DNA from: Flavobacterium sp. 9AF
Lineage (GTDB): Bacteria; Bacteroidota; Bacteroidia; Flavobacteriales; Flavobacteriaceae
Assembly (NCBI RefSeq): GCF_902506265.1
Contig: NZ_LR733556.1
Coordinates: forward strand, 2,212,515 to 2,276,514
Reading direction: 5' to 3'
DNA: 64,000 nucleotides
The translations under genes and the position numbers were made by a program. A model generated the notes under the pieces. The model saw only the letters and a list, made by a program, of their open reading frames with translations. It was not told the DNA's origin and did not search any database. Below, piece after piece: positions 1-64,000 of the stretch (the first letter of the stretch is position 1; each line of letters begins with the position of its first letter).

Positions 1-5
1 CCCTT

Positions 6-64
6 GGGGTTGTCAAGTAAATTGAGATTTTTAAAAAATAAATCTCAATTTACTTGACAACCCC
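6..64. repeat. Long perfect inverted repeat (25-bp arms, 9-nt loop)
   Basis: The arms at 6-30 and 40-64 are exact reverse complements, starting GGGGTTGTCAAG and ending CTTGACAACCCC, around an A/T loop at 31-39. Neither strand has a U-run after the stem, so it does not look like an ordinary intrinsic terminator. The right arm carries a TTGACA that could act as the upstream element of the queA promoter. It may be an operator, a small palindromic repeat or a bidirectional transcription block. The sequence itself is certain; its role is not. Confidence 0.85.
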
Positions 65-85
65 TATTTCACAATCGTATATTTG
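54..85 (+). promoter_or_regulatory. Candidate queA promoter
   Basis: TATATTTG at 78-85 matches the Bacteroidota -7 consensus TAnnTTTG. TTGACA at 54-59 lies 18 nt upstream, inside the right arm of the palindrome at 6-64. The queA start codon is 59 nt after the -7 element. It is a prediction from consensus match only. Confidence 0.5.
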
Positions 86-144
86 CAACCGTTTTGATTT
101 CAGAAAAAATCTGATTTCTACTATTTTAAATTATAAATGTAACT

Positions 145-1194
145 ATGAAGTTATCCAATTTCAATTTTAATTTACCTGAAGAATTATTAGCTGAATTTCC
201 AGCTGAAAATAGAGACGAATCTCGTTTAATGGTTGTGAATCGCAAAACAGGTACAATAGAGCATAAATTATTTAAAGATATTATTGATTATTTCGATGAT
301 GGAGATGTTATGGTATTAAATAACACTAAAGTATTTCCTGCTCGTTTGTATGGTAATAAAGAAAAAACAGGAGCTCGTATTGAAGTTTTCTTACTTAGAG
401 AATTAAATGCAGAACAACGTTTATGGGATGTTTTGGTTGATCCTGCTCGTAAAATACGTATTGGAAATAAATTGTATTTTGGTGATGACGATTCATTAGT
501 GGCTGAAGTTATTGACAACACTACTTCTAGAGGAAGAACCTTACGCTTTTTATATGATGGTTCTTATGAAGAATTCAGAGAAAAATTAGTTGAACTTGGA
601 GAAACTCCAATTCCTAAATATATTAACAGAGAAGTTACTCCTGAAGATGCAGAGCGTTATCAAACCATTTATGCAAAAGAAGAAGGAGCAGTTGCAGCGC
701 CAACAGCAGGTTTGCACTTTTCTAAACATTTATTAAAACGTTTAGAAATTAAAGGAATTAATTTTGCTGAAGTTACGCTACATGTTGGTCTTGGAACATT
801 TAATCCCGTTGAAGTAGAAGATTTATCTAAACATAAAATGGATTCTGAAGAAATGGTGATTACTCAAGAAGCTTGTGATATTGTTAATAAAGCAAAATTA
901 TCAAAGAAAAAAGTTTGTTGTGTAGGAACTACTTCTATGCGCGCCATGGAAAGTTCTGTTTCTTCTGCTAAAACATTAAACCCTTATGTGGGTTGGACAA
1001 ATAAATTCATTTATCCTCCTTATGATTTTAGCATTGCAGATTGTATGATTACTAATTTTCATACACCAAAATCAACTTTATTAATGATGATTTCAGCTTT
1101 CTGCGGCCATGACTTAATGAAAAAAGCCTACGCTGAAGCAATTGCAGAAAAATATAGATTCTATTCTTATGGTGATGCCATGCTAATATTATAA
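145..1194 (+). CDS. queA: S-adenosylmethionine:tRNA ribosyltransferase-isomerase QueA
   Basis: QueA transfers and isomerises the ribosyl part of S-adenosylmethionine onto 7-aminomethyl-7-deazaguanine in tRNA, giving epoxyqueuosine. At 349 residues it has the usual family length. It begins with the typical [19 protein letters not shown] region and contains the conserved [12 protein letters not shown] block near residues 180-193 and [10 protein letters not shown] near 212. The end SYGDAMLIL is also typical. It is cytoplasmic and apparently monocistronic: a terminator hairpin follows at 1221. Another queuosine-pathway gene, queE, lies at 15619, not linked in an operon. Confidence 0.97.
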
Positions 1195-1220
1195 TGTTAG
1201 AAATAACTATTTCATAATTT

Positions 1221-1250
1221 AATCTCATCAGCAATGGTGAGATTTTTTTT
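1221..1250 (+). terminator. Intrinsic terminator after queA
   Basis: AATCTCA (1221-1227) pairs with TGAGATT (1238-1244), extended by two inner pairs, and is followed by a T-run to 1250. It sits 26 nt after the queA stop. Confidence 0.8.
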
Positions 1251-1273
1251 GGAACCAATCAAAAGGAATTTTT

Positions 1274-1360
1274 GTGAGCCATTTTCCTGCTGTACGTTAT
1301 ATTTTTTCTAAAAATGAATTTTAGAAAAAGATACCACTTCCATCAGAGTTAGTCGGGTTT
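1274..1360. repeat. Dispersed palindromic intergenic repeat, copy A
   Basis: This non-coding segment shares its order of conserved blocks with 20530-20655: TTCCTGCT, CGTT, a T-rich arm, an A-rich complementary arm ending AAAAAG, then CCACT, ATC and a GGGGCTA-like end. The T-rich and A-rich arms can pair as a long hairpin. From memory, related intergenic sequences occur in many Flavobacterium genomes; I cannot name a catalogued family. The rest of the gap to kynU (1361-1516) is A/T-rich with no gene seen. Confidence 0.6.
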
Positions 1361-1516
1361 TCTTAAACTGTTTGGAATTTTAATTTAATACATTCAGAAT
1401 TTTTTTAAAATGAATATAAATAATTAGTATAAATCCTATTAAACAAACTTTCTAAATTAGAAACTTTCAAACCTTTAAACTTTTCAATACTTTTACGCTC
1501 ATTAAAATAAAAACTA

Positions 1517-2806
1517 ATGAATTTTCAAAATACGAGAGAATTTGCTCAAGAATTAGACCGTCAAGACGAATTAGCGAAATATAGAGAAGAATTTATTTTT
1601 CCTCAAGTAAATGGTAAAAATGTAATTTATTTTACTGGAAATTCTTTGGGTTTACAGTCTAAATCTGCAAAAAAATATGTAGAAGAGGTTATGCAAGATT
1701 GGGGAAGCCTAGCTGTAGAAGGTCATTTTTATGCAGACAAACCTTGGTGGGATTACCAAGAGCGTTTTTGCCAACCGTTAAGCGAAATTGTAGGTGCTAA
1801 ACCTACAGAGGTAGGTGTAATGAATACATTAACTGTAAATCTTCATTTGTTGATGGTGTCTTTTTACCAACCTTCTTCAAAAAAATTTAAAATTATTTGT
1901 GAAGAAAAAGCTTTTCCATCCGATCAATATATGTTTCAATCGCAAGTAGCATTTCATGCGAAAAGTATTGGATTTGATCCAAAAGAAGCTATCGTTGAAA
2001 TTAAAAGACGTGATGGAGAGCACAATATTCGACTCGAAGATGTGCTTTCTAAAATTGAGGAAGTTGGTCAGGAATTGGCTTTGGTCTTAATAGGTGGTGT
2101 AAATTATTATACCGGTCAAGTTTTTGATATGAAAACGATTACAGAAGCTGGACATAAAGTGGGCGCTTTTGTAGGTTGGGATTTAGCTCATGCTGCTGGA
2201 AATATCGTACTGAAATTACACGACTGGAATGTGGATTTTGCAGCTTGGTGTAGTTATAAATACATGAATTCTGGACCTGGAAATGCTTCGGGTTACTTTA
2301 TTCATGAAAAACATCATAATGACACTACTTTATCTCGTTTTGCAGGTTGGTGGGGACATAATAAGGAACGTCGTTTTCTAATGGAACCTAATTTTGACCC
2401 TGCTCGTAGTGCTGATGGTTGGCAAATTAGTAATTTACCAGTATTAACATTGGCCCCATATTTAGCTTCTGTACATATGTTTGCTGAAATTGGTATGCCC
2501 AAATTAATTAAAAAAAGAGATTTAATAACGAGTTATTTAGAATTCATCCTTCACGAAATTGATGCTGAGATTGAAGGAACAGAATTTGAAATTATAACTC
2601 CTAGTAATCCCAATGAAAGAGCTTGTCAATTATCGGTTTATTTACACGGACAAGGAAGAGCTTTATTTGAGTATTTAATGAAAAATGGAGTGATTACAGA
2701 TTGGAGGGAACCGAATGTAATTCGATTAGCACCTGTGCCTTTGTATTCTTCTTTCGAAGACATGTATGAATTTGGACAAATATTAAAAAAAGGGATAATT
2801 AGATAG
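1517..2806 (+). CDS. kynU: Kynureninase KynU
   Basis: A PLP-dependent hydrolase that splits kynurenine or 3-hydroxykynurenine into anthranilate or 3-hydroxyanthranilate plus alanine. The 429-residue length fits the family. The cofactor region is clear: the aspartate block DLAHAAGN near residues 224-231, and the Schiff-base lysine K248 in WCSYKYMNSGPG. TGNSLGLQ near the N-terminus is also typical of kynureninases. The enzyme for the preceding step, kynurenine 3-monooxygenase, is at 7941 on the same strand. A broken small gene and a ureohydrolase follow directly. A degenerate -7 element (TACTTTTA, 1488-1495) precedes the start. Confidence 0.96.
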   Translation: MNFQNTREFAQELDRQDELAKYREEFIFPQVNGKNVIYFTGNSLGLQSKSAKKYVEEVMQDWGSLAVEGHFYADKPWWDYQERFCQPLSEIVGAKPTEVGVMNTLTVNLHLLMVSFYQPSSKKFKIICEEKAFPSDQYMFQSQVAFHAKSIGFDPKEAIVEIKRRDGEHNIRLEDVLSKIEEVGQELALVLIGGVNYYTGQVFDMKTITEAGHKVGAFVGWDLAHAAGNIVLKLHDWNVDFAAWCSYKYMNSGPGNASGYFIHEKHHNDTTLSRFAGWWGHNKERRFLMEPNFDPARSADGWQISNLPVLTLAPYLASVHMFAEIGMPKLIKKRDLITSYLEFILHEIDAEIEGTEFEIITPSNPNERACQLSVYLHGQGRALFEYLMKNGVITDWREPNVIRLAPVPLYSSFEDMYEFGQILKKGIIR

Positions 2807-2854
2807 TTCGATTAATAGATAATTAGAAGTTTCAAAAACTTACATAATTAAAAT

Positions 2855-3040
2855 ATGCACAGATTCAAAGAATTTTCTAGATTTCTTGAAATTGCCATCG
2901 GTTCATGTTATGAAATCGAAACGTAACTTTTAATTGCAATTGATTTAGATTTAATTAATAAAGAAACTTCAATTGCACTATTAAATGAATTGAATAAAAT
3001 TATACCAATGACTTCAAAATTTAAATCAACATTAAAATAA
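2855..3040 (+). pseudogene. Remnant of a four-helix-bundle (23S rRNA IVP-type) protein
   Basis: Reading from 2855 gives MHRFKEFSRFLEIAIGSCYE, then after EIET an in-frame TAA at 2924-2926, and continues as LLIAIDLDLINKETSIALLN to a stop at 3038. This matches the C-terminal half of the four-helix-bundle/S23 family (KEFSRFLDIALGSSFELETQLLLA...). The stop replaces an expected glutamine codon, a CAA-to-TAA change. The N-terminal half is absent upstream. The gene is therefore 5'-truncated and interrupted. Family assignment rests on remembered family sequence. Confidence 0.75.
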
Positions 3041-3070
3041 TAACATTCTTTAGAGTTCAAATTGATTTCC

Positions 3071-3109
3071 AAAAATCTAATAATCTAAAAATCTAATAAT
3101 CTAAAAATC
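3071..3109. repeat. Tandem 16-bp repeat before the ureohydrolase gene
   Basis: AAAAATCTAATAATCT occurs twice head to tail (3071-3086, 3087-3102), followed by a partial third unit that ends four bases before the start codon at 3114. It may arise by slippage and would change spacing in the leader. Confidence 0.8.
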
Positions 3110-3113
3110 AAAA

Positions 3114-4196
3114 ATGACAAAACAACAAATTATAGAGAACTTTGATCCGAGTCAACCAGGATTAGCGGATGCAACCATTTTTGGCTTGCCTTTTTCAGCT
3201 GAACAAAGTGAAATCATTGTAATTCCTGTGCCTTGGGAAGTTACCGTAAGTTATGGTGCTGGAGCATCAGAAGGTCCAGAAGCAATTTTAGATGCTTCTT
3301 TTCAAGTGGATTTATTACACCAAGATTTTCCAGATTTATGGAAATTAGGAATCTATATGGACGAAGTTCCTGAACATTGGGCAAAAAATTCAGAAAAATA
3401 CAAAGGATTGGCACAACCTATTATTGAAGCCTTAGAAAATGGTGAAGATGTTGCTACTTTTCCAGCGTTGCAATCGGATTTAGATAAAATCAATAAAGTG
3501 TGTAGAGAGTTGCATACAGAAGTAAAAGAACGTGTGCAATATTGGATGGATAAAGGGAAAAAAGTAGTCCTTTTAGGGGGAGATCATTCTACACCTTTAG
3601 GTTATTATGAAGCTTTGGCATCCAAATACGAAAGCTTTGGTATTTTACATTTAGATGCACATATGGATTTGCGAATTGCCTATGAAGGATTTACCTATTC
3701 TCATGCATCTATAATGTATAATGCGTTGCAATTGCCTCAAATTAGTAAAATTGTACAAGTTGGTATTCGTGATTTCTGTGAACAAGAAGTCGATGTTGTT
3801 ACTAAAGAAAATGGAAGAGTTTTAGTGCATACGGATTTAGATTTAAAAAAACAATTGTTTGAAGGCAACACTTGGCAACATTTGTGTGACACGATTATTA
3901 ATTCATTACCAAGAAAAGTTTGTGTTTCTTTTGATATCGATGCTATGGATGCTTTATATTGTCCTAATACTGGAACACCCGTTCCAGGAGGATTAACCTA
4001 TGAGCAAGCTGTTTATCTATTAAATCGATTAGTAGAATCAGGAAAAGAAATTATTGGTTTTGATTTAGTAGAAGTAGCACCAGGAGAAAATGATTGGGAT
4101 GGAAATGTTGGTGCAAGAATGTTGTTCCAAATGTGTGGAGCTTTTGCCAAATCACAAAAAATGGAGGTTGGAGAGAAAATAGTGTTTAAAAAATAA
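3114..4196 (+). CDS. Ureohydrolase (arginase/agmatinase/formiminoglutamase family)
   Basis: A manganese hydrolase of the ureohydrolase superfamily, which cleaves guanidino, formimino or related C-N bonds. The metal-ligand motifs are present: GGDHS near residue 154, LDAHMD near 180, and SFDIDAMD near 268 (the usual proline after this motif is alanine). TGTPVPGG resembles agmatinases. At 360 residues it is longer than typical agmatinase (about 300), mostly in the N-terminal half. Substrate cannot be read from the sequence. It sits between kynU and, further on, kmo, which may or may not be meaningful. Cytoplasmic, with no signal peptide. Confidence 0.85.
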   Translation: MTKQQIIENFDPSQPGLADATIFGLPFSAEQSEIIVIPVPWEVTVSYGAGASEGPEAILDASFQVDLLHQDFPDLWKLGIYMDEVPEHWAKNSEKYKGLAQPIIEALENGEDVATFPALQSDLDKINKVCRELHTEVKERVQYWMDKGKKVVLLGGDHSTPLGYYEALASKYESFGILHLDAHMDLRIAYEGFTYSHASIMYNALQLPQISKIVQVGIRDFCEQEVDVVTKENGRVLVHTDLDLKKQLFEGNTWQHLCDTIINSLPRKVCVSFDIDAMDALYCPNTGTPVPGGLTYEQAVYLLNRLVESGKEIIGFDLVEVAPGENDWDGNVGARMLFQMCGAFAKSQKMEVGEKIVFKK

Positions 4197-4302
4197 GATT
4201 TTTCTGCAAATATTGTTTAAATATAAACTTTTAAAAAAATAATGTAAAATGAATCATGGCTTTTGCGTGTAATTTTGAATTGTTAATTTAAAGATCAGAA
4301 TT

Positions 4303-4692
4303 ATGAAAAAGTTAATGATAGTGATAGGATTAATTTCAATAGTTTCATGTAAGCATACTGATACTGAAATGGAACTAGCAAAACAAGAAGTTATAGATTC
4401 GATACAAGTAGCACAAGAAAAACAACGTGTTATCGATTCTATGAAATTAGTCACAGTAAAAGAGAAAGAAGTAATTTATGTAAATAATAATCCCCAAACT
4501 ACTACTGTTACTGAAAGAAAAGGAATGAGCAATGCAGCTAAAGGGGCTTTAATTGGAGCTGGAGTAGGTGCTGCAACAGGTGCTATTGTAAGTGATAAAA
4601 AAGGTACTGGTGCCATCATTGGTGGATTAGCAGGTGCTGGTGTAGGTGCTGGTACTGGAGCAATAATTGACGAAAAGAAAAAGAAAGAATAG
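4303..4692 (+). CDS. Glycine-zipper lipoprotein
   Basis: A 129-residue exported protein. Its signal peptide ends in a lipobox (LISIVSC, Cys16), so it is probably anchored in a membrane facing the periplasm. Residues 20-50 are charged and likely helical. The second half contains a glycine zipper (GALIGAGVGAATGAIV, then GAIIGGLAGAGVGAGTGAII), a pattern able to insert in or pack against membranes. The tail is lysine-rich. No specific function can be assigned; similar small lipoproteins are common in flavobacteria. A terminator follows at 4718. Confidence 0.8.
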   Translation: MKKLMIVIGLISIVSCKHTDTEMELAKQEVIDSIQVAQEKQRVIDSMKLVTVKEKEVIYVNNNPQTTTVTERKGMSNAAKGALIGAGVGAATGAIVSDKKGTGAIIGGLAGAGVGAGTGAIIDEKKKKE

Positions 4693-4717
4693 TTAAAGTT
4701 AGGTTAGGTAGGTTGAT

Positions 4718-4752
4718 AAGGGTTGGGATAAAATTTGTCTCAACCCTTTTTT
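4718..4752 (+). terminator. Intrinsic terminator
   Basis: AAGGGTTG (4718-4725) and CAACCCTT form a stem extended by G-U and Watson-Crick pairs around an A/T loop, ending in a T-run. The run overlaps the stop codon of the convergent photolyase gene. Confidence 0.8.
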
Positions 4753-6283
4753 AATATTTGTTTAGATTAGTAATAATATCTTGTGCTTTTTCTTTAATTT
4801 TGGATAATTCTTCAGGTTTTATTTTTTCAAGAAGTGCTAGCATCATTGCCATTCTTGGATTATTTTTAAAATGATCTTTTTTATCATCTAAAAAATTCCA
4901 ATACAAACTATTGAACGGACAAGCCTTGTTGCCTATTTTTTCTTTTACTTTATAATGACAATCTTTGCAATAATTACTCATTTTATGGATATAACTTCCT
5001 GAGGAAACATAAGGCTTTGTTGCTAAAATACCACCATCCGCATACTGACTCATGCCTCTTGTATTGGGTAATTCTACCCACTCTATAGCATCAATGTAAA
5101 CTCCTAAATACCATGCGTCTACCACATCAGGATGTAACTGGGTGAGCAAAGAAAAATTACCAATTACCATTAACCTTTGAATGTGATGCGCATAAGCTTC
5201 GTTTAAACTTTGATGTAAACTATGTTGCATACATTTCATTTTGGTTTTGCCAGTCCAATAAAAATCGGGTAGTTTATTGTAATTTTCTAATGTATTTAAC
5301 GTAGCATACTTTGGCATTTCTTTCCAATAAATACCTCTTACATATTCTCTCCAGCCTATAATTTGTCTTACAAAGCCCTCTATTTGAGCAATGTCAATTG
5401 TACTTTTATTTTTTTCATAATAAGAAACTACCGTTTCAATTACTTCTTTTGGAGATATCATTTTTGAATTCATCGCAAATGATAATCGAGAATGAAAAAG
5501 AAACGAATCGTTACTATACAAAGCATCTTGAAATGCACCAAAATGTTCTAAAAGATTTTTACAAAAATAGGTCAGTAAAGAAAGACTTTCTTTTCTATTG
5601 GTAGGCCAAGGGAAATTAGCTGTATCAATGGAGCCAAACGTTTTTACGCCCGCTTTTTCAATTTCTTCAACCAATTTGGTTACGTCTTTTTCATATAATA
5701 AGGGTTTTGGAATTGCAATTTCTTCATTGTATTTATTTCTATTTTTATGATCAAAATTCCATTTTCCACCTAGAGGTTGGTCATTAATCATTAAAATATG
5801 ATGTTTCTTACGCATCATGCGATAAAAATTTTCCATCAGAAGATTTTTTTTTCCTTCAAAGAAGGTAGCTAATTCGGTTCTAGTAGTATAAAAATGTTCC
5901 GTATCAAAAGCTTCAGAATTAATTTTTAGATTGTTACAAATTGCTTTCAGTTGTTGGTCTAACCGAAATTCATCCGGTAATTGATATTCGAATTTTTCAA
6001 TTTGTTTTTCTTCAATAACTTGTGCGATTATTTTTTCTAAACTTTGAAGGTTTTTTGGTTCTGAAATAGTGAAATAGACAATTTGATGCCCAGCTTTTTC
6101 AATAGCTTCAGCAAAATTGCGCATGGATAGAAAAAAAGCGACTACTTTTTGAATGTGATGTTTCACATAATCGGTTTCCTGACGCATTTCTGCCATTAGA
6201 TAAATGGTATTTTTATTTTTTTCTTTAAACCAAGAATGTTTTGCATTGAGTTGGTCACCTAGTACAAGTCGCAGTTTTTTCAT
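4751..6283 (-). CDS. Cryptochrome/photolyase, iron-sulfur bacterial type (FeS-BCP)
   Basis: A flavoprotein of the bacterial iron-sulfur cryptochrome/photolyase group (COG3046); characterised members repair (6-4) photoproducts. It starts with the family-specific LRLVLGDQLN. Four cysteines fit the 4Fe-4S pattern of PhrB: one in TKMKCMQHS, then a CxxC (YCKDC) and a third-block cysteine 13 residues on (NKACPF). The FAD-binding C-terminal region is intact and the 510-residue length is normal. It is the last gene of a minus-strand operon with cry-DASH (34-bp gap) and a DUF2256 protein, suggesting joint light-dependent DNA repair. Confidence 0.92.
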   Translation of the reverse strand: MKKLRLVLGDQLNAKHSWFKEKNKNTIYLMAEMRQETDYVKHHIQKVVAFFLSMRNFAEAIEKAGHQIVYFTISEPKNLQSLEKIIAQVIEEKQIEKFEYQLPDEFRLDQQLKAICNNLKINSEAFDTEHFYTTRTELATFFEGKKNLLMENFYRMMRKKHHILMINDQPLGGKWNFDHKNRNKYNEEIAIPKPLLYEKDVTKLVEEIEKAGVKTFGSIDTANFPWPTNRKESLSLLTYFCKNLLEHFGAFQDALYSNDSFLFHSRLSFAMNSKMISPKEVIETVVSYYEKNKSTIDIAQIEGFVRQIIGWREYVRGIYWKEMPKYATLNTLENYNKLPDFYWTGKTKMKCMQHSLHQSLNEAYAHHIQRLMVIGNFSLLTQLHPDVVDAWYLGVYIDAIEWVELPNTRGMSQYADGGILATKPYVSSGSYIHKMSNYCKDCHYKVKEKIGNKACPFNSLYWNFLDDKKDHFKNNPRMAMMLALLEKIKPEELSKIKEKAQDIITNLNKY

Positions 6284-6317
6284 GCTTATTATTTGTTAGT
6301 TATGATTCTTTTCTATT

Positions 6318-7619
6318 TCATTGGTTTAACCAAAGTTTTTGATAGTCACCATTTGCATCGTATAGTTCTGCTTGTCTTTGAATATTGAATTTTCTATCTC
6401 TAGGGTCATTACCCACTCCAGCAGTGTACATCCAATTGCCATAATTTGAATGCACATCATAATCTATAAGCATGCTTTCAAAATAGGCAGCACCCATTCT
6501 CCAATCTTGTTGCCATTCTTTTGCCCAAAAACTCGCTACGTTTTGTCGGCCTCGATTGCTCATAAATCCCGTTTTTGCTAATTCTATCATATTGGCATTC
6601 ACAAAAGGTTCGTTGGTTTGCCCTAGAATCCACTGGTTAAAAGCTTTTGAATTAGTCTTCCAATGGTATTCTTTGTCTAAAATGCCTTGTAGTTGAAATA
6701 TTTTGGAGCCTTGTTGGAAGGAAATATATTTAAAATAATCACGCCAAAGAAGTTCAAAGAACAACCAATAGGTATCTTCATTAGCACCTATAGCACTTTC
6801 ATAATCTTTAATTTTCCAATAAATAGTTTTGGCTGAAAGGCTACCGTTGGCTAACCAAGATGAAAATTTCGAACTATAATTGGTTCCAATTAATCCATTT
6901 CGGGTTTGTTTGTAGTGCGATAGATTTTGGGTTTCCCAAAAATAATTTTCTAAACGTAGTAAGGCTTGATTTTCCCCTCCTTTAAATGGAAATGCTGTAT
7001 TTGGATGTTTTTCAAATGTTTGAAAACCTAAATCTTCTAAAGTTGGTAAGAGCGTGTTGTTTGGAATAAAATTTTCATGTGGTTGTTTTTGGATGGAAAT
7101 AGTTGGTGAAATGCTACCTTCTTTTTCACATTTTTTTCTAAAATCGGTAAAGATTTTTGGAATAGTTTTTATTTCAAAGGGAATATTTTCAGGTAAAAAT
7201 AGAAACTGATCATAACTTTCTACAAATGGAATATTTTTGAATTTTTCCTGAGATTGAAGTTGACTTTTGATATTTTGACTCACACAAACTTCTTCATTAG
7301 TCCATTCTTTTTGAGTGTAAATGCTGTCAATTTGATGTTCTTCAACTAATTTAGGAATTATATCTTCTGGTTTTTCTTGATAAACGAATAAAGAAATATT
7401 TTTCTTTTTTAAATTTTCTTTTAATTCAGCTACGGTTTCAATAAGAAATTGTGCTCGAAACTTTTCTGTTTTTTTAAAGCCATAGTTTGTAATTGCAAAA
7501 TGTCTAGGATCAAAACAATACACACCAATACATGTTTTTGAGTTTTGAATAGCTTTAAGTAAGGAGAGATTATCCGCTACACGTAAATCATTTCTAAACC
7601 AGACTAAATTATTTTTCAT
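6318..7619 (-). CDS. DASH-family cryptochrome
   Basis: A blue-light flavoprotein with photolyase fold. Characterised cry-DASH proteins repair cyclobutane pyrimidine dimers in single-stranded DNA. Length 433 fits. The start NLVWFRNDLRVADN is the antenna-domain signature. The FAD/active-site part has GSLSAKTIYW, FFELLWRDYFKYI, TGFMSNRGRQNVASF and DYDVHSNYGNWMYTAGVGND, all characteristic of DASH rather than class I photolyases. It lies between the DUF2256 gene and the FeS-type photolyase on the same strand. Confidence 0.95.
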   Translation of the reverse strand: MKNNLVWFRNDLRVADNLSLLKAIQNSKTCIGVYCFDPRHFAITNYGFKKTEKFRAQFLIETVAELKENLKKKNISLFVYQEKPEDIIPKLVEEHQIDSIYTQKEWTNEEVCVSQNIKSQLQSQEKFKNIPFVESYDQFLFLPENIPFEIKTIPKIFTDFRKKCEKEGSISPTISIQKQPHENFIPNNTLLPTLEDLGFQTFEKHPNTAFPFKGGENQALLRLENYFWETQNLSHYKQTRNGLIGTNYSSKFSSWLANGSLSAKTIYWKIKDYESAIGANEDTYWLFFELLWRDYFKYISFQQGSKIFQLQGILDKEYHWKTNSKAFNQWILGQTNEPFVNANMIELAKTGFMSNRGRQNVASFWAKEWQQDWRMGAAYFESMLIDYDVHSNYGNWMYTAGVGNDPRDRKFNIQRQAELYDANGDYQKLWLNQ

Positions 7620-7655
7620 TTCTATATTTTGAAGTTGATCTTTACAAATAACTAT

Positions 7656-7799
7656 TTATGTATTCATTTTATTTCTCCTACATTTTTCACTGCAATACAT
7701 TACTTCCTCCCAATTTTTCATCCATTTCTTTCTCCATGTAAAGAATAACCCACATTTTTTACATTTTTTTTCTGGTAAGTGTACTTTCTTGTGTGTCAT
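7656..7799 (-). CDS. DUF2256 small zinc-ribbon-like protein
   Basis: A 47-residue protein too short for ordinary length cut-offs. It begins [20 protein letters not shown] and continues [20 protein letters not shown]. The two Cys pairs, CxxC near residue 13 and CxxxC near 36, are arranged like a small metal-binding knuckle. The PEK-C-x2-C-G-x2-F-TWRKKW core matches DUF2256. DUF2256 genes are often found beside cryptochrome/photolyase genes, and here cry-DASH starts 36 bp downstream on the same strand. Function is unknown; the context suggests a link to photolyase assembly or regulation, which is inference. Confidence 0.85.
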
Positions 7800-7913
7800 T
7801 TTTTTGAAAAATAAAAGTTATTTTTGTTTAACAAAAATAATAAATTATTAAACAAAATATGTTTCTAAATAAAAAAAGTAACTTTTCTCTTAGCTTGCTT
7901 CTTTTTTATTACT

Positions 7914-7921
7914 TATTTTTG
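7914..7921 (+). promoter_or_regulatory. Candidate kmo promoter -7 element
   Basis: TATTTTTG matches TAnnTTTG, 19 nt before the kmo ATG. The upstream element is not clear. Confidence 0.4.
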
Positions 7922-7940
7922 TGTGAAGAAATAGTTAATA

Positions 7941-9287
7941 ATGCAGAATCCCAAAGAAATTGCTGTAGTAGGAGCTGGTTTAGTCGGTTCACTTTTAGCC
8001 ATATATTTAAAAAGAGCAGGACATAAAGTAGATGTATATGATAGAAGTCCAGATATCAGAAAAATAAATTTTACAGGTCGTTCCATAAATTTAGTCTTAT
8101 CCGATAGAGGTTTACGAGCATTAAAAGAAGTAAACTTAGATCAAGAAATCATAAAAATTGGTATTCCAGTTGATAAACGATGTATTCATACAGGTCAGGA
8201 TACCTTAACCTATCAATCTTATGGAAAAGATGGAGAAGTGATTTATTCTTTGTCTCGTGGCTTGTTAAATAAAAAAATGGTTGATTTAGCGGTTGCAGAA
8301 GGAATTAATTTTCACTTTGAAAGTAAGATTTGGGATGTAACTTTGTCTACTGCAACCTTACATACAGGTCAGGAAGAAAGAGGAGAATGGACTGAAATAA
8401 AGCATGATTTGGTTTTTGGTGCTGACGGAGCTTTCTCAAGAATTAGACATCGCATGCAACGACAAAGTATGTTTAACTATTCTCAAGAATTCTTACAATT
8501 AGGGTATAAAGAATTACACATTCCTGCCAATCCAGACGGAACGCATAAATTAGACAAACATTCCTTACACATTTGGCCTAGAGGACAATTTATGTTGATG
8601 GCTTTGGCTAATTTAGATGGCACTTTTACTTGTACTTTGTTTATGCCTCATGATGGAGACAATTCTTTTGCTTCCTTGAAAGACGAACAAGACCTAGTGC
8701 GTTTCTTTGCCGAACATTTTCCAGATACCAAAGAGGTAATTCCTAATTTGGTTGAAGATTTTTTTAAAAATCCAACGTCTTATTTGGTAACCATGAAATG
8801 TTATCCTTGGACATATGCCGATAAAGTGGCTTTAATAGGTGACGCTTGTCATGCTATTGTGCCTTTTTATGGACATGGAATGAATGCAGGTTTTGAAGAT
8901 ATTACTGTTTTAAAAGAAATGATGACTAAATATGGTGATGATTGGGCCAACTTATTAAATGATTATGAAAATTCTCGTAAACCAGATACCGATGCCATAG
9001 CGGAATTATCCTATAGAAACTTTATTGAGATGAGTTCTAAAACGGCAAATCCGAAGTTTATCTTACAGAAAAAAATCGAAAGATGGTTTTCTGAAAAACA
9101 TCCTGATAAATGGGTACCGTTATATAGTATGGTTACTTTTAGTCATCAACCTTATTCTGAAGCTTTAGCTATTGGTGACAAACAAGATGCTATTATGCAG
9201 GAAATATTAACCATAGATAATATTGAGCAAATTTGGGAAACCGAACCAATTGAACATAGGATATTAGCTATGCTAAAAGAAAATTAA
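7941..9287 (+). CDS. kmo: Kynurenine 3-monooxygenase
   Basis: An FAD- and NADPH-dependent aromatic hydroxylase converting kynurenine to 3-hydroxykynurenine, the step before kynureninase. The N-terminal dinucleotide fold VVGAGLVGSLLAIYLKRAG, the GADGAFSRIR (DG) motif near residue 160 and the second FAD motif LIGDACHAIVPFYGHGMNAG near residue 300 are all present. FTGRSINLVLSDRG and YPWTYADKVALIGD are typical of KMO. Length 448 is normal. The C-terminal tail is probably a membrane-association segment as in other KMOs. kynU lies 5 kb upstream on the same strand, separated by the photolyase operon. Confidence 0.95.
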   Translation: MQNPKEIAVVGAGLVGSLLAIYLKRAGHKVDVYDRSPDIRKINFTGRSINLVLSDRGLRALKEVNLDQEIIKIGIPVDKRCIHTGQDTLTYQSYGKDGEVIYSLSRGLLNKKMVDLAVAEGINFHFESKIWDVTLSTATLHTGQEERGEWTEIKHDLVFGADGAFSRIRHRMQRQSMFNYSQEFLQLGYKELHIPANPDGTHKLDKHSLHIWPRGQFMLMALANLDGTFTCTLFMPHDGDNSFASLKDEQDLVRFFAEHFPDTKEVIPNLVEDFFKNPTSYLVTMKCYPWTYADKVALIGDACHAIVPFYGHGMNAGFEDITVLKEMMTKYGDDWANLLNDYENSRKPDTDAIAELSYRNFIEMSSKTANPKFILQKKIERWFSEKHPDKWVPLYSMVTFSHQPYSEALAIGDKQDAIMQEILTIDNIEQIWETEPIEHRILAMLKEN

Positions 9288-9312
9288 TTTTTTTGCTTCC
9301 AAAAATAAAGAT

Positions 9313-9320
9313 TACATTTG
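9313..9320 (+). promoter_or_regulatory. Candidate promoter -7 element for the DUF2339 gene
   Basis: TACATTTG fits TAnnTTTG. It covers the TTG (9318) that would start the longest reading frame, so translation more likely begins at ATG 9342. A TTTG at 9292-9295 lies 17 nt upstream. Confidence 0.5.
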
Positions 9321-9341
9321 ATAGAATATAATCTTTATTTT

Positions 9342-11855
9342 ATGGCTGAAGCTTTACTTTTAATTGTTTTAGTATTGTTGTTAATTATTTTGTCGAATTT
9401 AAATTCTAAGAATAAAGAAATACAAAATTCTATTTATAAGTTACATGAAAAATTCAATGATCTTAAAAAGGAATTAGATACTAAAACTTTTGAAAAAGAA
9501 CAGGTAAAAGAAACAAGACATGAAGCAATTGTTAAAGAGCAAACTGTTGAACCTGTAATAGTTCAAAAACCTATAGAAGTAGTTCCTAAACAAAAGGAAC
9601 CAGAAATTATAAAACCTGTTACAGAGAAGCCTATAGAAATAGTTGCGAAAATCGAAGCTAAACCTATTTCAGAAAAAACACATTCTCCTAAGCCAATATT
9701 AGTTCCTAGGAAATCTTGGTACGAAACCTTTAAAGAGAACAATCCCGATTTAGAAAAATTCATTGGTGAAAACCTGATTAACAAAATAGGAATTCTAATT
9801 CTTGTTTTAGGGATAAGTTTCTTTGTTAAATTTGCTATCGATAAAGATTGGATTAACGAACCCGCTCGCGTAGGAATTGGAATTTTGGCAGGTTCTCTAG
9901 TAATGTTTATTGCGAATAAACTGAGGAAAAGTTACGCTGCTTTTAGTTCTGTGTTAGTTGCTGGAGCAGTAAGTATCTTTTACTTTACCATTTCTATTGC
10001 TTTTCATGATTATCATTTGTTTAGTCAAACTGTAGCGTTTATCATAATGGTTGTGATTACGGCTTTTAGTAGTTTGGTCTCTGTTTCGTACAATCGTCAA
10101 GAATTAGCTGTTTTGTCTTTAATAGGAGGTTTTGCAGTTCCTTTTATGGTAAGTACAGGATCCGGAAATTATATAGTTTTGTTTACTTATATTGCTATTT
10201 TAAACTGTGGAATTTTAGCTATTGCCTATTTTAAAAAATGGAATGTCGTTACTGTTTTGTCTTTCGTATTTACAACTTTACTGTTTTTATCTTGGTACAT
10301 TAGAGAATTATTTGATAATAAATTGCCTCATCAAGGTGCCCTTGGTTTTGCTACCTTATTCTACTTTACTTTTAGCGTTATTTTAGTGATTAATAATATT
10401 AGAAAAAAAGGGAGTTTCTCTTTAATTGAATATTTTATATTAATCCTAAATACTTTCTTCTTTTTTGGAATTGGTATGGGAATTATACATAATTGGGGAG
10501 TAAATTTTAAAGGTCTTTTCACCATATTATTAGCCGTTTATAACTTAGTTTATGCTGCTATTTTGTATAAGAAATTTGGTTTAGATAAAAATGCTGTTTA
10601 TTTATTAATTGGGTTAGCACTTACTTTTGTTACCTTAACGATACCTATTCAATTTGAAGGCAATCAAATTACGATATTTTGGGCAGCTGAAGGTGTGTTG
10701 TTATTTTGGTTGTCTCAGAAATCGAAGATTGGGTATTTTAAAACAGGAGCTTTTATTGTTCAGATTTTGACAATTATCAGTTTGTTATTGGATTGGACGA
10801 AATACGATTATCCTGTTACTCCTTTAACAGTTATTTTAAATCCGTTGTTTGTTTCAGGATTTGTGGTGAGTTTGTCTTTCTTTATAACTTATTGGTTACT
10901 TAAAAAGGAAAAAGGCGAAGTGAAAGTCGCTTTATTTTCAATATCTTTTTACCAAAAAGCATTTTTTATAATTGCGGTTATTGCAACTTATTTTACTGGG
11001 TTTTTAGAAGTAAATTATCAATCAAGTCAGTACTTACTTAATCCAGTATCTTCTTTGTCATTTCCTGTAACTTATCATTTTGTATTTATAGCTATTGCAC
11101 TTATTTTGGCTGATAAATTTAAGAATATCGTTCTTCAAAAAGCAGTATTAGGTATTAGTGTTTTTTCCATAATAGTATATATAGTTGATTTTTATAGTTT
11201 ACCAAATAATGAACTGATTCAAAATTTTGCTTTAAATACGAATAGTAAATATGCTTTCTATTTTCATTATATTATATTAGGGTGTCTAATTTATTTCGGA
11301 TACCAATTAGTACAGCTTGCTAAGTCTGAACCTAAAATTCAGTTTTTGCAAATGAAAATAATGCCTTGGTTGTTTGTATTTGCAACAGTTTATGTTTTGA
11401 GTAATGAAATATTGGTGCATGGATTACATTTTTCTGCAACTCATCAAGTAGATATAAAAGAGATCAATGCTGATTTAGTTAAAAGAGGAATTTCGGATAC
11501 ATATACGCTACAATATGAAAGAGAATACGCAACAAAAATGGAACTAGGAAAAATTAAACGACAAATTATAAAAATTGGCTATCCTATACTGTGGGGCTTG
11601 TTTTCTTTTGCGTTCTTAATTATTGGTATTAAAAAACAATTGAAAAACCTTCGTATTATTGCGCTTTCCTTATTGGGAATAACTATTTTAAAATTATTTG
11701 TGTATGATATTAAAAACGTTTCCGAAACGGGTAAAATTATAGCCTTTATTCTATTAGGTGTTTTAATTTTAATTATTTCTTTTGTATATCAAAAAATCAA
11801 AAAGTTAGTAGTGGATGAACAACCAAAATCAAATGCAGATGAAAAAATGGATTAG
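9342..11855 (+). CDS. DUF2339 multi-pass membrane protein
   Basis: An 837-residue integral membrane protein of the DUF2339 family. It has one N-terminal transmembrane segment (LLLIVLVLLLIILSN), a coiled-coil stretch and a Pro/Glu/Lys-rich linker to about residue 130. Then comes the family signature SWYETFKENNPDLEKFIGENLINKIGILILVLGISFFVKFAIDK region, followed by roughly twenty hydrophobic segments. ATG 9342 is chosen because the longer TTG start at 9318 overlaps a promoter -7 element. Function is unknown. It overlaps the DUF3999 gene, its usual partner, so the two probably act together in the envelope. Confidence 0.88.
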   Translation: MAEALLLIVLVLLLIILSNLNSKNKEIQNSIYKLHEKFNDLKKELDTKTFEKEQVKETRHEAIVKEQTVEPVIVQKPIEVVPKQKEPEIIKPVTEKPIEIVAKIEAKPISEKTHSPKPILVPRKSWYETFKENNPDLEKFIGENLINKIGILILVLGISFFVKFAIDKDWINEPARVGIGILAGSLVMFIANKLRKSYAAFSSVLVAGAVSIFYFTISIAFHDYHLFSQTVAFIIMVVITAFSSLVSVSYNRQELAVLSLIGGFAVPFMVSTGSGNYIVLFTYIAILNCGILAIAYFKKWNVVTVLSFVFTTLLFLSWYIRELFDNKLPHQGALGFATLFYFTFSVILVINNIRKKGSFSLIEYFILILNTFFFFGIGMGIIHNWGVNFKGLFTILLAVYNLVYAAILYKKFGLDKNAVYLLIGLALTFVTLTIPIQFEGNQITIFWAAEGVLLFWLSQKSKIGYFKTGAFIVQILTIISLLLDWTKYDYPVTPLTVILNPLFVSGFVVSLSFFITYWLLKKEKGEVKVALFSISFYQKAFFIIAVIATYFTGFLEVNYQSSQYLLNPVSSLSFPVTYHFVFIAIALILADKFKNIVLQKAVLGISVFSIIVYIVDFYSLPNNELIQNFALNTNSKYAFYFHYIILGCLIYFGYQLVQLAKSEPKIQFLQMKIMPWLFVFATVYVLSNEILVHGLHFSATHQVDIKEINADLVKRGISDTYTLQYEREYATKMELGKIKRQIIKIGYPILWGLFSFAFLIIGIKKQLKNLRIIALSLLGITILKLFVYDIKNVSETGKIIAFILLGVLILIISFVYQKIKKLVVDEQPKSNADEKMD

Positions 11856-13047
11856 TTCAGTAGTTTTAGTAGTTTCAGTTTTTGGGTGGTCCCAAAATTA
11901 TAAAGGAGAAATAAAAAATATACAAACCAATAGTTTATATCAAATAGAACTTACTCCTGAAATTAGGGCTGCTGCTCAAGAAGATTTACGTTATTTTAGA
12001 ATTTTTGATACTAATAAAAGTGAAGTTCCTTATGTTATATCTAATTATAATGGAGAATCAGAAAGATATATTTCATTTAAGATTATTTCTAAAAAAAGTA
12101 TAAGAGATTCTATTACATCTATTGTAATTCAAAATGAAACTGGAAAGAAAATTAACCACATCAATTTGAATATTAGCAATGCTGCATTAACAAAACAATA
12201 TAATGTAAGTGGAAGTTATAATGATGAAGAATGGTTTGGATTAGTAGCGAATGAAACCTTAGGGAATTTGGTAGCAACCAAAGGAACGGCATTAGAAAAG
12301 ATGATTTATTTTCCTGAAAATGATTATCCATTTCTAAAAATTGAATTTAATGATAAAAAATCTCTTCCTATTAATGTTCAAGCGATAGGAATTTATGAAA
12401 GTCAATTTTTAGCTGAAAAGCAAATTGAAATTACAGCCTTTGCTTATAAAATATCAGAAGATAAACAAAGAAAAGTAACTCAAGTTGTTTTTTCTGCGGA
12501 AAAGAGTTATCAAATAGACGCAATTTCCTTTGAAATCGCAACTGAATTATATGCACGTGAAGCTATTATTACGAGAAAAGAAAAAATAAAAAACAAAAAA
12601 ACAACTACTATAAGAAATCAACTTTTAAGTTCATTCCTTTTAAACTCAAAAATGAATTCAAAAATTAAAGTTAGTAATTTGAACGAAAAAGAATTCACTA
12701 TTGAAATTGAAAATAAGGACAATCAACCCTTAGAAATTACAAATATCCAATTATTTCAAAATCCGATTACTATTATTTCAAGATTAAAAACCAATGAAAG
12801 GTATGAAGTGGTTATTGATTCTACTTATTCAAAACCAACCTATGATTTGGTTAATTTTATGGAAAGTTTTACTGTTGGAATGCCTAAAGTTACTATTACT
12901 AATTTTCATAAAATAGAAAAAGAGAAACACATAAAAGGAAAGTCTTTTTGGCAAACGAATCTATTTATGTGGTTTTGTATTGTTATAGGAATAGGAATTG
13001 TAATTTATTTTGCTTTAGGTTTGTTGAAAGACATGAAAAAGGAATGA
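11839..13047 (+). CDS. DUF3999 exported protein
   Basis: About 402 residues, with a signal peptide (MKKWISSVVLVVSVFGWSQ) and one C-terminal transmembrane segment (NLFMWFCIVIGIGIVIYFALGLL) followed by a lysine-rich tail. The bulk should be periplasmic and beta-rich. It fits DUF3999, which regularly follows DUF2339. Its start lies inside the DUF2339 stop region (17-bp overlap), suggesting translational coupling. Two in-frame ATGs upstream (11815, 11833) are possible starts; 11839 gives the cleanest signal peptide. No enzymatic motif is visible. Confidence 0.75.
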   Translation: MKKWISSVVLVVSVFGWSQNYKGEIKNIQTNSLYQIELTPEIRAAAQEDLRYFRIFDTNKSEVPYVISNYNGESERYISFKIISKKSIRDSITSIVIQNETGKKINHINLNISNAALTKQYNVSGSYNDEEWFGLVANETLGNLVATKGTALEKMIYFPENDYPFLKIEFNDKKSLPINVQAIGIYESQFLAEKQIEITAFAYKISEDKQRKVTQVVFSAEKSYQIDAISFEIATELYAREAIITRKEKIKNKKTTTIRNQLLSSFLLNSKMNSKIKVSNLNEKEFTIEIENKDNQPLEITNIQLFQNPITIISRLKTNERYEVVIDSTYSKPTYDLVNFMESFTVGMPKVTITNFHKIEKEKHIKGKSFWQTNLFMWFCIVIGIGIVIYFALGLLKDMKKE

Positions 13048-13146
13048 TTCAATTTTAGCTTCAAAATTCAACTTTCCAATTTACAACATAAAACCAAAAA
13101 CACACAACTTACTTATAACAGATAACTGAAATATGTGAACAGACAC

Positions 13147-13512
13147 CTAATCCTCCTCTCGATGCACTTTCTGAAAATCAAATGCTGGTTTGCAAATCGC
13201 TAAATATTCACAAGGTAATTCAAATGGGTTTGAATATTGTACTCTAGTATTCGCTTCAATTTTTATGGATTGACCCGCTTCTAAGATTAGGGTTTCACCT
13301 TCAATAATGAATTGTTTTTTACCAGAGATAATGTAAGTATATTCTTCAAATTCTGGAGTTTGAAAAGGTTCACTCCAACCTGGAGGTGCCACCATATGTG
13401 CAATAGAAATAGCATGATTATTTGTGGCAACAATACCGTGATGTTCTTCTATTAATTTACCATCGGTAGTAGGAACTACAAAAGGTTCTTTTTGTAGGGT
13501 ATATTTTTTCAT
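13147..13512 (-). CDS. Small cupin-domain protein
   Basis: A single-domain cupin of about 121 residues. The barrel core is seen in FEEYTYIISGKKQFIIEGETLILEAGQSIKIEANTRVQYSN, which matches the two cupin motifs with a G-rich turn. The usual metal-binding histidines of motif 1 are not obvious (EEYTYI instead of HxHxxE), so it may not be a metal enzyme. Start 13512 (MKKYTLQ) is chosen. A longer start at 13533 would read MPRND from the inverted repeat at 13519-13543 and is unlikely. It is not long enough to be 3-hydroxyanthranilate dioxygenase. Confidence 0.75.
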   Translation of the reverse strand: MKKYTLQKEPFVVPTTDGKLIEEHHGIVATNNHAISIAHMVAPPGWSEPFQTPEFEEYTYIISGKKQFIIEGETLILEAGQSIKIEANTRVQYSNPFELPCEYLAICKPAFDFQKVHREED

Positions 13513-13518
13513 TTTGAT

Positions 13519-13543
13519 GTCATTGCGAGGCACGAAGCAATCT
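13519..13543 (+). repeat. Left inverted repeat of the GIY-YIG cassette
   Basis: GTCATTGCGAGGCACGAAGC followed by AATCT. It matches the reverse complement of 13880-13904 at 24 of 25 positions. Internally ATTGC and GCAAT can form a short stem, like REP-type elements. Sequences of this TCATTGCGAGG type recur in many bacterial genomes. Confidence 0.9.
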
Positions 13544-13554
13544 CCTCATTATAA

Positions 13555-13860
13555 TTAAACAATCATTATATTTTCAATTTCGCTAAATAAATTATTCCAT
13601 TTAGGATTCGTTTTTTCTATTAAGCCTATTTTTGTAGCTCTTGAACCAGCTTTAAGTTGTTTTTCTCTTGCAATAGCATCTCCAATCTGCTGAAATTGCT
13701 CAAAATAAACTAATTTATTCAAATTATATCTAGAAGAAAATGAATTTTCATATCGTTTTTCTATGTGTTCCAAAATCCTTTTTGGCAAATTACTTGTAAC
13801 TCCGATGTATAAAGTAGTATTGTTTTTATTGGTAATTATATATACGAATCCAGGTTTCAT
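13555..13860 (-). CDS. GIY-YIG nuclease, single-domain (UPF0213/URI type)
   Basis: A 101-residue protein made almost entirely of one GIY-YIG nuclease domain. VYIITNKNNTTLYIGVTS carries the paired VYI and YIG motifs. The catalytic Arg and His follow in NLPKRILEHIEKR, and the metal-binding Glu is in AIAREKQLKAGSR. The family cuts DNA strands; partners and targets of these short flavobacterial versions are unknown. The gene is framed by inverted repeats at 13519-13543 and 13880-13904, 11 and 19 bp from its ends, which suggests the nuclease acts on those repeats. Confidence 0.9.
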   Translation of the reverse strand: MKPGFVYIITNKNNTTLYIGVTSNLPKRILEHIEKRYENSFSSRYNLNKLVYFEQFQQIGDAIAREKQLKAGSRATKIGLIEKTNPKWNNLFSEIENIMIV

Positions 13861-13879
13861 TTGTATGAAGTTTAGTTTT

Positions 13880-13904
13880 AGATTGCTTCGTTCCTCGCAA
13901 TGAC
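13880..13904 (-). repeat. Right inverted repeat of the GIY-YIG cassette
   Basis: AGATTGCTTCGTTCCTCGCA followed by ATGAC, the inverted partner of 13519-13543 with one mismatch. It ends 6 bp from the stop codon of the ATPase gene. Confidence 0.9.
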
Positions 13905-13910
13905 TAATTA

Positions 13911-15449
13911 TTACTTCTTTAGCATTTTCATTAAAACGCCCATGGCTCCTCTAATAAATGTGGCACTGGTTAATACTTTTACAACCCCTTTGGTAACTGT
14001 ATTAGTTGTAGAAGAACTTCTACTAGACGAACTAGTTTTTTTTGCTTCTTTCTCTTTTTGTTTTTTTTCTTCTTCTTTTGCAGCAGCTTCTTGTGCTTCT
14101 TCTATTTTTTTACCTAAAATTTCATAAGCACTTTCTCTGTCAATTACTTCGTTGTATTTTTTTGTTAATTTAGATTTAGAAATGGCATCATTAATTTCTG
14201 TTTCTGTTAATACATCCATTCTACTCATTGGCGCACGAAGCATTGTTGCAGCTAAGGGTGTCGGAATTCCTTTTTCATTCAACGCTGTTACAAATGCTTC
14301 TCCAATTCCTAAAGAAGTAAGAATTTCATCGGTTTTGTAAAATTCTGAAATTGGATAATTTTGAGAAGTTTCTTTAATTGCTTTTCTATCATTAGCTGTA
14401 AAAGCACGTAATGCATGTTGGATTTTTAACCCCAATTGAGCCAATACACTACTGGGAACATCCATAGGATTTTGTGTAATGAAATATATACCAATGCCTT
14501 TGGAACGAATCAATTTTACAATGGTTTCTATTTGATCTAGTAACACTTTGCTTGCCTGATCAAAAATCAAATGCGCCTCGTCTATAAAAATAACCAACTC
14601 AGGTCTTCCAGCATCACCTTGTTCAGGCATTGTATTGTAAATTTCAGCCAATAAGCTCAACATAAAGGTAGAGAAAAGTTTCGGTCTGTCTTGAATATCT
14701 GTCAAACGAATAATGTTGATATACCCATTCCCATTTTGATCAATACGCATTAAATCGTCAACTTCAAATGATTTTTCTCCGAAAAAGAGTTCGGCTCCTT
14801 GTTGCTCTAGTTCAATAATTTTTCTTAAAATAGAACCCGTAGAGGAAGTAGAAATTCGTCCATATTCTTTTTCAAATTCTTCTTTACCTTCTTCAGTCGA
14901 ATATTGAAGTGCTTTTTTAAAATCTTTTAAATCTAGAAGTGGAATTTGTCTGTCATCACAGTATTTAAAAATAACCGATACTACTCCAGATTGGGTATCA
15001 TTTAAATCTAATATACGTGAAAATAAAACCGGACCAAATTCAGAAACAGTGGCACGCAATCGAACACCATTTTGTTCTGAAATAGTCATTAATTCTACAG
15101 GAAAACCTTTGGTTTCATAAGGTAAAGTTATTTTTGCATGCCTTTCTGTTATAAAAGCCTTTTCTTCTCCAGGAACTGCTACACCAGAAAAATCTCCTTT
15201 AATATCCATCATTAAGACAGGAATACCATTTTGCGATAATTGTTCTGATAAAACTTGAATAGTTTTTGTTTTACCGGTACCTGTTGCACCTGCAATGAGA
15301 CCATGTCGGTTTAACGTTTTTAAGGGAATGTTTACATGGGTATTTGGGATAGGTTGTCCATCCAAAATGGCACCACCAAGCGTAATAAAATCCCCTTTAC
15401 AAGTATATCCTTCAATTATATGTTTACTGAAATCTTCTGTTTTGCTCAT
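13911..15449 (-). CDS. HerA-like ATPase (DUF853)
   Basis: A 512-residue P-loop ATPase of the HerA/FtsK group (DUF853, helicase HerA-like C-terminal). Walker A is GATGTGKTKT near residue 54 and Walker B is LVIFIDEAH near residue 285. TQNPMDVP is a typical sensor-region motif. The C-terminus has a long charged coiled coil (EEAQEAAAKEEEKKQKEKEA), a Ser-rich linker and a short hydrophobic/basic end. The role in DNA processing is inferred from the fold; the physiological function of DUF853 is not settled. No NurA-like partner is next to it. Confidence 0.9.
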   Translation of the reverse strand: MSKTEDFSKHIIEGYTCKGDFITLGGAILDGQPIPNTHVNIPLKTLNRHGLIAGATGTGKTKTIQVLSEQLSQNGIPVLMMDIKGDFSGVAVPGEEKAFITERHAKITLPYETKGFPVELMTISEQNGVRLRATVSEFGPVLFSRILDLNDTQSGVVSVIFKYCDDRQIPLLDLKDFKKALQYSTEEGKEEFEKEYGRISTSSTGSILRKIIELEQQGAELFFGEKSFEVDDLMRIDQNGNGYINIIRLTDIQDRPKLFSTFMLSLLAEIYNTMPEQGDAGRPELVIFIDEAHLIFDQASKVLLDQIETIVKLIRSKGIGIYFITQNPMDVPSSVLAQLGLKIQHALRAFTANDRKAIKETSQNYPISEFYKTDEILTSLGIGEAFVTALNEKGIPTPLAATMLRAPMSRMDVLTETEINDAISKSKLTKKYNEVIDRESAYEILGKKIEEAQEAAAKEEEKKQKEKEAKKTSSSSRSSSTTNTVTKGVVKVLTSATFIRGAMGVLMKMLKK

Positions 15450-15561
15450 CTTTAGTGAAATTTAAATTCAAATGTAATCATTATGAATAACAATTTCAAG
15501 AATCAATAACAATTTCAAGATTCCATCGTGTGCTATTTTTATGTAGCTCTAATTTTCTGAC

Positions 15562-15599
15562 GTCTAACGTCTAACTTCTAACTTCAAATTGTATCTTTG
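15562..15599 (+). promoter_or_regulatory. Heptamer repeats and promoter of queE
   Basis: GTCTAAC, GTCTAAC, TTCTAAC and a degenerate fourth unit occupy 15562-15588. A -7 element TATCTTTG follows at 15592-15599, 19 nt before the queE ATG. The repeats cover the position of the -33 element. A related TTCTAAC array lies before mpl (45287). Confidence 0.55.
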
Positions 15600-15618
15600 C
15601 AAACTATTTTAATGAGAA

Positions 15619-16251
15619 ATGTTACAAAAAGAAATACAGTTGGCAGTTGACAAAGGAGAAATGTTGCCTTTAATGGAAGAGTTTTATACGATTCAAGGTG
15701 AAGGATATCATACAGGAAGAGCGGCCTATTTTATACGAATTGGGGGTTGTGATGTAGGTTGTCATTGGTGTGATGTTAAAGAAAGTTGGAATGCCGATTT
15801 ACATCCTCCAACTGCTACAAATGTTATTGTTGCAAATGCAAAAAAATATGCTGAAACAGTCGTGATTACTGGTGGCGAGCCACTTACGTGGGATATGAGT
15901 TATATAACATCTCAATTAAAAGCATCTGGTTTACAGGTGCATATTGAAACTTCAGGAGCTTATCCAGTAAGTGGAACTTGGGATTGGTTTTGTTTGTCAC
16001 CCAAAAAAATGAAATTACCAGTACAAAGTGCTTATGATATTGCCAATGAATTAAAAGTAATTATCTACAATAAGCATGATTTTCAATTTGCTGAAGAACA
16101 AGCGGCTAAAGTGAATAAAAATGCTATTTTATTTTTACAACCTGAATGGAGTAAAAAAGAAGAAATGACCCCTTTGATTATAGATTATGTGATGAATAAT
16201 CCAAAGTGGAGAATTTCACTGCAAACTCATAAATATTTGAATATTCCTTAA
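15619..16251 (+). CDS. queE: 7-carboxy-7-deazaguanine synthase QueE
   Basis: A radical SAM enzyme that contracts 6-carboxytetrahydropterin to 7-carboxy-7-deazaguanine, an early step of queuosine synthesis. The cluster-binding cysteines appear as CDVGCHWC (Cx3Cx2C) near residue 44. FYTIQGEGYHTGRAAYFIRIGGC and ITGGEPL are diagnostic. Length 210 is normal for the short QueE type. It is cytoplasmic. It works in the same pathway as queA at 145. The next gene starts 18 bp later and may be cotranscribed. Confidence 0.95.
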   Translation: MLQKEIQLAVDKGEMLPLMEEFYTIQGEGYHTGRAAYFIRIGGCDVGCHWCDVKESWNADLHPPTATNVIVANAKKYAETVVITGGEPLTWDMSYITSQLKASGLQVHIETSGAYPVSGTWDWFCLSPKKMKLPVQSAYDIANELKVIIYNKHDFQFAEEQAAKVNKNAILFLQPEWSKKEEMTPLIIDYVMNNPKWRISLQTHKYLNIP

Positions 16252-16269
16252 ATAAATTTAATATACAAA

Positions 16270-16671
16270 ATGAAAAAAATCTTAGTTACCTTAGTTGTTG
16301 TGTTAGCGGCACAATTTGCAATAGCACAAGATGCTTTTAAAGCTGATGTATTAAAAGTACTAAAGGCATCTGGTTCCGCTGCTCAGATGGAGATTGCAAA
16401 AGAACAGATAATGAATAACATTCCAGAATCTAAAAGAGCCGATTTTTCAAAAGATTTTGATGCATCATTACCTTCTTTGTATGATAAAATGGCAAAAGTA
16501 TATATGGAAGTATATACACACGATGATATCAAAAAAATGTTGGAATTTTACAATTCACCAGTTGGTAAAAAAATAGCAGAAAAAGCAAGTGAATTGACTA
16601 AGAAAAATATGGATGCTTCTCAAGAATGGGGAATGGAATTACAGGGAATGATGATGAAATACATGCAGTAA
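16270..16671 (+). CDS. DUF2059 exported protein
   Basis: A 133-residue secreted or periplasmic protein with a clear signal peptide (MKKILVTLVVVLAAQFAIAQ). The rest is alpha-helical and matches DUF2059, including the YTHDDIKKMLEFYNSPVGKKIAEK motif that defines the family. Function unknown. It follows queE by 18 bp and ends before a strong bidirectional terminator at 16693. Confidence 0.85.
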   Translation: MKKILVTLVVVLAAQFAIAQDAFKADVLKVLKASGSAAQMEIAKEQIMNNIPESKRADFSKDFDASLPSLYDKMAKVYMEVYTHDDIKKMLEFYNSPVGKKIAEKASELTKKNMDASQEWGMELQGMMMKYMQ

Positions 16672-16692
16672 TTGTAATTTATATAATAAAGT

Positions 16693-16720
16693 AAAACCCA
16701 AATTTAAATTTGGGTTTTTT
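16693..16720. terminator. Bidirectional terminator between convergent genes
   Basis: AAAACCCAAATTT meets its exact reverse complement AAATTTGGGTTTT (16693-16718), with A- and T-runs on either side. It separates the DUF2059 gene from the converging methyltransferase gene. Confidence 0.9.
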
Positions 16721-16727
16721 ATTTGTT

Positions 16728-17441
16728 TTATACAGTAATTCGAGCTAAATAATCAAAATGTTTTCCTTCTAAAATTAATTCACACTGTAACCCATTAGCG
16801 TAACAGGCATTTTGTAAGGTGTTATAATCAAGATATAACCAAGGAAAAGAGTCCTCAGTTTCATTTTTATATTGAATGCTAAATGTTAATTCTCCATAAT
16901 AACCTGTAGCAGGAACTTCATAAGCACCATCTTCATCTTGATCGAACATGTAAATAATATCAGAAGAATCAATTAAAATTTGTCCGTTTTGTTTTAATAA
17001 AGATTTTAACTGTTTTAAATGTTTCGCAATTTGTACAAGTGTACCAAAAATTCCGGTACCATTCATTAATAATAAAATAGTGTCGTATTTATTTTCTTCA
17101 TTAAAAGTATCTAAATCCAATATGTTTTTGACATAAGCCTTTTGTAAGCCTCTCAATTTACAGGTTTTTATGGCATTTGGTGAAATGTCAATACCCGTTA
17201 CATCATATCCTTTATTTTGAAGATATAAAGCATGACTTCCAGCTCCACAGCCCACATCTAATATTTTCCCTTTTGCTAATTGTAACGCTTTTTGCTCTAT
17301 TTTTGGCATTGCCTTAAAATCTCGAAACAAATAACCCACATCCATTTCGTCTGTATCACTAATGGAAGTATCGGTTATAATAGGCTCAGGATTATTATTC
17401 GTTTGATAATCTAAAATAGCTTTGCCAAAAAGATCTTTCAT
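16728..17441 (-). CDS. Class I SAM-dependent methyltransferase
   Basis: A 237-residue cytoplasmic methyltransferase. The SAM-binding motif I is KGKILDVGCGAGSHALYL near residue 59, with the acidic loop (VTGIDISPNA) and a motif IV-like region (YDTILLLMNGTG) following. The substrate cannot be inferred; the C-terminal half (GYYGELTFSIQYKNE, WLYLDYNTLQ) is typical of flavobacterial members. It stands alone, convergent with DUF2059 and divergent from the YkgJ gene. Confidence 0.85.
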   Translation of the reverse strand: MKDLFGKAILDYQTNNNPEPIITDTSISDTDEMDVGYLFRDFKAMPKIEQKALQLAKGKILDVGCGAGSHALYLQNKGYDVTGIDISPNAIKTCKLRGLQKAYVKNILDLDTFNEENKYDTILLLMNGTGIFGTLVQIAKHLKQLKSLLKQNGQILIDSSDIIYMFDQDEDGAYEVPATGYYGELTFSIQYKNETEDSFPWLYLDYNTLQNACYANGLQCELILEGKHFDYLARITV

Positions 17442-17532
17442 AAAAAAAGTTTAGGAGTTTAAAAATATAAGAATGTAAAGGTTTAAATTTGTTTAACTTT
17501 TGGTAAAAGACAATTGTAAACTTTAGTAAACC

Positions 17533-18027
17533 ATGTTAAACCAACTTGAACAGCTTCAAAAACAAGCCAAAGATAAGCATAACGAAAACAAAAAGTATTT
17601 CGATAAGCTAAAAAAGAAAACACCCAAAAATTTAGATTATGTAATGCAAGATTTACATGATGCTGAATTTAAAAAAACCGATTGTTTGGAGTGTGCCAAT
17701 TGTTGCAAAACCACAGGGCCTTTATTTACTACTGCCGATATTGAACGAATTTCTAAATTCTTTAGACAAAAACCACAACAATTTATAAACCAGTATTTGC
17801 GTATTGATGAAGATAATGATTATGTGTTGCAAAGTGTACCTTGTACTTTCTTAGATCAGGATAACAAATGCTTTATTTATGATGTTCGACCAAAAGCCTG
17901 TAGAGAATTTCCGCATACAGATCGTAAAAAGTTTCAACAAATTTCCAATTTAACTTTGAAAAATGTAGCTATTTGTCCGGCTGCTTTTAATATAGTGGAG
18001 AAAATGAAAGAAAAGTTACCATTGTAA
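17533..18027 (+). CDS. YkgJ-family cysteine cluster protein
   Basis: A 164-residue protein of the YkgJ/zinc- or iron-chelating CxxxxCxxCC family (UPF0153). The cluster is seen as CLECANCCKTTG near residue 49, then CTFLDQDNKCFIYDVRPKACREFP near 100-123 and a last cysteine in AICPAA. The conserved spacing suggests a bound metal or iron-sulfur centre. An N-terminal charged helix precedes it. Biochemical role unknown. It is convergent with the NamZ-like gene at 18052. Confidence 0.88.
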   Translation: MLNQLEQLQKQAKDKHNENKKYFDKLKKKTPKNLDYVMQDLHDAEFKKTDCLECANCCKTTGPLFTTADIERISKFFRQKPQQFINQYLRIDEDNDYVLQSVPCTFLDQDNKCFIYDVRPKACREFPHTDRKKFQQISNLTLKNVAICPAAFNIVEKMKEKLPL

Positions 18028-18051
18028 AAAATGACAGTTTTTTTTAGTTAA

Positions 18052-19284
18052 CTAATTTTCCTCATAAAGTAAATATGGTTTTCTCATTTCTTTAAAATGA
18101 TGTAATCCTTCTTTCCATGATGCTCTAATTGCTTGTTCTGACATTCCCTTTTCAATTTGTTCTTGTAATTTCTTTGTTCCTGCTAGCTTAGTGAAGAATG
18201 GATTAAAAAATTTTGATTTATCAGCAGTTTCATTATAAGCTTTAATCAACCATTTTAATTCCAGCTGTTTAACTTTAGTGACTTTAGTTAAATCTTCACC
18301 ATAACATAATACACCATTATATAATGGATCTTTTGCTCCTTCATTGGGTTTTGGTGTAAAACTATAATCACTTTTTGGTATGTAAGGTGAACCATAAATT
18401 TGAAATTGAGTACTCGTTCCGCGCCCAACACTCACATTCGTGCCTTCAAAAAAACATAAACTTGCATACAAATTGATAGCTTGTGCATTTGGTAAATTGG
18501 GAGAAGGTTTAACTGGTAAAGCATACGATAAATTTTTAGTATAGTTCAAACAAGGAATAACTTTTAAAGAACATTGAATTCCTTCTTTTAACCATTTTTC
18601 ACCGTTTATCATTTGTGCATATTCACCTATGGTCATGCCATGTAAAATAGGAATTGTGTGCATTCCTACAAAACTGTGGTTTTCTTTCTCTAAAATGGGG
18701 CCATCTACAATATTTCCGTTTGGATTTGGTCTGTCCAAAACGATTACAGAAATCTTGTTTTCTGCGCAAGCTTCCATAATATAATGTAGGGTTGAGATAT
18801 AGGTATAAAAACGAGCGCCTACATCTTGTAGGTCAAAAACTAAAACATCAATATCGTTTAGTTGTTCTGCTTTGGGTTTCTTATTGGCACCGTACAAAGA
18901 AATAATAGGTAATCCTGTTGTAACGTCTTTGTCATTTTTTATAGTTTCACCAGCATCAGCAGTACCTCTAAAACCATGTTCTGGAGCAAATATTTTTTTT
19001 ACATTCATTTTTTTAGACAATAAAAAGTCTACTAAATGGGTACCGTCACTTAAAATTCCGGATTGGTTGGTTACAATTCCTATTTTTTTATTCTCTAATA
19101 AAGGTAAATACGCCTCATAATTATCAGCTCCAGTCTTTATTTCTTGAGAGGATAGTTTTTTGTTTGGAATTATATTTTCATTTCTATTTTGACTGACTTC
19201 AGTTTTTTTTACAGAATTTCCACAAGAAAAAATAAATAAAACCAAGAATAAAAATGTATTTTTGAACACCAATTTACTAAGCAT
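18052..19284 (-). CDS. DUF1343 lipoprotein, NamZ-like exo-N-acetylmuramidase
   Basis: About 410 residues with a lipoprotein signal (MLSKLVFKNTFLFLVLFIFSC). The mature part matches DUF1343, the family of the peptidoglycan exo-beta-N-acetylmuramidase NamZ. Motifs include GIVTNQSGILSDG, FAPEHGFRGTADAGE, DLQDVGARFYTY, LDRPNPNG and GRGTSTQFQIYGSP. It probably acts on cell-wall fragments from the outer or inner membrane surface. Start 19284 is chosen. Longer frames upstream run antisense through the neighbouring permease gene. Its start codon lies 7 bp from that of the divergent permease. Confidence 0.88.
   Translation of the reverse strand: MLSKLVFKNTFLFLVLFIFSCGNSVKKTEVSQNRNENIIPNKKLSSQEIKTGADNYEAYLPLLENKKIGIVTNQSGILSDGTHLVDFLLSKKMNVKKIFAPEHGFRGTADAGETIKNDKDVTTGLPIISLYGANKKPKAEQLNDIDVLVFDLQDVGARFYTYISTLHYIMEACAENKISVIVLDRPNPNGNIVDGPILEKENHSFVGMHTIPILHGMTIGEYAQMINGEKWLKEGIQCSLKVIPCLNYTKNLSYALPVKPSPNLPNAQAINLYASLCFFEGTNVSVGRGTSTQFQIYGSPYIPKSDYSFTPKPNEGAKDPLYNGVLCYGEDLTKVTKVKQLELKWLIKAYNETADKSKFFNPFFTKLAGTKKLQEQIEKGMSEQAIRASWKEGLHHFKEMRKPYLLYEEN
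19257..19264 (+). promoter_or_regulatory. Candidate -7 element for the permease gene
   Basis: TATTTTTG at 19257-19264 lies inside the 5' end of the divergent NamZ-like gene and 27 nt before TTG 19292. A TTG at 19262 falls inside this element and is therefore an unlikely start. Confidence 0.4.
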
Positions 19285-19291
19285 AAACAGA

Positions 19292-20524
19292 TTGAATTTA
19301 GAATATTTTATAGCCAAAAGGCTTGTTACCACTAAAAAGGATAAAAGTAGTGTTTCTTCTCCAATTATTAAAATTGCAATCACGGCAATTGCAATTGGAG
19401 TAATAATGATGATTATTTCGGTTGCAACAGGTATAGGTTTGCAAAAAAAAATCAGGGATAAAGTTTCTGCTTTCAACGGTCATGTTATCATTTCAAATCA
19501 TGATGATAATCAATCACAAGTAAGCACTGTTCCTATTTCAATCCAACAAGATTTTTATCCCACATTTTCTTCAGTTACTGGTGTAACACATATTCAAGCT
19601 GTAGCTACCAAAGCTGCAATGATACGTACCGAAGCAACGGTCGAAGGTATTATTTTTAAAGGCGTTGGTAATGATTATAAATGGGACAATATAGCTGAAT
19701 ATTTAGTGGAAGGTGAATTGCCTAATATGACTAATAAGTTAACCGATGATGTTGTTATTTCCCAGTATTTAGCCAAAAGATTAAATCTAAAACTTCATGA
19801 CGTTTGTAGAACTTATTTTATCAAACAAGATAATCAAGGCTATAATCTAAGAAGTTTTAAAATAGTTGGGATATTTAATTCAGGGTTCCAAGAGTTTGAT
19901 GCTAATTTTATGTTAGGTGATCTCAGACATGTTCAAAAAATAAACAAATGGGAAAAAGATGAGGTGGGTTCCTTTGAAGTTTTTCTAAACGATTTTTCTC
20001 AGATTGAGCAAAAAGGACAAGAAATCTATAAAGAAATACCGCCTACTTATAATAGTATTACTATTTTGGATAAGTATTACAGCATCTTTGAATGGTTGAA
20101 GCTTTTCGATTTTAATATTATTGTTATTTTAGTAGTAATGATTTTGGTTTCTACTATTAATATGATAGTCGCATTATTAGTACTTATTTTAGAACGAACA
20201 CAAATGATAGGTATTCTTAAAGCAGTCGGAGCTAGTAATTGGAATGTTCGAAAAATATTTATGTACAATGCAGGGCATTTAATTGTGAGAGGTTTGCTGT
20301 GGGGTAATGCCATTGCTCTAGTATTACTTTTGCTACAGAAATATTTTGGGTTGATAAAACTTGATCCTGAAAATTATTATGTGAGTGAAGCCCCAGTAGA
20401 TATTAATATACTCTATATTGTATTGATTAATTTAGGAACTATAATTATTTGTTTGTTAATATTAATCATCCCTTCCTATATAATAACAAAAATAACTCCA
20501 GTTAAAGCCATTCGATTCGATTAA
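19292..20524 (+). CDS. FtsX/LolE-type ABC transporter permease
   Basis: A 410-residue inner-membrane permease of the MacB/LolCE fold: one N-terminal transmembrane segment (IAITAIAIGVIMMIISVATGIGL), a large periplasmic domain of about 210 residues, then three C-terminal membrane segments. NLEYFIAKRL and LERTQMIGILKAVGASNWNVRKIF are the classic LolE-like signatures. No ATPase gene is adjacent, so it must share an ATPase encoded elsewhere. Start TTG 19292 gives the normal family N-terminus; a longer TTG start at 19262 overlaps a promoter element. Lipoprotein export is possible but unproven. Confidence 0.85.
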   Translation: MNLEYFIAKRLVTTKKDKSSVSSPIIKIAITAIAIGVIMMIISVATGIGLQKKIRDKVSAFNGHVIISNHDDNQSQVSTVPISIQQDFYPTFSSVTGVTHIQAVATKAAMIRTEATVEGIIFKGVGNDYKWDNIAEYLVEGELPNMTNKLTDDVVISQYLAKRLNLKLHDVCRTYFIKQDNQGYNLRSFKIVGIFNSGFQEFDANFMLGDLRHVQKINKWEKDEVGSFEVFLNDFSQIEQKGQEIYKEIPPTYNSITILDKYYSIFEWLKLFDFNIIVILVVMILVSTINMIVALLVLILERTQMIGILKAVGASNWNVRKIFMYNAGHLIVRGLLWGNAIALVLLLLQKYFGLIKLDPENYYVSEAPVDINILYIVLINLGTIIICLLILIIPSYIITKITPVKAIRFD

Positions 20525-20529
20525 TTTTC

Positions 20530-20655
20530 AGGAGCACGGTTTTGGTAAGATAAAGATTTATGTTCCTGCTTTTCGTTGTATCTTTTTATTTTTAGGTAAA
20601 AAAATAAAAAGGATGCCACTACAATCGGGGCTAAGCGAGTGGTTTTGTTTTTCAA
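20530..20655. repeat. Dispersed palindromic intergenic repeat, copy B
   Basis: Second copy of the element at 1274-1360: TTCCTGCT at 20563-20570, CGTT, TATC plus a T-run, then an A-rich arm to AAAAAGGAT, CCACT, AATCGGGGCTA. TATCTTTTTATTTTT and AAAAAATAAAAAGGAT can pair into a long stem. It lies directly after the permease stop, convergent to a small lipoprotein gene. Confidence 0.65.
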
Positions 20656-20696
20656 GAGTCTTTTTTTTATATCATATATATAGTACAGTCATGTTA

Positions 20697-20849
20697 TTAG
20701 AAAATATCATTTGTAATTGCTAATTTTTTGAAATTTTTAATACTATCATAAACAGTTTTTAAAGCGGTATTTTTATCATTTCGAATTTCTTGTTTTTTAC
20801 AAGTAAGAAATATTATTAAGATAATTAAAAGTGGAACTTTATATTTCAT
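20697..20849 (-). CDS. Very small lipoprotein (50 residues)
   Basis: A short reading frame below usual cut-offs. It begins MKYKVPLLIILIIFLTCKKQ, a compact signal peptide with a cysteine at residue 17 followed by two lysines, as in many flavobacterial lipoproteins. The remaining 30 residues (EIRNDKNTALKTVYDSIKNF...) are polar and helical. Its ATG lies 5 bp after the YdeI-family gene stop on the same strand, so it is likely cotranscribed with it. No family is recognised. Confidence 0.6.
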   Translation of the reverse strand: MKYKVPLLIILIIFLTCKKQEIRNDKNTALKTVYDSIKNFKKLAITNDIF

Positions 20850-20854
20850 TTTGT

Positions 20855-21427
20855 TTACCTATACTTATCATTAAGACCGATATTTGCTAGGATCATGGGT
20901 TTGATTTTTTCAATTCGGGCTAGTTTTGTTTTTTCTTGCTTTGCAGTAGCAATATATTCAGTGAATTCGTTTTGTTTGTATTGGGTAAACAAAAGAAATG
21001 CTTTTTTTAATTCTGGATTGGCTTCCAATTCATTTTCTAATGCTTCCGAATAGAAGTTTAGCTTCTCTGGTTTTATACTTAATCCTTTGTCTTCAATTGC
21101 AATGGCTTCTTTTATATAACTTAAAATCGTTTTTTCATCTATGTCTTCTTTGGATTGAAAACGCATTTGTCTTTGCGATTTTGTTTTGCCTTCTTGGGCA
21201 TTCACCAGTAATTTTTTGTCATCTTTTAAAAATACGCCATTAAAAAACCACAAACCAAAATAAGATTTAAAACCACCAATTCCTATAATGTTTTTGTTGT
21301 TATGAGTATAAACGGCTGTTCCCCATTTTGTTGTTTCGACTAAATCGGTTTTTTCGATAATGGACTTTAAAGTTTCTAGTTCTTCAGTCCATTGATTGGT
21401 CTTATCCCAAACTTTTTTTTCTGACAT
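20855..21427 (-). CDS. YdeI/OmpD-associated (DUF1801-like) protein
   Basis: A 190-residue cytoplasmic protein. The first half, with TTKWGTAVYTHNNKNIIGIGGFKSYFGLWFFNG, fits the DUF1801 fold. The C-terminal helical part, with NPELKKAFLLFTQYKQNEFTEYIATAKQEKTKLARIEKI, matches the YdeI/OmpD-associated family tail. Biochemical role unknown. It lies after the pepT terminator and is followed at 5 bp by a tiny lipoprotein gene. Confidence 0.82.
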   Translation of the reverse strand: MSEKKVWDKTNQWTEELETLKSIIEKTDLVETTKWGTAVYTHNNKNIIGIGGFKSYFGLWFFNGVFLKDDKKLLVNAQEGKTKSQRQMRFQSKEDIDEKTILSYIKEAIAIEDKGLSIKPEKLNFYSEALENELEANPELKKAFLLFTQYKQNEFTEYIATAKQEKTKLARIEKIKPMILANIGLNDKYR

Positions 21428-21435
21428 AGAATTGT

Positions 21436-21465
21436 GTATAAAAAAGAGGAAGCTTGCTTCCTCTT
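21436..21465 (-). terminator. Intrinsic terminator after pepT
   Basis: AAGAGGAAGC (21444-21453) is mirrored by GCTTCCTCTT (21456-21465). Read on the minus strand the stem is followed by a T-run, 7 bp after the pepT stop. Confidence 0.85.
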
Positions 21466-21471
21466 ATAGTA

Positions 21472-22710
21472 TTATTTTTGAGCCGTTAATTCTGCAATTT
21501 TAACGATAACTTCTGTTGCTTTTACCATGCTTTCTACAGGAACATATTCATATTTACCATGGAAATTGTGTCCTCCTGCAAATATATTTGGGCAAGGCAA
21601 TCCTTTATAGGATAATTGTGAACCGTCTGTTCCTCCGCGAATGGGTTTAATAATTGGGGTAATCCCCACTTCTTTCATCGCTTTTTCTGCAATTTCAACA
21701 ATATGAAAAACAGGTTCTACTTTTTCACGCATATTATAATATTGATCTTTTACTTCTGCGATACAAATGGCTTCTCCAAATTGTTTTGCATATTGATTGT
21801 TTATTTTGGTAGCTATGGTATGAATTAATTCTTTTCTAGCTTCAAAAAGATCTTTATCATGATCTCTTATAATCAGTTGTAAAACGGTTTCTTCTATACT
21901 TCCATTTAAATGATGCACGTGAAAAAAGCCTTCATAATCACTAGTTCTTTCAGGAACTTCATTTTCAGGAAGCGCTGAGATAAATTCGTTAGCTAAAAGC
22001 ATAGAATTAATCATCTTCCCTTTTGCATAACCAGGATGTACGCTTTTTCCTTTAAAAGTAATTTTGGCTCCAGCGGCATTAAAATTTTCATATTCTAATT
22101 CGCCTATTTGACTTCCATCCATAGTGTACGCCCAATCGCAACCGAATTTTTCTACATCAAATTTATGAGCACCACGACCAATTTCTTCGTCTGGTGTAAA
22201 ACCAACACGAATTTTACCATGTTTAATTTCTGGATGTTGGATTAAATATTCCATAGCACTTACAATTTCGGTAATTCCTGCTTTATCATCTGCACCTAAA
22301 AGCGTTGTGCCATCTGTAGTAATAAGTGTTTGTCCTTTATAAAGTAACAAATCTTCAAAGTAAGCTGGGGATAAAACAATATTTTGCACTGCATTTAACA
22401 CAATATCTTTACCGTCGTAATTTTCTATAATTTGCGGTTTAACATTGGCACCTGTAAAATCTGGAGTGGTGTCAAAATGTGAAACAAAACCAATTGTTGG
22501 TACTTCATGATCTACATTACTTGGTAAAGTAGCCATTATGTAAGCATTTTCGTCAATGGTAACTTCTTGTAGACCAATTTGTTTTAATTCTTCCACTAAT
22601 TGATTGGCTAAATCCCATTGTTTTGCTGTACTTGGAGTGGTGTTTGAATTTGGATCTGATTCGGTATCAACCGTTACATAACTGATAAAACGATCTATAA
22701 TATGTTGCAT
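21472..22710 (-). CDS. pepT: Peptidase T (tripeptide aminopeptidase)
   Basis: A zinc aminopeptidase of family M20 that removes N-terminal residues from tripeptides. Length 412 is typical. [18 protein letters not shown] carries the first zinc histidine and catalytic aspartate. [14 protein letters not shown] gives the bridging aspartate, and [14 protein letters not shown] the general-base glutamates. The dimerisation-domain histidine is in [28 protein letters not shown] is diagnostic for PepT. Cytoplasmic; it is followed by its own terminator. Confidence 0.96.
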
Positions 22711-22753
22711 TTCTTTTTTTAATTTTGATGTAAATATACTTTTTTACTCCCTT

Positions 22754-24781
22754 TTATTCAATAAGACCAGCTCTTTTTAACAAAGCGTCTGGTTTGGGTT
22801 CCTGACCTCTAAATCTTTTATACAACGTCATAGGATGTTCTGTTCCTCCTTTAGACAAAACATTTTCTTTAAATTTTGTTGCTACTTCCTTATCGAAAAT
22901 TCCCTTTTCTTGAAAATAAGCAAAGGCATCCGCATCTAACACTTCGGCCCATTTGTAACTATAATATCCAGAAGAATAACCTCCTTGGAATATATGTGAA
23001 AATGAAGTACTCATACAGTTTTCTGCAACATCAGGGTATAATTTCGTACTTTCAAAAGCTTTTTCTTCAAAACTTTTTACATCATTTATTGGAGTAGCTT
23101 TACCATGATATGCCATGTCTAATAAACCAAAGCTTAATTGTCTCATAGTAGCCATTCCTTCCAAGAAGCTCGCACTTTCTTTAATTTTTTCAACATATTC
23201 TTGTGGAATAATTGTTCCAGTTTCATAATGTTTTGCAAATAAAGCTAATGCTTCAGGTTCGTAACACCAATTTTCCATAATCTGACTTGGTAATTCCACA
23301 AAATCCCAATATACTGATGTTCCTGATAAACTAGGATACGTCGTATTCGCTAACATACCATGTAACCCATGACCAAATTCATGAAACAGAGTCGTTACTT
23401 CGTTAAAAGTTAATAGCGATGGTTTGGTTGGAGTAGGAGGCGTAAAATTACAAACATTTGAAATGTGTGGTCGTTCGTTTACTCCATCTTTAATATATTG
23501 CGATTTAAAAGAGGTCATCCAAGCACCATTTCTTTTTCCTTTTCTTGGAAAGAAATCGGTATAAAATAAAGCAACTAAATTATTTTCAAAGTCCAATACT
23601 TCAAATGTTTGTACATCTGGATGGTATTTATCGATATCGAAAACCTCTTTAAAAGTAATACCATATAATTTTTCGGCAATCGTAAAAGCACCTTGTAATA
23701 CGTTTTCTAACTTAAAATAAGGTTTTAGTTTTTCGTCGTCGAGATTGAATAATTTTTGTTTTAACTTTTCTGAATAATAAGCACCATCCCATTTTTCTAA
23801 GTGATCAATTCCGTCTAAATCTTTAGCAAATTGCGTAAGTTCTTCAAATTCTTTCCTTGCGGCTGGTTTTGCTTTTTCTAACATGTCATTCAAAAAAGAA
23901 ATTACTTTTTCTGGATTTTGAGCCATTCTTTCTTCCAAAACAAAATGAGCATGAGTGGCATATCCTAAAAGATTGGCTCTTTCATGCCTTAAACGTACTA
24001 TATCTTTTATGTTGTTTTGATTGTTGTATGAATTGTCTTGAAATGCTTTTTTACCGGCTGCAATACTGATTTCTTTTCGTAACTCACGATTTTCGACATA
24101 GGTTACAAACGGTAAATAACTTGGAAAATCTAACGTGAAAACCCAACCGGCTACTGATTTTGATTGTGCTAATGCAGCTGCTGCTTCTTTGGCTCCTTCA
24201 GGTAAGCCTTTTAAATCAGCTTCGTTGGTAATATGTAATTGGTAATTGTTAGTTTCAGCTAATACATTTTCACCAAAAGTCAATTTGAGTTTGGCTAATT
24301 GAGTATCAATTTCTCTTAATTTGGTCTTTTGTTGTTCATCAAGTAAGGCACCATTTCTTACAAAGCCTTTGTATTTTTTATCCAACAACGTTTTTTGTTC
24401 TAATGTTAAATTAGCTTGGTCTTGAGCATCATAAACTAACTTTATTTTTTTAAATAAATCTTCATTTAGTGTAACGTCGTTACTAAATTCTGTTAATAAA
24501 GGGGAAACTTCTTGTGCTATTTTTTGCATTTCTTCAGAAGTTTCTGCCGAATTTAAATTGAAAAAAATACTCGAAACACGATCCAATTGACTTCCAGAAA
24601 AATCTAAAGCGGCAACGGTGTTTTCAAATGTAGGCTGTTCAGGATTATTTATAACTGCATTAATTTCTTCTTTAGCATCCTTAATAAGTTGGATAAAAGC
24701 GAGTTTATAATCTTTATTTTCAATTTTTGTAAAAGGAGCAGTTTGATATTTGGTAGAAAATTTTTGTGTTAAGATATTCAT
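22754..24781 (-). CDS. M3-family oligopeptidase (Dcp/PrlC type)
   Basis: A 675-residue zinc metallopeptidase of the thimet oligopeptidase/peptidyl-dipeptidase family. The catalytic HEFGH motif (TLFHEFGHGLHGML) is near residues 465-470, with the third ligand glutamate in WDFVELPSQIMENW about 28 residues on. PRKGKRNGAWMTSF and SFSHIFQGGYSSGYYSY are typical of Dcp. No signal peptide, so it is probably cytoplasmic. Start ATG 24781 (MNILTQKFSTKYQTAPF) is chosen. A longer frame to 24883 would run back through the promoter of the divergent small RNA. Confidence 0.93.
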   Translation of the reverse strand: MNILTQKFSTKYQTAPFTKIENKDYKLAFIQLIKDAKEEINAVINNPEQPTFENTVAALDFSGSQLDRVSSIFFNLNSAETSEEMQKIAQEVSPLLTEFSNDVTLNEDLFKKIKLVYDAQDQANLTLEQKTLLDKKYKGFVRNGALLDEQQKTKLREIDTQLAKLKLTFGENVLAETNNYQLHITNEADLKGLPEGAKEAAAALAQSKSVAGWVFTLDFPSYLPFVTYVENRELRKEISIAAGKKAFQDNSYNNQNNIKDIVRLRHERANLLGYATHAHFVLEERMAQNPEKVISFLNDMLEKAKPAARKEFEELTQFAKDLDGIDHLEKWDGAYYSEKLKQKLFNLDDEKLKPYFKLENVLQGAFTIAEKLYGITFKEVFDIDKYHPDVQTFEVLDFENNLVALFYTDFFPRKGKRNGAWMTSFKSQYIKDGVNERPHISNVCNFTPPTPTKPSLLTFNEVTTLFHEFGHGLHGMLANTTYPSLSGTSVYWDFVELPSQIMENWCYEPEALALFAKHYETGTIIPQEYVEKIKESASFLEGMATMRQLSFGLLDMAYHGKATPINDVKSFEEKAFESTKLYPDVAENCMSTSFSHIFQGGYSSGYYSYKWAEVLDADAFAYFQEKGIFDKEVATKFKENVLSKGGTEHPMTLYKRFRGQEPKPDALLKRAGLIE

Positions 24782-24829
24782 TTCTATAATGTGTTTCTGT
24801 GTTTTAAAATTATTAAAATCGATAAAAAG

Positions 24830-24860
24830 TTTGTTTTTACCGATAAAAAGGTTAAATTTG
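24830..24860 (+). promoter_or_regulatory. Promoter of small RNA unit 1
   Basis: TTTG (24830-24833), exactly 19 nt, then TAAATTTG (24853-24860): a full match to the Bacteroidota TTTG-N19-TAnnTTTG promoter. It points away from the M3 peptidase gene into a stretch with no protein gene. Confidence 0.75.
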
Positions 24861-24865
24861 TTTTT

Positions 24866-24969
24866 GTAAAGTTTTTTTAACAAGAACTTTTACCCTTTTC
24901 AATTGATTTTTTATAGTTGTCACTTAAATGTGAAAAAATTTCCCGATGTTCCTGCATCGGGTTTTTTTT
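24866..24969 (+). ncRNA. Candidate small RNA, copy 1 of a tandem pair
   Basis: About 100 nt between a consensus promoter (24830-24860) and a terminator (24942-24969), with no sensible reading frame. It shares with 25184-25300 the block TATAGTTGTCACTTAAnTGTGAA (24912-24934) plus an upstream AACAAG...CTTTT region. Spacing from promoter to block is similar (52 against 56 nt). TCAC/GTGA in the block can form a small hairpin with a 6-nt loop, and the only internal difference lies in that loop. The end is TCCCGATG/CATCGGG plus a T-run. Family not identified. Confidence 0.65.
24942..24969 (+). terminator. Terminator of small RNA unit 1
   Basis: CCCGATG (24942-24948), loop TTCCTG, CATCGGG (24955-24961), then eight T residues. 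Confidence 0.85.
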
Positions 24970-25147
24970 CAAAAATACTAATTTATCTTCAATCTTATTT
25001 TAGTTGATTGCTACTTTTCCTCATCAAATTCTATGTGATTTTTCGTACTATTTATAGGTAATAAATGTGAAAAATGTAAGAATTTTATTTAAAAAATATG
25101 GCTTTTAGGTTTTTTTTGAAAAAACATAAAAAATACCCGACAAAATG

Positions 25148-25178
25148 TTTGTTTTATACGATTAACTGATTATATTTG
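25148..25178 (+). promoter_or_regulatory. Promoter of small RNA unit 2
   Basis: TTTG (25148-25151), exactly 19 nt, then TATATTTG (25171-25178): a perfect match to the TTTG-N19-TAnnTTTG consensus, with the same architecture as the promoter at 24830-24860. Confidence 0.8.
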
Positions 25179-25183
25179 TGGTA

Positions 25184-25300
25184 ACAAAAAAGTTGTTACA
25201 ACAAGCCTTTTTGTTCCCAAAATAGAATTTTTTTTATAGTTGTCACTTAATTGTGAATAGATTTTTATCCCGATGTTATTGTTTGCGTCGGGATTTTTTT
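25184..25300 (+). ncRNA. Candidate small RNA, copy 2 of a tandem pair
   Basis: About 115 nt from a consensus promoter to a terminator at 25267-25300. The 5' part contains GTAACAAAAAAGTTGTTAC, which can fold back on itself. The conserved block TATAGTTGTCACTTAATTGTGAA (25234-25257) matches copy 1 except in its hairpin loop. The 3' end touches the stop codon of purE, which is transcribed in the opposite direction, so antisense effects on purE are limited to the last bases. No known RNA family could be assigned by eye; 6S-like and Flavo-type RNAs are possibilities. Confidence 0.7.
25267..25300 (+). terminator. Terminator of small RNA unit 2
   Basis: ATCCCGA (25267-25273) pairs with TCGGGAT (25288-25294), extended inward by wobble and G-C pairs, followed by a T-run. 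The T-run is on the plus strand, so it terminates the small RNA rather than purE. Confidence 0.8.
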
Positions 25301-25781
25301 ATTTCAAACTTTCAGAAGCCTTTATAACAGCTTGTTTTAATCCTTCTTTATAATCAACAATTGTTTGTAACACTTCATTGTTACTACTTCCCATGATTTG
25401 CGCTGCTAAAATTCCAGCATTTTTAGCTCCATTTAAAGCTACAGTCGCTACGGGTACGCCACCAGGCATTTGTAAAATAGAAAGTACTGAATCCCAACCA
25501 TCAATTGAATTACTTGATTTTACTGGAACACCAATTACTGGCAATGGAGACATGGAAGCCACCATTCCTGGTAAGTGTGCGGCACCACCAGCACCAGCTA
25601 TAATAACAGCTATACCTCTTTTGTGTGCATTTTGACTAAAATCGAAAAGTTTTTCAGGAGTTCTATGTGCAGATACTATATCCACTTCGGTTTCGATATT
25701 AAATACTTTTAAAATATCAATTGCATCTTGCATCACTGGCATATCGGAAATACTTCCCATGATTATGGCTACTTTATTCAT
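25299..25781 (-). CDS. purE: N5-carboxyaminoimidazole ribonucleotide mutase PurE
   Basis: Converts N5-CAIR to CAIR in purine synthesis, directly after PurK. Length 160 is standard. The class I PurE signature is clear: IIMGSISDMPVMQDA at the N-terminus, SAHRTPEKLFDF with the catalytic histidine near residue 40, AGAGGAAHLPGMVAS and VIGVPVKSS. Its ATG overlaps the end of a small membrane reading frame, which separates it from purK. Probably cotranscribed from the purK promoter at 27347. Confidence 0.97.
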   Translation of the reverse strand: MNKVAIIMGSISDMPVMQDAIDILKVFNIETEVDIVSAHRTPEKLFDFSQNAHKRGIAVIIAGAGGAAHLPGMVASMSPLPVIGVPVKSSNSIDGWDSVLSILQMPGGVPVATVALNGAKNAGILAAQIMGSSNNEVLQTIVDYKEGLKQAVIKASESLK

Positions 25782-26111
25782 TGTTTATTTTAGTTTTATG
25801 TTGTTTAAAATGGTTTAAGCGTTTAAGTTTGTTTTTGAGTTGGAAATATAAGAAAGATAATATCCAAAAAATTATAGAGTCATATATAAAATAATCTAAA
25901 TTGGAGACATGTTGTAAATCTCTTTCATCTAGCAATAATGTATAATAAAATTTAAAAGGGAAACCTATAGTTATATTCGGTATCTCTTTATATAATGAAA
26001 ATAGTAAAATTTGAAATAGAAGGATAATAAAATTAATTACACAAAAAGTAACAAACGCATAAAAGCTTATTTTGAAAAATTGTTTGATTATCCTAATTTG
26101 TTGTAAACCAT
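25774..26111 (-). CDS. Small membrane-protein reading frame between purK and purE, no normal start
   Basis: An open frame of about 110 codons follows purK and ends in a stop overlapping the purE start by 8 bp, the arrangement of translationally coupled genes. The predicted protein has two membrane segments (FYAFVTFCVINFIILLFQIL and SIIFWILSFLYFQL), a polar loop with DERDLQHVSNLDYF between them, and a basic tail. It has no in-frame ATG. An ATG at 26111 is out of frame by one base and reads MVYNKLG then stop. Either a frameshift has broken the gene or a non-standard start is used. No family recognised. Confidence 0.45.
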
Positions 26112-26132
26112 GACTAAAATTCCGAAAACTAT

Positions 26133-27290
26133 CTAATCAACTGCAATCACTCGAATACTATTCTTTACTTCCTCTGCAATTTTTCGGGCTTCTACCATGT
26201 TTTCATTAACTATTGTAACGTGTCCCATTTTTCTAAAAGGTCTGGTTTCTCTTTTACCATAAATATGAGGAGTTACACCATCAATAGCCATAATTTTATC
26301 AATATTTTCATAGTACACTTGACCCGTGTGTCCTTCTTCTCCAACTAAATTGACCATAATACCAGCAACTTTGCTTTCGGTGTTTCCTAAAGGTAAGTCT
26401 AAAATGGCACGGATATGATTTTCAAATTGAGAAGTATAACTGGCTTCAATACTATAATGCCCAGAATTATGAGGTCTTGGCGCTACTTCGTTTACCAATA
26501 TTTCATCTGTTTCAGTTTGAAACATTTCTACTGCTAATAAACCCACATGATTAAAGGTTTCCGAAACTTTTAAAGCCACTTCTCTAGCTTTTTTAGCAAC
26601 TGCTTCATGTATTCTTGCAGGACAAATCACATATTCCACCTGATTCGCTTCTGGATGAAATTCCATTTCAACCACAGGATATGTTTTTATTTCACCTGAA
26701 AAACTTCGGGCAACAATAACAGCCAATTCATTTTTGAAGGGTACTAAATCTTCAGCCAAACATTCAACATCGGGTAATTTCATCAAATCTAAAGCAGAAC
26801 GACAAATTTTCACCCCATTGCCATCATAACCAAATTGGGCACTCTTCCAAACAAAAGGAAAATCCAATTCATCTTTGGCAATGCTTTCTCGTAAATCATC
26901 TAATCCTACAAAACGTAAATGTTTAGAGGTTGGGATTTGGTTCTTTACATATAAGTCTTTTTGCTTTCCTTTATTTTGAATTAAGCGGAGCGTTTTTGGA
27001 GAAGGAAAAATAGGTAGTCCTTCTTCTTCTAATTTGTCTAAAGCATCTAAATTAACATTTTCAATTTCGATAGTTAATAAATCTACTAGTTTTCCAAATT
27101 GATATACGGTATCAAAATCCATTAAGCTGCCGCGGTAGAAGTTATTACAACCGAAACGTGAAGGTGCTTCTTCGCTGGAATCTAAAACAAAAGTTTGAAT
27201 GTCAAATTTTCGGGTGTCATATAGCATCATTTTTCCTAATTGACCACCGCCTAAAATACCTAGTTTAAAGTCTGATGAGAAATAATTCAT
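26133..27290 (-). CDS. purK: N5-carboxyaminoimidazole ribonucleotide synthase PurK
   Basis: An ATP-grasp enzyme that makes N5-CAIR from AIR, bicarbonate and ATP, the step before PurE. The N-terminal FKLGILGGGQLGKMM and the ATP-grasp elements (FPFVWKSAQFGYDGNGVKI, ELAVIVARSFSGE, VNEVAPRPHNSGHYSIEA) are complete. Length 385 is normal. ATG 27290 is chosen. A longer frame to 27377 would span the promoter element at 27347-27354. It leads the purK - membrane frame - purE group. Confidence 0.96.
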   Translation of the reverse strand: MNYFSSDFKLGILGGGQLGKMMLYDTRKFDIQTFVLDSSEEAPSRFGCNNFYRGSLMDFDTVYQFGKLVDLLTIEIENVNLDALDKLEEEGLPIFPSPKTLRLIQNKGKQKDLYVKNQIPTSKHLRFVGLDDLRESIAKDELDFPFVWKSAQFGYDGNGVKICRSALDLMKLPDVECLAEDLVPFKNELAVIVARSFSGEIKTYPVVEMEFHPEANQVEYVICPARIHEAVAKKAREVALKVSETFNHVGLLAVEMFQTETDEILVNEVAPRPHNSGHYSIEASYTSQFENHIRAILDLPLGNTESKVAGIMVNLVGEEGHTGQVYYENIDKIMAIDGVTPHIYGKRETRPFRKMGHVTIVNENMVEARKIAEEVKNSIRVIAVD

Positions 27291-27346
27291 TGTTGTGTGT
27301 GAACCCTTTTTTAGGTTTCTTTTTTTGTTGTTTGTAGTTAGTTGTG

Positions 27347-27354
27347 CAAAGATA
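27347..27354 (-). promoter_or_regulatory. Candidate purK promoter -7 element
   Basis: On the minus strand this reads TATCTTTG, a match to TAnnTTTG, 56 nt before the purK ATG and downstream of the HEAT-like gene stop. Confidence 0.5.
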
Positions 27355-27381
27355 CTTAGACAATTACTATTACACAATTGC

Positions 27382-27915
27382 TTACTTATTAATTTTTTTT
27401 AAAACCTCTTTAGCAACGGCTTTGTAAGCAGCAGAGTGCAAACTGTAATCTTGCTCTAAAATAGTGCGCAATTCTTCTTTTATCCATGGTTGGTTTTTAC
27501 TAAAATTATACAAAGCTCTTATAGCATAAGCTTTTGTAGCTACTTTTTCTTCTTGAATCAACCAATCTAAACAGGCTTCAACAAGCACTTGTTCTTGATT
27601 TTTTGTTACTACTATTGTGCTTTTTGAGATAAATAAGCAAATTTTTGAAATCGAACGTAAAGCAGAATCGTGTTGGTATAATTTAACTTTTTCAATAAAA
27701 GTAGCTAAATGCGGAACCAATAATGAGATGTTTTTTTCGAGAACAAGCTCTAAAGACCAACAGGCTTTAAAATGATTTTTGTTTTCAATATCAAATGCAA
27801 ATAAAAAAAGTTCTTTAAGCGCTTCTGTACTAGATAAAGCTGCTTCGCAAAGTTCGTCTCTAGAATGTCTATGAGCAGTACTGTTTTCTATTTGTAAATA
27901 AAAGGAGGATTTCAT
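27382..27915 (-). CDS. HEAT-like alpha-helical repeat protein
   Basis: A 177-residue, all-helical cytoplasmic protein with the look of HEAT/ARM repeats (ALRSISKICLFISKS, ACLDWLIQEEKVATKAYAIRALYNFSKNQPWIKEEL). Related flavobacterial proteins have been labelled adenylosuccinate lyase in databases, but no lyase motif is visible, so I do not use that name. Start 27915 (MKSSFYLQIENS) is preferred over an upstream hydrophobic extension. It lies upstream of purK and divergent from the Hpt-Adk gene, so a role near purine metabolism is only suggested by position. Confidence 0.65.
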   Translation of the reverse strand: MKSSFYLQIENSTAHRHSRDELCEAALSSTEALKELFLFAFDIENKNHFKACWSLELVLEKNISLLVPHLATFIEKVKLYQHDSALRSISKICLFISKSTIVVTKNQEQVLVEACLDWLIQEEKVATKAYAIRALYNFSKNQPWIKEELRTILEQDYSLHSAAYKAVAKEVLKKINK

Positions 27916-27982
27916 TTGATAAAAATAGTAAAAAATATAAAAAAACATTTCAATTGGTAATGGTAAATACTGATTACTTTCT

Positions 27983-27990
27983 TAAATTTG
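27983..27990 (+). promoter_or_regulatory. Candidate promoter -7 element for hpt-adk
   Basis: TAAATTTG matches TAnnTTTG and lies inside the reading frame that starts at TTG 27954, which supports a start at GTG 28017. Confidence 0.45.
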
Positions 27991-28016
27991 TTCCTTCATT
28001 TTTAAAACTAAATCCT

Positions 28017-29138
28017 GTGATTCAACTACATGATAAACATTTTGAACCGTTCATTTCTTCAGATGAAATTGACTTTGCGATTCAAAATATGGCCAAACAA
28101 ATGGATGACGATTTTTTTGACGAAATCCCTGTTTTTATTGGTGTTTTAAACGGTTCTTTCAAAGTTATTTCTGATTTAATGAAATACTATAGAGGTATGT
28201 GCGAAGTAAGTTTTGTAAAATTAGCTTCTTATGAAGGAACACAGTCTACCAATCAAGTAAAACAATTAATTGGGCTCAATGAAGATATAGAAGGAAAAAC
28301 AGTTGTAATCGTTGAGGATATTGTTGATACAGGCAATACAGTTGAAGAATTGAAAGCCATTTTTAAAGAGAAAAAAGTAAAACATTTAAAGATTGCAACC
28401 TTATTTTTTAAACCAGAAGCTTACAAAAAAGACATCAAATTAGATTATGTAGGAATTCGTATTCCAGATCGCTTTATTGTTGGTTTTGGATTGGATTATG
28501 ATGGTTTAGGAAGGAATTTACCCGATGTGTATCAATTAGCAAAAGAAAATATAAACACACAAATGATTAATATAGTTTTATTCGGAAAACCGGGGTCTGG
28601 AAAAGGAACCCAAGCTGATTTTTTAAAAGAAAAATACAATTTAGTACACCTTTCAACTGGAGATATTTTTAGATATAATATAAAAAATGATACCGATTTA
28701 GGCAGATTGGCTAAAACCTACATGGATAAAGGCGATTTAGTTCCTGATGCAGTAACCATTCAAATGTTACAAAGTGAAGTAGATAAAAATCCTCAAGCTA
28801 AAGGCTTTTTGTTTGATGGTTTTCCAAGAACTATCGCTCAAGCAGAAGCGTTAGATGCGTTTTTAAGTTTAAAGGGACAAGCAGTTACTGCTACAGTCGC
28901 TCTAGAAGCAGACGACGAAATTTTAGTGCAACGCTTATTAGAAAGAGGAAAAACTTCTGGTAGACCAGACGATCAAGATGAAGAAAAAATTAGAAATCGT
29001 TATGAGGAGTATAATCAAAAAACAGCTCCTTTAATGGACTATTATAAAGGACAAAATAAATTTATACCTGTTAATGGCATTGGGGAAATTGCTGAAGTTA
29101 CAGAAAGGTTAAATGTTGTTTTAGATACATTAGTATAA
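28017..29138 (+). CDS. Fused hypoxanthine phosphoribosyltransferase and adenylate kinase
   Basis: One 374-codon frame encodes two purine-salvage enzymes. Residues 1-180 are a hypoxanthine phosphoribosyltransferase: IGVLNGSF, LASYEGT and the PRPP loop VVIVEDIVDTGNT. Residues from about 183, beginning MINIVLFGKPGSGKGTQADF, are a short-type adenylate kinase with FPRTIAQAEALD and GRPDDQDEEKIRNR, lacking the long LID insertion. The junction NINTQMINIV keeps the methionine that would start a free-standing Adk. GTG 28017 (VIQLHDKHFEPF) matches the usual Hpt start and lies after a promoter element. In many relatives these are two adjacent genes. Confidence 0.9.
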   Translation: MIQLHDKHFEPFISSDEIDFAIQNMAKQMDDDFFDEIPVFIGVLNGSFKVISDLMKYYRGMCEVSFVKLASYEGTQSTNQVKQLIGLNEDIEGKTVVIVEDIVDTGNTVEELKAIFKEKKVKHLKIATLFFKPEAYKKDIKLDYVGIRIPDRFIVGFGLDYDGLGRNLPDVYQLAKENINTQMINIVLFGKPGSGKGTQADFLKEKYNLVHLSTGDIFRYNIKNDTDLGRLAKTYMDKGDLVPDAVTIQMLQSEVDKNPQAKGFLFDGFPRTIAQAEALDAFLSLKGQAVTATVALEADDEILVQRLLERGKTSGRPDDQDEEKIRNRYEEYNQKTAPLMDYYKGQNKFIPVNGIGEIAEVTERLNVVLDTLV

Positions 29139-29161
29139 ATAAATTTAAAATTTAATAATTT

Positions 29162-29202
29162 AAAAGCTATGTTTTTTACATAATTAAAACATAGCTTTTT
29201 TT
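29162..29202 (+). terminator. Intrinsic terminator after hpt-adk
   Basis: AAAAGCTATGTTTT (29162-29175) and AAAACATAGCTTTT (29186-29199) form a 14-bp stem with a T-run. Confidence 0.9.
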
Positions 29203-29214
29203 ATAGATAGATAT

Positions 29215-30492
29215 ATGGAAATATTAATTGTTTTATTTTTGATACTTTTAAATGGCGTTTTTTCTATGTCTGAAATAGCTTTAATTTCTTCGAGAAAAAA
29301 CCGCTTGGAAACTGCAGCTAAGAAAGGAAATAAGAATGCTAAAGTAGCACTAGATTTAGCTAATTCGCCTAATACATTCCTTTCAGCTGTACAAATAGGT
29401 ATTACTCTTATAGGTATTTTAACAGGTATTTTTTCAGGGGATAAAATTACGGCTGATGTAGAAAATTTTGTAGCCTCTTTTTTATTTTTAAAACCTTATG
29501 CAGATACTATCGCTGTAGCAATAGTGGTGGTAATTTTAACTTTTTTCTCTTTAGTGCTAGGGGAGTTGTTACCTAAGCGTATCGGGTTGAATCATCCTGA
29601 AAGTATAGCGAAGATCGTAGCCGTTCCTATGCGATTCATGTCTTTGGTTACAAAACCATTTATTTGGCTATTAACTATTTCAACTGAATTTTTATTGAAA
29701 ATATTACAAATTAAGCCTACTGCTGACGGAAAAGTAACGGAAGAAGAAATTAAAGCAATTATTAAAGAGGGTACCGAAGTTGGTGAAGTGCAAGAAATTG
29801 AGCAAGATATTGTTGAGAGAGTATTTCATATTGGTGATAGAAAAGTTAATTCTTTAATGACTCATAGAAATTATATCGTTTATTTGTCTTTAGACGATTC
29901 AAAAGAGCAAATCAAAGCTAAAATTATTGAAAACTTGCATTCTGTTTATCCAGTTTGTGAATCTAATCTAGATAATATCATAGGATTAGTAACTTTGAAG
30001 GATTTGTTTGCTACTATTGATAATTTTGATTTTGAATTAAAGAAGATTGTAAAAGAACCTTTGTATTTTATAGAATATACATCCGTTTATAAAGCTTTAG
30101 ATAATTTTAAAAAATCAAAAAATCATGCTGCTTTTATTACTGATGAATATGCAGTTTTTCAAGGTGTTCTTTCTTTGAATGATATTTTAGAATCATTGGT
30201 TGGCGCTCCTTCAGATTTTGATGAAGATGAATTTAAATTACTTCCTTATGAAAATGGAAAATGGATTGTAGATGGAGGTTATTCTTTTCATGATTGTTTG
30301 AATTTCTTAGAAATGGAAGAATATTGGTTAGATTATGATGTAGCAACTGTAAGTGGATTTATTATAAAAGAATTAGGAACAATACCAAAAGTAGGACAAG
30401 CCTTTTTTTGGAACAAATTAAAGTTTGAAGTTGTTGAAATGAATGGACTTACAGTTGATAAAGTAGTTATCTCTTATCTAAAAGAAGAATAA
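29215..30492 (+). CDS. CNNM/CorC-family (hemolysin C-like) membrane protein
   Basis: A 425-residue integral membrane protein: a CNNM domain (residues 1-190) with four hydrophobic segments and the signatures NGVFSMSEIALISSRKNRLE and SLVLGELLPKRIGL. Two CBS domains follow (about 205-325, with MTHRNYIVYLSLDDS and VYKALDNFKKSKNHAAFITDEYAVFQGVLSLNDILE), then a C-terminal CorC/HlyC domain. The family is tied to magnesium or cobalt efflux; the old label hemolysin is not supported by mechanism. It is a single gene between two terminator/promoter regions. Confidence 0.92.
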   Translation: MEILIVLFLILLNGVFSMSEIALISSRKNRLETAAKKGNKNAKVALDLANSPNTFLSAVQIGITLIGILTGIFSGDKITADVENFVASFLFLKPYADTIAVAIVVVILTFFSLVLGELLPKRIGLNHPESIAKIVAVPMRFMSLVTKPFIWLLTISTEFLLKILQIKPTADGKVTEEEIKAIIKEGTEVGEVQEIEQDIVERVFHIGDRKVNSLMTHRNYIVYLSLDDSKEQIKAKIIENLHSVYPVCESNLDNIIGLVTLKDLFATIDNFDFELKKIVKEPLYFIEYTSVYKALDNFKKSKNHAAFITDEYAVFQGVLSLNDILESLVGAPSDFDEDEFKLLPYENGKWIVDGGYSFHDCLNFLEMEEYWLDYDVATVSGFIIKELGTIPKVGQAFFWNKLKFEVVEMNGLTVDKVVISYLKEE

Positions 30493-30559
30493 ATTTTCTA
30501 CAGATACTAATATTTCAGGCTTTAAAAGAAGAACTAATCGTTTTTCAGATTTTTAATTT

Positions 30560-30567
30560 TAACTTTG
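30560..30567 (+). promoter_or_regulatory. Candidate obg promoter -7 element
   Basis: TAACTTTG, 65 nt before the obg ATG. No convincing -33 element is seen. Confidence 0.4.
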
Positions 30568-30632
30568 CACAAAATTAAACTTAAATGCTTATACGAATAA
30601 AGTATTTAGAGTTAACAAATGTTTAAAATATT

Positions 30633-31652
30633 ATGACAGAAGGGAATTTTGTAGATTACGTAAAAATATATTTGGCTTCGGGTAAAGGAGGAAAAGGATC
30701 TACACATTTGCATAGAGAAAAATTCATAGAAAAAGGAGGTCCAGATGGTGGTGATGGTGGGCGTGGTGGTCATGTGATTTTAGTAGGTAATAAAGGGCTT
30801 TGGACATTATTTCATCTGAAATTTTTACGACATGTGAAAGCTGGTCATGGAGGTGATGGAGGTAGTTCTAGAAGTACCGGTGCAGATGGTGAAGATAAAA
30901 TAATTGAAGTGCCACTAGGAACCGTAATTAAAGATAAAGAAACTGGGGAAATTCTTTTTGAGATTACTGAACACGGTGAATCAAAAATAATTGCAAAAGG
31001 AGGTAAAGGTGGTTTAGGAAACTGGCATTTTAGAAGTGCTACCAATCAGACACCTCGTTATTCTCAACCAGGACTTCCAGGGGAAGAACTTGATGTAATT
31101 TTAGAATTAAAAGTTTTAGCCGATGTAGGTTTAGTGGGATTTCCAAATGCAGGTAAATCTACATTGTTATCTGTTTTAACTGCAGCAAAACCTAAAATTG
31201 CAGATTATCCTTTTACAACTTTGAAGCCTAATTTAGGAATTGTAGCTTATAGAGATTTTCAATCATTTGTCATTGCAGATATTCCTGGAATTATTGAAGG
31301 AGCAGCAGAAGGGAAAGGTCTAGGACATTATTTTTTAAGACATATTGAACGTAATTCAACGTTGCTTTTTCTAATTCCAGCTGATGCAACAGATATTAAA
31401 AAGGAATACGAAATCTTACTGGATGAATTGAGACGTTACAATCCCGAAATGTTAGATAAAGACAGATTGGTAGTTGTTTCTAAGTCAGATATGTTAGATG
31501 AAGAATTAAAATTAGAAATGAAAAAGCAATTAGATAACGAATTGAAAGAAATAAATTATATGTTTATATCTTCTGTCGCTCAACAAGGACTACAGGAGTT
31601 GAAAGATAAGTTGTGGAAAATGTTGAATAATAATCAAAATATTAATAGTTAA
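30633..31652 (+). CDS. obgE: Obg-family GTPase CgtA
   Basis: An essential ribosome-associated GTPase. Residues 1-158 form the glycine-rich Obg domain ([59 protein letters not shown]). The G domain follows with GFPNAGKST (G1) near 167, [12 protein letters not shown] (G2), [10 protein letters not shown] (G3) and VSKSDM (NKxD variant) near 285. Length 339 is normal, without the optional C-terminal extension. A protease gene begins 4 bp later. Confidence 0.96.
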
Positions 31653-31655
31653 AAA

Positions 31656-32891
31656 ATGAAATTAAAAATTTACTTTTTATTATGTGTTTCTATTTGCCAA
31701 TTTGCAAATGCTCAAGTCAAAAGATGTGGTTCAGTAGAACAAATGCAGAAAATGATGTTTAATCCATTGATGAAACAAAAATATTTAAATCAAATAGAGA
31801 AATCTAATCAAGAATTATTGAGATTAGAAAATCATTCTCTAGCAAAAAACCCTCAAATAACATTACTTATACCTGTAGCTGTTCATTTTCCTTCAGAAAG
31901 CAATTCTAATAGAGCTTGTTTGGTTGCATTAGCTCAGAATCAAATCGATATTTTAAATAATGATTTCAATGGAACAAATTCCGATATTTCTGTTTGGAAT
32001 AATACTACTGGTTCTTATTTTCCAGGTGTCAATAATGGTAGTATTGATGTTCAGTTCGTTTTAGCTACTCAAAATCATCCAACAGGTACAGATCCTAATT
32101 TAGTTAATGGTCAACCAGCTGTAACTATAGGTTATGATTTTGCTGCAAATAGTGATTGGAATGCTACATGGACAGGTTACTTAAATATAGTTGTAGATAA
32201 CTTGTCAGGAGGAACGCTTGGTTATGCATATCTTGCTTCTGATCCTAATGATGGAGCTGCAATATTTATTAATTATTCAGCTTTTGCTTCTGGTTCAGGA
32301 TGTGGTAATGTTGTTCCTAGTGCGCCTTATAATTTAGGGAGAACTTTAACTCATGAATTAGGACATTATTTAAACTTAATGCATATTTGGGGTGATGCTT
32401 TTTGTGGTGATGATTTTGTAGCCGATACACCTCTTCATAATGAAGACAATTATGGTTGTCCTTCTATTAATCATTTGTCTACTTGCAGCGGAACACCAAG
32501 GGAATTAACTATGAATTACATGGATTATACTAATGATAGCTGTATGTACATGTTTACTCAAGGTCAAGCAACTAGAATGCAAGCCCATTTGAATACTATA
32601 GCTTCAAATTTTAATCAAAATACATTAGGTTTAAATTCATTAGTGGCTACTGCTTTTTCTGTTTTTCCTAATCCTAATAATGGAAATTTTTCTATATCAT
32701 TTGAAAATGGTATTACTAATTCTACAATAGTAGTATTTGATGTTACTGGAAGAAAAGTTTTTGAAAAAGAATTAACGGTTAACAGTGGGGAAATAATAGA
32801 TGTAAAAATCGATAATGTAAATACTGGAATTTATTCAGTCGTAGTTAAAAATGACTCGCATTCATCTACTCAAAAAATAATTATTAAATAA
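31656..32891 (+). CDS. Secreted M43 (pappalysin-like) metalloprotease with T9SS sorting domain
   Basis: A 411-residue secreted protease. The signal peptide (LKIYFLLCVSICQFANAQ) is followed by a propeptide-like region. The metzincin zinc motif HELGHYLNLMH begins at His233, and the Met-turn lies in LTMNYMDYTNDSCMYMFT. CGNV, DAFCGDDF and other cysteine pairs suggest disulfides. Residues from about 335 (FSVFPNPNNGNFSISFEN to GIYSVVVKNDSHSSTQKIIIK) are a type A sorting domain, so it should cross the outer membrane by type IX secretion. It starts 4 bp after obg, apparently by chance. Confidence 0.93.
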   Translation: MKLKIYFLLCVSICQFANAQVKRCGSVEQMQKMMFNPLMKQKYLNQIEKSNQELLRLENHSLAKNPQITLLIPVAVHFPSESNSNRACLVALAQNQIDILNNDFNGTNSDISVWNNTTGSYFPGVNNGSIDVQFVLATQNHPTGTDPNLVNGQPAVTIGYDFAANSDWNATWTGYLNIVVDNLSGGTLGYAYLASDPNDGAAIFINYSAFASGSGCGNVVPSAPYNLGRTLTHELGHYLNLMHIWGDAFCGDDFVADTPLHNEDNYGCPSINHLSTCSGTPRELTMNYMDYTNDSCMYMFTQGQATRMQAHLNTIASNFNQNTLGLNSLVATAFSVFPNPNNGNFSISFENGITNSTIVVFDVTGRKVFEKELTVNSGEIIDVKIDNVNTGIYSVVVKNDSHSSTQKIIIK

Positions 32892-32909
32892 TCATTTAGT
32901 GGTATACAT

Positions 32910-32951
32910 AATAAGAAAGGGAATGATTTTAAAATCATTCCCTTTCTTATT
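32910..32951. terminator. Bidirectional terminator, 21-bp perfect palindrome
   Basis: AATAAGAAAGGGAATGATTTT (one arm, 32910-32930) meets its exact complement at 32931-32951. It separates the protease gene from the converging Roadblock-like gene. Confidence 0.92.
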
Positions 32952-32967
32952 TATGAAGATGGATTTA

Positions 32968-33342
32968 TTAGATTTTACCAATAATATCTTTTTTGTACTT
33001 ATTTAAAAGCGCTTTAGTCATACCTAAGTTAGCTTTACTAGAATCTACAGCTAAGTAAATAAAATAATCCCCAGCTTCAGAAACATCAATAATGTGAATT
33101 TGCGATGTTAAATTTATCATTATATCTTCTATAGTTTGATTTAATCCTAAGGCTTTGATTGCGTTTAATTTAGCTTTAACAACTTCTAGGTTGTAAGCAG
33201 ATGCTAATTCGGGATCAAAAGATGAGTCAGCAGATAAAGAAAAGTAAGACATACCACTTTTTACTTCCGTAATGCTTACTGCGATAAAACCTGAAACATT
33301 ATTTTTTAAATCCTCTCCGAATTTGGTTAAGAAATCTGACAT
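32968..33342 (-). CDS. Roadblock/LC7-like protein (second of a pair)
   Basis: A 124-residue soluble protein with the alternating beta and helical pattern of the Roadblock/LC7 fold (FIAVSITEVKSGMSYFSLS, then the IHIIDVSEAGDYFIYLAVDSSKANLGMTKALLNKYK region). Bacterial Roadblock proteins often regulate small Ras-like GTPases such as MglA. No GTPase gene is adjacent. It lies 11 bp after another Roadblock-like gene on the same strand, so the two may form a heterodimer; that is inference. Fold assignment is from pattern, not alignment. Confidence 0.6.
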   Translation of the reverse strand: MSDFLTKFGEDLKNNVSGFIAVSITEVKSGMSYFSLSADSSFDPELASAYNLEVVKAKLNAIKALGLNQTIEDIMINLTSQIHIIDVSEAGDYFIYLAVDSSKANLGMTKALLNKYKKDIIGKI

Positions 33343-33353
33343 ATGTAATTAAA

Positions 33354-33668
33354 TTAATTGATTTTGAAATTTTCTAGAATTTTTAGTAAAAGACCTAATT
33401 TTGTTATGTCACTAGTAACGACCATTAAATATTGATTGCCATCTAATTTATTAGCTATTATTAAAAGTGATTGTGTTTTTATAATTACTTGTGTTAATGT
33501 CTTTTCATTTAGTTCTTCAACTAATCCTTGACACATATCCATAATAATATTAGACATGGCAGATAATGTTTGAGGCTTGTCAAGATTTGAACTGTCAATT
33601 AAAACGCCATTGGAATTAAATAGTAAAGCAGAGTCAATATTGTAATCTGTAAGTAGTTTTTCTAACAT
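33354..33668 (-). CDS. Roadblock/LC7 domain protein (first of a pair)
   Basis: A 104-residue single-domain protein. LEKLLTDYNIDSALLFNSNGVLIDSSN is the typical opening of a Roadblock/LC7 domain, and LLIIANKLDGNQYLMVVTSDITKLGLLLKIL its closing strand-helix part. The family serves as GTPase-regulating or scaffold dimers. It is cotranscribed with the Roadblock-like gene at 32968 and divergent from a small acidic protein gene at 33791. Confidence 0.75.
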   Translation of the reverse strand: MLEKLLTDYNIDSALLFNSNGVLIDSSNLDKPQTLSAMSNIIMDMCQGLVEELNEKTLTQVIIKTQSLLIIANKLDGNQYLMVVTSDITKLGLLLKILENFKIN

Positions 33669-33767
33669 ATTAGATTTTAAATGTTTAATTCCTACAAAGA
33701 TAAGGTCTTTTTTTTATTAAATGTTAAAATGATTACAATTTTAATGTAATTAATGTTAATAATTTTG

Positions 33768-33775
33768 TAACTTTG
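33768..33775 (+). promoter_or_regulatory. Candidate promoter -7 element
   Basis: TAACTTTG, 15 nt before the ATG at 33791, giving a very short leader. Confidence 0.45.
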
Positions 33776-33790
33776 TTTAAAATATAAGTC

Positions 33791-34108
33791 ATGGAAAATC
33801 AAAAAGATATAGAAGTTTTGAGAGAATCTTTAAATTTAAAAATGGAAAAATTCAATAGAATTCGTTTTGGATATGAAGATATGGCCAAAGTTAGTGAGAT
33901 AGTGGAAATAGAGGAAGAAATAGTTCTTACTCAACCTGATGTTTTTTCATTTGATAGTATAGCTAATGATATAGAGGAAGAAAAAGAATTAGTTGAAGTT
34001 GGAGGAGATTTTTATTCGCAGGATACCAATGAAAAGAAATCAGAATTTAAACCTGCAATGAACTTAACAAATTTAGGTACCAGTTATTTTGGTAGAAGAA
34101 GAAGATAG
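33791..34108 (+). CDS. Small acidic protein of unknown function
   Basis: A 105-residue cytoplasmic protein, very acidic in the middle (EIVEIEEEIVLTQP, NDIEEEKELVEVGG) and ending in a basic RRRR. No signal peptide, membrane segment or known motif. It is divergent from the Roadblock-like pair with 122 bp between them, and converges on the LysM gene across a terminator. The frame is supported by a promoter element, a normal ATG and a terminator directly after it. Confidence 0.65.
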   Translation: MENQKDIEVLRESLNLKMEKFNRIRFGYEDMAKVSEIVEIEEEIVLTQPDVFSFDSIANDIEEEKELVEVGGDFYSQDTNEKKSEFKPAMNLTNLGTSYFGRRRR

Positions 34109-34113
34109 TAATT

Positions 34114-34154
34114 ATAAAAAGAAACGAACTTAATTTAAGTTCGTTTCTTTTTAT
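34114..34154. terminator. Bidirectional terminator
   Basis: Arms at 34114-34133 and 34135-34154 (ATAAAAAGAAACGAACTTAA and its complement) around a single central T, between convergent genes. Confidence 0.9.
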
Positions 34155-34157
34155 GAT

Positions 34158-34625
34158 TTAATCTATTTTAGGTATTCTAAGTACTTGACCAGGATAAATT
34201 TTATCTGGATGATCTAACATAGGTTTGTTGGCTTCAAAAATAACATTGTATTTATTTGCATCACCATAATATTTTGCAGCAATCTTTGATAACCATTCTC
34301 CTTTTTCTACAGTATGAAATTGGGCTTCTGGTTTAGGTTCTGGAGCAATCACTTTCATTTGATTATCTACGGTATCCACTCCTTCAACATTTCCTATAGC
34401 AAGAACAATTCTTTCTGCATCTTCTTGTTCATCTACATCTCCTTCTACTATAACATCATCTCCTTTAAGGCTTATTTTAATAGTTTTGTATTTTAAACCT
34501 AATGCTTTTACATGTTCTAAAAGAGCACTTGCTTTTAAAACTGCTTTTTCTTCAACTGGAGCTTCTTCTTCTTTTTTTCCAAAGAGTTTAGCACCAGCAT
34601 TTTTTACAAATGAAAATAATCCCAT
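34158..34625 (-). CDS. BON-LysM protein (YgaU/Kbp-like)
   Basis: A 155-residue protein with a BON domain (about residues 30-90, LKGDDVIVEGDVDEQEDAERIVLAIGNVEGVDTVDNQM) and a C-terminal LysM domain (about 103-154, FHTVEKGEWLSKIAAKYYGDANKYNVIFEANKPMLDHPDKIYPGQVLRIP). This is the architecture of YgaU/Kbp, a potassium-binding protein of E. coli. There is no signal peptide, as in Kbp. A short linker with lysines and glutamates precedes the BON domain. Confidence 0.9.
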   Translation of the reverse strand: MGLFSFVKNAGAKLFGKKEEEAPVEEKAVLKASALLEHVKALGLKYKTIKISLKGDDVIVEGDVDEQEDAERIVLAIGNVEGVDTVDNQMKVIAPEPKPEAQFHTVEKGEWLSKIAAKYYGDANKYNVIFEANKPMLDHPDKIYPGQVLRIPKID

Positions 34626-34695
34626 AATTTTTGTTTTTTTTTGTTATTACTCAAATATAATAAAAACAAAGGAATTTTTTTAATTGTTAAAATTA

Positions 34696-37600
34696 TTATT
34701 TTACTATTTTTATTTGAGCAGTTTTTGAATGTGCGGAAAATTCAGGTGCATACATGCTCTGAACTGTAGCTACTCCATCATTAAAAAAACCAGAATTATT
34801 TACCCGTACATCGTATTCTAGGATATAAACCCCTTTGTTAATTTTGTCAAAGAAAAAATGGCTCGCTACATCTTTTGTGCTTTTATAGTAATACAAATCA
34901 TTCAATCTTTCCTGTTTTGAAATTACATCTAGAGGTTCGAAACACGAAGCGCGTAAATCTTTTAAGTGAACAAATTCTAAGTCTTCAGTTGTAGTTATCT
35001 TTAATTTGATGGTTACTATATCTCCTATTTTTAAATTTTCTTTATCTAATGAATGCAGTACATTTCCGTCTGGTGTTTTGTCTTTTTTTAATAAAGATTT
35101 AGTAATTGATACGCTTTTTGAGTTACTTTCTACTATATTTTCAAGATTTTCAAAATACTGCCAATAAATACCGCCATATCCTGGGGTTTCAGATTTGTTT
35201 TCAATTTCAATTGAAGCCATTTCCGAAGTAATTTCATTTTCTTTCCAATTTAATTTTAAGTATCCAGTTTCTAACTCTTTTTCTTGTTCAGCTAATTTAT
35301 TTTGTGCTATTTTTTTATTTCCAATTGTAAATGTAGTTTTATCTTTTACTGATGTCCAATCGTTCCCCTTTAATAATAAAGCATAAATGGCTTCGGAAGT
35401 AGCTTTAGTAGTATGCCAGTTTTTATTTTGTTTGTTTTTTAATAACCAAACTTTCATTAAATCGATTGATTTTTGATCGTTTGCTACTTCATGAAAAGCT
35501 TCAATAAGTAGCGCTTGAGTTTCTATCTGGGATTGATGCCAATACATACTTTTGGTATTGGAAATCCAATACATTCCTATTTCGTTGTTAAATGATGCAG
35601 ATTCTTTTAAATGAACAATTATTTTTTTAGCCATTTCTAAATCGCTAAAACGACTAAAAATTAAGGAAAGTTGTGCTTTTTGGTATAATGAATAGGCAAG
35701 CCAATTCTTTTTTATCTGATCTAATTGTAATGTTATTGCAGTTTGTAATTTTGGAGAAAGTGGATAGTCTTTTACATAAAAACTTCTAGTGTATAAATAA
35801 TGAATGTCTAGAAAAGAATTTGGATTACATGTTTTTTTTGAATTATCATATTGATTAATAAAGTTTTCATCTAAAAAGGGTAAAGATTTTGAAACAATTT
35901 CTTTAAATTTTGATTTTTCTGATGGTATTAAAGTATTTAAATGACCCATTCCGGATAAAATATGCTGTGTAATAAAAAAATTGACTTCACCACCATCAAA
36001 CCATGAAAAGCCACCAGATGGCAGTAATTTTTCGTGTATTTTTTTAAGTATTTGTTCCTGATTACTTTGCAACATAACAGTGTCAAATAGATGAGCTAAT
36101 TGTTTTCTTTTTTCATCCTCATTATCACCCTCAAAAAACCATGGTGTTTCACTTAATAAGATAGATTTCAATTCATCATTGATTTTTAGTTTATTATTTG
36201 TGTTTTTATTATTTCTATAATATTCAAATAAGGTTACTATTTTTGGATTTTTAAAAACGATTTCAGCAGCTAAAGCATTGGCATAATATCGAGCAAAAGT
36301 TTGCTCAGCACATTCATGTTCAAATTCCATTAGATAAGGGAGTGATTGTAAGGCAAACCATACTGGATTAGAAGTATATTCTAATGTAAGACAATGATTC
36401 TTAAGTGTTGGAGACGTGTTGTTTTTTAAGTTTTCTAAGAAGTATTCATTTTTACTTTTTTCTCTTATCCATAAAGGTATTGTTTCAGTGAGTAAAATTT
36501 TATTACTTAAAACAGGTAAGATATTTTCTTCTCCATCAGAAAAATTACCAGATTTTGCCATAATTTTATATTGCAAGCCTTTTAAGTTTTCTGGAATTGT
36601 AATAGTCCATGATACCGAAACACTTTCTTTAGGTTTACAAATGAAATTTCTGTTGTTTGGAAAATTATAGGATATACTATCTATTGGTTTACCGTTAACA
36701 GCATCAAACAATAAGAGCATTGCTATTCCTGTTTTAGTTTCATTCGTCATGTTGACAATTTTGGAAACTAATCTTATTGTATCTTTTTCTCTCACAAAAC
36801 GTGGGAGATTAGGCATTACCATGAGATCTTTCTGAGAAACAATATCACTTTGAAAATAACCTGTTTCAAAATTTTTATTATGGCCTAATAAACGCAATTT
36901 CCATCGTGTTAATGATTCTGGTGTGGTAAAATCGAAGGTAATTTTTCCTTCTTTATCTGTTTTAAGTTGTGGGTAAAAGAAGGCAGTTTCATTAAAATTA
37001 GTTCGTGTTTTAACTTGAGTAACTTCTTTGAGCGCTTTTTTAGTAGTTATTACAATTGCACCACCACTAGCACGGTTACCATATAAAGCCGTTGCAGAAA
37101 CATCTTTCAAAACAGTAAAATTGCCAATATCTCCAACTGTTAATTTTGAGAATTCTTCAAATGTTACTGGAGTACCATCTATTATATATAAAGGTTGTGA
37201 GCTCTCACCAATAGAATTATATCCTCTAATTATTACAGAAGTGTTCCCTTTTAAAGATTCTTGAACTTGTACACCTTGTACCATTCCACTTAAAATGCTA
37301 ATAAATTTTGCGTCTTGAGGAATTGAATCTTGGATAACAGTTGTGGAAGTACTTGTTAAAGAAACAGATTTAGTTGTCCCATATCCTACTACGACTACAC
37401 TTTCTAAAGATGATACATCATTTTCTAATGTTATGGAAATAATTTCATTTTTGCTTTTTACAGTGTAATAGGAATCAATCATGCTCACATAAGAGATGCT
37501 TATAATTTCATTTTCTTCAGCTTGAATACTAAAATTACCATCAAAATCACTTGTTGTGCCTCTATTAGTTCCTTGTACGATTATGTTGGCACCAGCTAAT

Positions 37601-40600
37601 GGACCTAATGCATCATACACCGTTCCAGTAATTGTTTTAGCATTTTTAGGAACAGTAGCTAATGGCTGGATTGATTTTAAATATTTTTCTTTAATGTATT
37701 TGTCATCAGAATCGTTAAAATTAAAACCAAATGTCTTTAAATCAGGATTTTTGATATAATAGTTATAATATTTAAAGTATTGTTGAAACTTATTAAAATA
37801 GATATTTATTTTATTATAATTTTGAAACGATGGGTAGTCAGGAGAATTGTAATTAGAATAAAAATGCAAGTTAGTGTCCCAATCTCTTTGTAAGAACTGA
37901 TCCAAAGAACTATCGTACATGCTTGCTAGAATTTCGGTTTCTAATTGCTGGTTTGCAATTTTAAAGGACCAACTTTCTTTACTGCCTGGTTCTATTTTAT
38001 TACGAAGGCTTACAATTTCAAAATCTAATTTTTTAGCCATTTGCTCTTTAGAAACGGAATAAATTTTTGTAAAGATTTCATTATCATAATGAGTTGAAAA
38101 ATGAAAATTAAAGTCTTCATTATTGAGATTTTGTTCTTTTTTTATTTTTAAAATGGCTTTATTATTTTTTAATTGTATACTTTGTTCGGTATTCAAATTT
38201 TTGCCTATGTATAATCGGGAGAAAATGTATAGATTTGGAATGACAGAATTAAATTCAAATTCAAAATAGTCATTTTGCGGATTTGTGATGTCTTTAAAGG
38301 TAAAAAGAACGCTTTCATCAAAAATATTTTTTCTTGATTTTAGTTCAAAATGATTTATTGTGGTAATCTCATTTCCATTATGATCAAATGCTTTAGCAAT
38401 AACTTTATAACTTCCATCTTCTAATTCTTTAAGGAAATCAAGAGGTACGATTTTTTCGTTTTTAGTATCAAAAGGAATAGTTTTTATTGTTTTTTCATTT
38501 GTATTTAGTTGGTCATTATCGTAAGGTTCATAAGGGAATAATTCTCTAAATTCTTGCTCGCTAATTGTTTGCGTTTCAGGAAAGTTAAATTGCCTGTCTT
38601 TTAAAAACTTCTTTTTATCGATAAATGATAGATATAAATTTCCCTTAGCATCAATAGGGTAATTATTTAATGTTGTAGCTTCTATTTTTAGAGTGTTCAT
38701 ATCTTCTTTGTGAAGAATAAGATTGTTAAGGTTTAGTTGTAAATTCAACATTTTTTTTCCCACTTCAATGGTTTTTGAAGCAATTCGAGTTTCTCCATTT
38801 GTATCAATTACTTCGGCATTGATGGTGTACATTATTTTTTCTATTTGCTTTTGATTAATTATAGAATCGTTGGCAATAATTTTAACAATAAATTTTCCTT
38901 GAGCATCAGTCTCTAATGTTGCGATAGTATTTTTTCTTTTAGAATCAGGAGTGTATTCTTCTTTATATACATTTTTTTCTATAGTATAATTTACCTTAGC
39001 TTGAGTAAGATTGCTTCCTGCTAAAGTTTTTGCATGACCAATAATTTTTAATGTGTCTCCAATAGTATAATTTTCTTTGATGGTTTCAAAAACAACTTCA
39101 AATGTAGGACGTTTATATTCTTCTACTTGAAAATGAAAATTACTATCATAATCAAAATCTACTATATCCCAAAAAGAATGCTCCTCTTCTTTTTTATTGT
39201 AGTATTTTTTATCATTTTCATAATTATCTGGTTCATCCACAGTAAGAGTAAATTGTCCAGTTAGTATGTTTTTAGGAAGATCAAATTCACCTGTAAAGGA
39301 ACCAAATTCATTTGTTTGTACTTCATATTCTTTTAAAGTATTATATTCAGAGTCTTCAATAGTGACTAATACTGTTACAAAAGGGACTACGCTTTTTTGC
39401 TTTTTCTTGTTTTGAATAAGTATGCCTTTATAATATACTTTTTGACCAGGACGATAAATGGCTCTATCAAAATAAACTTTTGCTTTTGCTTCAAATTCCT
39501 CATCCTCTTCTTCGTCTTCTTTTGAATTGGTTTCAGGATAAAACCAGCCTTTATTATAGGAACTTTGTAAGGTGTCTTTATGAGTAATAAAATAGATTGG
39601 TGAAGAAGGATTTTTGGAATTGTTTTTATCAAATTTCTTCTTTTTAAAACTGACTTTTCCTAAAACATCTGTTTTTTTAGTTTCTTCATTATTTTTAATA
39701 ATTACGTTGTGAAGTGGTTGCCCTGTTTTTCTATCCGAGACATAAAAATAATCGTTTTTACTATCGCTATCGCTTATAAAAGCAATATTGGAAACGGTGA
39801 GAAAAGTATATTCATAATTTTTATTTTCAAGTTTTGAATTATTAGGTAGAATGACTAATAAATAATCACCAATAGGCATTGATTCTAATAAAATTTCTGT
39901 AGTATACTGAAAATACTTTTTTGGACTGGGTAATATTCTTTTAAAAGTACTTACAGGTTTATTTTTTGATATAAAATTGAAAACAATTGAGTCTTTAGTG
40001 TTTAAATCTTTTAGATTGTTAAAAGCTTTAGGAATTTTGAAATAATGTAAAGAAATAGTGTCTATATTTTTGTAATCTATAAATGCTCTTGAGGGTTCAT
40101 TATTATAAAGAATACGTTTTGTTTCAATCTTTAATTCTTTTTCTAAAATATTATTTTTTAATCTTTCTGCTTCAGCTAAAGCATTGATGTTATTTTTTAA
40201 ATGAAGAACAGAATCACAAATTTGAAGAATTTCCTCATAGTAGTTTTTTTCTGAATTTTTTCTGTTGATATTATATAAATAATTGGCTTTGTTTGTTTTA
40301 ATCTCTTGTAACAAAAAGGAATCTTGAGTTGTTTTTTCTAATTTTTTTAAATTTTGAATATAAAATTCTTCATTGTGTAACAAGGAATGAATATAGTTTA
40401 ATCGGTCAATATAAATTTCGGTTTTATTTTTGGACGAATTTTTCTCATATTCTTGAAGTAATATAAAAACTTTTTTAAAAGCTGAATTTGTTATTCTTTC
40501 CGTTGGTAAATCAATAAAAATTGGTGAAGGGGCATAAAGACTGGATAAGGTCTTATCGTCTAGAGATGTATTTTTAATAGTCCAATAATTAACATCTTTC

Positions 40601-41196
40601 TTAAAATAATCAAAGTTTTTATTCCATAAAAAATCATAAAGACTGTAGTTTTTTCCATCTATATCGGGAGAGATGATAAAAATATCTTTGTAATCTAAGA
40701 TGTTTTTTTGTATTAAAATAGGAATATTTGTCAAGCTATAATCGTAATGATTTTGAATTTCTCTTTCTAATTTGTAAACACTCCAAAGTAAAAAATTGGC
40801 TTCATTATCATTTGTAACATCTGTTGTTTTATTAGTATTGTATCTGTTTTTGCTGAGGTATTCGTTTAAAAATGAAGCAAAGATATAATGATAAATTGCT
40901 TTTGAAGTTTCGTCTGCCGTTTCTAATTCTTTAGTTAAGTTTTCAATTATTTTTAATTGAGAATCTTCTTCTAATTGTTGAGTAAACTTAGAAATATAAA
41001 AAAATGTTTTAATTGTCTGGGTTGCATTTTCTTTTCTTTTCGCTTTTTTATAAATGTTTTGAACTTGTTCATAAGCACTCTTAATCTTTCCATCTAATTC
41101 ATATTTATACACGGCTTGCCATTCCTTTTCAAATTCGATTTGGGCAGATAAATAGGAATTTAGAAAGAGCAACGTTAGAATAAAATATTTTTTCAT
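34696..41196 (-). CDS. Giant alpha-2-macroglobulin-like protein with embedded TonB plug domain
   Basis: A 2166-residue exported protein (signal peptide KKYFILTLLFLNSYLSAQ). The front half has a helical N-terminus and MG domains including MG2-like AKVYFDRAIYRPGQKVYYKG near residue 570. At about 1184-1270 a carboxypeptidase-regulatory-like domain appears (ITGTVYDALGPLAGANIIVQG), followed to about 1390 by a SusC-type TonB plug (VVVVGYG, IIRGYNSIG, PLYIIDGTPV, ALYGNRASGGAIVITTKK) without a beta-barrel. Alpha-2-macroglobulin domains resume (FDFTTPESLTRWKLRLLGHN). A thioester-like motif ECAEQ has its cysteine at residue 1629, with A replacing the usual G. A terpenoid-cyclase-like helical domain follows. 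It may trap proteases at the cell surface. Confidence 0.88.
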   Translation of the reverse strand: MKKYFILTLLFLNSYLSAQIEFEKEWQAVYKYELDGKIKSAYEQVQNIYKKAKRKENATQTIKTFFYISKFTQQLEEDSQLKIIENLTKELETADETSKAIYHYIFASFLNEYLSKNRYNTNKTTDVTNDNEANFLLWSVYKLEREIQNHYDYSLTNIPILIQKNILDYKDIFIISPDIDGKNYSLYDFLWNKNFDYFKKDVNYWTIKNTSLDDKTLSSLYAPSPIFIDLPTERITNSAFKKVFILLQEYEKNSSKNKTEIYIDRLNYIHSLLHNEEFYIQNLKKLEKTTQDSFLLQEIKTNKANYLYNINRKNSEKNYYEEILQICDSVLHLKNNINALAEAERLKNNILEKELKIETKRILYNNEPSRAFIDYKNIDTISLHYFKIPKAFNNLKDLNTKDSIVFNFISKNKPVSTFKRILPSPKKYFQYTTEILLESMPIGDYLLVILPNNSKLENKNYEYTFLTVSNIAFISDSDSKNDYFYVSDRKTGQPLHNVIIKNNEETKKTDVLGKVSFKKKKFDKNNSKNPSSPIYFITHKDTLQSSYNKGWFYPETNSKEDEEEDEEFEAKAKVYFDRAIYRPGQKVYYKGILIQNKKKQKSVVPFVTVLVTIEDSEYNTLKEYEVQTNEFGSFTGEFDLPKNILTGQFTLTVDEPDNYENDKKYYNKKEEEHSFWDIVDFDYDSNFHFQVEEYKRPTFEVVFETIKENYTIGDTLKIIGHAKTLAGSNLTQAKVNYTIEKNVYKEEYTPDSKRKNTIATLETDAQGKFIVKIIANDSIINQKQIEKIMYTINAEVIDTNGETRIASKTIEVGKKMLNLQLNLNNLILHKEDMNTLKIEATTLNNYPIDAKGNLYLSFIDKKKFLKDRQFNFPETQTISEQEFRELFPYEPYDNDQLNTNEKTIKTIPFDTKNEKIVPLDFLKELEDGSYKVIAKAFDHNGNEITTINHFELKSRKNIFDESVLFTFKDITNPQNDYFEFEFNSVIPNLYIFSRLYIGKNLNTEQSIQLKNNKAILKIKKEQNLNNEDFNFHFSTHYDNEIFTKIYSVSKEQMAKKLDFEIVSLRNKIEPGSKESWSFKIANQQLETEILASMYDSSLDQFLQRDWDTNLHFYSNYNSPDYPSFQNYNKINIYFNKFQQYFKYYNYYIKNPDLKTFGFNFNDSDDKYIKEKYLKSIQPLATVPKNAKTITGTVYDALGPLAGANIIVQGTNRGTTSDFDGNFSIQAEENEIISISYVSMIDSYYTVKSKNEIISITLENDVSSLESVVVVGYGTTKSVSLTSTSTTVIQDSIPQDAKFISILSGMVQGVQVQESLKGNTSVIIRGYNSIGESSQPLYIIDGTPVTFEEFSKLTVGDIGNFTVLKDVSATALYGNRASGGAIVITTKKALKEVTQVKTRTNFNETAFFYPQLKTDKEGKITFDFTTPESLTRWKLRLLGHNKNFETGYFQSDIVSQKDLMVMPNLPRFVREKDTIRLVSKIVNMTNETKTGIAMLLLFDAVNGKPIDSISYNFPNNRNFICKPKESVSVSWTITIPENLKGLQYKIMAKSGNFSDGEENILPVLSNKILLTETIPLWIREKSKNEYFLENLKNNTSPTLKNHCLTLEYTSNPVWFALQSLPYLMEFEHECAEQTFARYYANALAAEIVFKNPKIVTLFEYYRNNKNTNNKLKINDELKSILLSETPWFFEGDNEDEKRKQLAHLFDTVMLQSNQEQILKKIHEKLLPSGGFSWFDGGEVNFFITQHILSGMGHLNTLIPSEKSKFKEIVSKSLPFLDENFINQYDNSKKTCNPNSFLDIHYLYTRSFYVKDYPLSPKLQTAITLQLDQIKKNWLAYSLYQKAQLSLIFSRFSDLEMAKKIIVHLKESASFNNEIGMYWISNTKSMYWHQSQIETQALLIEAFHEVANDQKSIDLMKVWLLKNKQNKNWHTTKATSEAIYALLLKGNDWTSVKDKTTFTIGNKKIAQNKLAEQEKELETGYLKLNWKENEITSEMASIEIENKSETPGYGGIYWQYFENLENIVESNSKSVSITKSLLKKDKTPDGNVLHSLDKENLKIGDIVTIKLKITTTEDLEFVHLKDLRASCFEPLDVISKQERLNDLYYYKSTKDVASHFFFDKINKGVYILEYDVRVNNSGFFNDGVATVQSMYAPEFSAHSKTAQIKIVK

Positions 41197-41341
41197 AAAA
41201 GAGGTTTTTATGTTAGAGGATAAAAAAAGAATAAAGGTTGGGAATGTTTTTTAAAAATCACATTTCTTTCTTTATTTTTACATCAAAATCAAAAGAGTTT
41301 TCCTGCAATTTAATTAAAATTGTTTTTAAAAAAGGCCAATT

Positions 41342-42331
41342 ATGAAAAGAATCTTTTTGCTATTTCTAATACTTATGAGTTTAGGATGCCAAAAAAAAGG
41401 AAGTATTCCAGAAGCTTCGTTTTATTATTGGAAAACTATTTTTAAATTGGATGATTTAGAAAAATCTATTTTAGAAAGCAATCATGTTAAGAGATTATAT
41501 GTTCGATATTTTGATGTAAAGATGACTTATGGTAAACCGATGCCTGTTTCACCCATTGTTTTTAAGGATGCTGTTGTGTCTCAAGAAATAGTTCCTGTTG
41601 TTTTTATAAAAAATGAGGTATTCTTGTCTCCAATTGATACAGATGATTTGGTAACAAAAATGGTAGCATTAATCAATCAAATTAATAAGAAATATTCTTT
41701 AAAAAATAGTGAAATTCAAATTGATTGTGATTGGTCTTTACAAAGTAAAAGACAATATATGGATTTTATGGTTAAGTTAAAGAAAAAGTATGCAGGTATT
41801 CTTTCCGCAACCATAAGATTACATCAAATAAAATATTCATCCTTAACCGAAATTCCTCAAGTAGATTATGGTGTTTTAATGTTTTATAATATGGGTAAAT
41901 TAGATGAAAATGAGGAAAATTCTATTTATAGTAAAAAAGTTGCAGCACAATATTTACCTTCGTTAAAAAAATATCCATTACCCTTAAAAGTAGCGTTGCC
42001 TATTTTTTCTTGGGTTATCCAATATAGAAATGGTAAAGTAGTTAATTTGATTTCAAAGAAAGATGTGAGCGAGCTAAAAGCTAAAAGTGTAAACACATCT
42101 AATCAAATAATAATTAAAGAAGATTTACTTTGGCAAGGCTATTTTTTTAAAAAGGCTGATGTGTTAAAAATAGAAGAAATAAATTTTACTAAACTAATGG
42201 AAATGACAAAATTATTGCATGATAATTTAGAAAAAAAGCCTAGTGAAATAATATATTACGATTTAGATAGTTATAATACAAACAAATTTACAAACGATGT
42301 TTTCTACAAAATTTTCAACGCTAATTTTTAG
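41342..42331 (+). CDS. Lipoprotein resembling DUF3142
   Basis: A 329-residue lipoprotein (KRIFLLFLILMSLGCQKKG, lipobox Cys16). The body resembles DUF3142: SFYYWKTIFKLDDLEK, RLYVRYFDVKM, PVVFIKNEVF, an IQIDCDWSLQSKRQYMDF strand with acidic residues, LSATIRLHQIKY and VDYGVLMFYNMG. This looks like a TIM-barrel-like fold related to glycoside hydrolases, but a catalytic activity cannot be stated. It is divergent from the alpha-2-macroglobulin gene and its end overlaps the next gene by 35 bp. Confidence 0.65.
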   Translation: MKRIFLLFLILMSLGCQKKGSIPEASFYYWKTIFKLDDLEKSILESNHVKRLYVRYFDVKMTYGKPMPVSPIVFKDAVVSQEIVPVVFIKNEVFLSPIDTDDLVTKMVALINQINKKYSLKNSEIQIDCDWSLQSKRQYMDFMVKLKKKYAGILSATIRLHQIKYSSLTEIPQVDYGVLMFYNMGKLDENEENSIYSKKVAAQYLPSLKKYPLPLKVALPIFSWVIQYRNGKVVNLISKKDVSELKAKSVNTSNQIIIKEDLLWQGYFFKKADVLKIEEINFTKLMEMTKLLHDNLEKKPSEIIYYDLDSYNTNKFTNDVFYKIFNANF

Positions 42332-44513
42332 TACAGTTATTCTACTCGGGACTAGTATTTATTCGATATGTGGATGGGGAGAATGGGATTGGTATGAATC
42401 CAGTTCCAATTTTGCTCCTGAAGCCTATGTTACGGATGCATCCTATAAAAAACTATTCTATAGCATCAATATGTTTTATGGAGAAGAATCTTATGATGAT
42501 GGTCATACTGAAAGATTTAATTCTTCTGTCGTTGAAGACTGGAGTATATTTTTAAAAAATAAAATGTCTGAAGAAGATATCACCTATTTTATACTAAATG
42601 AGGAATCATTGGGTCAGTTACTAGAGATAGAGAAAGACATTTTAAAAGGGAACAATTTATCTAAATGGAAATATGCTTTGAATGACGCTAAAGTAAAAGG
42701 CTTTTTCTTGTTTATGGCAAAAGCAAGAGCCTTAGAAGAATATTCCGCTCAAAAACCATCTTGGGATTACGAGGCTTCATTGGATAAAAAAATGCCTACA
42801 AGTTTTGCTAAAAATATTGAAACAATTTACGAAAAAGAAAAAGATCCCTTTTTAAAAAATAGGTATTGGTTTCTTGCTATGAAATCCTATTTTTACTCAG
42901 AAGATCCAAGTATGTGTATTTTGTTTTTTGATACTTCCGAAACAAAACAACCTAAAAACGAATTGTATTACAGAGCAATTGCATACACAGCAGGTGCAGA
43001 ATACAAAATGAAAAATTATTCAAAATCAAATTATTTATATAGTAAAGTATTTAATAATTGTCCTTCGTTACGCACAGTGGCTACTTATTGTTTTCATCCT
43101 CAAAGCAATGAAGATTTTCAAAAAGCTTTATCCTTTACAAAAGATAATAAAGAAAAAGCCGCTTTATGGGCATTGTATGGTTATTATGCCGATTTAAATA
43201 CAGCTATCAGTAAGATTTACGAAGTAGACCCAATGAGCCCGCATTTGGATTTCTTAGTAACTAGAGCAGTTAATATACAAGAGAATGATATTAATAGTTA
43301 TCAATGGAATAATGTGGAAAGCAATGCAACTGCATTAATCTATTCAGATAAATTGGATGAAGATTTATATCGTTTAGTGGATAAAATTGCAAAAAAAGGG
43401 AATGTACAAACACCGCATTTATGGAATATAGTGTTAGCATATTTTGAAATATTAAAAGGAGAAAACGCAAAAGCAGAAAGTTATTTACAAAAAGCTTCTA
43501 AAACGATTCCCAATACAGAATTGGCTAAAAATCAATTGCGACTTTTTCAGGTTTTTAATAAAGTGAGTGCCACAAAAAAAATAGATAATAAAGCGGAACA
43601 AAATATTTTGCCAGATGTTGAATGGTTATTTTCTTTTAATGGTTCCAATGAATACCCAGCTGTTTTTAGAATTGAATTTTTAAAAAATTGGACAAAAGGA
43701 TATTTGTCTAATTTATATAAAAAACAAGGAAATGCAGTTATGGCAGAATTGTTTTTAAGACAAGATGATTTTTATGATTCGAAAGATAAATTAGATAAGA
43801 TGTTAGCATTTCAACTGAAACAATCATTTACTGCTTGGGAATCTTTTGCTAAAAAATTATATCCAATAACTTTAGAAAATATTTACGAATATCAAGCAAT
43901 AAAGTATGCCTATCAAGAAAATATAACTAAGGCTATTTTAGAATTCGAAAAAACAAAAGAGGCAAAAAGCACCATACTATTAGGTAATCCATTCAACGGT
44001 AAAATTAAAGATTGTAATGATTGTGATCATGCTTCTTATCAAAAAACTAAGTATGATAAGATAACATTTGTAAAAAAGATGGAAGAAATGATAAATTATG
44101 TTAATAATGGGAAGGATGTTTATAATAATGCAATATTGTTAGGTAATGCTTTTTATAATATGTCTTATTATGGGAATGCCAGACTCTTTTATGATAATCC
44201 AATTTTAAATGAATATGGTAATTATATTAGAGATAAAAATGTAGAAATGCTTCTCAATAATAATTCTTCAAAAAAATACTATACTATAGCTTTGAAGAGT
44301 GCTGAAAATGATGAACAAAAAGCAAAAGCGACCTATTTGTTAACCAAAATAGAAAGAAATACATTTTATAAGAGTAGTGCATTTTTGCCTGATGAGGTGG
44401 ATTTTATTAATTTTAATGGATTTAAAAATCTGAAGCAAAATTTCTCGCACACAAAATATTATAAGGAAGTTATCAATGAATGTGGTTATTTTAGAAAGGT
44501 TGTTGAAAATTAA
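42297..44513 (+). CDS. Large exported protein of unknown function with TPR-like helices
   Basis: A 738-residue protein beginning with an N-terminal hydrophobic segment (FSTLIFSTVILLGTSIYSICGWG). It is almost wholly helical. Repeat-like stretches (YYRAIAYTAGAEYKMKNYSKSNYLYSKVFNNC, AYFEILKGENAKAESYLQKASKTIPNTEL) resemble TPR units. FAPEAY and the GWGEWDWYESSSNF segment near the N-terminus look conserved but are not recognised. It overlaps the DUF3142-like lipoprotein gene by 35 bp, so the two are probably translated together and act at the envelope. Confidence 0.7.
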   Translation: MFSTKFSTLIFSTVILLGTSIYSICGWGEWDWYESSSNFAPEAYVTDASYKKLFYSINMFYGEESYDDGHTERFNSSVVEDWSIFLKNKMSEEDITYFILNEESLGQLLEIEKDILKGNNLSKWKYALNDAKVKGFFLFMAKARALEEYSAQKPSWDYEASLDKKMPTSFAKNIETIYEKEKDPFLKNRYWFLAMKSYFYSEDPSMCILFFDTSETKQPKNELYYRAIAYTAGAEYKMKNYSKSNYLYSKVFNNCPSLRTVATYCFHPQSNEDFQKALSFTKDNKEKAALWALYGYYADLNTAISKIYEVDPMSPHLDFLVTRAVNIQENDINSYQWNNVESNATALIYSDKLDEDLYRLVDKIAKKGNVQTPHLWNIVLAYFEILKGENAKAESYLQKASKTIPNTELAKNQLRLFQVFNKVSATKKIDNKAEQNILPDVEWLFSFNGSNEYPAVFRIEFLKNWTKGYLSNLYKKQGNAVMAELFLRQDDFYDSKDKLDKMLAFQLKQSFTAWESFAKKLYPITLENIYEYQAIKYAYQENITKAILEFEKTKEAKSTILLGNPFNGKIKDCNDCDHASYQKTKYDKITFVKKMEEMINYVNNGKDVYNNAILLGNAFYNMSYYGNARLFYDNPILNEYGNYIRDKNVEMLLNNNSSKKYYTIALKSAENDEQKAKATYLLTKIERNTFYKSSAFLPDEVDFINFNGFKNLKQNFSHTKYYKEVINECGYFRKVVEN

Positions 44514-44571
44514 CGATACAAAATTGAAAAATAAATTATTCAAAAATCATTAATTTTGATAAAAAGATAGT

Positions 44572-45258
44572 ATGTACAAGATTTTGTTTTTTTTCTTCCC
44601 TATTGTAATTCTTTCTCAAAATAATTTTGAAAAAGGACAAATATTGTTTAACCAGAAAAAATATAGTGAAGCAAATACATATTTTGAAAATCATTTAAAA
44701 ACGAATCCAGAAGATTATAAAGCTATAGAATATTTAGGGGATATTGCGGGTTATTATAAAAAATGGGATGAAGCTATTGAGAAGTATAAACTCCTAAAAG
44801 AGAAGTTTTCAACCAATGCTAATTATCATTATAAATATGGAGGAGCTATGGGTATGAAAGCCAAAGAGAGTAGTAAGTTTAAAGCATTAGGAATGATTGA
44901 TGAAATTGAGGAATCTTTTAAAACGGCCGCAAAATTAGATCCAAAACATACCGATACACGCTGGGCATTACTTATACTTTATTTAGAATTACCTGGTATA
45001 TTAGGCGGAAGTGAAAAGAAATCTCAAAAATATGCAGATGAATTAATGACTATTTCTACTATTGATGGAATAATGGCTAAAGGTCATATAGAAGAATATT
45101 TTAAAAGATATACAACTGCAGAAAAGTTTTATATAAAAGGCGTAAATTTAACACATTCTAAGACCGCTTATCAACGGTTAATCAATCTTTATCAGAAAAT
45201 GAAATTGCCACAAAAAGTTAAAGCTACACAATTAGAATCAGAAAAATATAATAAATAA
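44572..45258 (+). CDS. Exported TPR protein
   Basis: A 228-residue protein with a short signal peptide (YKILFFFFPIVILSQ) and several TPR motifs: NFEKGQILFNQKKYSEANTYFENHLKTNPEDYKAIEYLGDI, then KKWDEAIEKYKLLKEKF, and a later repeat around TAEKFYIKGVNLTHS. TPR arrays bind partner proteins; the partner is unknown. It lies on the same strand as the upstream exported proteins (58-bp gap) and 60 bp before mpl. Confidence 0.8.
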   Translation: MYKILFFFFPIVILSQNNFEKGQILFNQKKYSEANTYFENHLKTNPEDYKAIEYLGDIAGYYKKWDEAIEKYKLLKEKFSTNANYHYKYGGAMGMKAKESSKFKALGMIDEIEESFKTAAKLDPKHTDTRWALLILYLELPGILGGSEKKSQKYADELMTISTIDGIMAKGHIEEYFKRYTTAEKFYIKGVNLTHSKTAYQRLINLYQKMKLPQKVKATQLESEKYNK

Positions 45259-45286
45259 TTTAGATAGATGTTTGTAAGATTTATTC

Positions 45287-45314
45287 TTCTAACTTCTAAC
45301 TTCTAACTTCTAAA
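45287..45314. repeat. TTCTAAC heptamer array before mpl
   Basis: Three exact TTCTAAC units (45287-45307) and a fourth TTCTAAA (45308-45314) end four bases before the mpl ATG. The same heptamer occurs before queE (15562-15588). Confidence 0.85.
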
Positions 45315-45318
45315 TTTA

Positions 45319-46674
45319 ATGAACATACACTTTATAGCAATTGGCGGTGCAGCCATGCATAATTTAGCATTAGCTTTGCATGCTAAAGGTTATCAAATAA
45401 CAGGAAGCGATGATGCTATTTTTGAACCTTCCAAATCGAGATTAAGCCGAAAAGGATTACTACCAAATGAATTGGGGTGGTTTCCAGAAAAAATCAAATC
45501 CGATATTGATGCGGTTATTTTAGGAATGCACGCAAAAGCAGACAATCCTGAATTGGTAAAGGCAAAAGAATTAGGTTTGAAAATTTATTCTTACCCTGAG
45601 TTTTTATATGAGCAATCTAAAAATAAAACTCGTGTAGTGATTGGAGGTTCTCATGGAAAAACAACCATTACCTCAATGATTTTACACGTTATGCATTTTC
45701 ATGGTATAAAAGTGGATTATATGGTAGGGGCACAATTAGAAGGTTTTGACACCATGGTACACTTAACCGAGGAAAACGATTTTATAGTTTTAGAAGGAGA
45801 CGAATATTTGTCTTCACCGTTGGATTTAAGACCTAAATTTCATTTGTATCAACCAAATATAGCTTTGTTATCTGGTATTGCATGGGATCATATTAATGTA
45901 TTTCCAACATTTGAATACTATGTGGACCAATTTAAAATTTTTACTAGTCAGATTACCAATGGAGGAATTTTGGTGTATAATGAAGAAGATGAAACAGTAA
46001 GACAAGTTGCTGAAGAAGCACAAAATCCTATTCGTAAAATTCCATATCAAACGCCAAATTATTCAGTTGAAAATGGTATAACATTATTAGAAACTCCAGA
46101 AGGATTAATGCCTATAGAAGTTTTTGGAGCGCATAATTTAAGTAATTTAGCTGGAGCAAAATGGATTTGCCAATGTATGGGAGTAGATGAAGCCGATTTC
46201 TATGAAGCTATTGCTACCTTTAAAGGAGCGAGTAAACGATTAGAAAAAATTGCTGAAAGTAGTAATAAGGTAGCTTATAAAGATTTTGCGCATTCGCCTA
46301 GTAAAGTAGCTGCAACTACTAAAGCTGTTAAAAGCCAATATTCTGATAGAAAGCTAATTGCTTGTTTAGAATTACACACATACAGCAGTTTAAATGCTAC
46401 TTTCTTAAAAGAATATGAAGGAGCATTAGACAGTGCAGATGTGGCAGTTGTTTTTTATTCACCAGATGCAGTTAAAATTAAAAAATTGGAAGAAGTTACT
46501 TACGATCAAATTGCGAATTCATTTAATAGAAAAGATTTAATAATTTATACCAATCCTACTGAGTTTAAAGATTTTCTTTTTTCTCAAAACTTAACAAATA
46601 CTGCTTTACTATTAATGAGTTCTGGAAATTATGGTGGACTGAATTTTGATGAGGTGAAAGAATTGATTCATTAG
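45319..46674 (+). CDS. mpl: UDP-N-acetylmuramate:L-Ala-gamma-D-Glu-meso-DAP ligase Mpl
   Basis: A peptidoglycan-recycling ligase that joins recovered murein tripeptide to UDP-MurNAc. Mur-ligase features: NIHFIAIGGAAMHNLALAL at the N-terminus, the ATP loop GGSHGKTTITSM near residue 113, EGDEYLSSPLDLRPKFHLY with the metal-binding region, and AHNLSNLAGAKW in the linker to the C-terminal domain. FAHSPSKVAAT is the C-terminal domain motif. Length 451 is typical. It is cytoplasmic. Confidence 0.93.
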   Translation: MNIHFIAIGGAAMHNLALALHAKGYQITGSDDAIFEPSKSRLSRKGLLPNELGWFPEKIKSDIDAVILGMHAKADNPELVKAKELGLKIYSYPEFLYEQSKNKTRVVIGGSHGKTTITSMILHVMHFHGIKVDYMVGAQLEGFDTMVHLTEENDFIVLEGDEYLSSPLDLRPKFHLYQPNIALLSGIAWDHINVFPTFEYYVDQFKIFTSQITNGGILVYNEEDETVRQVAEEAQNPIRKIPYQTPNYSVENGITLLETPEGLMPIEVFGAHNLSNLAGAKWICQCMGVDEADFYEAIATFKGASKRLEKIAESSNKVAYKDFAHSPSKVAATTKAVKSQYSDRKLIACLELHTYSSLNATFLKEYEGALDSADVAVVFYSPDAVKIKKLEEVTYDQIANSFNRKDLIIYTNPTEFKDFLFSQNLTNTALLLMSSGNYGGLNFDEVKELIH

Positions 46675-46737
46675 TCTATTTGCCAATTTTAGATGTGTTG
46701 ATTCAAATTGGTAATTAACACATTTTTAATTAGTATA

Positions 46738-47385
46738 TTATTTTTCATATGTAAAATGTCCTACAATTGTATAGCTAAACAAACAATCTTGTAGCACTTG
46801 ACCACCACCTACATTATGAACTATCATAGGACGTTTCCCATCTGTCGATTTTAAATGGGTTACAATACCTATATGAGGTAATTTATCTCCTATCATCCAT
46901 GTTACTAGATCACCTGTTTTATAGTCTTTTGGGTTTTGGCTAATAGCCAATTTTTTACCTTTTCTTTCAAAAAAAACTTCTAAATTAGGTACGCGTCGAT
47001 GATCAATATTCTTATCGGTTGTTTTTAATCCCCAAATTTTAGGGTATTTAGAAAAGTTAACTTTCATGTCTTCATGAACTTCTTTTTGTAAATCGATATT
47101 TAATTTTCTGTAAGCACGAATTATAACATCAGTACAAACACCAGTTTTAGGTGAAACATCTCCGTTTGGATATTTTAAAGTGACATAAGAAGGAGTATAA
47201 ACTACCTCTGGATCAATGATAGAAATAGCGGCTTGAGATAGTTTTTCAGCAAAAGAAAGTGAAGTCTGTTGAAAATTTTCATTTAATGTTACAATTTTAG
47301 ACTTAGTGGTAAGCAAAGGTTGAGATTGTTGTTTTTTTTGACAAGAAAAGCAACAAAAAAGTAGGAATAAAAATAGGTTTTTCAT
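46738..47385 (-). CDS. DUF1287 lipoprotein
   Basis: A 215-residue protein with a lipoprotein signal (KNLFLFLLFCCFSCQKK). The mature part fits DUF1287, related to NlpC/P60-like papain folds: YTPSYVTLKYPNGDVSPKTGVCTDVIIRAYRKLNIDLQ with a candidate nucleophile cysteine, DHRRVPNL, and DKLPHIGIVTH and MIVHNVGGG near the C-terminus giving histidines. A peptidoglycan or amide substrate is likely but unproven. Start 47385 (ATG) is preferred to a TTG two codons earlier. Confidence 0.85.
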   Translation of the reverse strand: MKNLFLFLLFCCFSCQKKQQSQPLLTTKSKIVTLNENFQQTSLSFAEKLSQAAISIIDPEVVYTPSYVTLKYPNGDVSPKTGVCTDVIIRAYRKLNIDLQKEVHEDMKVNFSKYPKIWGLKTTDKNIDHRRVPNLEVFFERKGKKLAISQNPKDYKTGDLVTWMIGDKLPHIGIVTHLKSTDGKRPMIVHNVGGGQVLQDCLFSYTIVGHFTYEK

Positions 47386-47432
47386 ATACAATTATTTTTA
47401 TACAAACGAAATTTTCTATTTAAAAGTATAAA

Positions 47433-47459
47433 AAAAGACCAATCATCGATTGGTCTTTT
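47433..47459 (-). terminator. Terminator after the Asp-box repeat gene
   Basis: AAAAGACCAATC (47433-47444) and GATTGGTCTTTT (47448-47459) form a 12-bp stem; the minus strand continues into a T-run. Confidence 0.88.
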
Positions 47460-47474
47460 CAATTACTAATTAGA

Positions 47475-50400
47475 TTATCCTTCTATAAATTCACTAAAAG
47501 TCTTTAATTTATAATTTGGATTTAAACTTTTGTTTTTTTCTAAAATTTTCGGAAAAACATTCTTTTCTAATTTTTTAAATTCTATTTCCGCTTTATTAAA
47601 TAAATCGAGTACCGATTCAATGTTGGCTTTTTGAGAAGGTGAAGGAGCATCATATTGGGATGCAATAGATGCATATATAGTACCTAATTTTTCTCTTAAC
47701 TGTTTTTCAGCAGAACCCACATAGTTGTCTCCTGTAGTAATTACTAAAGTGTTTTTTAGGCTATTTAATTGAGAATCATATTTTGTAGCCACTTTTTTAT
47801 ATCCTTTATCTTTTTCAGCTAGCGAACTATTGAGTTGTAGTATTTCATCAATTTGGTAGACCATATATGCTAAATCTTGAACTTTATCGAAAAGCAATTG
47901 AGTCGTTTTTCTTTGCTCTTGTCTTGAAGCCAAAGAAATTGGACTTTTTGGGTCGTTTTGTACTTCAAATTCATGAACGTATTTTTCTTTGCCTTTTGTT
48001 AAAACAGCTTTATAGGTGCCTTCTGGTACTAATGGAGTGGTAAAACCGCTATAGTCTAATGTTTTTCCTGCTGCTACTTTAGGTCCTTTTTCATTAAAAT
48101 TCCAAGTTACAATATTGATTCCTTTTTGGTTACTCACTGGAAGTGATACTATTTTATTTCCTTCTTTATCTTGAATTTCCATTTCTAATTTCCCAAATGT
48201 ATTTCTCTTTTTAAGGTAATATACAATTTGTGCAGCTGTGCTAGGGTTGGGGCCAACAAATTCTAGTTCTGTAGCAGTACCCCCAAAAGAAGATTTTTCT
48301 ATTTTTACAAATGGTCTGCTTTTAAAGAAATGAACATCAGTTGTAATGACTTCATTCGTAATTTGCCTTAAAATATCAATGTTATCTAAAATAATGATAC
48401 CTCTTCCATGTGTTGCCATCACTAAGTCATTTGTTTTTTTATGTAAATCCAAATGCATTACTGAAACTGAAGGTATATTGTTTTCAAATTTTGACCAATT
48501 TTTACCACCATCAATTGTTATATATAAGCCTTTTTCGGTTCCTAAAAACAATAGGTTTTCATTGATGTAATCTTCTTGAATACAACGAGCAAATCCGTCA
48601 ATTTCATTGGTAACAATAGATGTCCAAGTGGTGCCAAAGTCGGTTGTTTTGTAAACATATGTTGCACCATCATTATTGGTATGACCATCAAAAACAGCAT
48701 ATGCACTGCCTTCTTTGAAATTACTTGTTTCTATATGATAGCACCATGTGTTTTTTGGTAAACCAATAAAATTAGAAGTTACATTTTTCCAAGTTTTACC
48801 GCCATCTTGCGTTACTTGAACATTGCCATCGTCTGCACCTACCCAAATAATATTTTTATTCAACGGTGATTCAGCAATTGTAAATAAAGTGCAATGATTT
48901 TCGGCTCCTGAATTGTCTTTAGATAAACCTCCTGAATTTTCTTGGTTGAGCTTACTTTTATCATTTGTAGTTAAGTCTGGTGAAATGATTTTCCAACTCG
49001 CTCCCATATCATCAGAAACATGTAAAAACTGACTTCCTGCATAAATACGGTCTTCATTATGTAAACTCGTTAGGATAGGGGCGTTCCAATTGAATCGTAA
49101 TTTTTCAACTCCTTTTTCTTGTAAAGGCTGAATGGTTTTTAATTCTTTAGTTTGGGTATTGTAACGCCAAATGTTTTCAGCCCCTTGCATCTCACTGTAA
49201 ATGATGTCTTTAGTAGGATGTTTTAATACACGGAAACCATCACCAAATCCTACTCTTTCCCAGTCTTTTGCTTCAATACCACCCTCACTTTGACTTGGGC
49301 CATACCAAGAACCATTGTCTTGAAGACCACCATAAATGTTATAAGGTTCTTTGTTGTCTAAAGTAATATGATAATATTGTGAAATGGGTAAATTACTAAC
49401 AATTTCTAAAGTACTACCGTTATTCCAACTTCTATATAGACCTCCATCTGTACCAACATAAATTCTGCTAGGATCATAAGGGTCAATTACAATGTCATGA
49501 ATATCAGAATGCATGCTTCCTAAATCTTTGAAAGTCTTTCCTCCATCTCTAGATATGGAACCACTTAATCCTGCTTTGTATACAATATCTGGATTTTTTG
49601 GGTCAACAGTAATTCTTGAAAAATAAAAAGGGCGCACAACTAATCCAAAGTCATTATTTAAGTGTTTCCAAGTTTGACCAGCATCCTCTGATTTATATAA
49701 TCCTTTTTCCGTATCTTTTTCACATTCGATAACTGCATACAAGATAGAAGTACTAGAAGGAGCTACAGCAATTGCAATTCTTCCTAATTGACCTGATGGG
49801 AAGCCGTTATGGATTTTATTCCAAGTTTTACCTCCATCTATAGTTTTGAATAATGCAGAAGCCATTCCGCCTGAATTAAAAGACCAAGCTGTTCTTCTAA
49901 ACTCCCAAAAACTAGCATACATGATATCGGGATTTGCTGGGTCAAGTACTAAATCTGAGCAACCAGTTTTTGCGTTGATATAAAATTGTTTGTTCCAAGT
50001 TTTACCACCATCTGTAGAATTGTAAATACCTCTTTCTTCACTATCACCCCATAGCGCACCCAGTACGCCAACCCAAATGTTGTTTGAATTTCTTGGGTCA
50101 ACAATTATAGATGATATGCGTTCCGATTTAGGTAATCCCATATTAGTCCAATTCAAACCACCATCGGTAGATTTGTAAATACCATCCCCAACAGAAACAC
50201 TATTTCTAGTCCATGTTTCTCCTGTTCCAACCCATAAAACGTTGTCTGGATTATTTGGGTCAAATGTGACAGCACCAATAGATTGAATGTGTTTGTCAAA
50301 AAGAGAAACAAAAGAAGCGCCTCCATCTGAACTTTTCCAAACGCCACCTCCAGCTGCACCTAGTAATAAAACCTGATTGTTTTTTGGATGGAGCGCAAGA

Positions 50401-50549
50401 TCAGATACTCTTCCGCTCATGATTGCCGGTCCAATTTGTCGTGCTTTTAAATCTCCAAATAACTCTTTTCCTTTAAGTGAAATTTCTTGCGCTTGAATTG
50501 AAAAGCAAGAAAGAGTAATGGCTGTTAAAATAAAATAATATTTTTTCAT
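47475..50549 (-). CDS. Exported Asp-box (BNR/VPS10-like) beta-propeller protein
   Basis: A 1024-residue exported protein (signal peptide KKYYFILTAITLSCFSIQAQ). About ten Asp-box motifs of the form S-x-D-x-G-x-T-W are visible (KSSDGGASF, KSTDGGLNW, NSTDGGKTW, KTIDGGKTW, KSEDAGQTW, SRDGGKTF, VSDDMGASW, TQDGGKTW, KTTDFGTTW, TIDGGKNW). They imply two beta-propellers like sortilin/VPS10 or sialidase-like proteins. The last 280 residues hold a beta domain (GTYKAVLTKGKEKYVHEFEVQNDP) and a helical tail. Catalytic residues are not evident. It follows a LolA-like protein gene by 2 bp. Confidence 0.85.
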   Translation of the reverse strand: MKKYYFILTAITLSCFSIQAQEISLKGKELFGDLKARQIGPAIMSGRVSDLALHPKNNQVLLLGAAGGGVWKSSDGGASFVSLFDKHIQSIGAVTFDPNNPDNVLWVGTGETWTRNSVSVGDGIYKSTDGGLNWTNMGLPKSERISSIIVDPRNSNNIWVGVLGALWGDSEERGIYNSTDGGKTWNKQFYINAKTGCSDLVLDPANPDIMYASFWEFRRTAWSFNSGGMASALFKTIDGGKTWNKIHNGFPSGQLGRIAIAVAPSSTSILYAVIECEKDTEKGLYKSEDAGQTWKHLNNDFGLVVRPFYFSRITVDPKNPDIVYKAGLSGSISRDGGKTFKDLGSMHSDIHDIVIDPYDPSRIYVGTDGGLYRSWNNGSTLEIVSNLPISQYYHITLDNKEPYNIYGGLQDNGSWYGPSQSEGGIEAKDWERVGFGDGFRVLKHPTKDIIYSEMQGAENIWRYNTQTKELKTIQPLQEKGVEKLRFNWNAPILTSLHNEDRIYAGSQFLHVSDDMGASWKIISPDLTTNDKSKLNQENSGGLSKDNSGAENHCTLFTIAESPLNKNIIWVGADDGNVQVTQDGGKTWKNVTSNFIGLPKNTWCYHIETSNFKEGSAYAVFDGHTNNDGATYVYKTTDFGTTWTSIVTNEIDGFARCIQEDYINENLLFLGTEKGLYITIDGGKNWSKFENNIPSVSVMHLDLHKKTNDLVMATHGRGIIILDNIDILRQITNEVITTDVHFFKSRPFVKIEKSSFGGTATELEFVGPNPSTAAQIVYYLKKRNTFGKLEMEIQDKEGNKIVSLPVSNQKGINIVTWNFNEKGPKVAAGKTLDYSGFTTPLVPEGTYKAVLTKGKEKYVHEFEVQNDPKSPISLASRQEQRKTTQLLFDKVQDLAYMVYQIDEILQLNSSLAEKDKGYKKVATKYDSQLNSLKNTLVITTGDNYVGSAEKQLREKLGTIYASIASQYDAPSPSQKANIESVLDLFNKAEIEFKKLEKNVFPKILEKNKSLNPNYKLKTFSEFIEG

Positions 50550-50551
50550 GC

Positions 50552-51289
50552 TTATTCAGTTGGCATTTCAAAAACTTTAGTATCCACTGTTGGGTTAATT
50601 TCTATTTTTTTAACTACCATAGCTTGTCCACCTTGGTTAATACTAAATGGGAAGTACATCCCATCAACTTCTTGATAATCTCCCATGGTACTTTTCGACA
50701 TTTGCCCTTTCATTGGTCCTTGTTGAATTTCAGTTTCTGTCAGGATAGGAACGTAGTTTTCAGTTTCAAAATAGTAGAAGGTAACATTATCAACCATTTT
50801 ACCGTCTACTTTTACTGGTTTTTTTGTCAATTTTATTTTGAAGCATTCTGTTCCTTCTTTGGTTTCCTTTCCTAGCATTTCAACAGTATATCCTTTTGCT
50901 TTATAATTTAAAAATGGATCTGGAAAATCAGCGATTTGTGACAACATATTTTCTGAAGTTTCTGAATCCATTTCTTCTGCTTTCATAGTCATGAAGTTTG
51001 TTGACCAGCCTTTTTTGCCATCAAATGCTAACTGTGTGATGTCTTTACCTTGAAAATTAATTTTCACATACATTTTTCCGGCTTTATTGTTGAATACTTC
51101 AACTGGTATTTCTATACCATTATAATTGGTAACCATATTCATTTTAAATCCATCAATTTTTCCAAATTTATCTTTTCCACCAATGTTCTTAAAATAGTTA
51201 TCAATTACTTCATCTGCTGTTTGTGCATTTGATAATAGGGTAGACACAAATAAGAAGCTTACAAATAGTACTTTTTGAATAGTTTTCAT
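50552..51289 (-). CDS. LolA-like exported protein
   Basis: A 245-residue exported protein with a signal peptide (KTIQKVLFVSFLFVSTLLSNAQ). The mature part is beta-rich and resembles the outer-membrane lipoprotein-sorting (LolA/LolB) fold: TADEVIDNYFKNIGGKDKFGKIDGFKM at the start, QLAFDGKKGWSTNFMTMKAEEM and YYFETENYVPILTETEIQ. It should bind a hydrophobic ligand in the periplasm. It is the first gene of a two-gene operon with the Asp-box protein (2-bp gap), suggesting the pair works together. Confidence 0.78.
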   Translation of the reverse strand: MKTIQKVLFVSFLFVSTLLSNAQTADEVIDNYFKNIGGKDKFGKIDGFKMNMVTNYNGIEIPVEVFNNKAGKMYVKINFQGKDITQLAFDGKKGWSTNFMTMKAEEMDSETSENMLSQIADFPDPFLNYKAKGYTVEMLGKETKEGTECFKIKLTKKPVKVDGKMVDNVTFYYFETENYVPILTETEIQQGPMKGQMSKSTMGDYQEVDGMYFPFSINQGGQAMVVKKIEINPTVDTKVFEMPTE

Positions 51290-51412
51290 ATTTTATTGTT
51301 TTTATATTATTAATTAGTTTGTATTCGTACTTTCTTGTTACATTTTTTATTGTTTTTTTTGACTTTATAAAAAAAATAAATTTAATTTGTTGTTATAAAC
51401 GCCAAATAAAAT

Positions 51413-52096
51413 ATGTACACACCAATTAATCAATGGGCTGAAGACGATCGCCCAAGGGAGAAATTTTTGCTTAAAGGTAGAAGTGCCTTATCTGATTCGG
51501 AGCTCCTAGCTATCTTAATAGGTTCGGGCTCCAAAAATGAAAGTGCTGTTCAATTATGTCAGCGCATTCTCAACTCAACACAAAATAATCTTACTCTTTT
51601 AGGAAAACTTTCCATTTCTCAATTAACTCAGTTTAAAGGAATAGGGGAAGCAAAAGCTATTGCTATTGCAGCTGCTTTAGAATTAGGTAGAAGGAGAAGA
51701 GTGGAAGAAACAGTTTTAGTGTCAAAAATAACCTCTAGTAAAGCTGTGTTTGAATTGATGCAACCCATAATTGGTGAGCTAGCACATGAAGAATTTTGGG
51801 TTATCTATTTAAATAATGCAAACAAAATAATACAGAAAGCACAGATTAGTAAAGGAGGTTTGACAGGAACTGTGGTAGATTTTAGGATTGTTTTTAAATT
51901 AGCATTTGAATATAATGCCACTGCAATAATATTATCTCATAACCATCCTTCAGGTAAGTTACAAGCAAGTCAAGCAGATATACAGTTGACAAAAAATATG
52001 CAGCAAGCAGGAAAAAGTCTGGATATTCAAATTTTAGATCATATCATTGTTACTGAAAAAAGTTATTTTAGTTTTGCAGATGAAGGAATTTTGTAA
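51413..52096 (+). CDS. radC: RadC-family JAB-domain protein
   Basis: A 227-residue protein: an N-terminal helix-hairpin-helix-like part (QLTQFKGIGEAKAIAIAAALELGRR) and the C-terminal RadC/JAMM domain with the metal motif HNHPSGKLQASQAD near residues 179-192. WVIYLNNANKI and VDFRIVFKLAFEYNATAIILSHNHPSG are standard. The historical role in DNA repair is disputed; a JAB metalloprotease-like fold is certain. Stands alone. Confidence 0.93.
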   Translation: MYTPINQWAEDDRPREKFLLKGRSALSDSELLAILIGSGSKNESAVQLCQRILNSTQNNLTLLGKLSISQLTQFKGIGEAKAIAIAAALELGRRRRVEETVLVSKITSSKAVFELMQPIIGELAHEEFWVIYLNNANKIIQKAQISKGGLTGTVVDFRIVFKLAFEYNATAIILSHNHPSGKLQASQADIQLTKNMQQAGKSLDIQILDHIIVTEKSYFSFADEGIL

Positions 52097-52160
52097 TGAT
52101 TTTTTGTACGTACAATTTTTTAGAGTTATTGTATTAATTTAAAATTTATTGAAGAACATT

Positions 52161-53159
52161 ATGAAGTTCCGTAGTTTATTATTTTTTCTTTTCGTTTTTA
52201 AAAGCTTTGCTCAAGCTGATGCATTAAAAGCAATTGGTTTTGAAAAAATGGAGTTAAGATTAAAGTCTGATACAATTGTTTTTATAAAATCAATAAATAA
52301 AGAAAACAAACCGAAACCTGTCATTTTGTTTTTACAAGGTTCTTTGCCTTTGCCAATTGTTTTTAAAGATGAAGAAGGTATTTTTGTTTCTTTGCCTTTC
52401 AAAACAACTGATTATTTATCCAAGTATAATTTAATATTCATTTCTCGAAAAGGTATTCCATTTATTGGTGACTTTCAAGAACATTCAAGAGGTTATAAAG
52501 ATAATAATGGGCATATCCCTATAGAATATATAAAAAATAATAATTTAACCTATAGGAGTAATCAGGCAAATGAAGTTATTAATTTTTTATACAAACAAAA
52601 ATGGGTTGATAAAAAATCAATCTACCTTGTTGGGCATTCAGAAGGTTATCGTGTAGCGGCAAATGTAGCTAATAAAAATAAAAAAATAGCTAAATTAGTG
52701 TGTTTGTCAGCGGATCCTTTTAATAGAACGGCTGAGGAAATTTTGAAAATGAGAATAGAAAGTTTTGAAATAAATAACGATTCATTAAGTCAACATACTA
52801 TTGAAAATCTTATAACTGATTATTTAAATATTAACAATATTGCTGAATATAAAAAAGATTTTGAATTGTACATTTGGGCTAGTTACGATGAGAAATTAGT
52901 TTATGAAATTTTTAAAGAAATTAAAATACCTATTCTTGTTGCATATGGAACTAATGATTTAGTAGCTGTTCATAATGATTTGCTTCCTTTTATATTTAAG
53001 GGGAAAAAGGATTTTTTTGTAAGAGCATACCCAGATTATGATCATAATTTTTTTAAAAATGAATATGATAAAGAGGGCGTTTTTTTAGAAAAAAGTTATA
53101 ATTGGGATCTTGTTTTCTCTGATGTAGTAAAATGGTTAGAAAAAATCGAAAGAAAATAA
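52161..53159 (+). CDS. Exported alpha/beta hydrolase
   Basis: A 332-residue protein with a signal peptide (KFRSLLFFLFVFKSFAQ). It shows the alpha/beta-hydrolase fold: ILFLQGSLPLP (oxyanion region), the nucleophile elbow VGHSEGYRVAANVA near residue 162, PILVAYGTNDLVAVHND (acid) and YPDYDHNFF (histidine). The substrate is unknown. ATG 52161 is preferred over a TTG at 52149. It sits just upstream of the RES-Xre toxin-antitoxin promoter. Confidence 0.8.
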   Translation: MKFRSLLFFLFVFKSFAQADALKAIGFEKMELRLKSDTIVFIKSINKENKPKPVILFLQGSLPLPIVFKDEEGIFVSLPFKTTDYLSKYNLIFISRKGIPFIGDFQEHSRGYKDNNGHIPIEYIKNNNLTYRSNQANEVINFLYKQKWVDKKSIYLVGHSEGYRVAANVANKNKKIAKLVCLSADPFNRTAEEILKMRIESFEINNDSLSQHTIENLITDYLNINNIAEYKKDFELYIWASYDEKLVYEIFKEIKIPILVAYGTNDLVAVHNDLLPFIFKGKKDFFVRAYPDYDHNFFKNEYDKEGVFLEKSYNWDLVFSDVVKWLEKIERK

Positions 53160-53171
53160 ATAACACTAAAA

Positions 53172-53212
53172 TTTGTTTTTTAAGACATTTGTCGTAATTT
53201 TACAGACAAATG
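53172..53212 (+). promoter_or_regulatory. Promoter and operator of the RES-Xre operon
   Basis: TTTG (53172-53175), 19 nt, then TAATTTTA (53195-53202) forms a near-consensus promoter. An inverted repeat CATTTGTC (53186-53193) and GACAAATG (53205-53212) brackets the -7 element exactly, so a bound antitoxin would block transcription. The antitoxin ATG is 9 nt later. Confidence 0.65.
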
Positions 53213-53220
53213 ACGTAAGT

Positions 53221-53724
53221 ATGACAAAGTTAGTTGCAAATTCAGATGTAAAAATAGATAAGGCAGTTAGGATGTATGTTTCAAAAGTGGAAAAAGAATC
53301 GGATTTAACAGTAGTAGATAAAAATATTACCTATAAAAAATTCTTGTCTAATCGCATGTTGATTGTGCATTCTATCAGAAGAGGGTTGCCTTATGAGATT
53401 TATGATTTAATTAAAGAGCGCACACCATTTAATGAAGAAGATTGGGCTAAATTTTTAGGTGTATCATTACGAACGTTACAACGCAATAAGACTAAAAAGG
53501 ATTTTGTGTTTGATCCTATTCCTACCGAAAAAATATTGGAATTAGCTGAAGTTACTGCTTTGGGAAAAGAAGTTTTTGATAGTAAAGAACAGTTTTATCT
53601 TTGGTTGAATACTCCAAACTTTGCCTTAGGTAATCTACAGCCTTTTGAGTTATTGAAAGATTCCTATGGAAAGGAGATGGTAATGAATGAATTGAATAAA
53701 ATTCAATATGGAATATTTATCTGA
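53221..53724 (+). CDS. Xre/ParS-type antitoxin (DUF2384)
   Basis: A 167-residue antitoxin of the Xre/MbcA/ParS toxin-binding family. The N-terminal part includes an Xre-like helix-turn-helix (NEEDWAKFLGVSLRTLQRNKT). The C-terminal DUF2384 part is EVTALGKEVFDSKEQFYLWLNTPNFALGNLQPFELLKDSYGKEMVMNEL, the toxin-binding region. ATG 53221 is chosen; a longer frame upstream would include the operator. Its stop overlaps the toxin start (TGATG), as in coupled toxin-antitoxin operons. Probably autorepressing via the palindrome upstream. Confidence 0.9.
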   Translation: MTKLVANSDVKIDKAVRMYVSKVEKESDLTVVDKNITYKKFLSNRMLIVHSIRRGLPYEIYDLIKERTPFNEEDWAKFLGVSLRTLQRNKTKKDFVFDPIPTEKILELAEVTALGKEVFDSKEQFYLWLNTPNFALGNLQPFELLKDSYGKEMVMNELNKIQYGIFI

Positions 53725-54182
53725 TGGAAGTCTTTCGTTTAGCTAATAAAAAATATCCAATTGAGCTTTCTGGAGTAGGAGCTTCTATTACAGGTGCTAG
53801 ATGGAATTCAAAAGGAATAGAGGTTGTTTACACTGCACAGAGTAGGGCTTTAGCTATGGCAGAGGTAGTGGTTCATGTTACTTTGGCCACTTTGCCATCT
53901 GGTTTTGTAATGCTTACAGTTTTTATTCCCGATGATATTGCTATTGAAACGATAGATGTGAAAAAATTACCTGTAGGTTGGAATAGTTTCCCAGAATTAA
54001 TTGATACACAAAAAATTGGTAATGATTTTTTAAGGAGTAAGAAAAATGCTGTTTTAAAAGTACCTTCAGCAGTGGTCCAAGGAGATTATAATTATTTACT
54101 AAACCCTTTTCATGACGATTTTAAGAGGATAAAAATTATTCAACAAGAAGATTTCCCTTTTGATAAGCGAATTTTTAAATAA
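53724..54182 (+). CDS. RES-domain toxin (NAD+ phosphorylase family)
   Basis: A 152-residue RES toxin. The residues that name the family are placed as expected: Arg in GARWNSKGIEVVYTAQ, Glu in ALAMAEVVVH and Ser in VLKVPSAVVQGDYNYLLNP. Characterised members degrade NAD+ by phosphorolysis, arresting growth. It overlaps the antitoxin stop by one base. It converges with the Fur-family gene, 2 bp apart. All parts are intact, so the module appears functional. Confidence 0.92.
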   Translation: MEVFRLANKKYPIELSGVGASITGARWNSKGIEVVYTAQSRALAMAEVVVHVTLATLPSGFVMLTVFIPDDIAIETIDVKKLPVGWNSFPELIDTQKIGNDFLRSKKNAVLKVPSAVVQGDYNYLLNPFHDDFKRIKIIQQEDFPFDKRIFK

Positions 54183-54184
54183 AT

Positions 54185-54586
54185 CTATTCGTTACATTTG
54201 TCACAGATGCCAGATATTAGAATTTGAATATCAGTAGTCTCAAAATTTTTTGGAAGCTTTATTTCTGGTGTAACATTTTCTAAACAAGTGGTTTTATTGC
54301 ATTTTAAACACGAGAAATGAACATGATTATGAGAATGTGTTTCTTTTTCATGTGTGCAAGTTTGACAAAGAGCATATTGAATTCCTCCTTCAAGATTAAC
54401 AACTTTGTGTAGCTTGCCTTCTTCTACTAAAAAATCTAAGGCTCTGTAAATTGTCACTCGATCGACTTCATTATTAAAAAAATCTTGAAATTCCTTGTGC
54501 GTTAGAGCTGTTTTTTTTTCTTTTAGTAAGTTTATAATTTTTTCTCTTGTTAGAGATTTTCTACTTTTTCTTGTTTTTTTGTCCAA
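54185..54586 (-). CDS. Fur-family regulator, probably Zur-like
   Basis: A 133-residue metal-responsive repressor. The winged helix is TREKIINLLKEKKTALTHKEFQDFFNNEVDRVTIYRALDFLVEEGKLHKV. The dimer/metal part has CQTC near residue 73, HVHFSCLKCNKTTC near 88-101 and a C-terminal GICDKC, giving a structural zinc site. The histidine-rich HEKETHSHNHVHF fits a zinc sensor better than an iron sensor, but metal identity is not proven. It is divergent from merC with a palindrome between them, so it probably controls merC and perhaps the ABC genes downstream. Confidence 0.85.
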   Translation of the reverse strand: MDKKTRKSRKSLTREKIINLLKEKKTALTHKEFQDFFNNEVDRVTIYRALDFLVEEGKLHKVVNLEGGIQYALCQTCTHEKETHSHNHVHFSCLKCNKTTCLENVTPEIKLPKNFETTDIQILISGICDKCNE

Positions 54587-54603
54587 AATAGTAACTTTTA
54601 TTA

Positions 54604-54625
54604 TATATTTGCAACATTGTTGCGT
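54604..54625 (+). promoter_or_regulatory. merC promoter with Fur/Zur-like palindrome
   Basis: TATATTTG (54604-54611) is a consensus -7 element. It is followed with one base shared by the palindrome GCAACA-T-TGTTGC (54611-54623), so a repressor there would cover the transcription start. Similar GCAAC/GTTGC arms are used by zinc regulators; direct evidence is absent. A related TGCAACA half-site lies at 55111-55117 before the ABC operon. Confidence 0.6.
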
Positions 54626-54642
54626 TTAAATAAAATTTTTAT

Positions 54643-54990
54643 ATGAAAAACTATGTAAAATTGTTAGACTGGATTGGTATATCAAGTGCTACTCTATGTT
54701 TAATACATTGCTTACTATTTCCTTTATTGACATTCATTCCTATAGGTTTAACTCATAATCACTTTGTTGATTTTGTATTTGCGTCTATTGGATTATTTGT
54801 TGTCATAAAAATAGTTAGAACGAATACACAAAATTACGTGAAACTTATTTTAATTGCATCAATTACGCTTATTTTTTTTAGTATCATATATTCATTACTT
54901 ACAGATTTTCATACTAATATATTGTATTTTGGAGGAGTAGGTATGGTTTTGGGGCATATTTTGAATTTCAAATTTCATAAGCATAATTAG
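54643..54990 (+). CDS. MerC-domain membrane protein
   Basis: A 115-residue inner-membrane protein with four membrane segments. The first holds the MerC-type cysteine pair in ISSATLCLIHCLLFPLLT (near residues 19-24), as in mercury-transport MerC, and the C-terminal HILNFKFHKHN is histidine-containing. No mercury resistance genes are nearby, so other metals such as zinc are plausible. It is divergent from the Fur-family gene and lies upstream of an ABC operon that has a histidine-rich permease. Confidence 0.85.
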   Translation: MKNYVKLLDWIGISSATLCLIHCLLFPLLTFIPIGLTHNHFVDFVFASIGLFVVIKIVRTNTQNYVKLILIASITLIFFSIIYSLLTDFHTNILYFGGVGMVLGHILNFKFHKHN

Positions 54991-55000
54991 AAAACTATTT

Positions 55001-55072
55001 GGCTTCTTGTGGTATAATTTATTAATGTTAAGGTTATTAATTAAATTTTATAAACTGCAGAAGCCTTTTTTT
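55001..55072 (+). terminator. Possible terminator after merC
   Basis: GGCTTCT (55001-55007) and AGAAGCC (55059-55065) plus a T-run, but with a 51-nt loop, so it is weak. If active, the downstream ABC genes need their own promoter. Confidence 0.35.
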
Positions 55073-55140
55073 AAAAATATTAAGAAATTCTTCTTTTCAA
55101 ATTACTATCTTGCAACACATTAAAATTAGCATATCAAATT

Positions 55141-55770
55141 ATGATAAGCACAAAAGATATTACATTTTCATATTCTAAAGAGCAAACTTTTATATTGCCT
55201 GATTTACATTGTGATGCTGGAAGCACAATATTAATTACTGGTGATTCTGGTAAAGGAAAAACAACTTATTTACATCTTTTAGGAGGATTGTTAAGACCTG
55301 CAACGGGCTCAATCGTAATAAATGATGTCGATATAGTTTCTTTATCAGAAAGTAAAAATGATTCATTCAGAGGTAAAAATATTGGTATTGTTTTTCAGAA
55401 ATCTTATTTCGTATCGGCTTTGACCGTTTTAGAAAATTTAGAAATGGCCAGTTGGTTAGTTACAGGTAAAAAAAATTCATCAAGAGCGAAGAGACTTTTA
55501 GAACAATTAGGGATAATTAGTCATGAAAATAAATTGCCAAATCAATTGAGTATTGGTCAACAACAAAGAGTTTCTATAGCACGAGCTTTGATGAATGAGC
55601 CTAGAGTTTTATTAGCGGATGAACCTACTTCAAGTTTAGATGATAAAAATGCTGAAAAAGTAATCGAGTTATTAACGACTTTGTCAAAAGAATACAAAGC
55701 CGCATTAATAATTGTTACTCATGATAGTCGTGTTAAAGAAAAATTTATTAACCGAATAACTCTAGTGTAA
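55141..55770 (+). CDS. ABC transporter ATPase (MacB/LolD type)
   Basis: A 209-residue ATPase. Walker A is GDSGKGKTTY near residue 35, the Q-loop is GIVFQKSYF, the signature LSIGQQQRVSIARAL near 140 (LSIGQ variant of LSGGQ) and Walker B VLLADEPTSSLDD near 160, followed by the switch histidine in VTHDSR. It should energise the permease encoded 1 bp later. Small MacB/LolD-type ATPases of this kind move substrates by mechanotransmission or power import variants. Its upstream region carries a half palindrome like the merC one. Confidence 0.93.
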   Translation: MISTKDITFSYSKEQTFILPDLHCDAGSTILITGDSGKGKTTYLHLLGGLLRPATGSIVINDVDIVSLSESKNDSFRGKNIGIVFQKSYFVSALTVLENLEMASWLVTGKKNSSRAKRLLEQLGIISHENKLPNQLSIGQQQRVSIARALMNEPRVLLADEPTSSLDDKNAEKVIELLTTLSKEYKAALIIVTHDSRVKEKFINRITLV

Positions 55771-55771
55771 T

Positions 55772-57097
55772 ATGATAGTAAAATTAGCTTGGAAAAATAT
55801 TTGGTACAAACCTTTAAATACTATTTTAAGTATTATTTTATTAACTGCCAGTGTTGCTATAATTACAGTTTTGGTGTTGTTAGAAAAACAGTTCGAAGAA
55901 AAATTTAATTCAAATATTGATGGTGTAGATTTAGTTCTTGGAGCTCAAGGTAGTCCATTACAATTAATTTTATCTTCAGTTTATCAAATTGATGCTCCTA
56001 CAGGAAATATTAATTATGATTCTGCTAAAGTTTGGATGCAACATCCATTTGTTAAAAAAGCAATTCCGTTAGCTTTTGGAGATAATTATAAAGGATATAA
56101 AATTGTGGGTACTACACCAGATTATTTAGAGAAATATGGTGCCAAAGTTGTTCAAGGAAATATTTTTAAAAAGAATTTCGAAGTGGTTTTGGGCGGTGAG
56201 TTGGCTAAAAAAATGAATCTTAAGATAGGAGATGATTTTTATGGTTCTCATGGTGATGCAGCAGAAGGAGAAGTTCATGAAGATTATGCTTACAAAGTGG
56301 TTGGTATAACAGCTATAACTGGAAAAGTAGTTGATAATCTTATTCTGTGTACAATTCCGAGTGTTTGGCAAATGCATGATAACCATGAAGAGGAGCATCA
56401 TGAACAAGAAAGCCATAATCCAGAACACGGTGAAGAAGGACATGTTCACGAAGAAGGAGATGAACATTATCAACATGAACACGATCATGATGAGCATAAT
56501 CATGATGAAAAAGAACATGATGAGGAAGAAATGACTTTGGATACTAAAAATATGGAAATTACAGCAGTTTTGTTGCAGTTTAGAAATAAAATGGGAATAG
56601 TTACTTGGCCAAGAATTATTGCGCAAAATACAAAAATGCAAGTGGTTTCTCCAGCAATAGAAGTAAATAGATTAGTATCAATGTTTGGTATAGGTATTGA
56701 TGCTTTGCGTTATTTAGCTTATGGAATTATGTTGATTTCTGGAATTTCAATATTTATAGCTTTGTTTAATACATTGAAAGAACGAAAAAATGAATTTGCT
56801 TTATTGAGAGTAAATGGAGCTAAAAGATTACAATTATTAAGTTTGGTAATACTAGAAAGTCTTTTACTTTGTATTGTAGGTTTTATTTTTGGTACGGTTT
56901 TGGGTAGAGTAGGACTATGGTATATTTCAACATCTGCCGAAAAAGATTTTAAATTTAGTTTTAATCCATATGAATTTATTTGGGATAAAGAAGGGGTGTT
57001 ATTTTTGTTAACTATTTTTGTTGGGATTATAGCTGCGTTATTGCCCGCTTTAAAAGCATATCAATTAAATATTTCAAAAACATTAGCCAATGCATAA
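55772..57097 (+). CDS. ABC permease (FtsX/MacB fold) with histidine-rich periplasmic loop
   Basis: A 441-residue permease: one N-terminal membrane segment, a periplasmic domain to about residue 305, then three membrane segments, the first at LRYLAYGIMLISGISIFIALFN. NEFALLRVNGAKRLQLLSLVILESL is the FtsX signature. Residues about 200-253 form a spacer with 15 histidines among Asp and Glu (HDHDEHNHDEKEHDEEE and similar), a probable metal-binding loop facing the periplasm. Operon with the ATPase and a DUF3299-like protein (8-bp overlap). The organisation resembles the zinc system ZrgABCDE of Vibrio cholerae, an inference. Confidence 0.9.
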   Translation: MIVKLAWKNIWYKPLNTILSIILLTASVAIITVLVLLEKQFEEKFNSNIDGVDLVLGAQGSPLQLILSSVYQIDAPTGNINYDSAKVWMQHPFVKKAIPLAFGDNYKGYKIVGTTPDYLEKYGAKVVQGNIFKKNFEVVLGGELAKKMNLKIGDDFYGSHGDAAEGEVHEDYAYKVVGITAITGKVVDNLILCTIPSVWQMHDNHEEEHHEQESHNPEHGEEGHVHEEGDEHYQHEHDHDEHNHDEKEHDEEEMTLDTKNMEITAVLLQFRNKMGIVTWPRIIAQNTKMQVVSPAIEVNRLVSMFGIGIDALRYLAYGIMLISGISIFIALFNTLKERKNEFALLRVNGAKRLQLLSLVILESLLLCIVGFIFGTVLGRVGLWYISTSAEKDFKFSFNPYEFIWDKEGVLFLLTIFVGIIAALLPALKAYQLNISKTLANA

Positions 57098-57575
57098 TTA
57101 TATTAAGTTTTCAATAGCTGGATTCGTTTTAATAGCTTTATTTAGTTTTAATACAAAGAAAAATGAAGCGTCATTTTATAAAAAAGAAAAAGTAGTTTTT
57201 ACAGATACTTTAACTTGGAGTTTATTAGGGAAAATAGATTATCTCAAAAAAGCAGATAAAGTTTACGGAGAGATAATGTTTCCTGTTGTTAATCCAAAAT
57301 TAAAATCTTTACAAGGTAAAGAAGTTACTATAAGCGGCTTTATTATTCCTATAGACAATAAAAATTATGCTATAAGTAAAAATGTTTTTGCCGCCTGTTT
57401 CTTTTGTGGAAAATCTGGTCCAGAAACATTAATGGGAATCCAATTCAAAGGAGATTTGCCAAAATTAAAAACAGATCAGTTTGTAACTTTAAAGGGAAAA
57501 TTTAGATATAATGATAGTGATGTAGAAGATTGGATCTATCATATTGAAAATGCAGTAATTACTGCTGGAAATTAA
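57090..57575 (+). CDS. DUF3299-like exported protein
   Basis: A 161-residue protein with an N-terminal membrane anchor or signal (KFSIAGFVLIALFSF). The core KIDYLKKADKVYGEIMFPVVNPKLKSLQGKEVTISGFIIPIDNKNY and KNVFAACFFCGKSGPETLMGIQF is OB-fold like and similar to DUF3299-type partners of ABC metal systems. The CxxC pair (CFFC) could bind metal. It overlaps the permease gene by 8 bp (ATGCATAA) and ends before a terminator at 57578, closing the operon. Confidence 0.72.
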   Translation: MHNYIKFSIAGFVLIALFSFNTKKNEASFYKKEKVVFTDTLTWSLLGKIDYLKKADKVYGEIMFPVVNPKLKSLQGKEVTISGFIIPIDNKNYAISKNVFAACFFCGKSGPETLMGIQFKGDLPKLKTDQFVTLKGKFRYNDSDVEDWIYHIENAVITAGN

Positions 57576-57577
57576 TG

Positions 57578-57598
57578 AAGCCCATAAGGGCTTTTTTT
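57578..57598 (+). terminator. Intrinsic terminator of the ABC operon
   Basis: AAGCCC, loop ATAA, GGGCTT and a T-run to 57598, 3 bp after the last stop codon of the operon. Confidence 0.85.
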
Positions 57599-57651
57599 AA
57601 TTTTAATGTAATAAGGATAGTAATTTGTGATGTATTAAATTTAAAATAAGA

Positions 57652-58341
57652 ATGGTTTATAAAAACAAAAAACATATTTTCTTTGATTTAGATCATACGC
57701 TTTGGGATTTTGATAAGAATTCTGAGGTTGCTTTTGAGATTATTTTTAAAACGTATAATTTTGATTTTTCTGTAACTGATTTTTTACATCATTATGTACC
57801 TAAAAATCAGTATTATTGGTCGCTTTATCAAGTGAATAAAATTTCTCAGGAAGAGTTAAGATTTAAAAGGTTAAATGATGTTTTTGAAATCCTAAATAAA
57901 CCCATAACAAAAGATTTGGTGCATCAAATTTCTGATGATTATATTGAATTATTACCCAATAGCAATTATCTTTTTGATGGCGCTATAGATATTTTGGAAT
58001 ATCTAAAACACAAATATCAGTTGCATATTGTTACCAATGGTTTTCATTTGGTTCAGGATAAAAAAATGAAGAATTCCAATATTTTTCATTATTTTAGTAC
58101 AATTACAAATTCTGAAATAGCGGGTGTTAAAAAACCTAATCCTACCATATTTCAATATGCTTTAAATTTAGCAAAAGCTAAAAAAGAAGACTGTATTATG
58201 ATAGGAGATAGCCTTGAAGCTGATGTTGAAGGGGCTTTAAATTTTGGTATAGACGCTATTTTTTTTAATGACAAGAAAATAGAGATAAATAAAAACATTC
58301 CTCAAATAAATCATTTAATCGAACTAAAAAAAATTTTATAA
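57652..58341 (+). CDS. YjjG-family noncanonical pyrimidine nucleotidase (HAD)
   Basis: A 229-residue HAD-superfamily phosphatase. Motif I is FFDLDHTLWDFD (nucleophile Asp near residue 11), motif II IVTNGF near 126, motif III/IV KKPNPTIFQYAL and MIGDSLEADVEGA near 177-195. HTLWDFDKNSE is the YjjG subfamily signature, whose members dephosphorylate noncanonical pyrimidine nucleotides. Length is normal. The next gene starts 1 bp later. Confidence 0.9.
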   Translation: MVYKNKKHIFFDLDHTLWDFDKNSEVAFEIIFKTYNFDFSVTDFLHHYVPKNQYYWSLYQVNKISQEELRFKRLNDVFEILNKPITKDLVHQISDDYIELLPNSNYLFDGAIDILEYLKHKYQLHIVTNGFHLVQDKKMKNSNIFHYFSTITNSEIAGVKKPNPTIFQYALNLAKAKKEDCIMIGDSLEADVEGALNFGIDAIFFNDKKIEINKNIPQINHLIELKKIL

Positions 58342-58342
58342 A

Positions 58343-59086
58343 ATGAAAAAAATAGTATTAATCATTTGCTTCTTTTTAAGTATAGCTGTTCATTCTCAAG
58401 AAAAGTATAAATATGTTATTGTGCCTAAACAATTTTCTTTTTTTAATGAACCTAATAAATTTAATTTAAATAGTTTAACCAAATCTTTTTTTGAATCGGA
58501 AGGATTTACTGTTTTTTTTGAAGGAGACGATTTACCCGATATTTTAGTTAGAGATAGATGTAATGCATTATATGCAGATGCTATTGAAAATAATTCAATG
58601 TTTGCTACAAAGATTGTTATTCAAGTAAAAGATTGTCAAAATAAGATTCTTTTGAATAGTTTAGAAGCGGTAAGTAGAGAGAAGAGTCTTGAAAAAGCCT
58701 ATGTGCAAGTTTTTAGAGAAGCATTAACCTCTTTGAAAGGGAAAATTGATTTTGAGTCTAGGTTTTCTACTCCAGTTACTACAAATTCAAATGAAACAAT
58801 TGCAATAAGTGAGGCCAAAGTGCTTTCAAATAATGTGGTTGCAATTACTCAAGAAACAAGCAATAAAAATTTATTATTTGCCTTGCCTACAGAAAATGGC
58901 TTTAAACTAGTGAATGCAGTCCCTAATGTTATTTTTGAACTTCAAAAAACAACTATTTCCGATCTTTATTTGGCTGAAAGAGGCATGTTAGACAATGGGA
59001 TTTTTTATAAAAAAGGAGAAAAATATTTTTATGAATATTACAAAAAAGGAAAGTTAATCATTGAAAATGTTGAGGTTAAGTTTTAG
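58343..59086 (+). CDS. Conserved exported protein of unknown function
   Basis: A 247-residue protein with a signal peptide (KKIVLIICFFLSIAVHSQ). The mature part looks beta-rich in two halves: YKYVIVPKQFSFFNEPNKFNLNSLTKSFFESEGFTVFFEGDDLPDIL, then a C-terminal NGIFYKKGEKYFYEYYKKGKLIIENVEVKF strand region. No catalytic motif is seen. It is coupled to the YjjG gene by 1 bp, so cotranscription is likely. Confidence 0.7.
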   Translation: MKKIVLIICFFLSIAVHSQEKYKYVIVPKQFSFFNEPNKFNLNSLTKSFFESEGFTVFFEGDDLPDILVRDRCNALYADAIENNSMFATKIVIQVKDCQNKILLNSLEAVSREKSLEKAYVQVFREALTSLKGKIDFESRFSTPVTTNSNETIAISEAKVLSNNVVAITQETSNKNLLFALPTENGFKLVNAVPNVIFELQKTTISDLYLAERGMLDNGIFYKKGEKYFYEYYKKGKLIIENVEVKF

Positions 59087-59095
59087 AAATAATTA

Positions 59096-59253
59096 AGAGG
59101 TTGTCCAAAAAGTCTACAAAGGTATCATTCTGTATTTATTTGACTTCGTTGAGTCTTCAATTTCAGAATTTTGAAATGTTGATTATTAGTTTAATTTAGA
59201 ATCTGAAACAAGTTCAGATTGACAAAAATCATTATTTTTTGGACCACTTTTTT
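59096..59253. repeat. Composite palindromic intergenic element
   Basis: A 158-bp non-coding stretch with imperfect inverted ends: AGAGGTTGTCCAAAAAGT at 59096-59113 and, at 59234-59253, the complement of AAAAAGTGGTCCAAAAAAT. Inside are hairpins, including AATCTGAA (59200-59207) with TTCAGATT (59213-59220). The inner AATCTGAAACAAGTTCAGAT matches a widespread Bacteroidota repeat family (CTGAACTTGTTTCAG). It looks like a decayed MITE-like or REP-like element between convergent genes. Confidence 0.6.
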
Positions 59254-59264
59254 GTTTAATTTTT

Positions 59265-60542
59265 TTAATATCTATATTTATCTTTCCATCTGTTTTTTAA
59301 GAAAGCCCTCAGTTCTTTCTCACGTGCGTTATCACCTGGTTCGAAAAATTTAGTTTCACTTAATGCTGTAGGTAAAAATTCTTGTTCAGCAAAGTTATTA
59401 GGAAAATCATGTGAGTATTTATATTCTTCTCCATAGCCTAATTCTTTCATTAATTTTGTCGGCGCATTTCTTAAGTGTAAAGGAACAGATAGATCACCCG
59501 TTTGTTTTACCACTTGTTGCGATTTGTTTATAGCCATATAACTGGCATTACTTTTTGCAGATGAAGCTAAATAAATGGCACATTGACTTAATATTATTCT
59601 GCTTTCTGGATAACCAATTGTAGTTACAGCTTGAAATGTATTGTTTGCCATTATTAATGCTGTAGGATTTGCATTACCAATGTCTTCACTTGCTAAAATG
59701 AGCATCCTACGAGCAATGAATTTAACATCTTCACCGCCTTCAATCATTCTGGCTAACCAATATATTGCTCCATTTGGGTCACTACCTCGTATCGATTTAA
59801 TAAATGCAGATACAATATCATAATGTTGTTCTCCAGTTTTATCGTACAATACCGTGTTTTTCTGTACTAAATGAGTTACTCTTTCATTAGTTATCTCTAT
59901 GATTTCAGTGTCAGAAGCATTAATGACTAGTTCAAAAATATTTAACAATTTCCGGCCATCACCTCCAGAGAGTCTTAATAAAGCTTCGGTTTCAATTAAT
60001 TGAATGTTCTTTGTTTTTAAAAGAGTATCTGTTTTTATGGCTCTTTCTAATAAAGCTTCTAGGTCTTCTTTTGTAAAGGCATTTAAAATATAAACCTGAC
60101 ATCTTGACAAAAGAGCAGGAATCACTTCGAAACTTGGATTTTCTGTAGTTGCGCCAATAAGCGTAACCCATCCTTTTTCAACAGCTGCAAGCAAAGAGTC
60201 TTGTTGCGATTTACTAAAACGATGAATCTCATCGATAAATAAAATGGGGTTTTTAGCTGTAAATAATCCGCCACTTTGTTTTGCTTTTTCTATAACTTCC
60301 CTAATATCTTTAACACCCGAATGAATAGCACTCAATTGATAAAAAGGACGTTTGCTTTCTTGTGCCATTATTTGAGCTAAAGTCGTTTTACCTGTGCCTG
60401 GTGGTCCCCATAAAATCAAACTGGGTATAATTCCTTTGTTGATTTGATGTGTTAAAGATCCGTTTTCACCTACTAAATGTAATTGACTTATATATTCATT
60501 TAGAGTTTGTGGTCTTATTCGTTCTGCTAAAGGTGCTTCCAT
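59265..60542 (-). CDS. rarA: Replication-associated recombination protein RarA/MgsA
   Basis: A 425-residue AAA+ ATPase acting at stalled replication forks. [20 protein letters not shown] is the family start. Walker A is [13 protein letters not shown] near residue 47, the second block [16 protein letters not shown], Walker [17 protein letters not shown] near 100, sensor 1 [11 protein letters not shown] and the arginine finger in LLSRCQVY. The C-terminal MgsA domain (DYxHDFPN-like [18 protein letters not shown]) is intact. Length is normal. Confidence 0.95.
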
Positions 60543-60580
60543 AATGTAAAATTACATTATTTAAAAATTAGCAAAAAATA

Positions 60581-60607
60581 AAGGTTTGAATTTTTTATCC
60601 AAACCTT
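60581..60607 (-). terminator. Terminator after yiaA
   Basis: AAGGTTTG (60581-60588) and CAAACCTT (60600-60607); the minus strand continues into a T-rich run. Confidence 0.7.
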
Positions 60608-60615
60608 ATTTAATT

Positions 60616-61095
60616 TTAATCATTATTTTTTTCAAACTTAGTCACTACAAGTAAATCTCTAGTGTTTTTTTGAACTGTTATAGCTGAAAATAAACTTAAT
60701 AAGAAAGACATAGCATAAAAACCTTTTTCACTTAACAGTAAATCAGCATTCCATAATCCTATAATTAGGAGTAATATGGATACCAAAGTTGTAAACCAAC
60801 TTATTCCATAATACATGTCTGTTACAGCAATACCTTCAATTCGATCTCTGACTGATTTTTGCACTGAAATTACTGAGAAGAGTCCAAATAGTAGGATAGC
60901 AAAGTAATATCCTTTTTCATTTAACTCCATTTGTGCGTTCCATAGACCAATGCAATATGAAATCATTCCAGTTAATAATGCTATCCATGAAGCACCTATA
61001 AAGGCATTTGTAGGTTTAATAGCTTTGTTTTCAAAAATGTTCTTTCTTGTTTTAAGCACGTTTGTTTCAGAAGTTTCCATTTGAGTTGTTTCCAT
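60616..61095 (-). CDS. YiaA/YiaB-family membrane protein
   Basis: A 159-residue inner-membrane protein with two related halves of two membrane segments each: AFIGASWIALLTGMISYCIGLWNAQMELNEKGYYFAILLFGLFSVISVQKSVRDR and YYGISWFTTLVSILLLIIGLWNADLLLSEKGFYAMSFLLSLFSAITVQKNTRD. The repeated IGLWNAxxxLxEKGxY motif is the YiaAB hallmark. Function unknown. It lies 85 bp downstream of a Crp/Fnr-type regulator on the same strand and may be under its control. Confidence 0.9.
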   Translation of the reverse strand: METTQMETSETNVLKTRKNIFENKAIKPTNAFIGASWIALLTGMISYCIGLWNAQMELNEKGYYFAILLFGLFSVISVQKSVRDRIEGIAVTDMYYGISWFTTLVSILLLIIGLWNADLLLSEKGFYAMSFLLSLFSAITVQKNTRDLLVVTKFEKNND

Positions 61096-61180
61096 TATTT
61101 TTAATTTTTTAATTCAATAACAAAGAAATACAGATTGCTTACACAAAACAATGAACTTCGGTTAACAAATTTGAAAGGGA

Positions 61181-61744
61181 TTAAATTTTACCTCTAATTC
61201 GACTTAAAGCTTGAGGTGTAATTCCTATGTATGAAGCAAGATATTTTTGAGGAATTTCTTGTATTAGTTGAGGCTGTTCTTTAACTAAATTTAAATAACG
61301 TTCAGTGGGAGAATCTTTTAGAAAAGATAATTCTCTTTTAGACTTGTATCTAAAGAATTCTTCTGCAAAAATTCTTCCAATAGATTCACCGCATTTTGTT
61401 TTTTGGTATATTTCATACAAATCTTTTTGCGTAATAAAAATAACTTTTCCTTTTGTAAGGCTTTGAATACAGGCTACACTTGGGGTTTGAGTTAGAAAAG
61501 AAGAATAGCTGCTTAAAAAATTATTAGGAAAACCAAAATCTATAGTTACATCTTTTTCCGGCATTTCAATGTATAAACGGAATATGCCATGTTGAATAAA
61601 ATAAATTTTATCTTCAATTTGATGTGTTTCAATAATAAACTCTTTTTTTTTAAATTGCTTTTGTTGTAATTTAGAAGAGATGAATAACCAATCTTCTTCA
61701 GAAATTGTCGTTTTATTTTTTAATATTTGAAGTAAATCTTTCAC
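61181..61744 (-). CDS. Crp/Fnr-family transcriptional regulator
   Basis: A 187-residue regulator with an N-terminal cyclic-nucleotide-binding-like beta-roll (KKEFIIETHQIEDKIYFIQHGIFRLYIEMPEKDVTIDFGFPNNFLSSYSSFL) and a C-terminal helix-turn-helix (EIPQKYLASYIGITPQALSRIRGKI). No cysteine cluster for iron-sulfur is present, so it is not an Fnr oxygen sensor of the classical type. The ligand is unknown. It is divergent from the rhomboid gene (85 bp) and upstream of yiaA. Confidence 0.9.
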   Translation of the reverse strand: MKDLLQILKNKTTISEEDWLFISSKLQQKQFKKKEFIIETHQIEDKIYFIQHGIFRLYIEMPEKDVTIDFGFPNNFLSSYSSFLTQTPSVACIQSLTKGKVIFITQKDLYEIYQKTKCGESIGRIFAEEFFRYKSKRELSFLKDSPTERYLNLVKEQPQLIQEIPQKYLASYIGITPQALSRIRGKI

Positions 61745-61786
61745 TAGTCTTTCTATGACAAAAAAGCGGATAATAAAGAGTGGTGT

Positions 61787-61794
61787 TATATTTG
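61787..61794 (+). promoter_or_regulatory. Candidate promoter -7 element for the rhomboid gene
   Basis: TATATTTG matches TAnnTTTG, 35 nt before the ATG. Confidence 0.45.
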
Positions 61795-61829
61795 AAATAA
61801 TAATGTAGCAAATTAAAAGCTTTTAAATT

Positions 61830-62585
61830 ATGAAACAAACGATACAAGATCATCAATTTAAATTTACTCAGTCTGTACTTGTGCTTCCAGTTATATTTAT
61901 TCTATTGCTCTGGATTGTTTTTGTATTTGAAAAATTCTTTGGTTTGAATTTTCATCATTATGGAATTTATCCAAGGGAAAAATTTGGATTAAAAGGAATA
62001 TTCTTTAGTTGGGCTATTCATGGTAATCTTGGTCATATCGCAAATAATTCGATAGCTCTTTTTGTCTTATTGTTTTTTTTACGATTTTTTTACAAAAGTC
62101 AATCGGTCATTGTGATTGTTTTTGGTATTCTTTTTTCGGGTTTAGGAACATGGTTATTAGGAAGACCAAGCTATCATATAGGAGCGAGTGGTTTAATCTA
62201 TGTTTTAGTGAGTTTTATATTTTTTAAAGGTATTTTTACTAAATATTTTAGATTAATGGCTCTTTCATTTGTAATTGTTTTGTTATATGGAGGAATGATT
62301 TGGTATATGTTTCCCAATGTGGAAAAAGGAATTTCTTGGGAGGGTCATTTAAGCGGTTTTTTAACAGGGTTATCTCTCGCATTAATTATTAGAACACCAC
62401 AATTTGGAAAACCAGTAATTTATGATTGGCAAAGACCAGATTTTAATCCTGAAAATGATTCTTTTATGAAGAATTTTGATGATAAAGGGAATTTCAATCC
62501 ACCACCGAAACCAGATGAAACTATAAAAGATTACTTTACTTCCTCTTTAAAAGTAATTTATGAATTTATGGGGTTGAAAAAATAA
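61830..62585 (+). CDS. Rhomboid-family intramembrane serine protease
   Basis: A 251-residue membrane protease with six predicted membrane segments. The nucleophile is Ser120 in GASGLIYVLVSF and the catalytic histidine is His173 in WEGHLSGFLTGL. HGNLGHIANNSIALFVLLFF carries the conserved histidine/asparagine region of the second segment. A soluble Pro-rich C-terminal tail of about 50 residues follows. It cleaves membrane-spanning substrates inside the bilayer; substrates are unknown. It is divergent from the Crp/Fnr-like regulator. Confidence 0.93.
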   Translation: MKQTIQDHQFKFTQSVLVLPVIFILLLWIVFVFEKFFGLNFHHYGIYPREKFGLKGIFFSWAIHGNLGHIANNSIALFVLLFFLRFFYKSQSVIVIVFGILFSGLGTWLLGRPSYHIGASGLIYVLVSFIFFKGIFTKYFRLMALSFVIVLLYGGMIWYMFPNVEKGISWEGHLSGFLTGLSLALIIRTPQFGKPVIYDWQRPDFNPENDSFMKNFDDKGNFNPPPKPDETIKDYFTSSLKVIYEFMGLKK

Positions 62586-62598
62586 TAGTAATTTCTTC

Positions 62599-63336
62599 TT
62601 ATATAATTCTTTGTCTTACAGCTTCATAAAGAAAAGCCCCACAAGCAACAGAAACATTTAGAGATTCTATAGTTCCAAACATTGGTAGTTTCGCTTTATG
62701 ATCAACAATTTTTAGTACAGATGGATTTACACCTCTGTCTTCACTTCCCATAATAATTGCAGTTGGATTTGTGAAATTTATATCATAAAGTGTGTTTTCA
62801 GTTTTTTCTGTTGCTGCAACGGTTTGTATTCCGCTTGCTTGTAAATAATAAATGGCATCTTTAATGTGTTCTACTTTACAAATTGGAACGTTAAAGACTG
62901 CACCAGCACTTGTTTTAACTGTATCGCCATTTACAGGTGCAGAACCTTGTTTTTGGATAATAATTCCATTAACACCAGTGCACTCTGCAGTTCTTATAAT
63001 TGCTCCAAAGTTTCTAGCATCAGATAATTGATCTAAGATAAGGAAAAGAGGACTTTTTTGTGAATTTACTGTTTTTTCAATCAAAGTTTCTAAATCATAA
63101 AAAGATACTGGAGAAATTGTAGCAACAGCTCCTTGATGATTTTTTGAAGTTAACCTGTTTAATTTTTCAACAGGAACATATGAAAAATTAATGTTGCCCT
63201 TTTTCATAGTTTTCATCAATTCCTGCATTAATTCTCCTTGATTTTCTTTTTGAATAAAAACTTTGTCGATTTCTTTTCCTGCTTGAATGGCTTCAATAAT
63301 TGCTCTAATTCCGAATATTTGATTCTCTTTTTCCAT
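62599..63336 (-). CDS. rlmB: 23S rRNA (guanosine-2'-O-)-methyltransferase RlmB
   Basis: A SPOUT-family methyltransferase modifying a guanosine of 23S rRNA (G2251 in E. coli). The N-terminal substrate-binding domain is QIFGIRAIIEAIQAGKEIDKVFIQK. The knotted catalytic domain has LILDQLSDARNFGAIIRTAECTGV, VKTSAGAVFNVPIC, AIIMGSEDRGVNPS and ESLNVSVACGAFLYEAVRQR, the three SPOUT motifs. Length 245 is standard. A -7 element ends four bases before the ATG, so its mRNA may be leaderless. Confidence 0.95.
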   Translation of the reverse strand: MEKENQIFGIRAIIEAIQAGKEIDKVFIQKENQGELMQELMKTMKKGNINFSYVPVEKLNRLTSKNHQGAVATISPVSFYDLETLIEKTVNSQKSPLFLILDQLSDARNFGAIIRTAECTGVNGIIIQKQGSAPVNGDTVKTSAGAVFNVPICKVEHIKDAIYYLQASGIQTVAATEKTENTLYDINFTNPTAIIMGSEDRGVNPSVLKIVDHKAKLPMFGTIESLNVSVACGAFLYEAVRQRII

Positions 63337-63340
63337 GGTG

Positions 63341-63348
63341 CAAATTTA
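63341..63348 (-). promoter_or_regulatory. rlmB promoter -7 element close to the start codon
   Basis: On the minus strand it reads TAAATTTG followed by CACC and then ATG. The transcription start expected a few bases after this element would fall at or next to the ATG. Confidence 0.5.
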
Positions 63349-63352
63349 TAAA

Positions 63353-63378
63353 AAAACCACCTCAAATGAGGTGGTTTT
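63353..63378 (-). terminator. Terminator after the edge gene
   Basis: AAAACCACCTCA (63353-63364), loop AA, TGAGGTGGTTTT (63367-63378). On the minus strand a T-run follows, 20 bp past the stop of the gene entering from the right edge. Confidence 0.88.
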
Positions 63379-63398
63379 AATATTTAATATGAAATTAA

Positions 63399-64000
63399 TT
63401 ATTTTTTATTTTTATTTAAAATTTTTGTCCTTATTGCTTGTGAAATATTATTATACCTACCTTGAAAAACTTGAGCACTATTTTGGTCTGTTATAGTGTA
63501 AGTTTGTCCTGTTTTAACTATAGTATATTCTATATAAGCATTACTATTACCATCATCTAAACCTCCATCAGAAAGCAGAAAATAATTTGAAACATCTAAT
63601 GATTCTGTTGGAGTTTGCCCACCAATTTTTGAAAATTCAACATTTGCAGGAATATTAATTGCAGCGGTTTCTCCATCATTTGTCCATAAGCTAACGACTA
63701 ATGTGTATGTGTCATCTGGCATAAGAGAAGAAATAATGATTTCTTCAGGACAACTACTGTAGCTTGTTTCCACATAGTTTCCACCAGAATCTAATAATTC
63801 TAAATCCATATCAATATCGCAAAAATCTGTTGATCCATTATTACCATTAAAAGTACCATCCCAACTTAATTCAATTCTCAAGTTATCGCTGTTACCTATT
63901 TGAACAGTTATTTCTTGAGGGTCAAAATTAGCATTAGCAAATCTTTCATCTCCTATTTTCAAGGTAAATGTTTCAGTTGGTTCATAAGTTTCATCATATA
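63399..64000 (-). CDS. C-terminal part of an unknown, probably exported protein (cut by window edge)
   Basis: The frame stays open to the window edge (reading YDETYEPTETFTLKIGDERF at its beginning), so its true start lies outside; the frame beginning near 63962 is not a real N-terminus. About 200 residues are visible, beta-rich and acidic (ELSWDGTFNGNNGSTDFCDIDMDLELLDSGGNYVE), consistent with a secreted adhesion or pre-peptidase-like domain, and a second strand-rich region ending in a short basic tail. No T9SS sorting domain is seen at its end. Function unknown. Confidence 0.6.
   Translation of the reverse strand, partial: YDETYEPTETFTLKIGDERFANANFDPQEITVQIGNSDNLRIELSWDGTFNGNNGSTDFCDIDMDLELLDSGGNYVETSYSSCPEEIIISSLMPDDTYTLVVSLWTNDGETAAINIPANVEFSKIGGQTPTESLDVSNYFLLSDGGLDDGNSNAYIEYTIVKTGQTYTITDQNSAQVFQGRYNNISQAIRTKILNKNKK

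Follow-up and report, generated by a model that had tools for sequence, protein, structure and literature searches.

A GIY-YIG nuclease gene between inverted REP-like palindromes in Flavobacterium: a candidate enzyme for CGTC-tagged repeats

Here we report a 386-bp cassette from Flavobacterium sp. 9AF, located at positions 13519-13904 of the 64,000-nucleotide stretch of DNA that was analysed (hereafter the window), in which one minus-strand gene lies between two inverted arms. The arms (13519-13543 and 13880-13904) are 25 nt each and 24/25 complementary, with 336 nt between them; both represent inverted copies (24/25) of GTCATTGCGAGGNACGAAGCAATCT, and their 20-nt core gave 0 chance matches in shuffles of the window. 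The left REP-like palindrome, GTCATTGCGAGGCACGAAGCAATCT (plus strand), is a class A repeat with a perfect-core match that carries its unpaired GTC tag outward and its ATCT tail inward, and the right palindrome, GTCATTGCGAGGAACGAAGCAATCT (minus strand), is inverted relative to it. Between the arms lies a single-domain GIY-YIG nuclease gene of 101 codons (13555-13860, minus strand; Pfam GIY-YIG, E=5.6e-16). The neighbouring genes, both on the minus strand, encode a cupin-domain protein (13147-13512; Pfam Cupin_2) and a HerA-like ATPase (13911-15449; Pfam HerA_C, 4.3e-174, and synteny). The first-pass annotation had described a unit made up of a single-domain GIY-YIG gene and 25-bp inverted ends identical at 24 of 25 positions, fitted precisely between two genes at 6 bp from one stop codon. 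The coordinates and Pfam assignments confirm this description, and the gap between arm and gene is 6 bases on each side, to the HerA-like stop codon (13911) on the right and to the cupin ATG (13512) on the left.

All of the catalytic-type residues are present in the window protein (Y6, Y17, R27, H31, E65 and N84), and these residues, together with G19, are invariant among 73 family sequences, which thus share the motifs and the conserved Arg, Glu and Asn of the GIY-YIG superfamily. The AlphaFold2 model (pLDDT 94) has a GIY-YIG fold, in agreement with the Pfam assignment (PF01541), and the HUH/catalytic-tyrosine Y1 domain of RAYTs (PF01797) is absent from the protein. The solved folds nearest to the model are those of Slx1, a branched-DNA nuclease, UPF0213, the UvrC N-domain and I-TevI. 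The GIY-YIG protein is under purifying selection, with dN/dS across the family mostly 0.02-0.1. Weak family matches to group I intron and homing endonucleases were also obtained; a defence-system identity was considered and rejected, as PADLOC gave just one weak homing-endonuclease match.

It had also been claimed that the repeat ends can themselves fold. A lone 25-mer arm folds only weakly as DNA, into a 5-bp stem of -2.4 kcal/mol that is not above shuffles (z about -0.6 to -0.8), which qualifies this part of the claim. The hairpin is supported instead by the stem variants, in which pairing is kept (ATTGC/GCAAT, ATTAC/GTAAT, ATAGC/GCTAT, ATTCC/GGAAT and ATTTC/GAAAT). Stem positions 3-5 vary between classes with pairing retained and, because pairing was itself a requirement of the scan, it is the diversity of pair types that is informative for the stems. 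Across 156 loci the tag of the best palindrome was TGTC in 96, CGTC in 36 and AGTC in 24 (the window arms carry TGTC on the left and AGTC on the right), and the first two stem pairs were A-T and T-A in 136 and 132 loci, respectively. Many of these loci have 8-bp stems and 4-5 nt loops, the class in the window has a 5-bp stem and a 10-nt loop, and the tail outside Bacteroidota is mostly CCA.

Copies of the palindrome are dispersed well beyond the cassette. The 9AF genome holds 12 copies of the class A repeat at up to 3 mismatches, mostly single, and gene-less pairs spaced 20-50 bp, sought in 150 genomes and occurring in 17, comprised 45 inward and 0 outward pairs. The orientation of the cassette is that of an inward pair with the gene in the spacer; around its homologues, the nearest repeats on both sides were inward in 46 loci and outward in 17. 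At three loci of the 9AF genome (L012, L013 and L017, around 1501-1520), palindrome copies closed as GTCATTGC..GCAATGAC lie exactly within a longer dispersed repeat (AGCCCTGATGG.AGCGGCATCCT ... AGATATAGCG.ACAGCAGGAAATAGCT). In a congener (G130:C1:2391401-2670418), all 18 class A copies of the genome are on one strand and clustered in ~0.28 Mb, an arrangement that differs from that of the other genomes.

The association between gene and repeat extends across the genus, and was assessed with 93 GIY-YIG homologues and their flanks from 150 congeneric genomes, in which about 11 palindrome classes were distinguished. A local inverted repeat with a score of at least 15 within the 250 bp flanks was found for 57/93 GIY-YIG genes and for 1/402 control ORFs drawn from twenty random 20-kb stretches, and the sole positive control proved to be itself a GIY-YIG gene (G124:C2:214939). 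This test was independent of the class motifs. Counts of class proximity, for which the motifs were defined on the same data as tested, were compared by Fisher tests: a palindrome class lay within 350 bp of 91/93 GIY-YIG genes vs 28/378 random control ORFs, and the same class lay on both sides of 70/93 vs 1/378. Chance pairing of gene and repeat is ruled out by the random, neighbouring and shuffled controls. The first-pass annotation had suggested a search for the repeat with and without the gene, and had regarded absence of the repeat pair around all other GIY-YIG homologues as fatal to its reading; the search returned this genus-wide association as well as gene-less copies, and the pair is present around nearly all homologues. 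The partnership of gene and repeat is thus observed directly.

No other gene consistently adjoins the repeats. RAYT-type (Y1) transposase genes, present in all 17 genomes tested, were rejected as the partner, since 2/28 of them lay near one of these repeats, no more than random ORFs. Several Y1 transposase genes (L256, L257, L263, L265 and L269) are flanked by inverted palindromes of another kind (e.g. TTGTAGGGCCGGATTTCAATCCGG), and therefore both systems coexist in the same genomes. Within the GIY-YIG superfamily, UvrC, a polymerase-epsilon-like fusion and a YTGQT-type family from the same genomes lack such repeat flanks. In G117:C4 (L311), YTGQT-type genes are repeated every 369 bp and have no REP flanks; they are similar to those of a tRNA cluster in another genome (L310 1018-3731; G139:C1 about 1850500-1853200), where seven near-identical tandem 374-bp units each hold a small GIY-YIG gene. 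A further GIY-YIG branch (YYVYILxCxDxSLYVGVTSD; L280 and L282) is flanked by another palindrome type (TTGTCAGGTCGAGCGCAGTCGAGA) beyond the 11 classes counted here.

Repeat class matches protein clade. On a tree of 90 proteins, repeat class requires 16 changes vs 55.3 when shuffled, with 0/200 shuffles as low. Several genomes (G000, G117 and G124 among them) carry several paralogues, each beside its own class, and the 9AF genome itself has three further GIY-YIG loci that each adjoin a different palindrome class: GTCATTCCGACGAAGGAGGAATC at one, GTCATTTCGAC..GAGAAATC at a second, where the gene is broken, and TGTATCGAGAAC at the third. Host background is rejected as the cause of the matching because classes coexist within one genome, each with its own paralogue. 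The class-clade match, the two-sided inverted placement and the controls also make it very improbable that the repeats serve the gene as terminators or regulatory hairpins, or that chance insertion placed them next to a gene to which they are functionally unrelated: short intergenic palindromes commonly act as transcription terminators, which favours the first version, and the chance-neighbour version is already refuted by the controls.

The cassette has recently moved, or been converted, independently of its surroundings. Between the sister species G000 and G061, the cassette genes at the same site differ at 3/59.5 synonymous positions (dS 0.052), in contrast to dS 0.578 for the cupin gene and 0.809 for the HerA-like gene (p=2e-11), and identity rises stepwise to 97-98% over the cassette. 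Nor are synonymous sites frozen across the family, since the other pairs measured mostly had dS 0.16-1.0 (dN/dS 0.02-0.1); the cassette therefore has a history of transfer or conversion that its neighbours do not share. This dS contrast is a single case, and other syntenic pairs look vertically inherited. Elsewhere in the family, cassettes 85-90% identical occur in unrelated surroundings (L022/L024 and L030/L031).

Presence and absence also vary between species. At three loci in relatives (L055, L057 and L059), the HerA-like and cupin genes are adjacent or close to each other and the cassette is absent, which answers in part the earlier suggestion to look for empty sites between these genes; neither an exact empty junction nor a target-site duplication could be read at these three loci, the spacers being too different in length and sequence. 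The corresponding intergenic region of one further genome (L061, G012:C4) holds a different GIY-YIG-like ORF without repeats. Two single repeats of the 9AF genome are missing from the matching intergenic regions of G061, regions which differ by more than the repeat. The gene is usually present in few copies per class per genome, its distribution is patchy and pseudogenes occur (L004).

Repeat numbers follow the gene, with exceptions. The class A repeat was found in 29/29 congeners with a close homologue (median 16 copies) and in 65/121 without one (median 1; p=4e-11 for the difference). Copy-rich genomes without a close homologue do exist (G103 with 52 copies and G099 with 36). Decay of the repeats in gene-less genomes was considered as a sign of activity and discarded, as the fraction of perfect copies per genome was not lower there (median 0.56 vs 0.51, p=0.54). 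Both the copy-rich genomes and the equal perfect-copy fraction count against the explanation that we favour below.

Beyond the genus, a scan with a 13-protein alignment against 84,980 species yielded 80 named loci from Bacteroidota, Proteobacteria, Chloroflexi, Omnitrophota, Patescibacteria, Nitrospirae and others. Flanking inverted repeats with a score of at least 14 were found at 50/79 loci from many phyla vs 7/311 neighbouring ORFs. The loci include Bradyrhizobium and Neisseria gonorrhoeae, and in the latter (L207) the GIY-YIG gene lies a few bp from CGTCATTCCCGCTCAGGCGGGAATCC, which we take to match the neisserial dRS3 consensus. We know of no previous link between dRS3 and a GIY-YIG gene. 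The literature surveyed, which comprised few subscription papers and no preprints, contained no earlier link of GIY-YIG/COG2827 proteins to REPs, REPINs, dRS3 or CGTC palindromes, and the link was absent from the papers on CGTC-tagged repeats that were checked.

The explanation that we consider probable is a partnership of the RAYT/REPIN kind, in which an unrelated GIY-YIG nuclease would recognise the hairpin matched to it and cause that hairpin to be copied or maintained. The cassette would be the gene-bearing member of a REP-like family of mobile repeats. Its nuclease would recognise palindromes of its own class by the unpaired YGTC tag, the A-T, T-A start of the stem and the short tail, and would nick or cut them; the form recognised is most likely a hairpin in exposed single-stranded DNA. 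Copying by host replication and repair might then carry the palindrome to other sites, or to the matching site in a related genome; most copies would be inward-facing pairs, and a few would include the gene between their arms. Gene-less single and paired copies would be the non-autonomous members of the family, on which the nuclease acts in trans. We infer that the repeat is bound and cleaved, that it is integrated and that repair takes this route, and likewise that the nuclease drives the spread of the repeats rather than following it. To our knowledge GIY-YIG enzymes hydrolyse DNA and none is known to rejoin it, so that the integration step would be without precedent.

The main alternative, which we consider unlikely, makes the gene a free-standing homing endonuclease parasitising REP pairs that spread by other means: the nuclease would cut gene-less pairs, repair would copy the gene into them, and the specificity of the nuclease would shift to suit the repeat class at hand. 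The structure of the cassette, an inward pair with a gene in its spacer, is what such an element would leave; the weak matches to homing endonucleases and the persistence of repeats in genomes without a close gene are in keeping with it, as is the exchange or conversion at the same site between sister species (dS 0.052 vs 0.58-0.81), where cutting would be the presumed trigger. It accounts poorly for the far greater number of copies in gene-carrying genomes and for the few gene copies per class that a genome has as a rule, and it calls for another agent of spread, for which no consistently adjoining gene, the Y1 transposases included, presents itself. More doubtful still is a structure-specific enzyme useful to the host that processes hairpins or cruciforms of its own repeat class, for maintenance or copy control, with linkage keeping enzyme and substrate matched. 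Slx1 and UvrC are among the nearest solved folds and purifying selection is strong, as would be expected of such an enzyme, but patchy presence, paralogues with different classes, pseudogenes and independent movement of the cassette resemble a mobile element and not a housekeeping function.

With the pairing of nuclease family and matching repeat recurring in many bacterial phyla, this nuclease becomes the leading candidate for the enzyme that the widespread CGTC palindromes have lacked, be it for their spread or for their maintenance. A wider proposition, to which we give an even chance, is that of a pan-bacterial form of mobile DNA in which a GIY-YIG nuclease of ~100 residues alone, without HUH, DDE or recombinase chemistry, spreads tagged palindromes and explains many of the most widespread intergenic repeats of bacteria, including dRS3-type and other CGTC REPs. 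CGTC REPs are found in the genomes of many phyla and have been described since 2013 as having no dedicated enzyme; with a matched nuclease, one small protein and one oligonucleotide are enough to test directly how they arose. If the partnership is real, two unrelated nuclease folds have converged on the same association with short palindromes, and it would open a way to study how repeats drive genome plasticity in groups ranging from Flavobacteriia to Neisseria and Bradyrhizobium.

Among known systems, the repeats appear from their sequences to fit the CGTC REP super-family, which was described by Di Nocera et al. 2013 (PMC3733652) from Bacteroidetes, Proteobacteria, Neisseria and Bradyrhizobium as repeats that "apparently lack a dedicated transposase", with a CGTC or TGTC tag (CCTC as a variant), a stem of 8-9 bp beginning A-T, T-A, a loop of 4-5 nt, a short tail that is often CCA and a predominance of HH dimers. 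The repeats studied here share the unpaired CGTC-type tetranucleotide at one end, the AT stem start and the short, often CCA, tail, and their gene-less pairs are all inward, which we take to be the HH arrangement of that paper. Unlike the CGTC REPs as published, they come with a dedicated GIY-YIG gene, and many Bacteroidota classes, with 5-bp stems, 9-10 nt loops and CTC or CAC tails, widen the definition. With I-TevI-type free-standing homing endonucleases the cassette shares the GIY-YIG catalytic domain and same-site exchange between related genomes, but its 101-aa protein has no extra DNA-binding domain, no intron is present and dispersed palindromes flank the gene. UPF0213, the UvrC N-domain and Slx1 share the fold of the window protein and belong to a different sequence subfamily, and UvrC and the other tested GIY-YIG genes of these genomes have no REP flanks, unlike the cassette gene. 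RAYTs with their REPs and REPINs (Nunvar 2010; Bertels and Rainey 2011, PMC3116915) differ in that the enzyme is HUH/Y1 rather than GIY-YIG and the tag GTAG rather than YGTC, and the repeats studied here are not neighbours of the Y1 genes that these genomes carry. In other respects the likeness to RAYT/REPIN systems is close: a small nuclease gene adjoins short tagged palindromes of a class particular to it, the unit that is dispersed is the inverted pair and a genome may hold several matched types of gene and repeat. The parallel with RAYTs under a different nuclease chemistry, first drawn in the first-pass annotation, is thus supported by the flanking pairs, by the tracking of class with clade and by the existence of a REP super-family in want of an enzyme.
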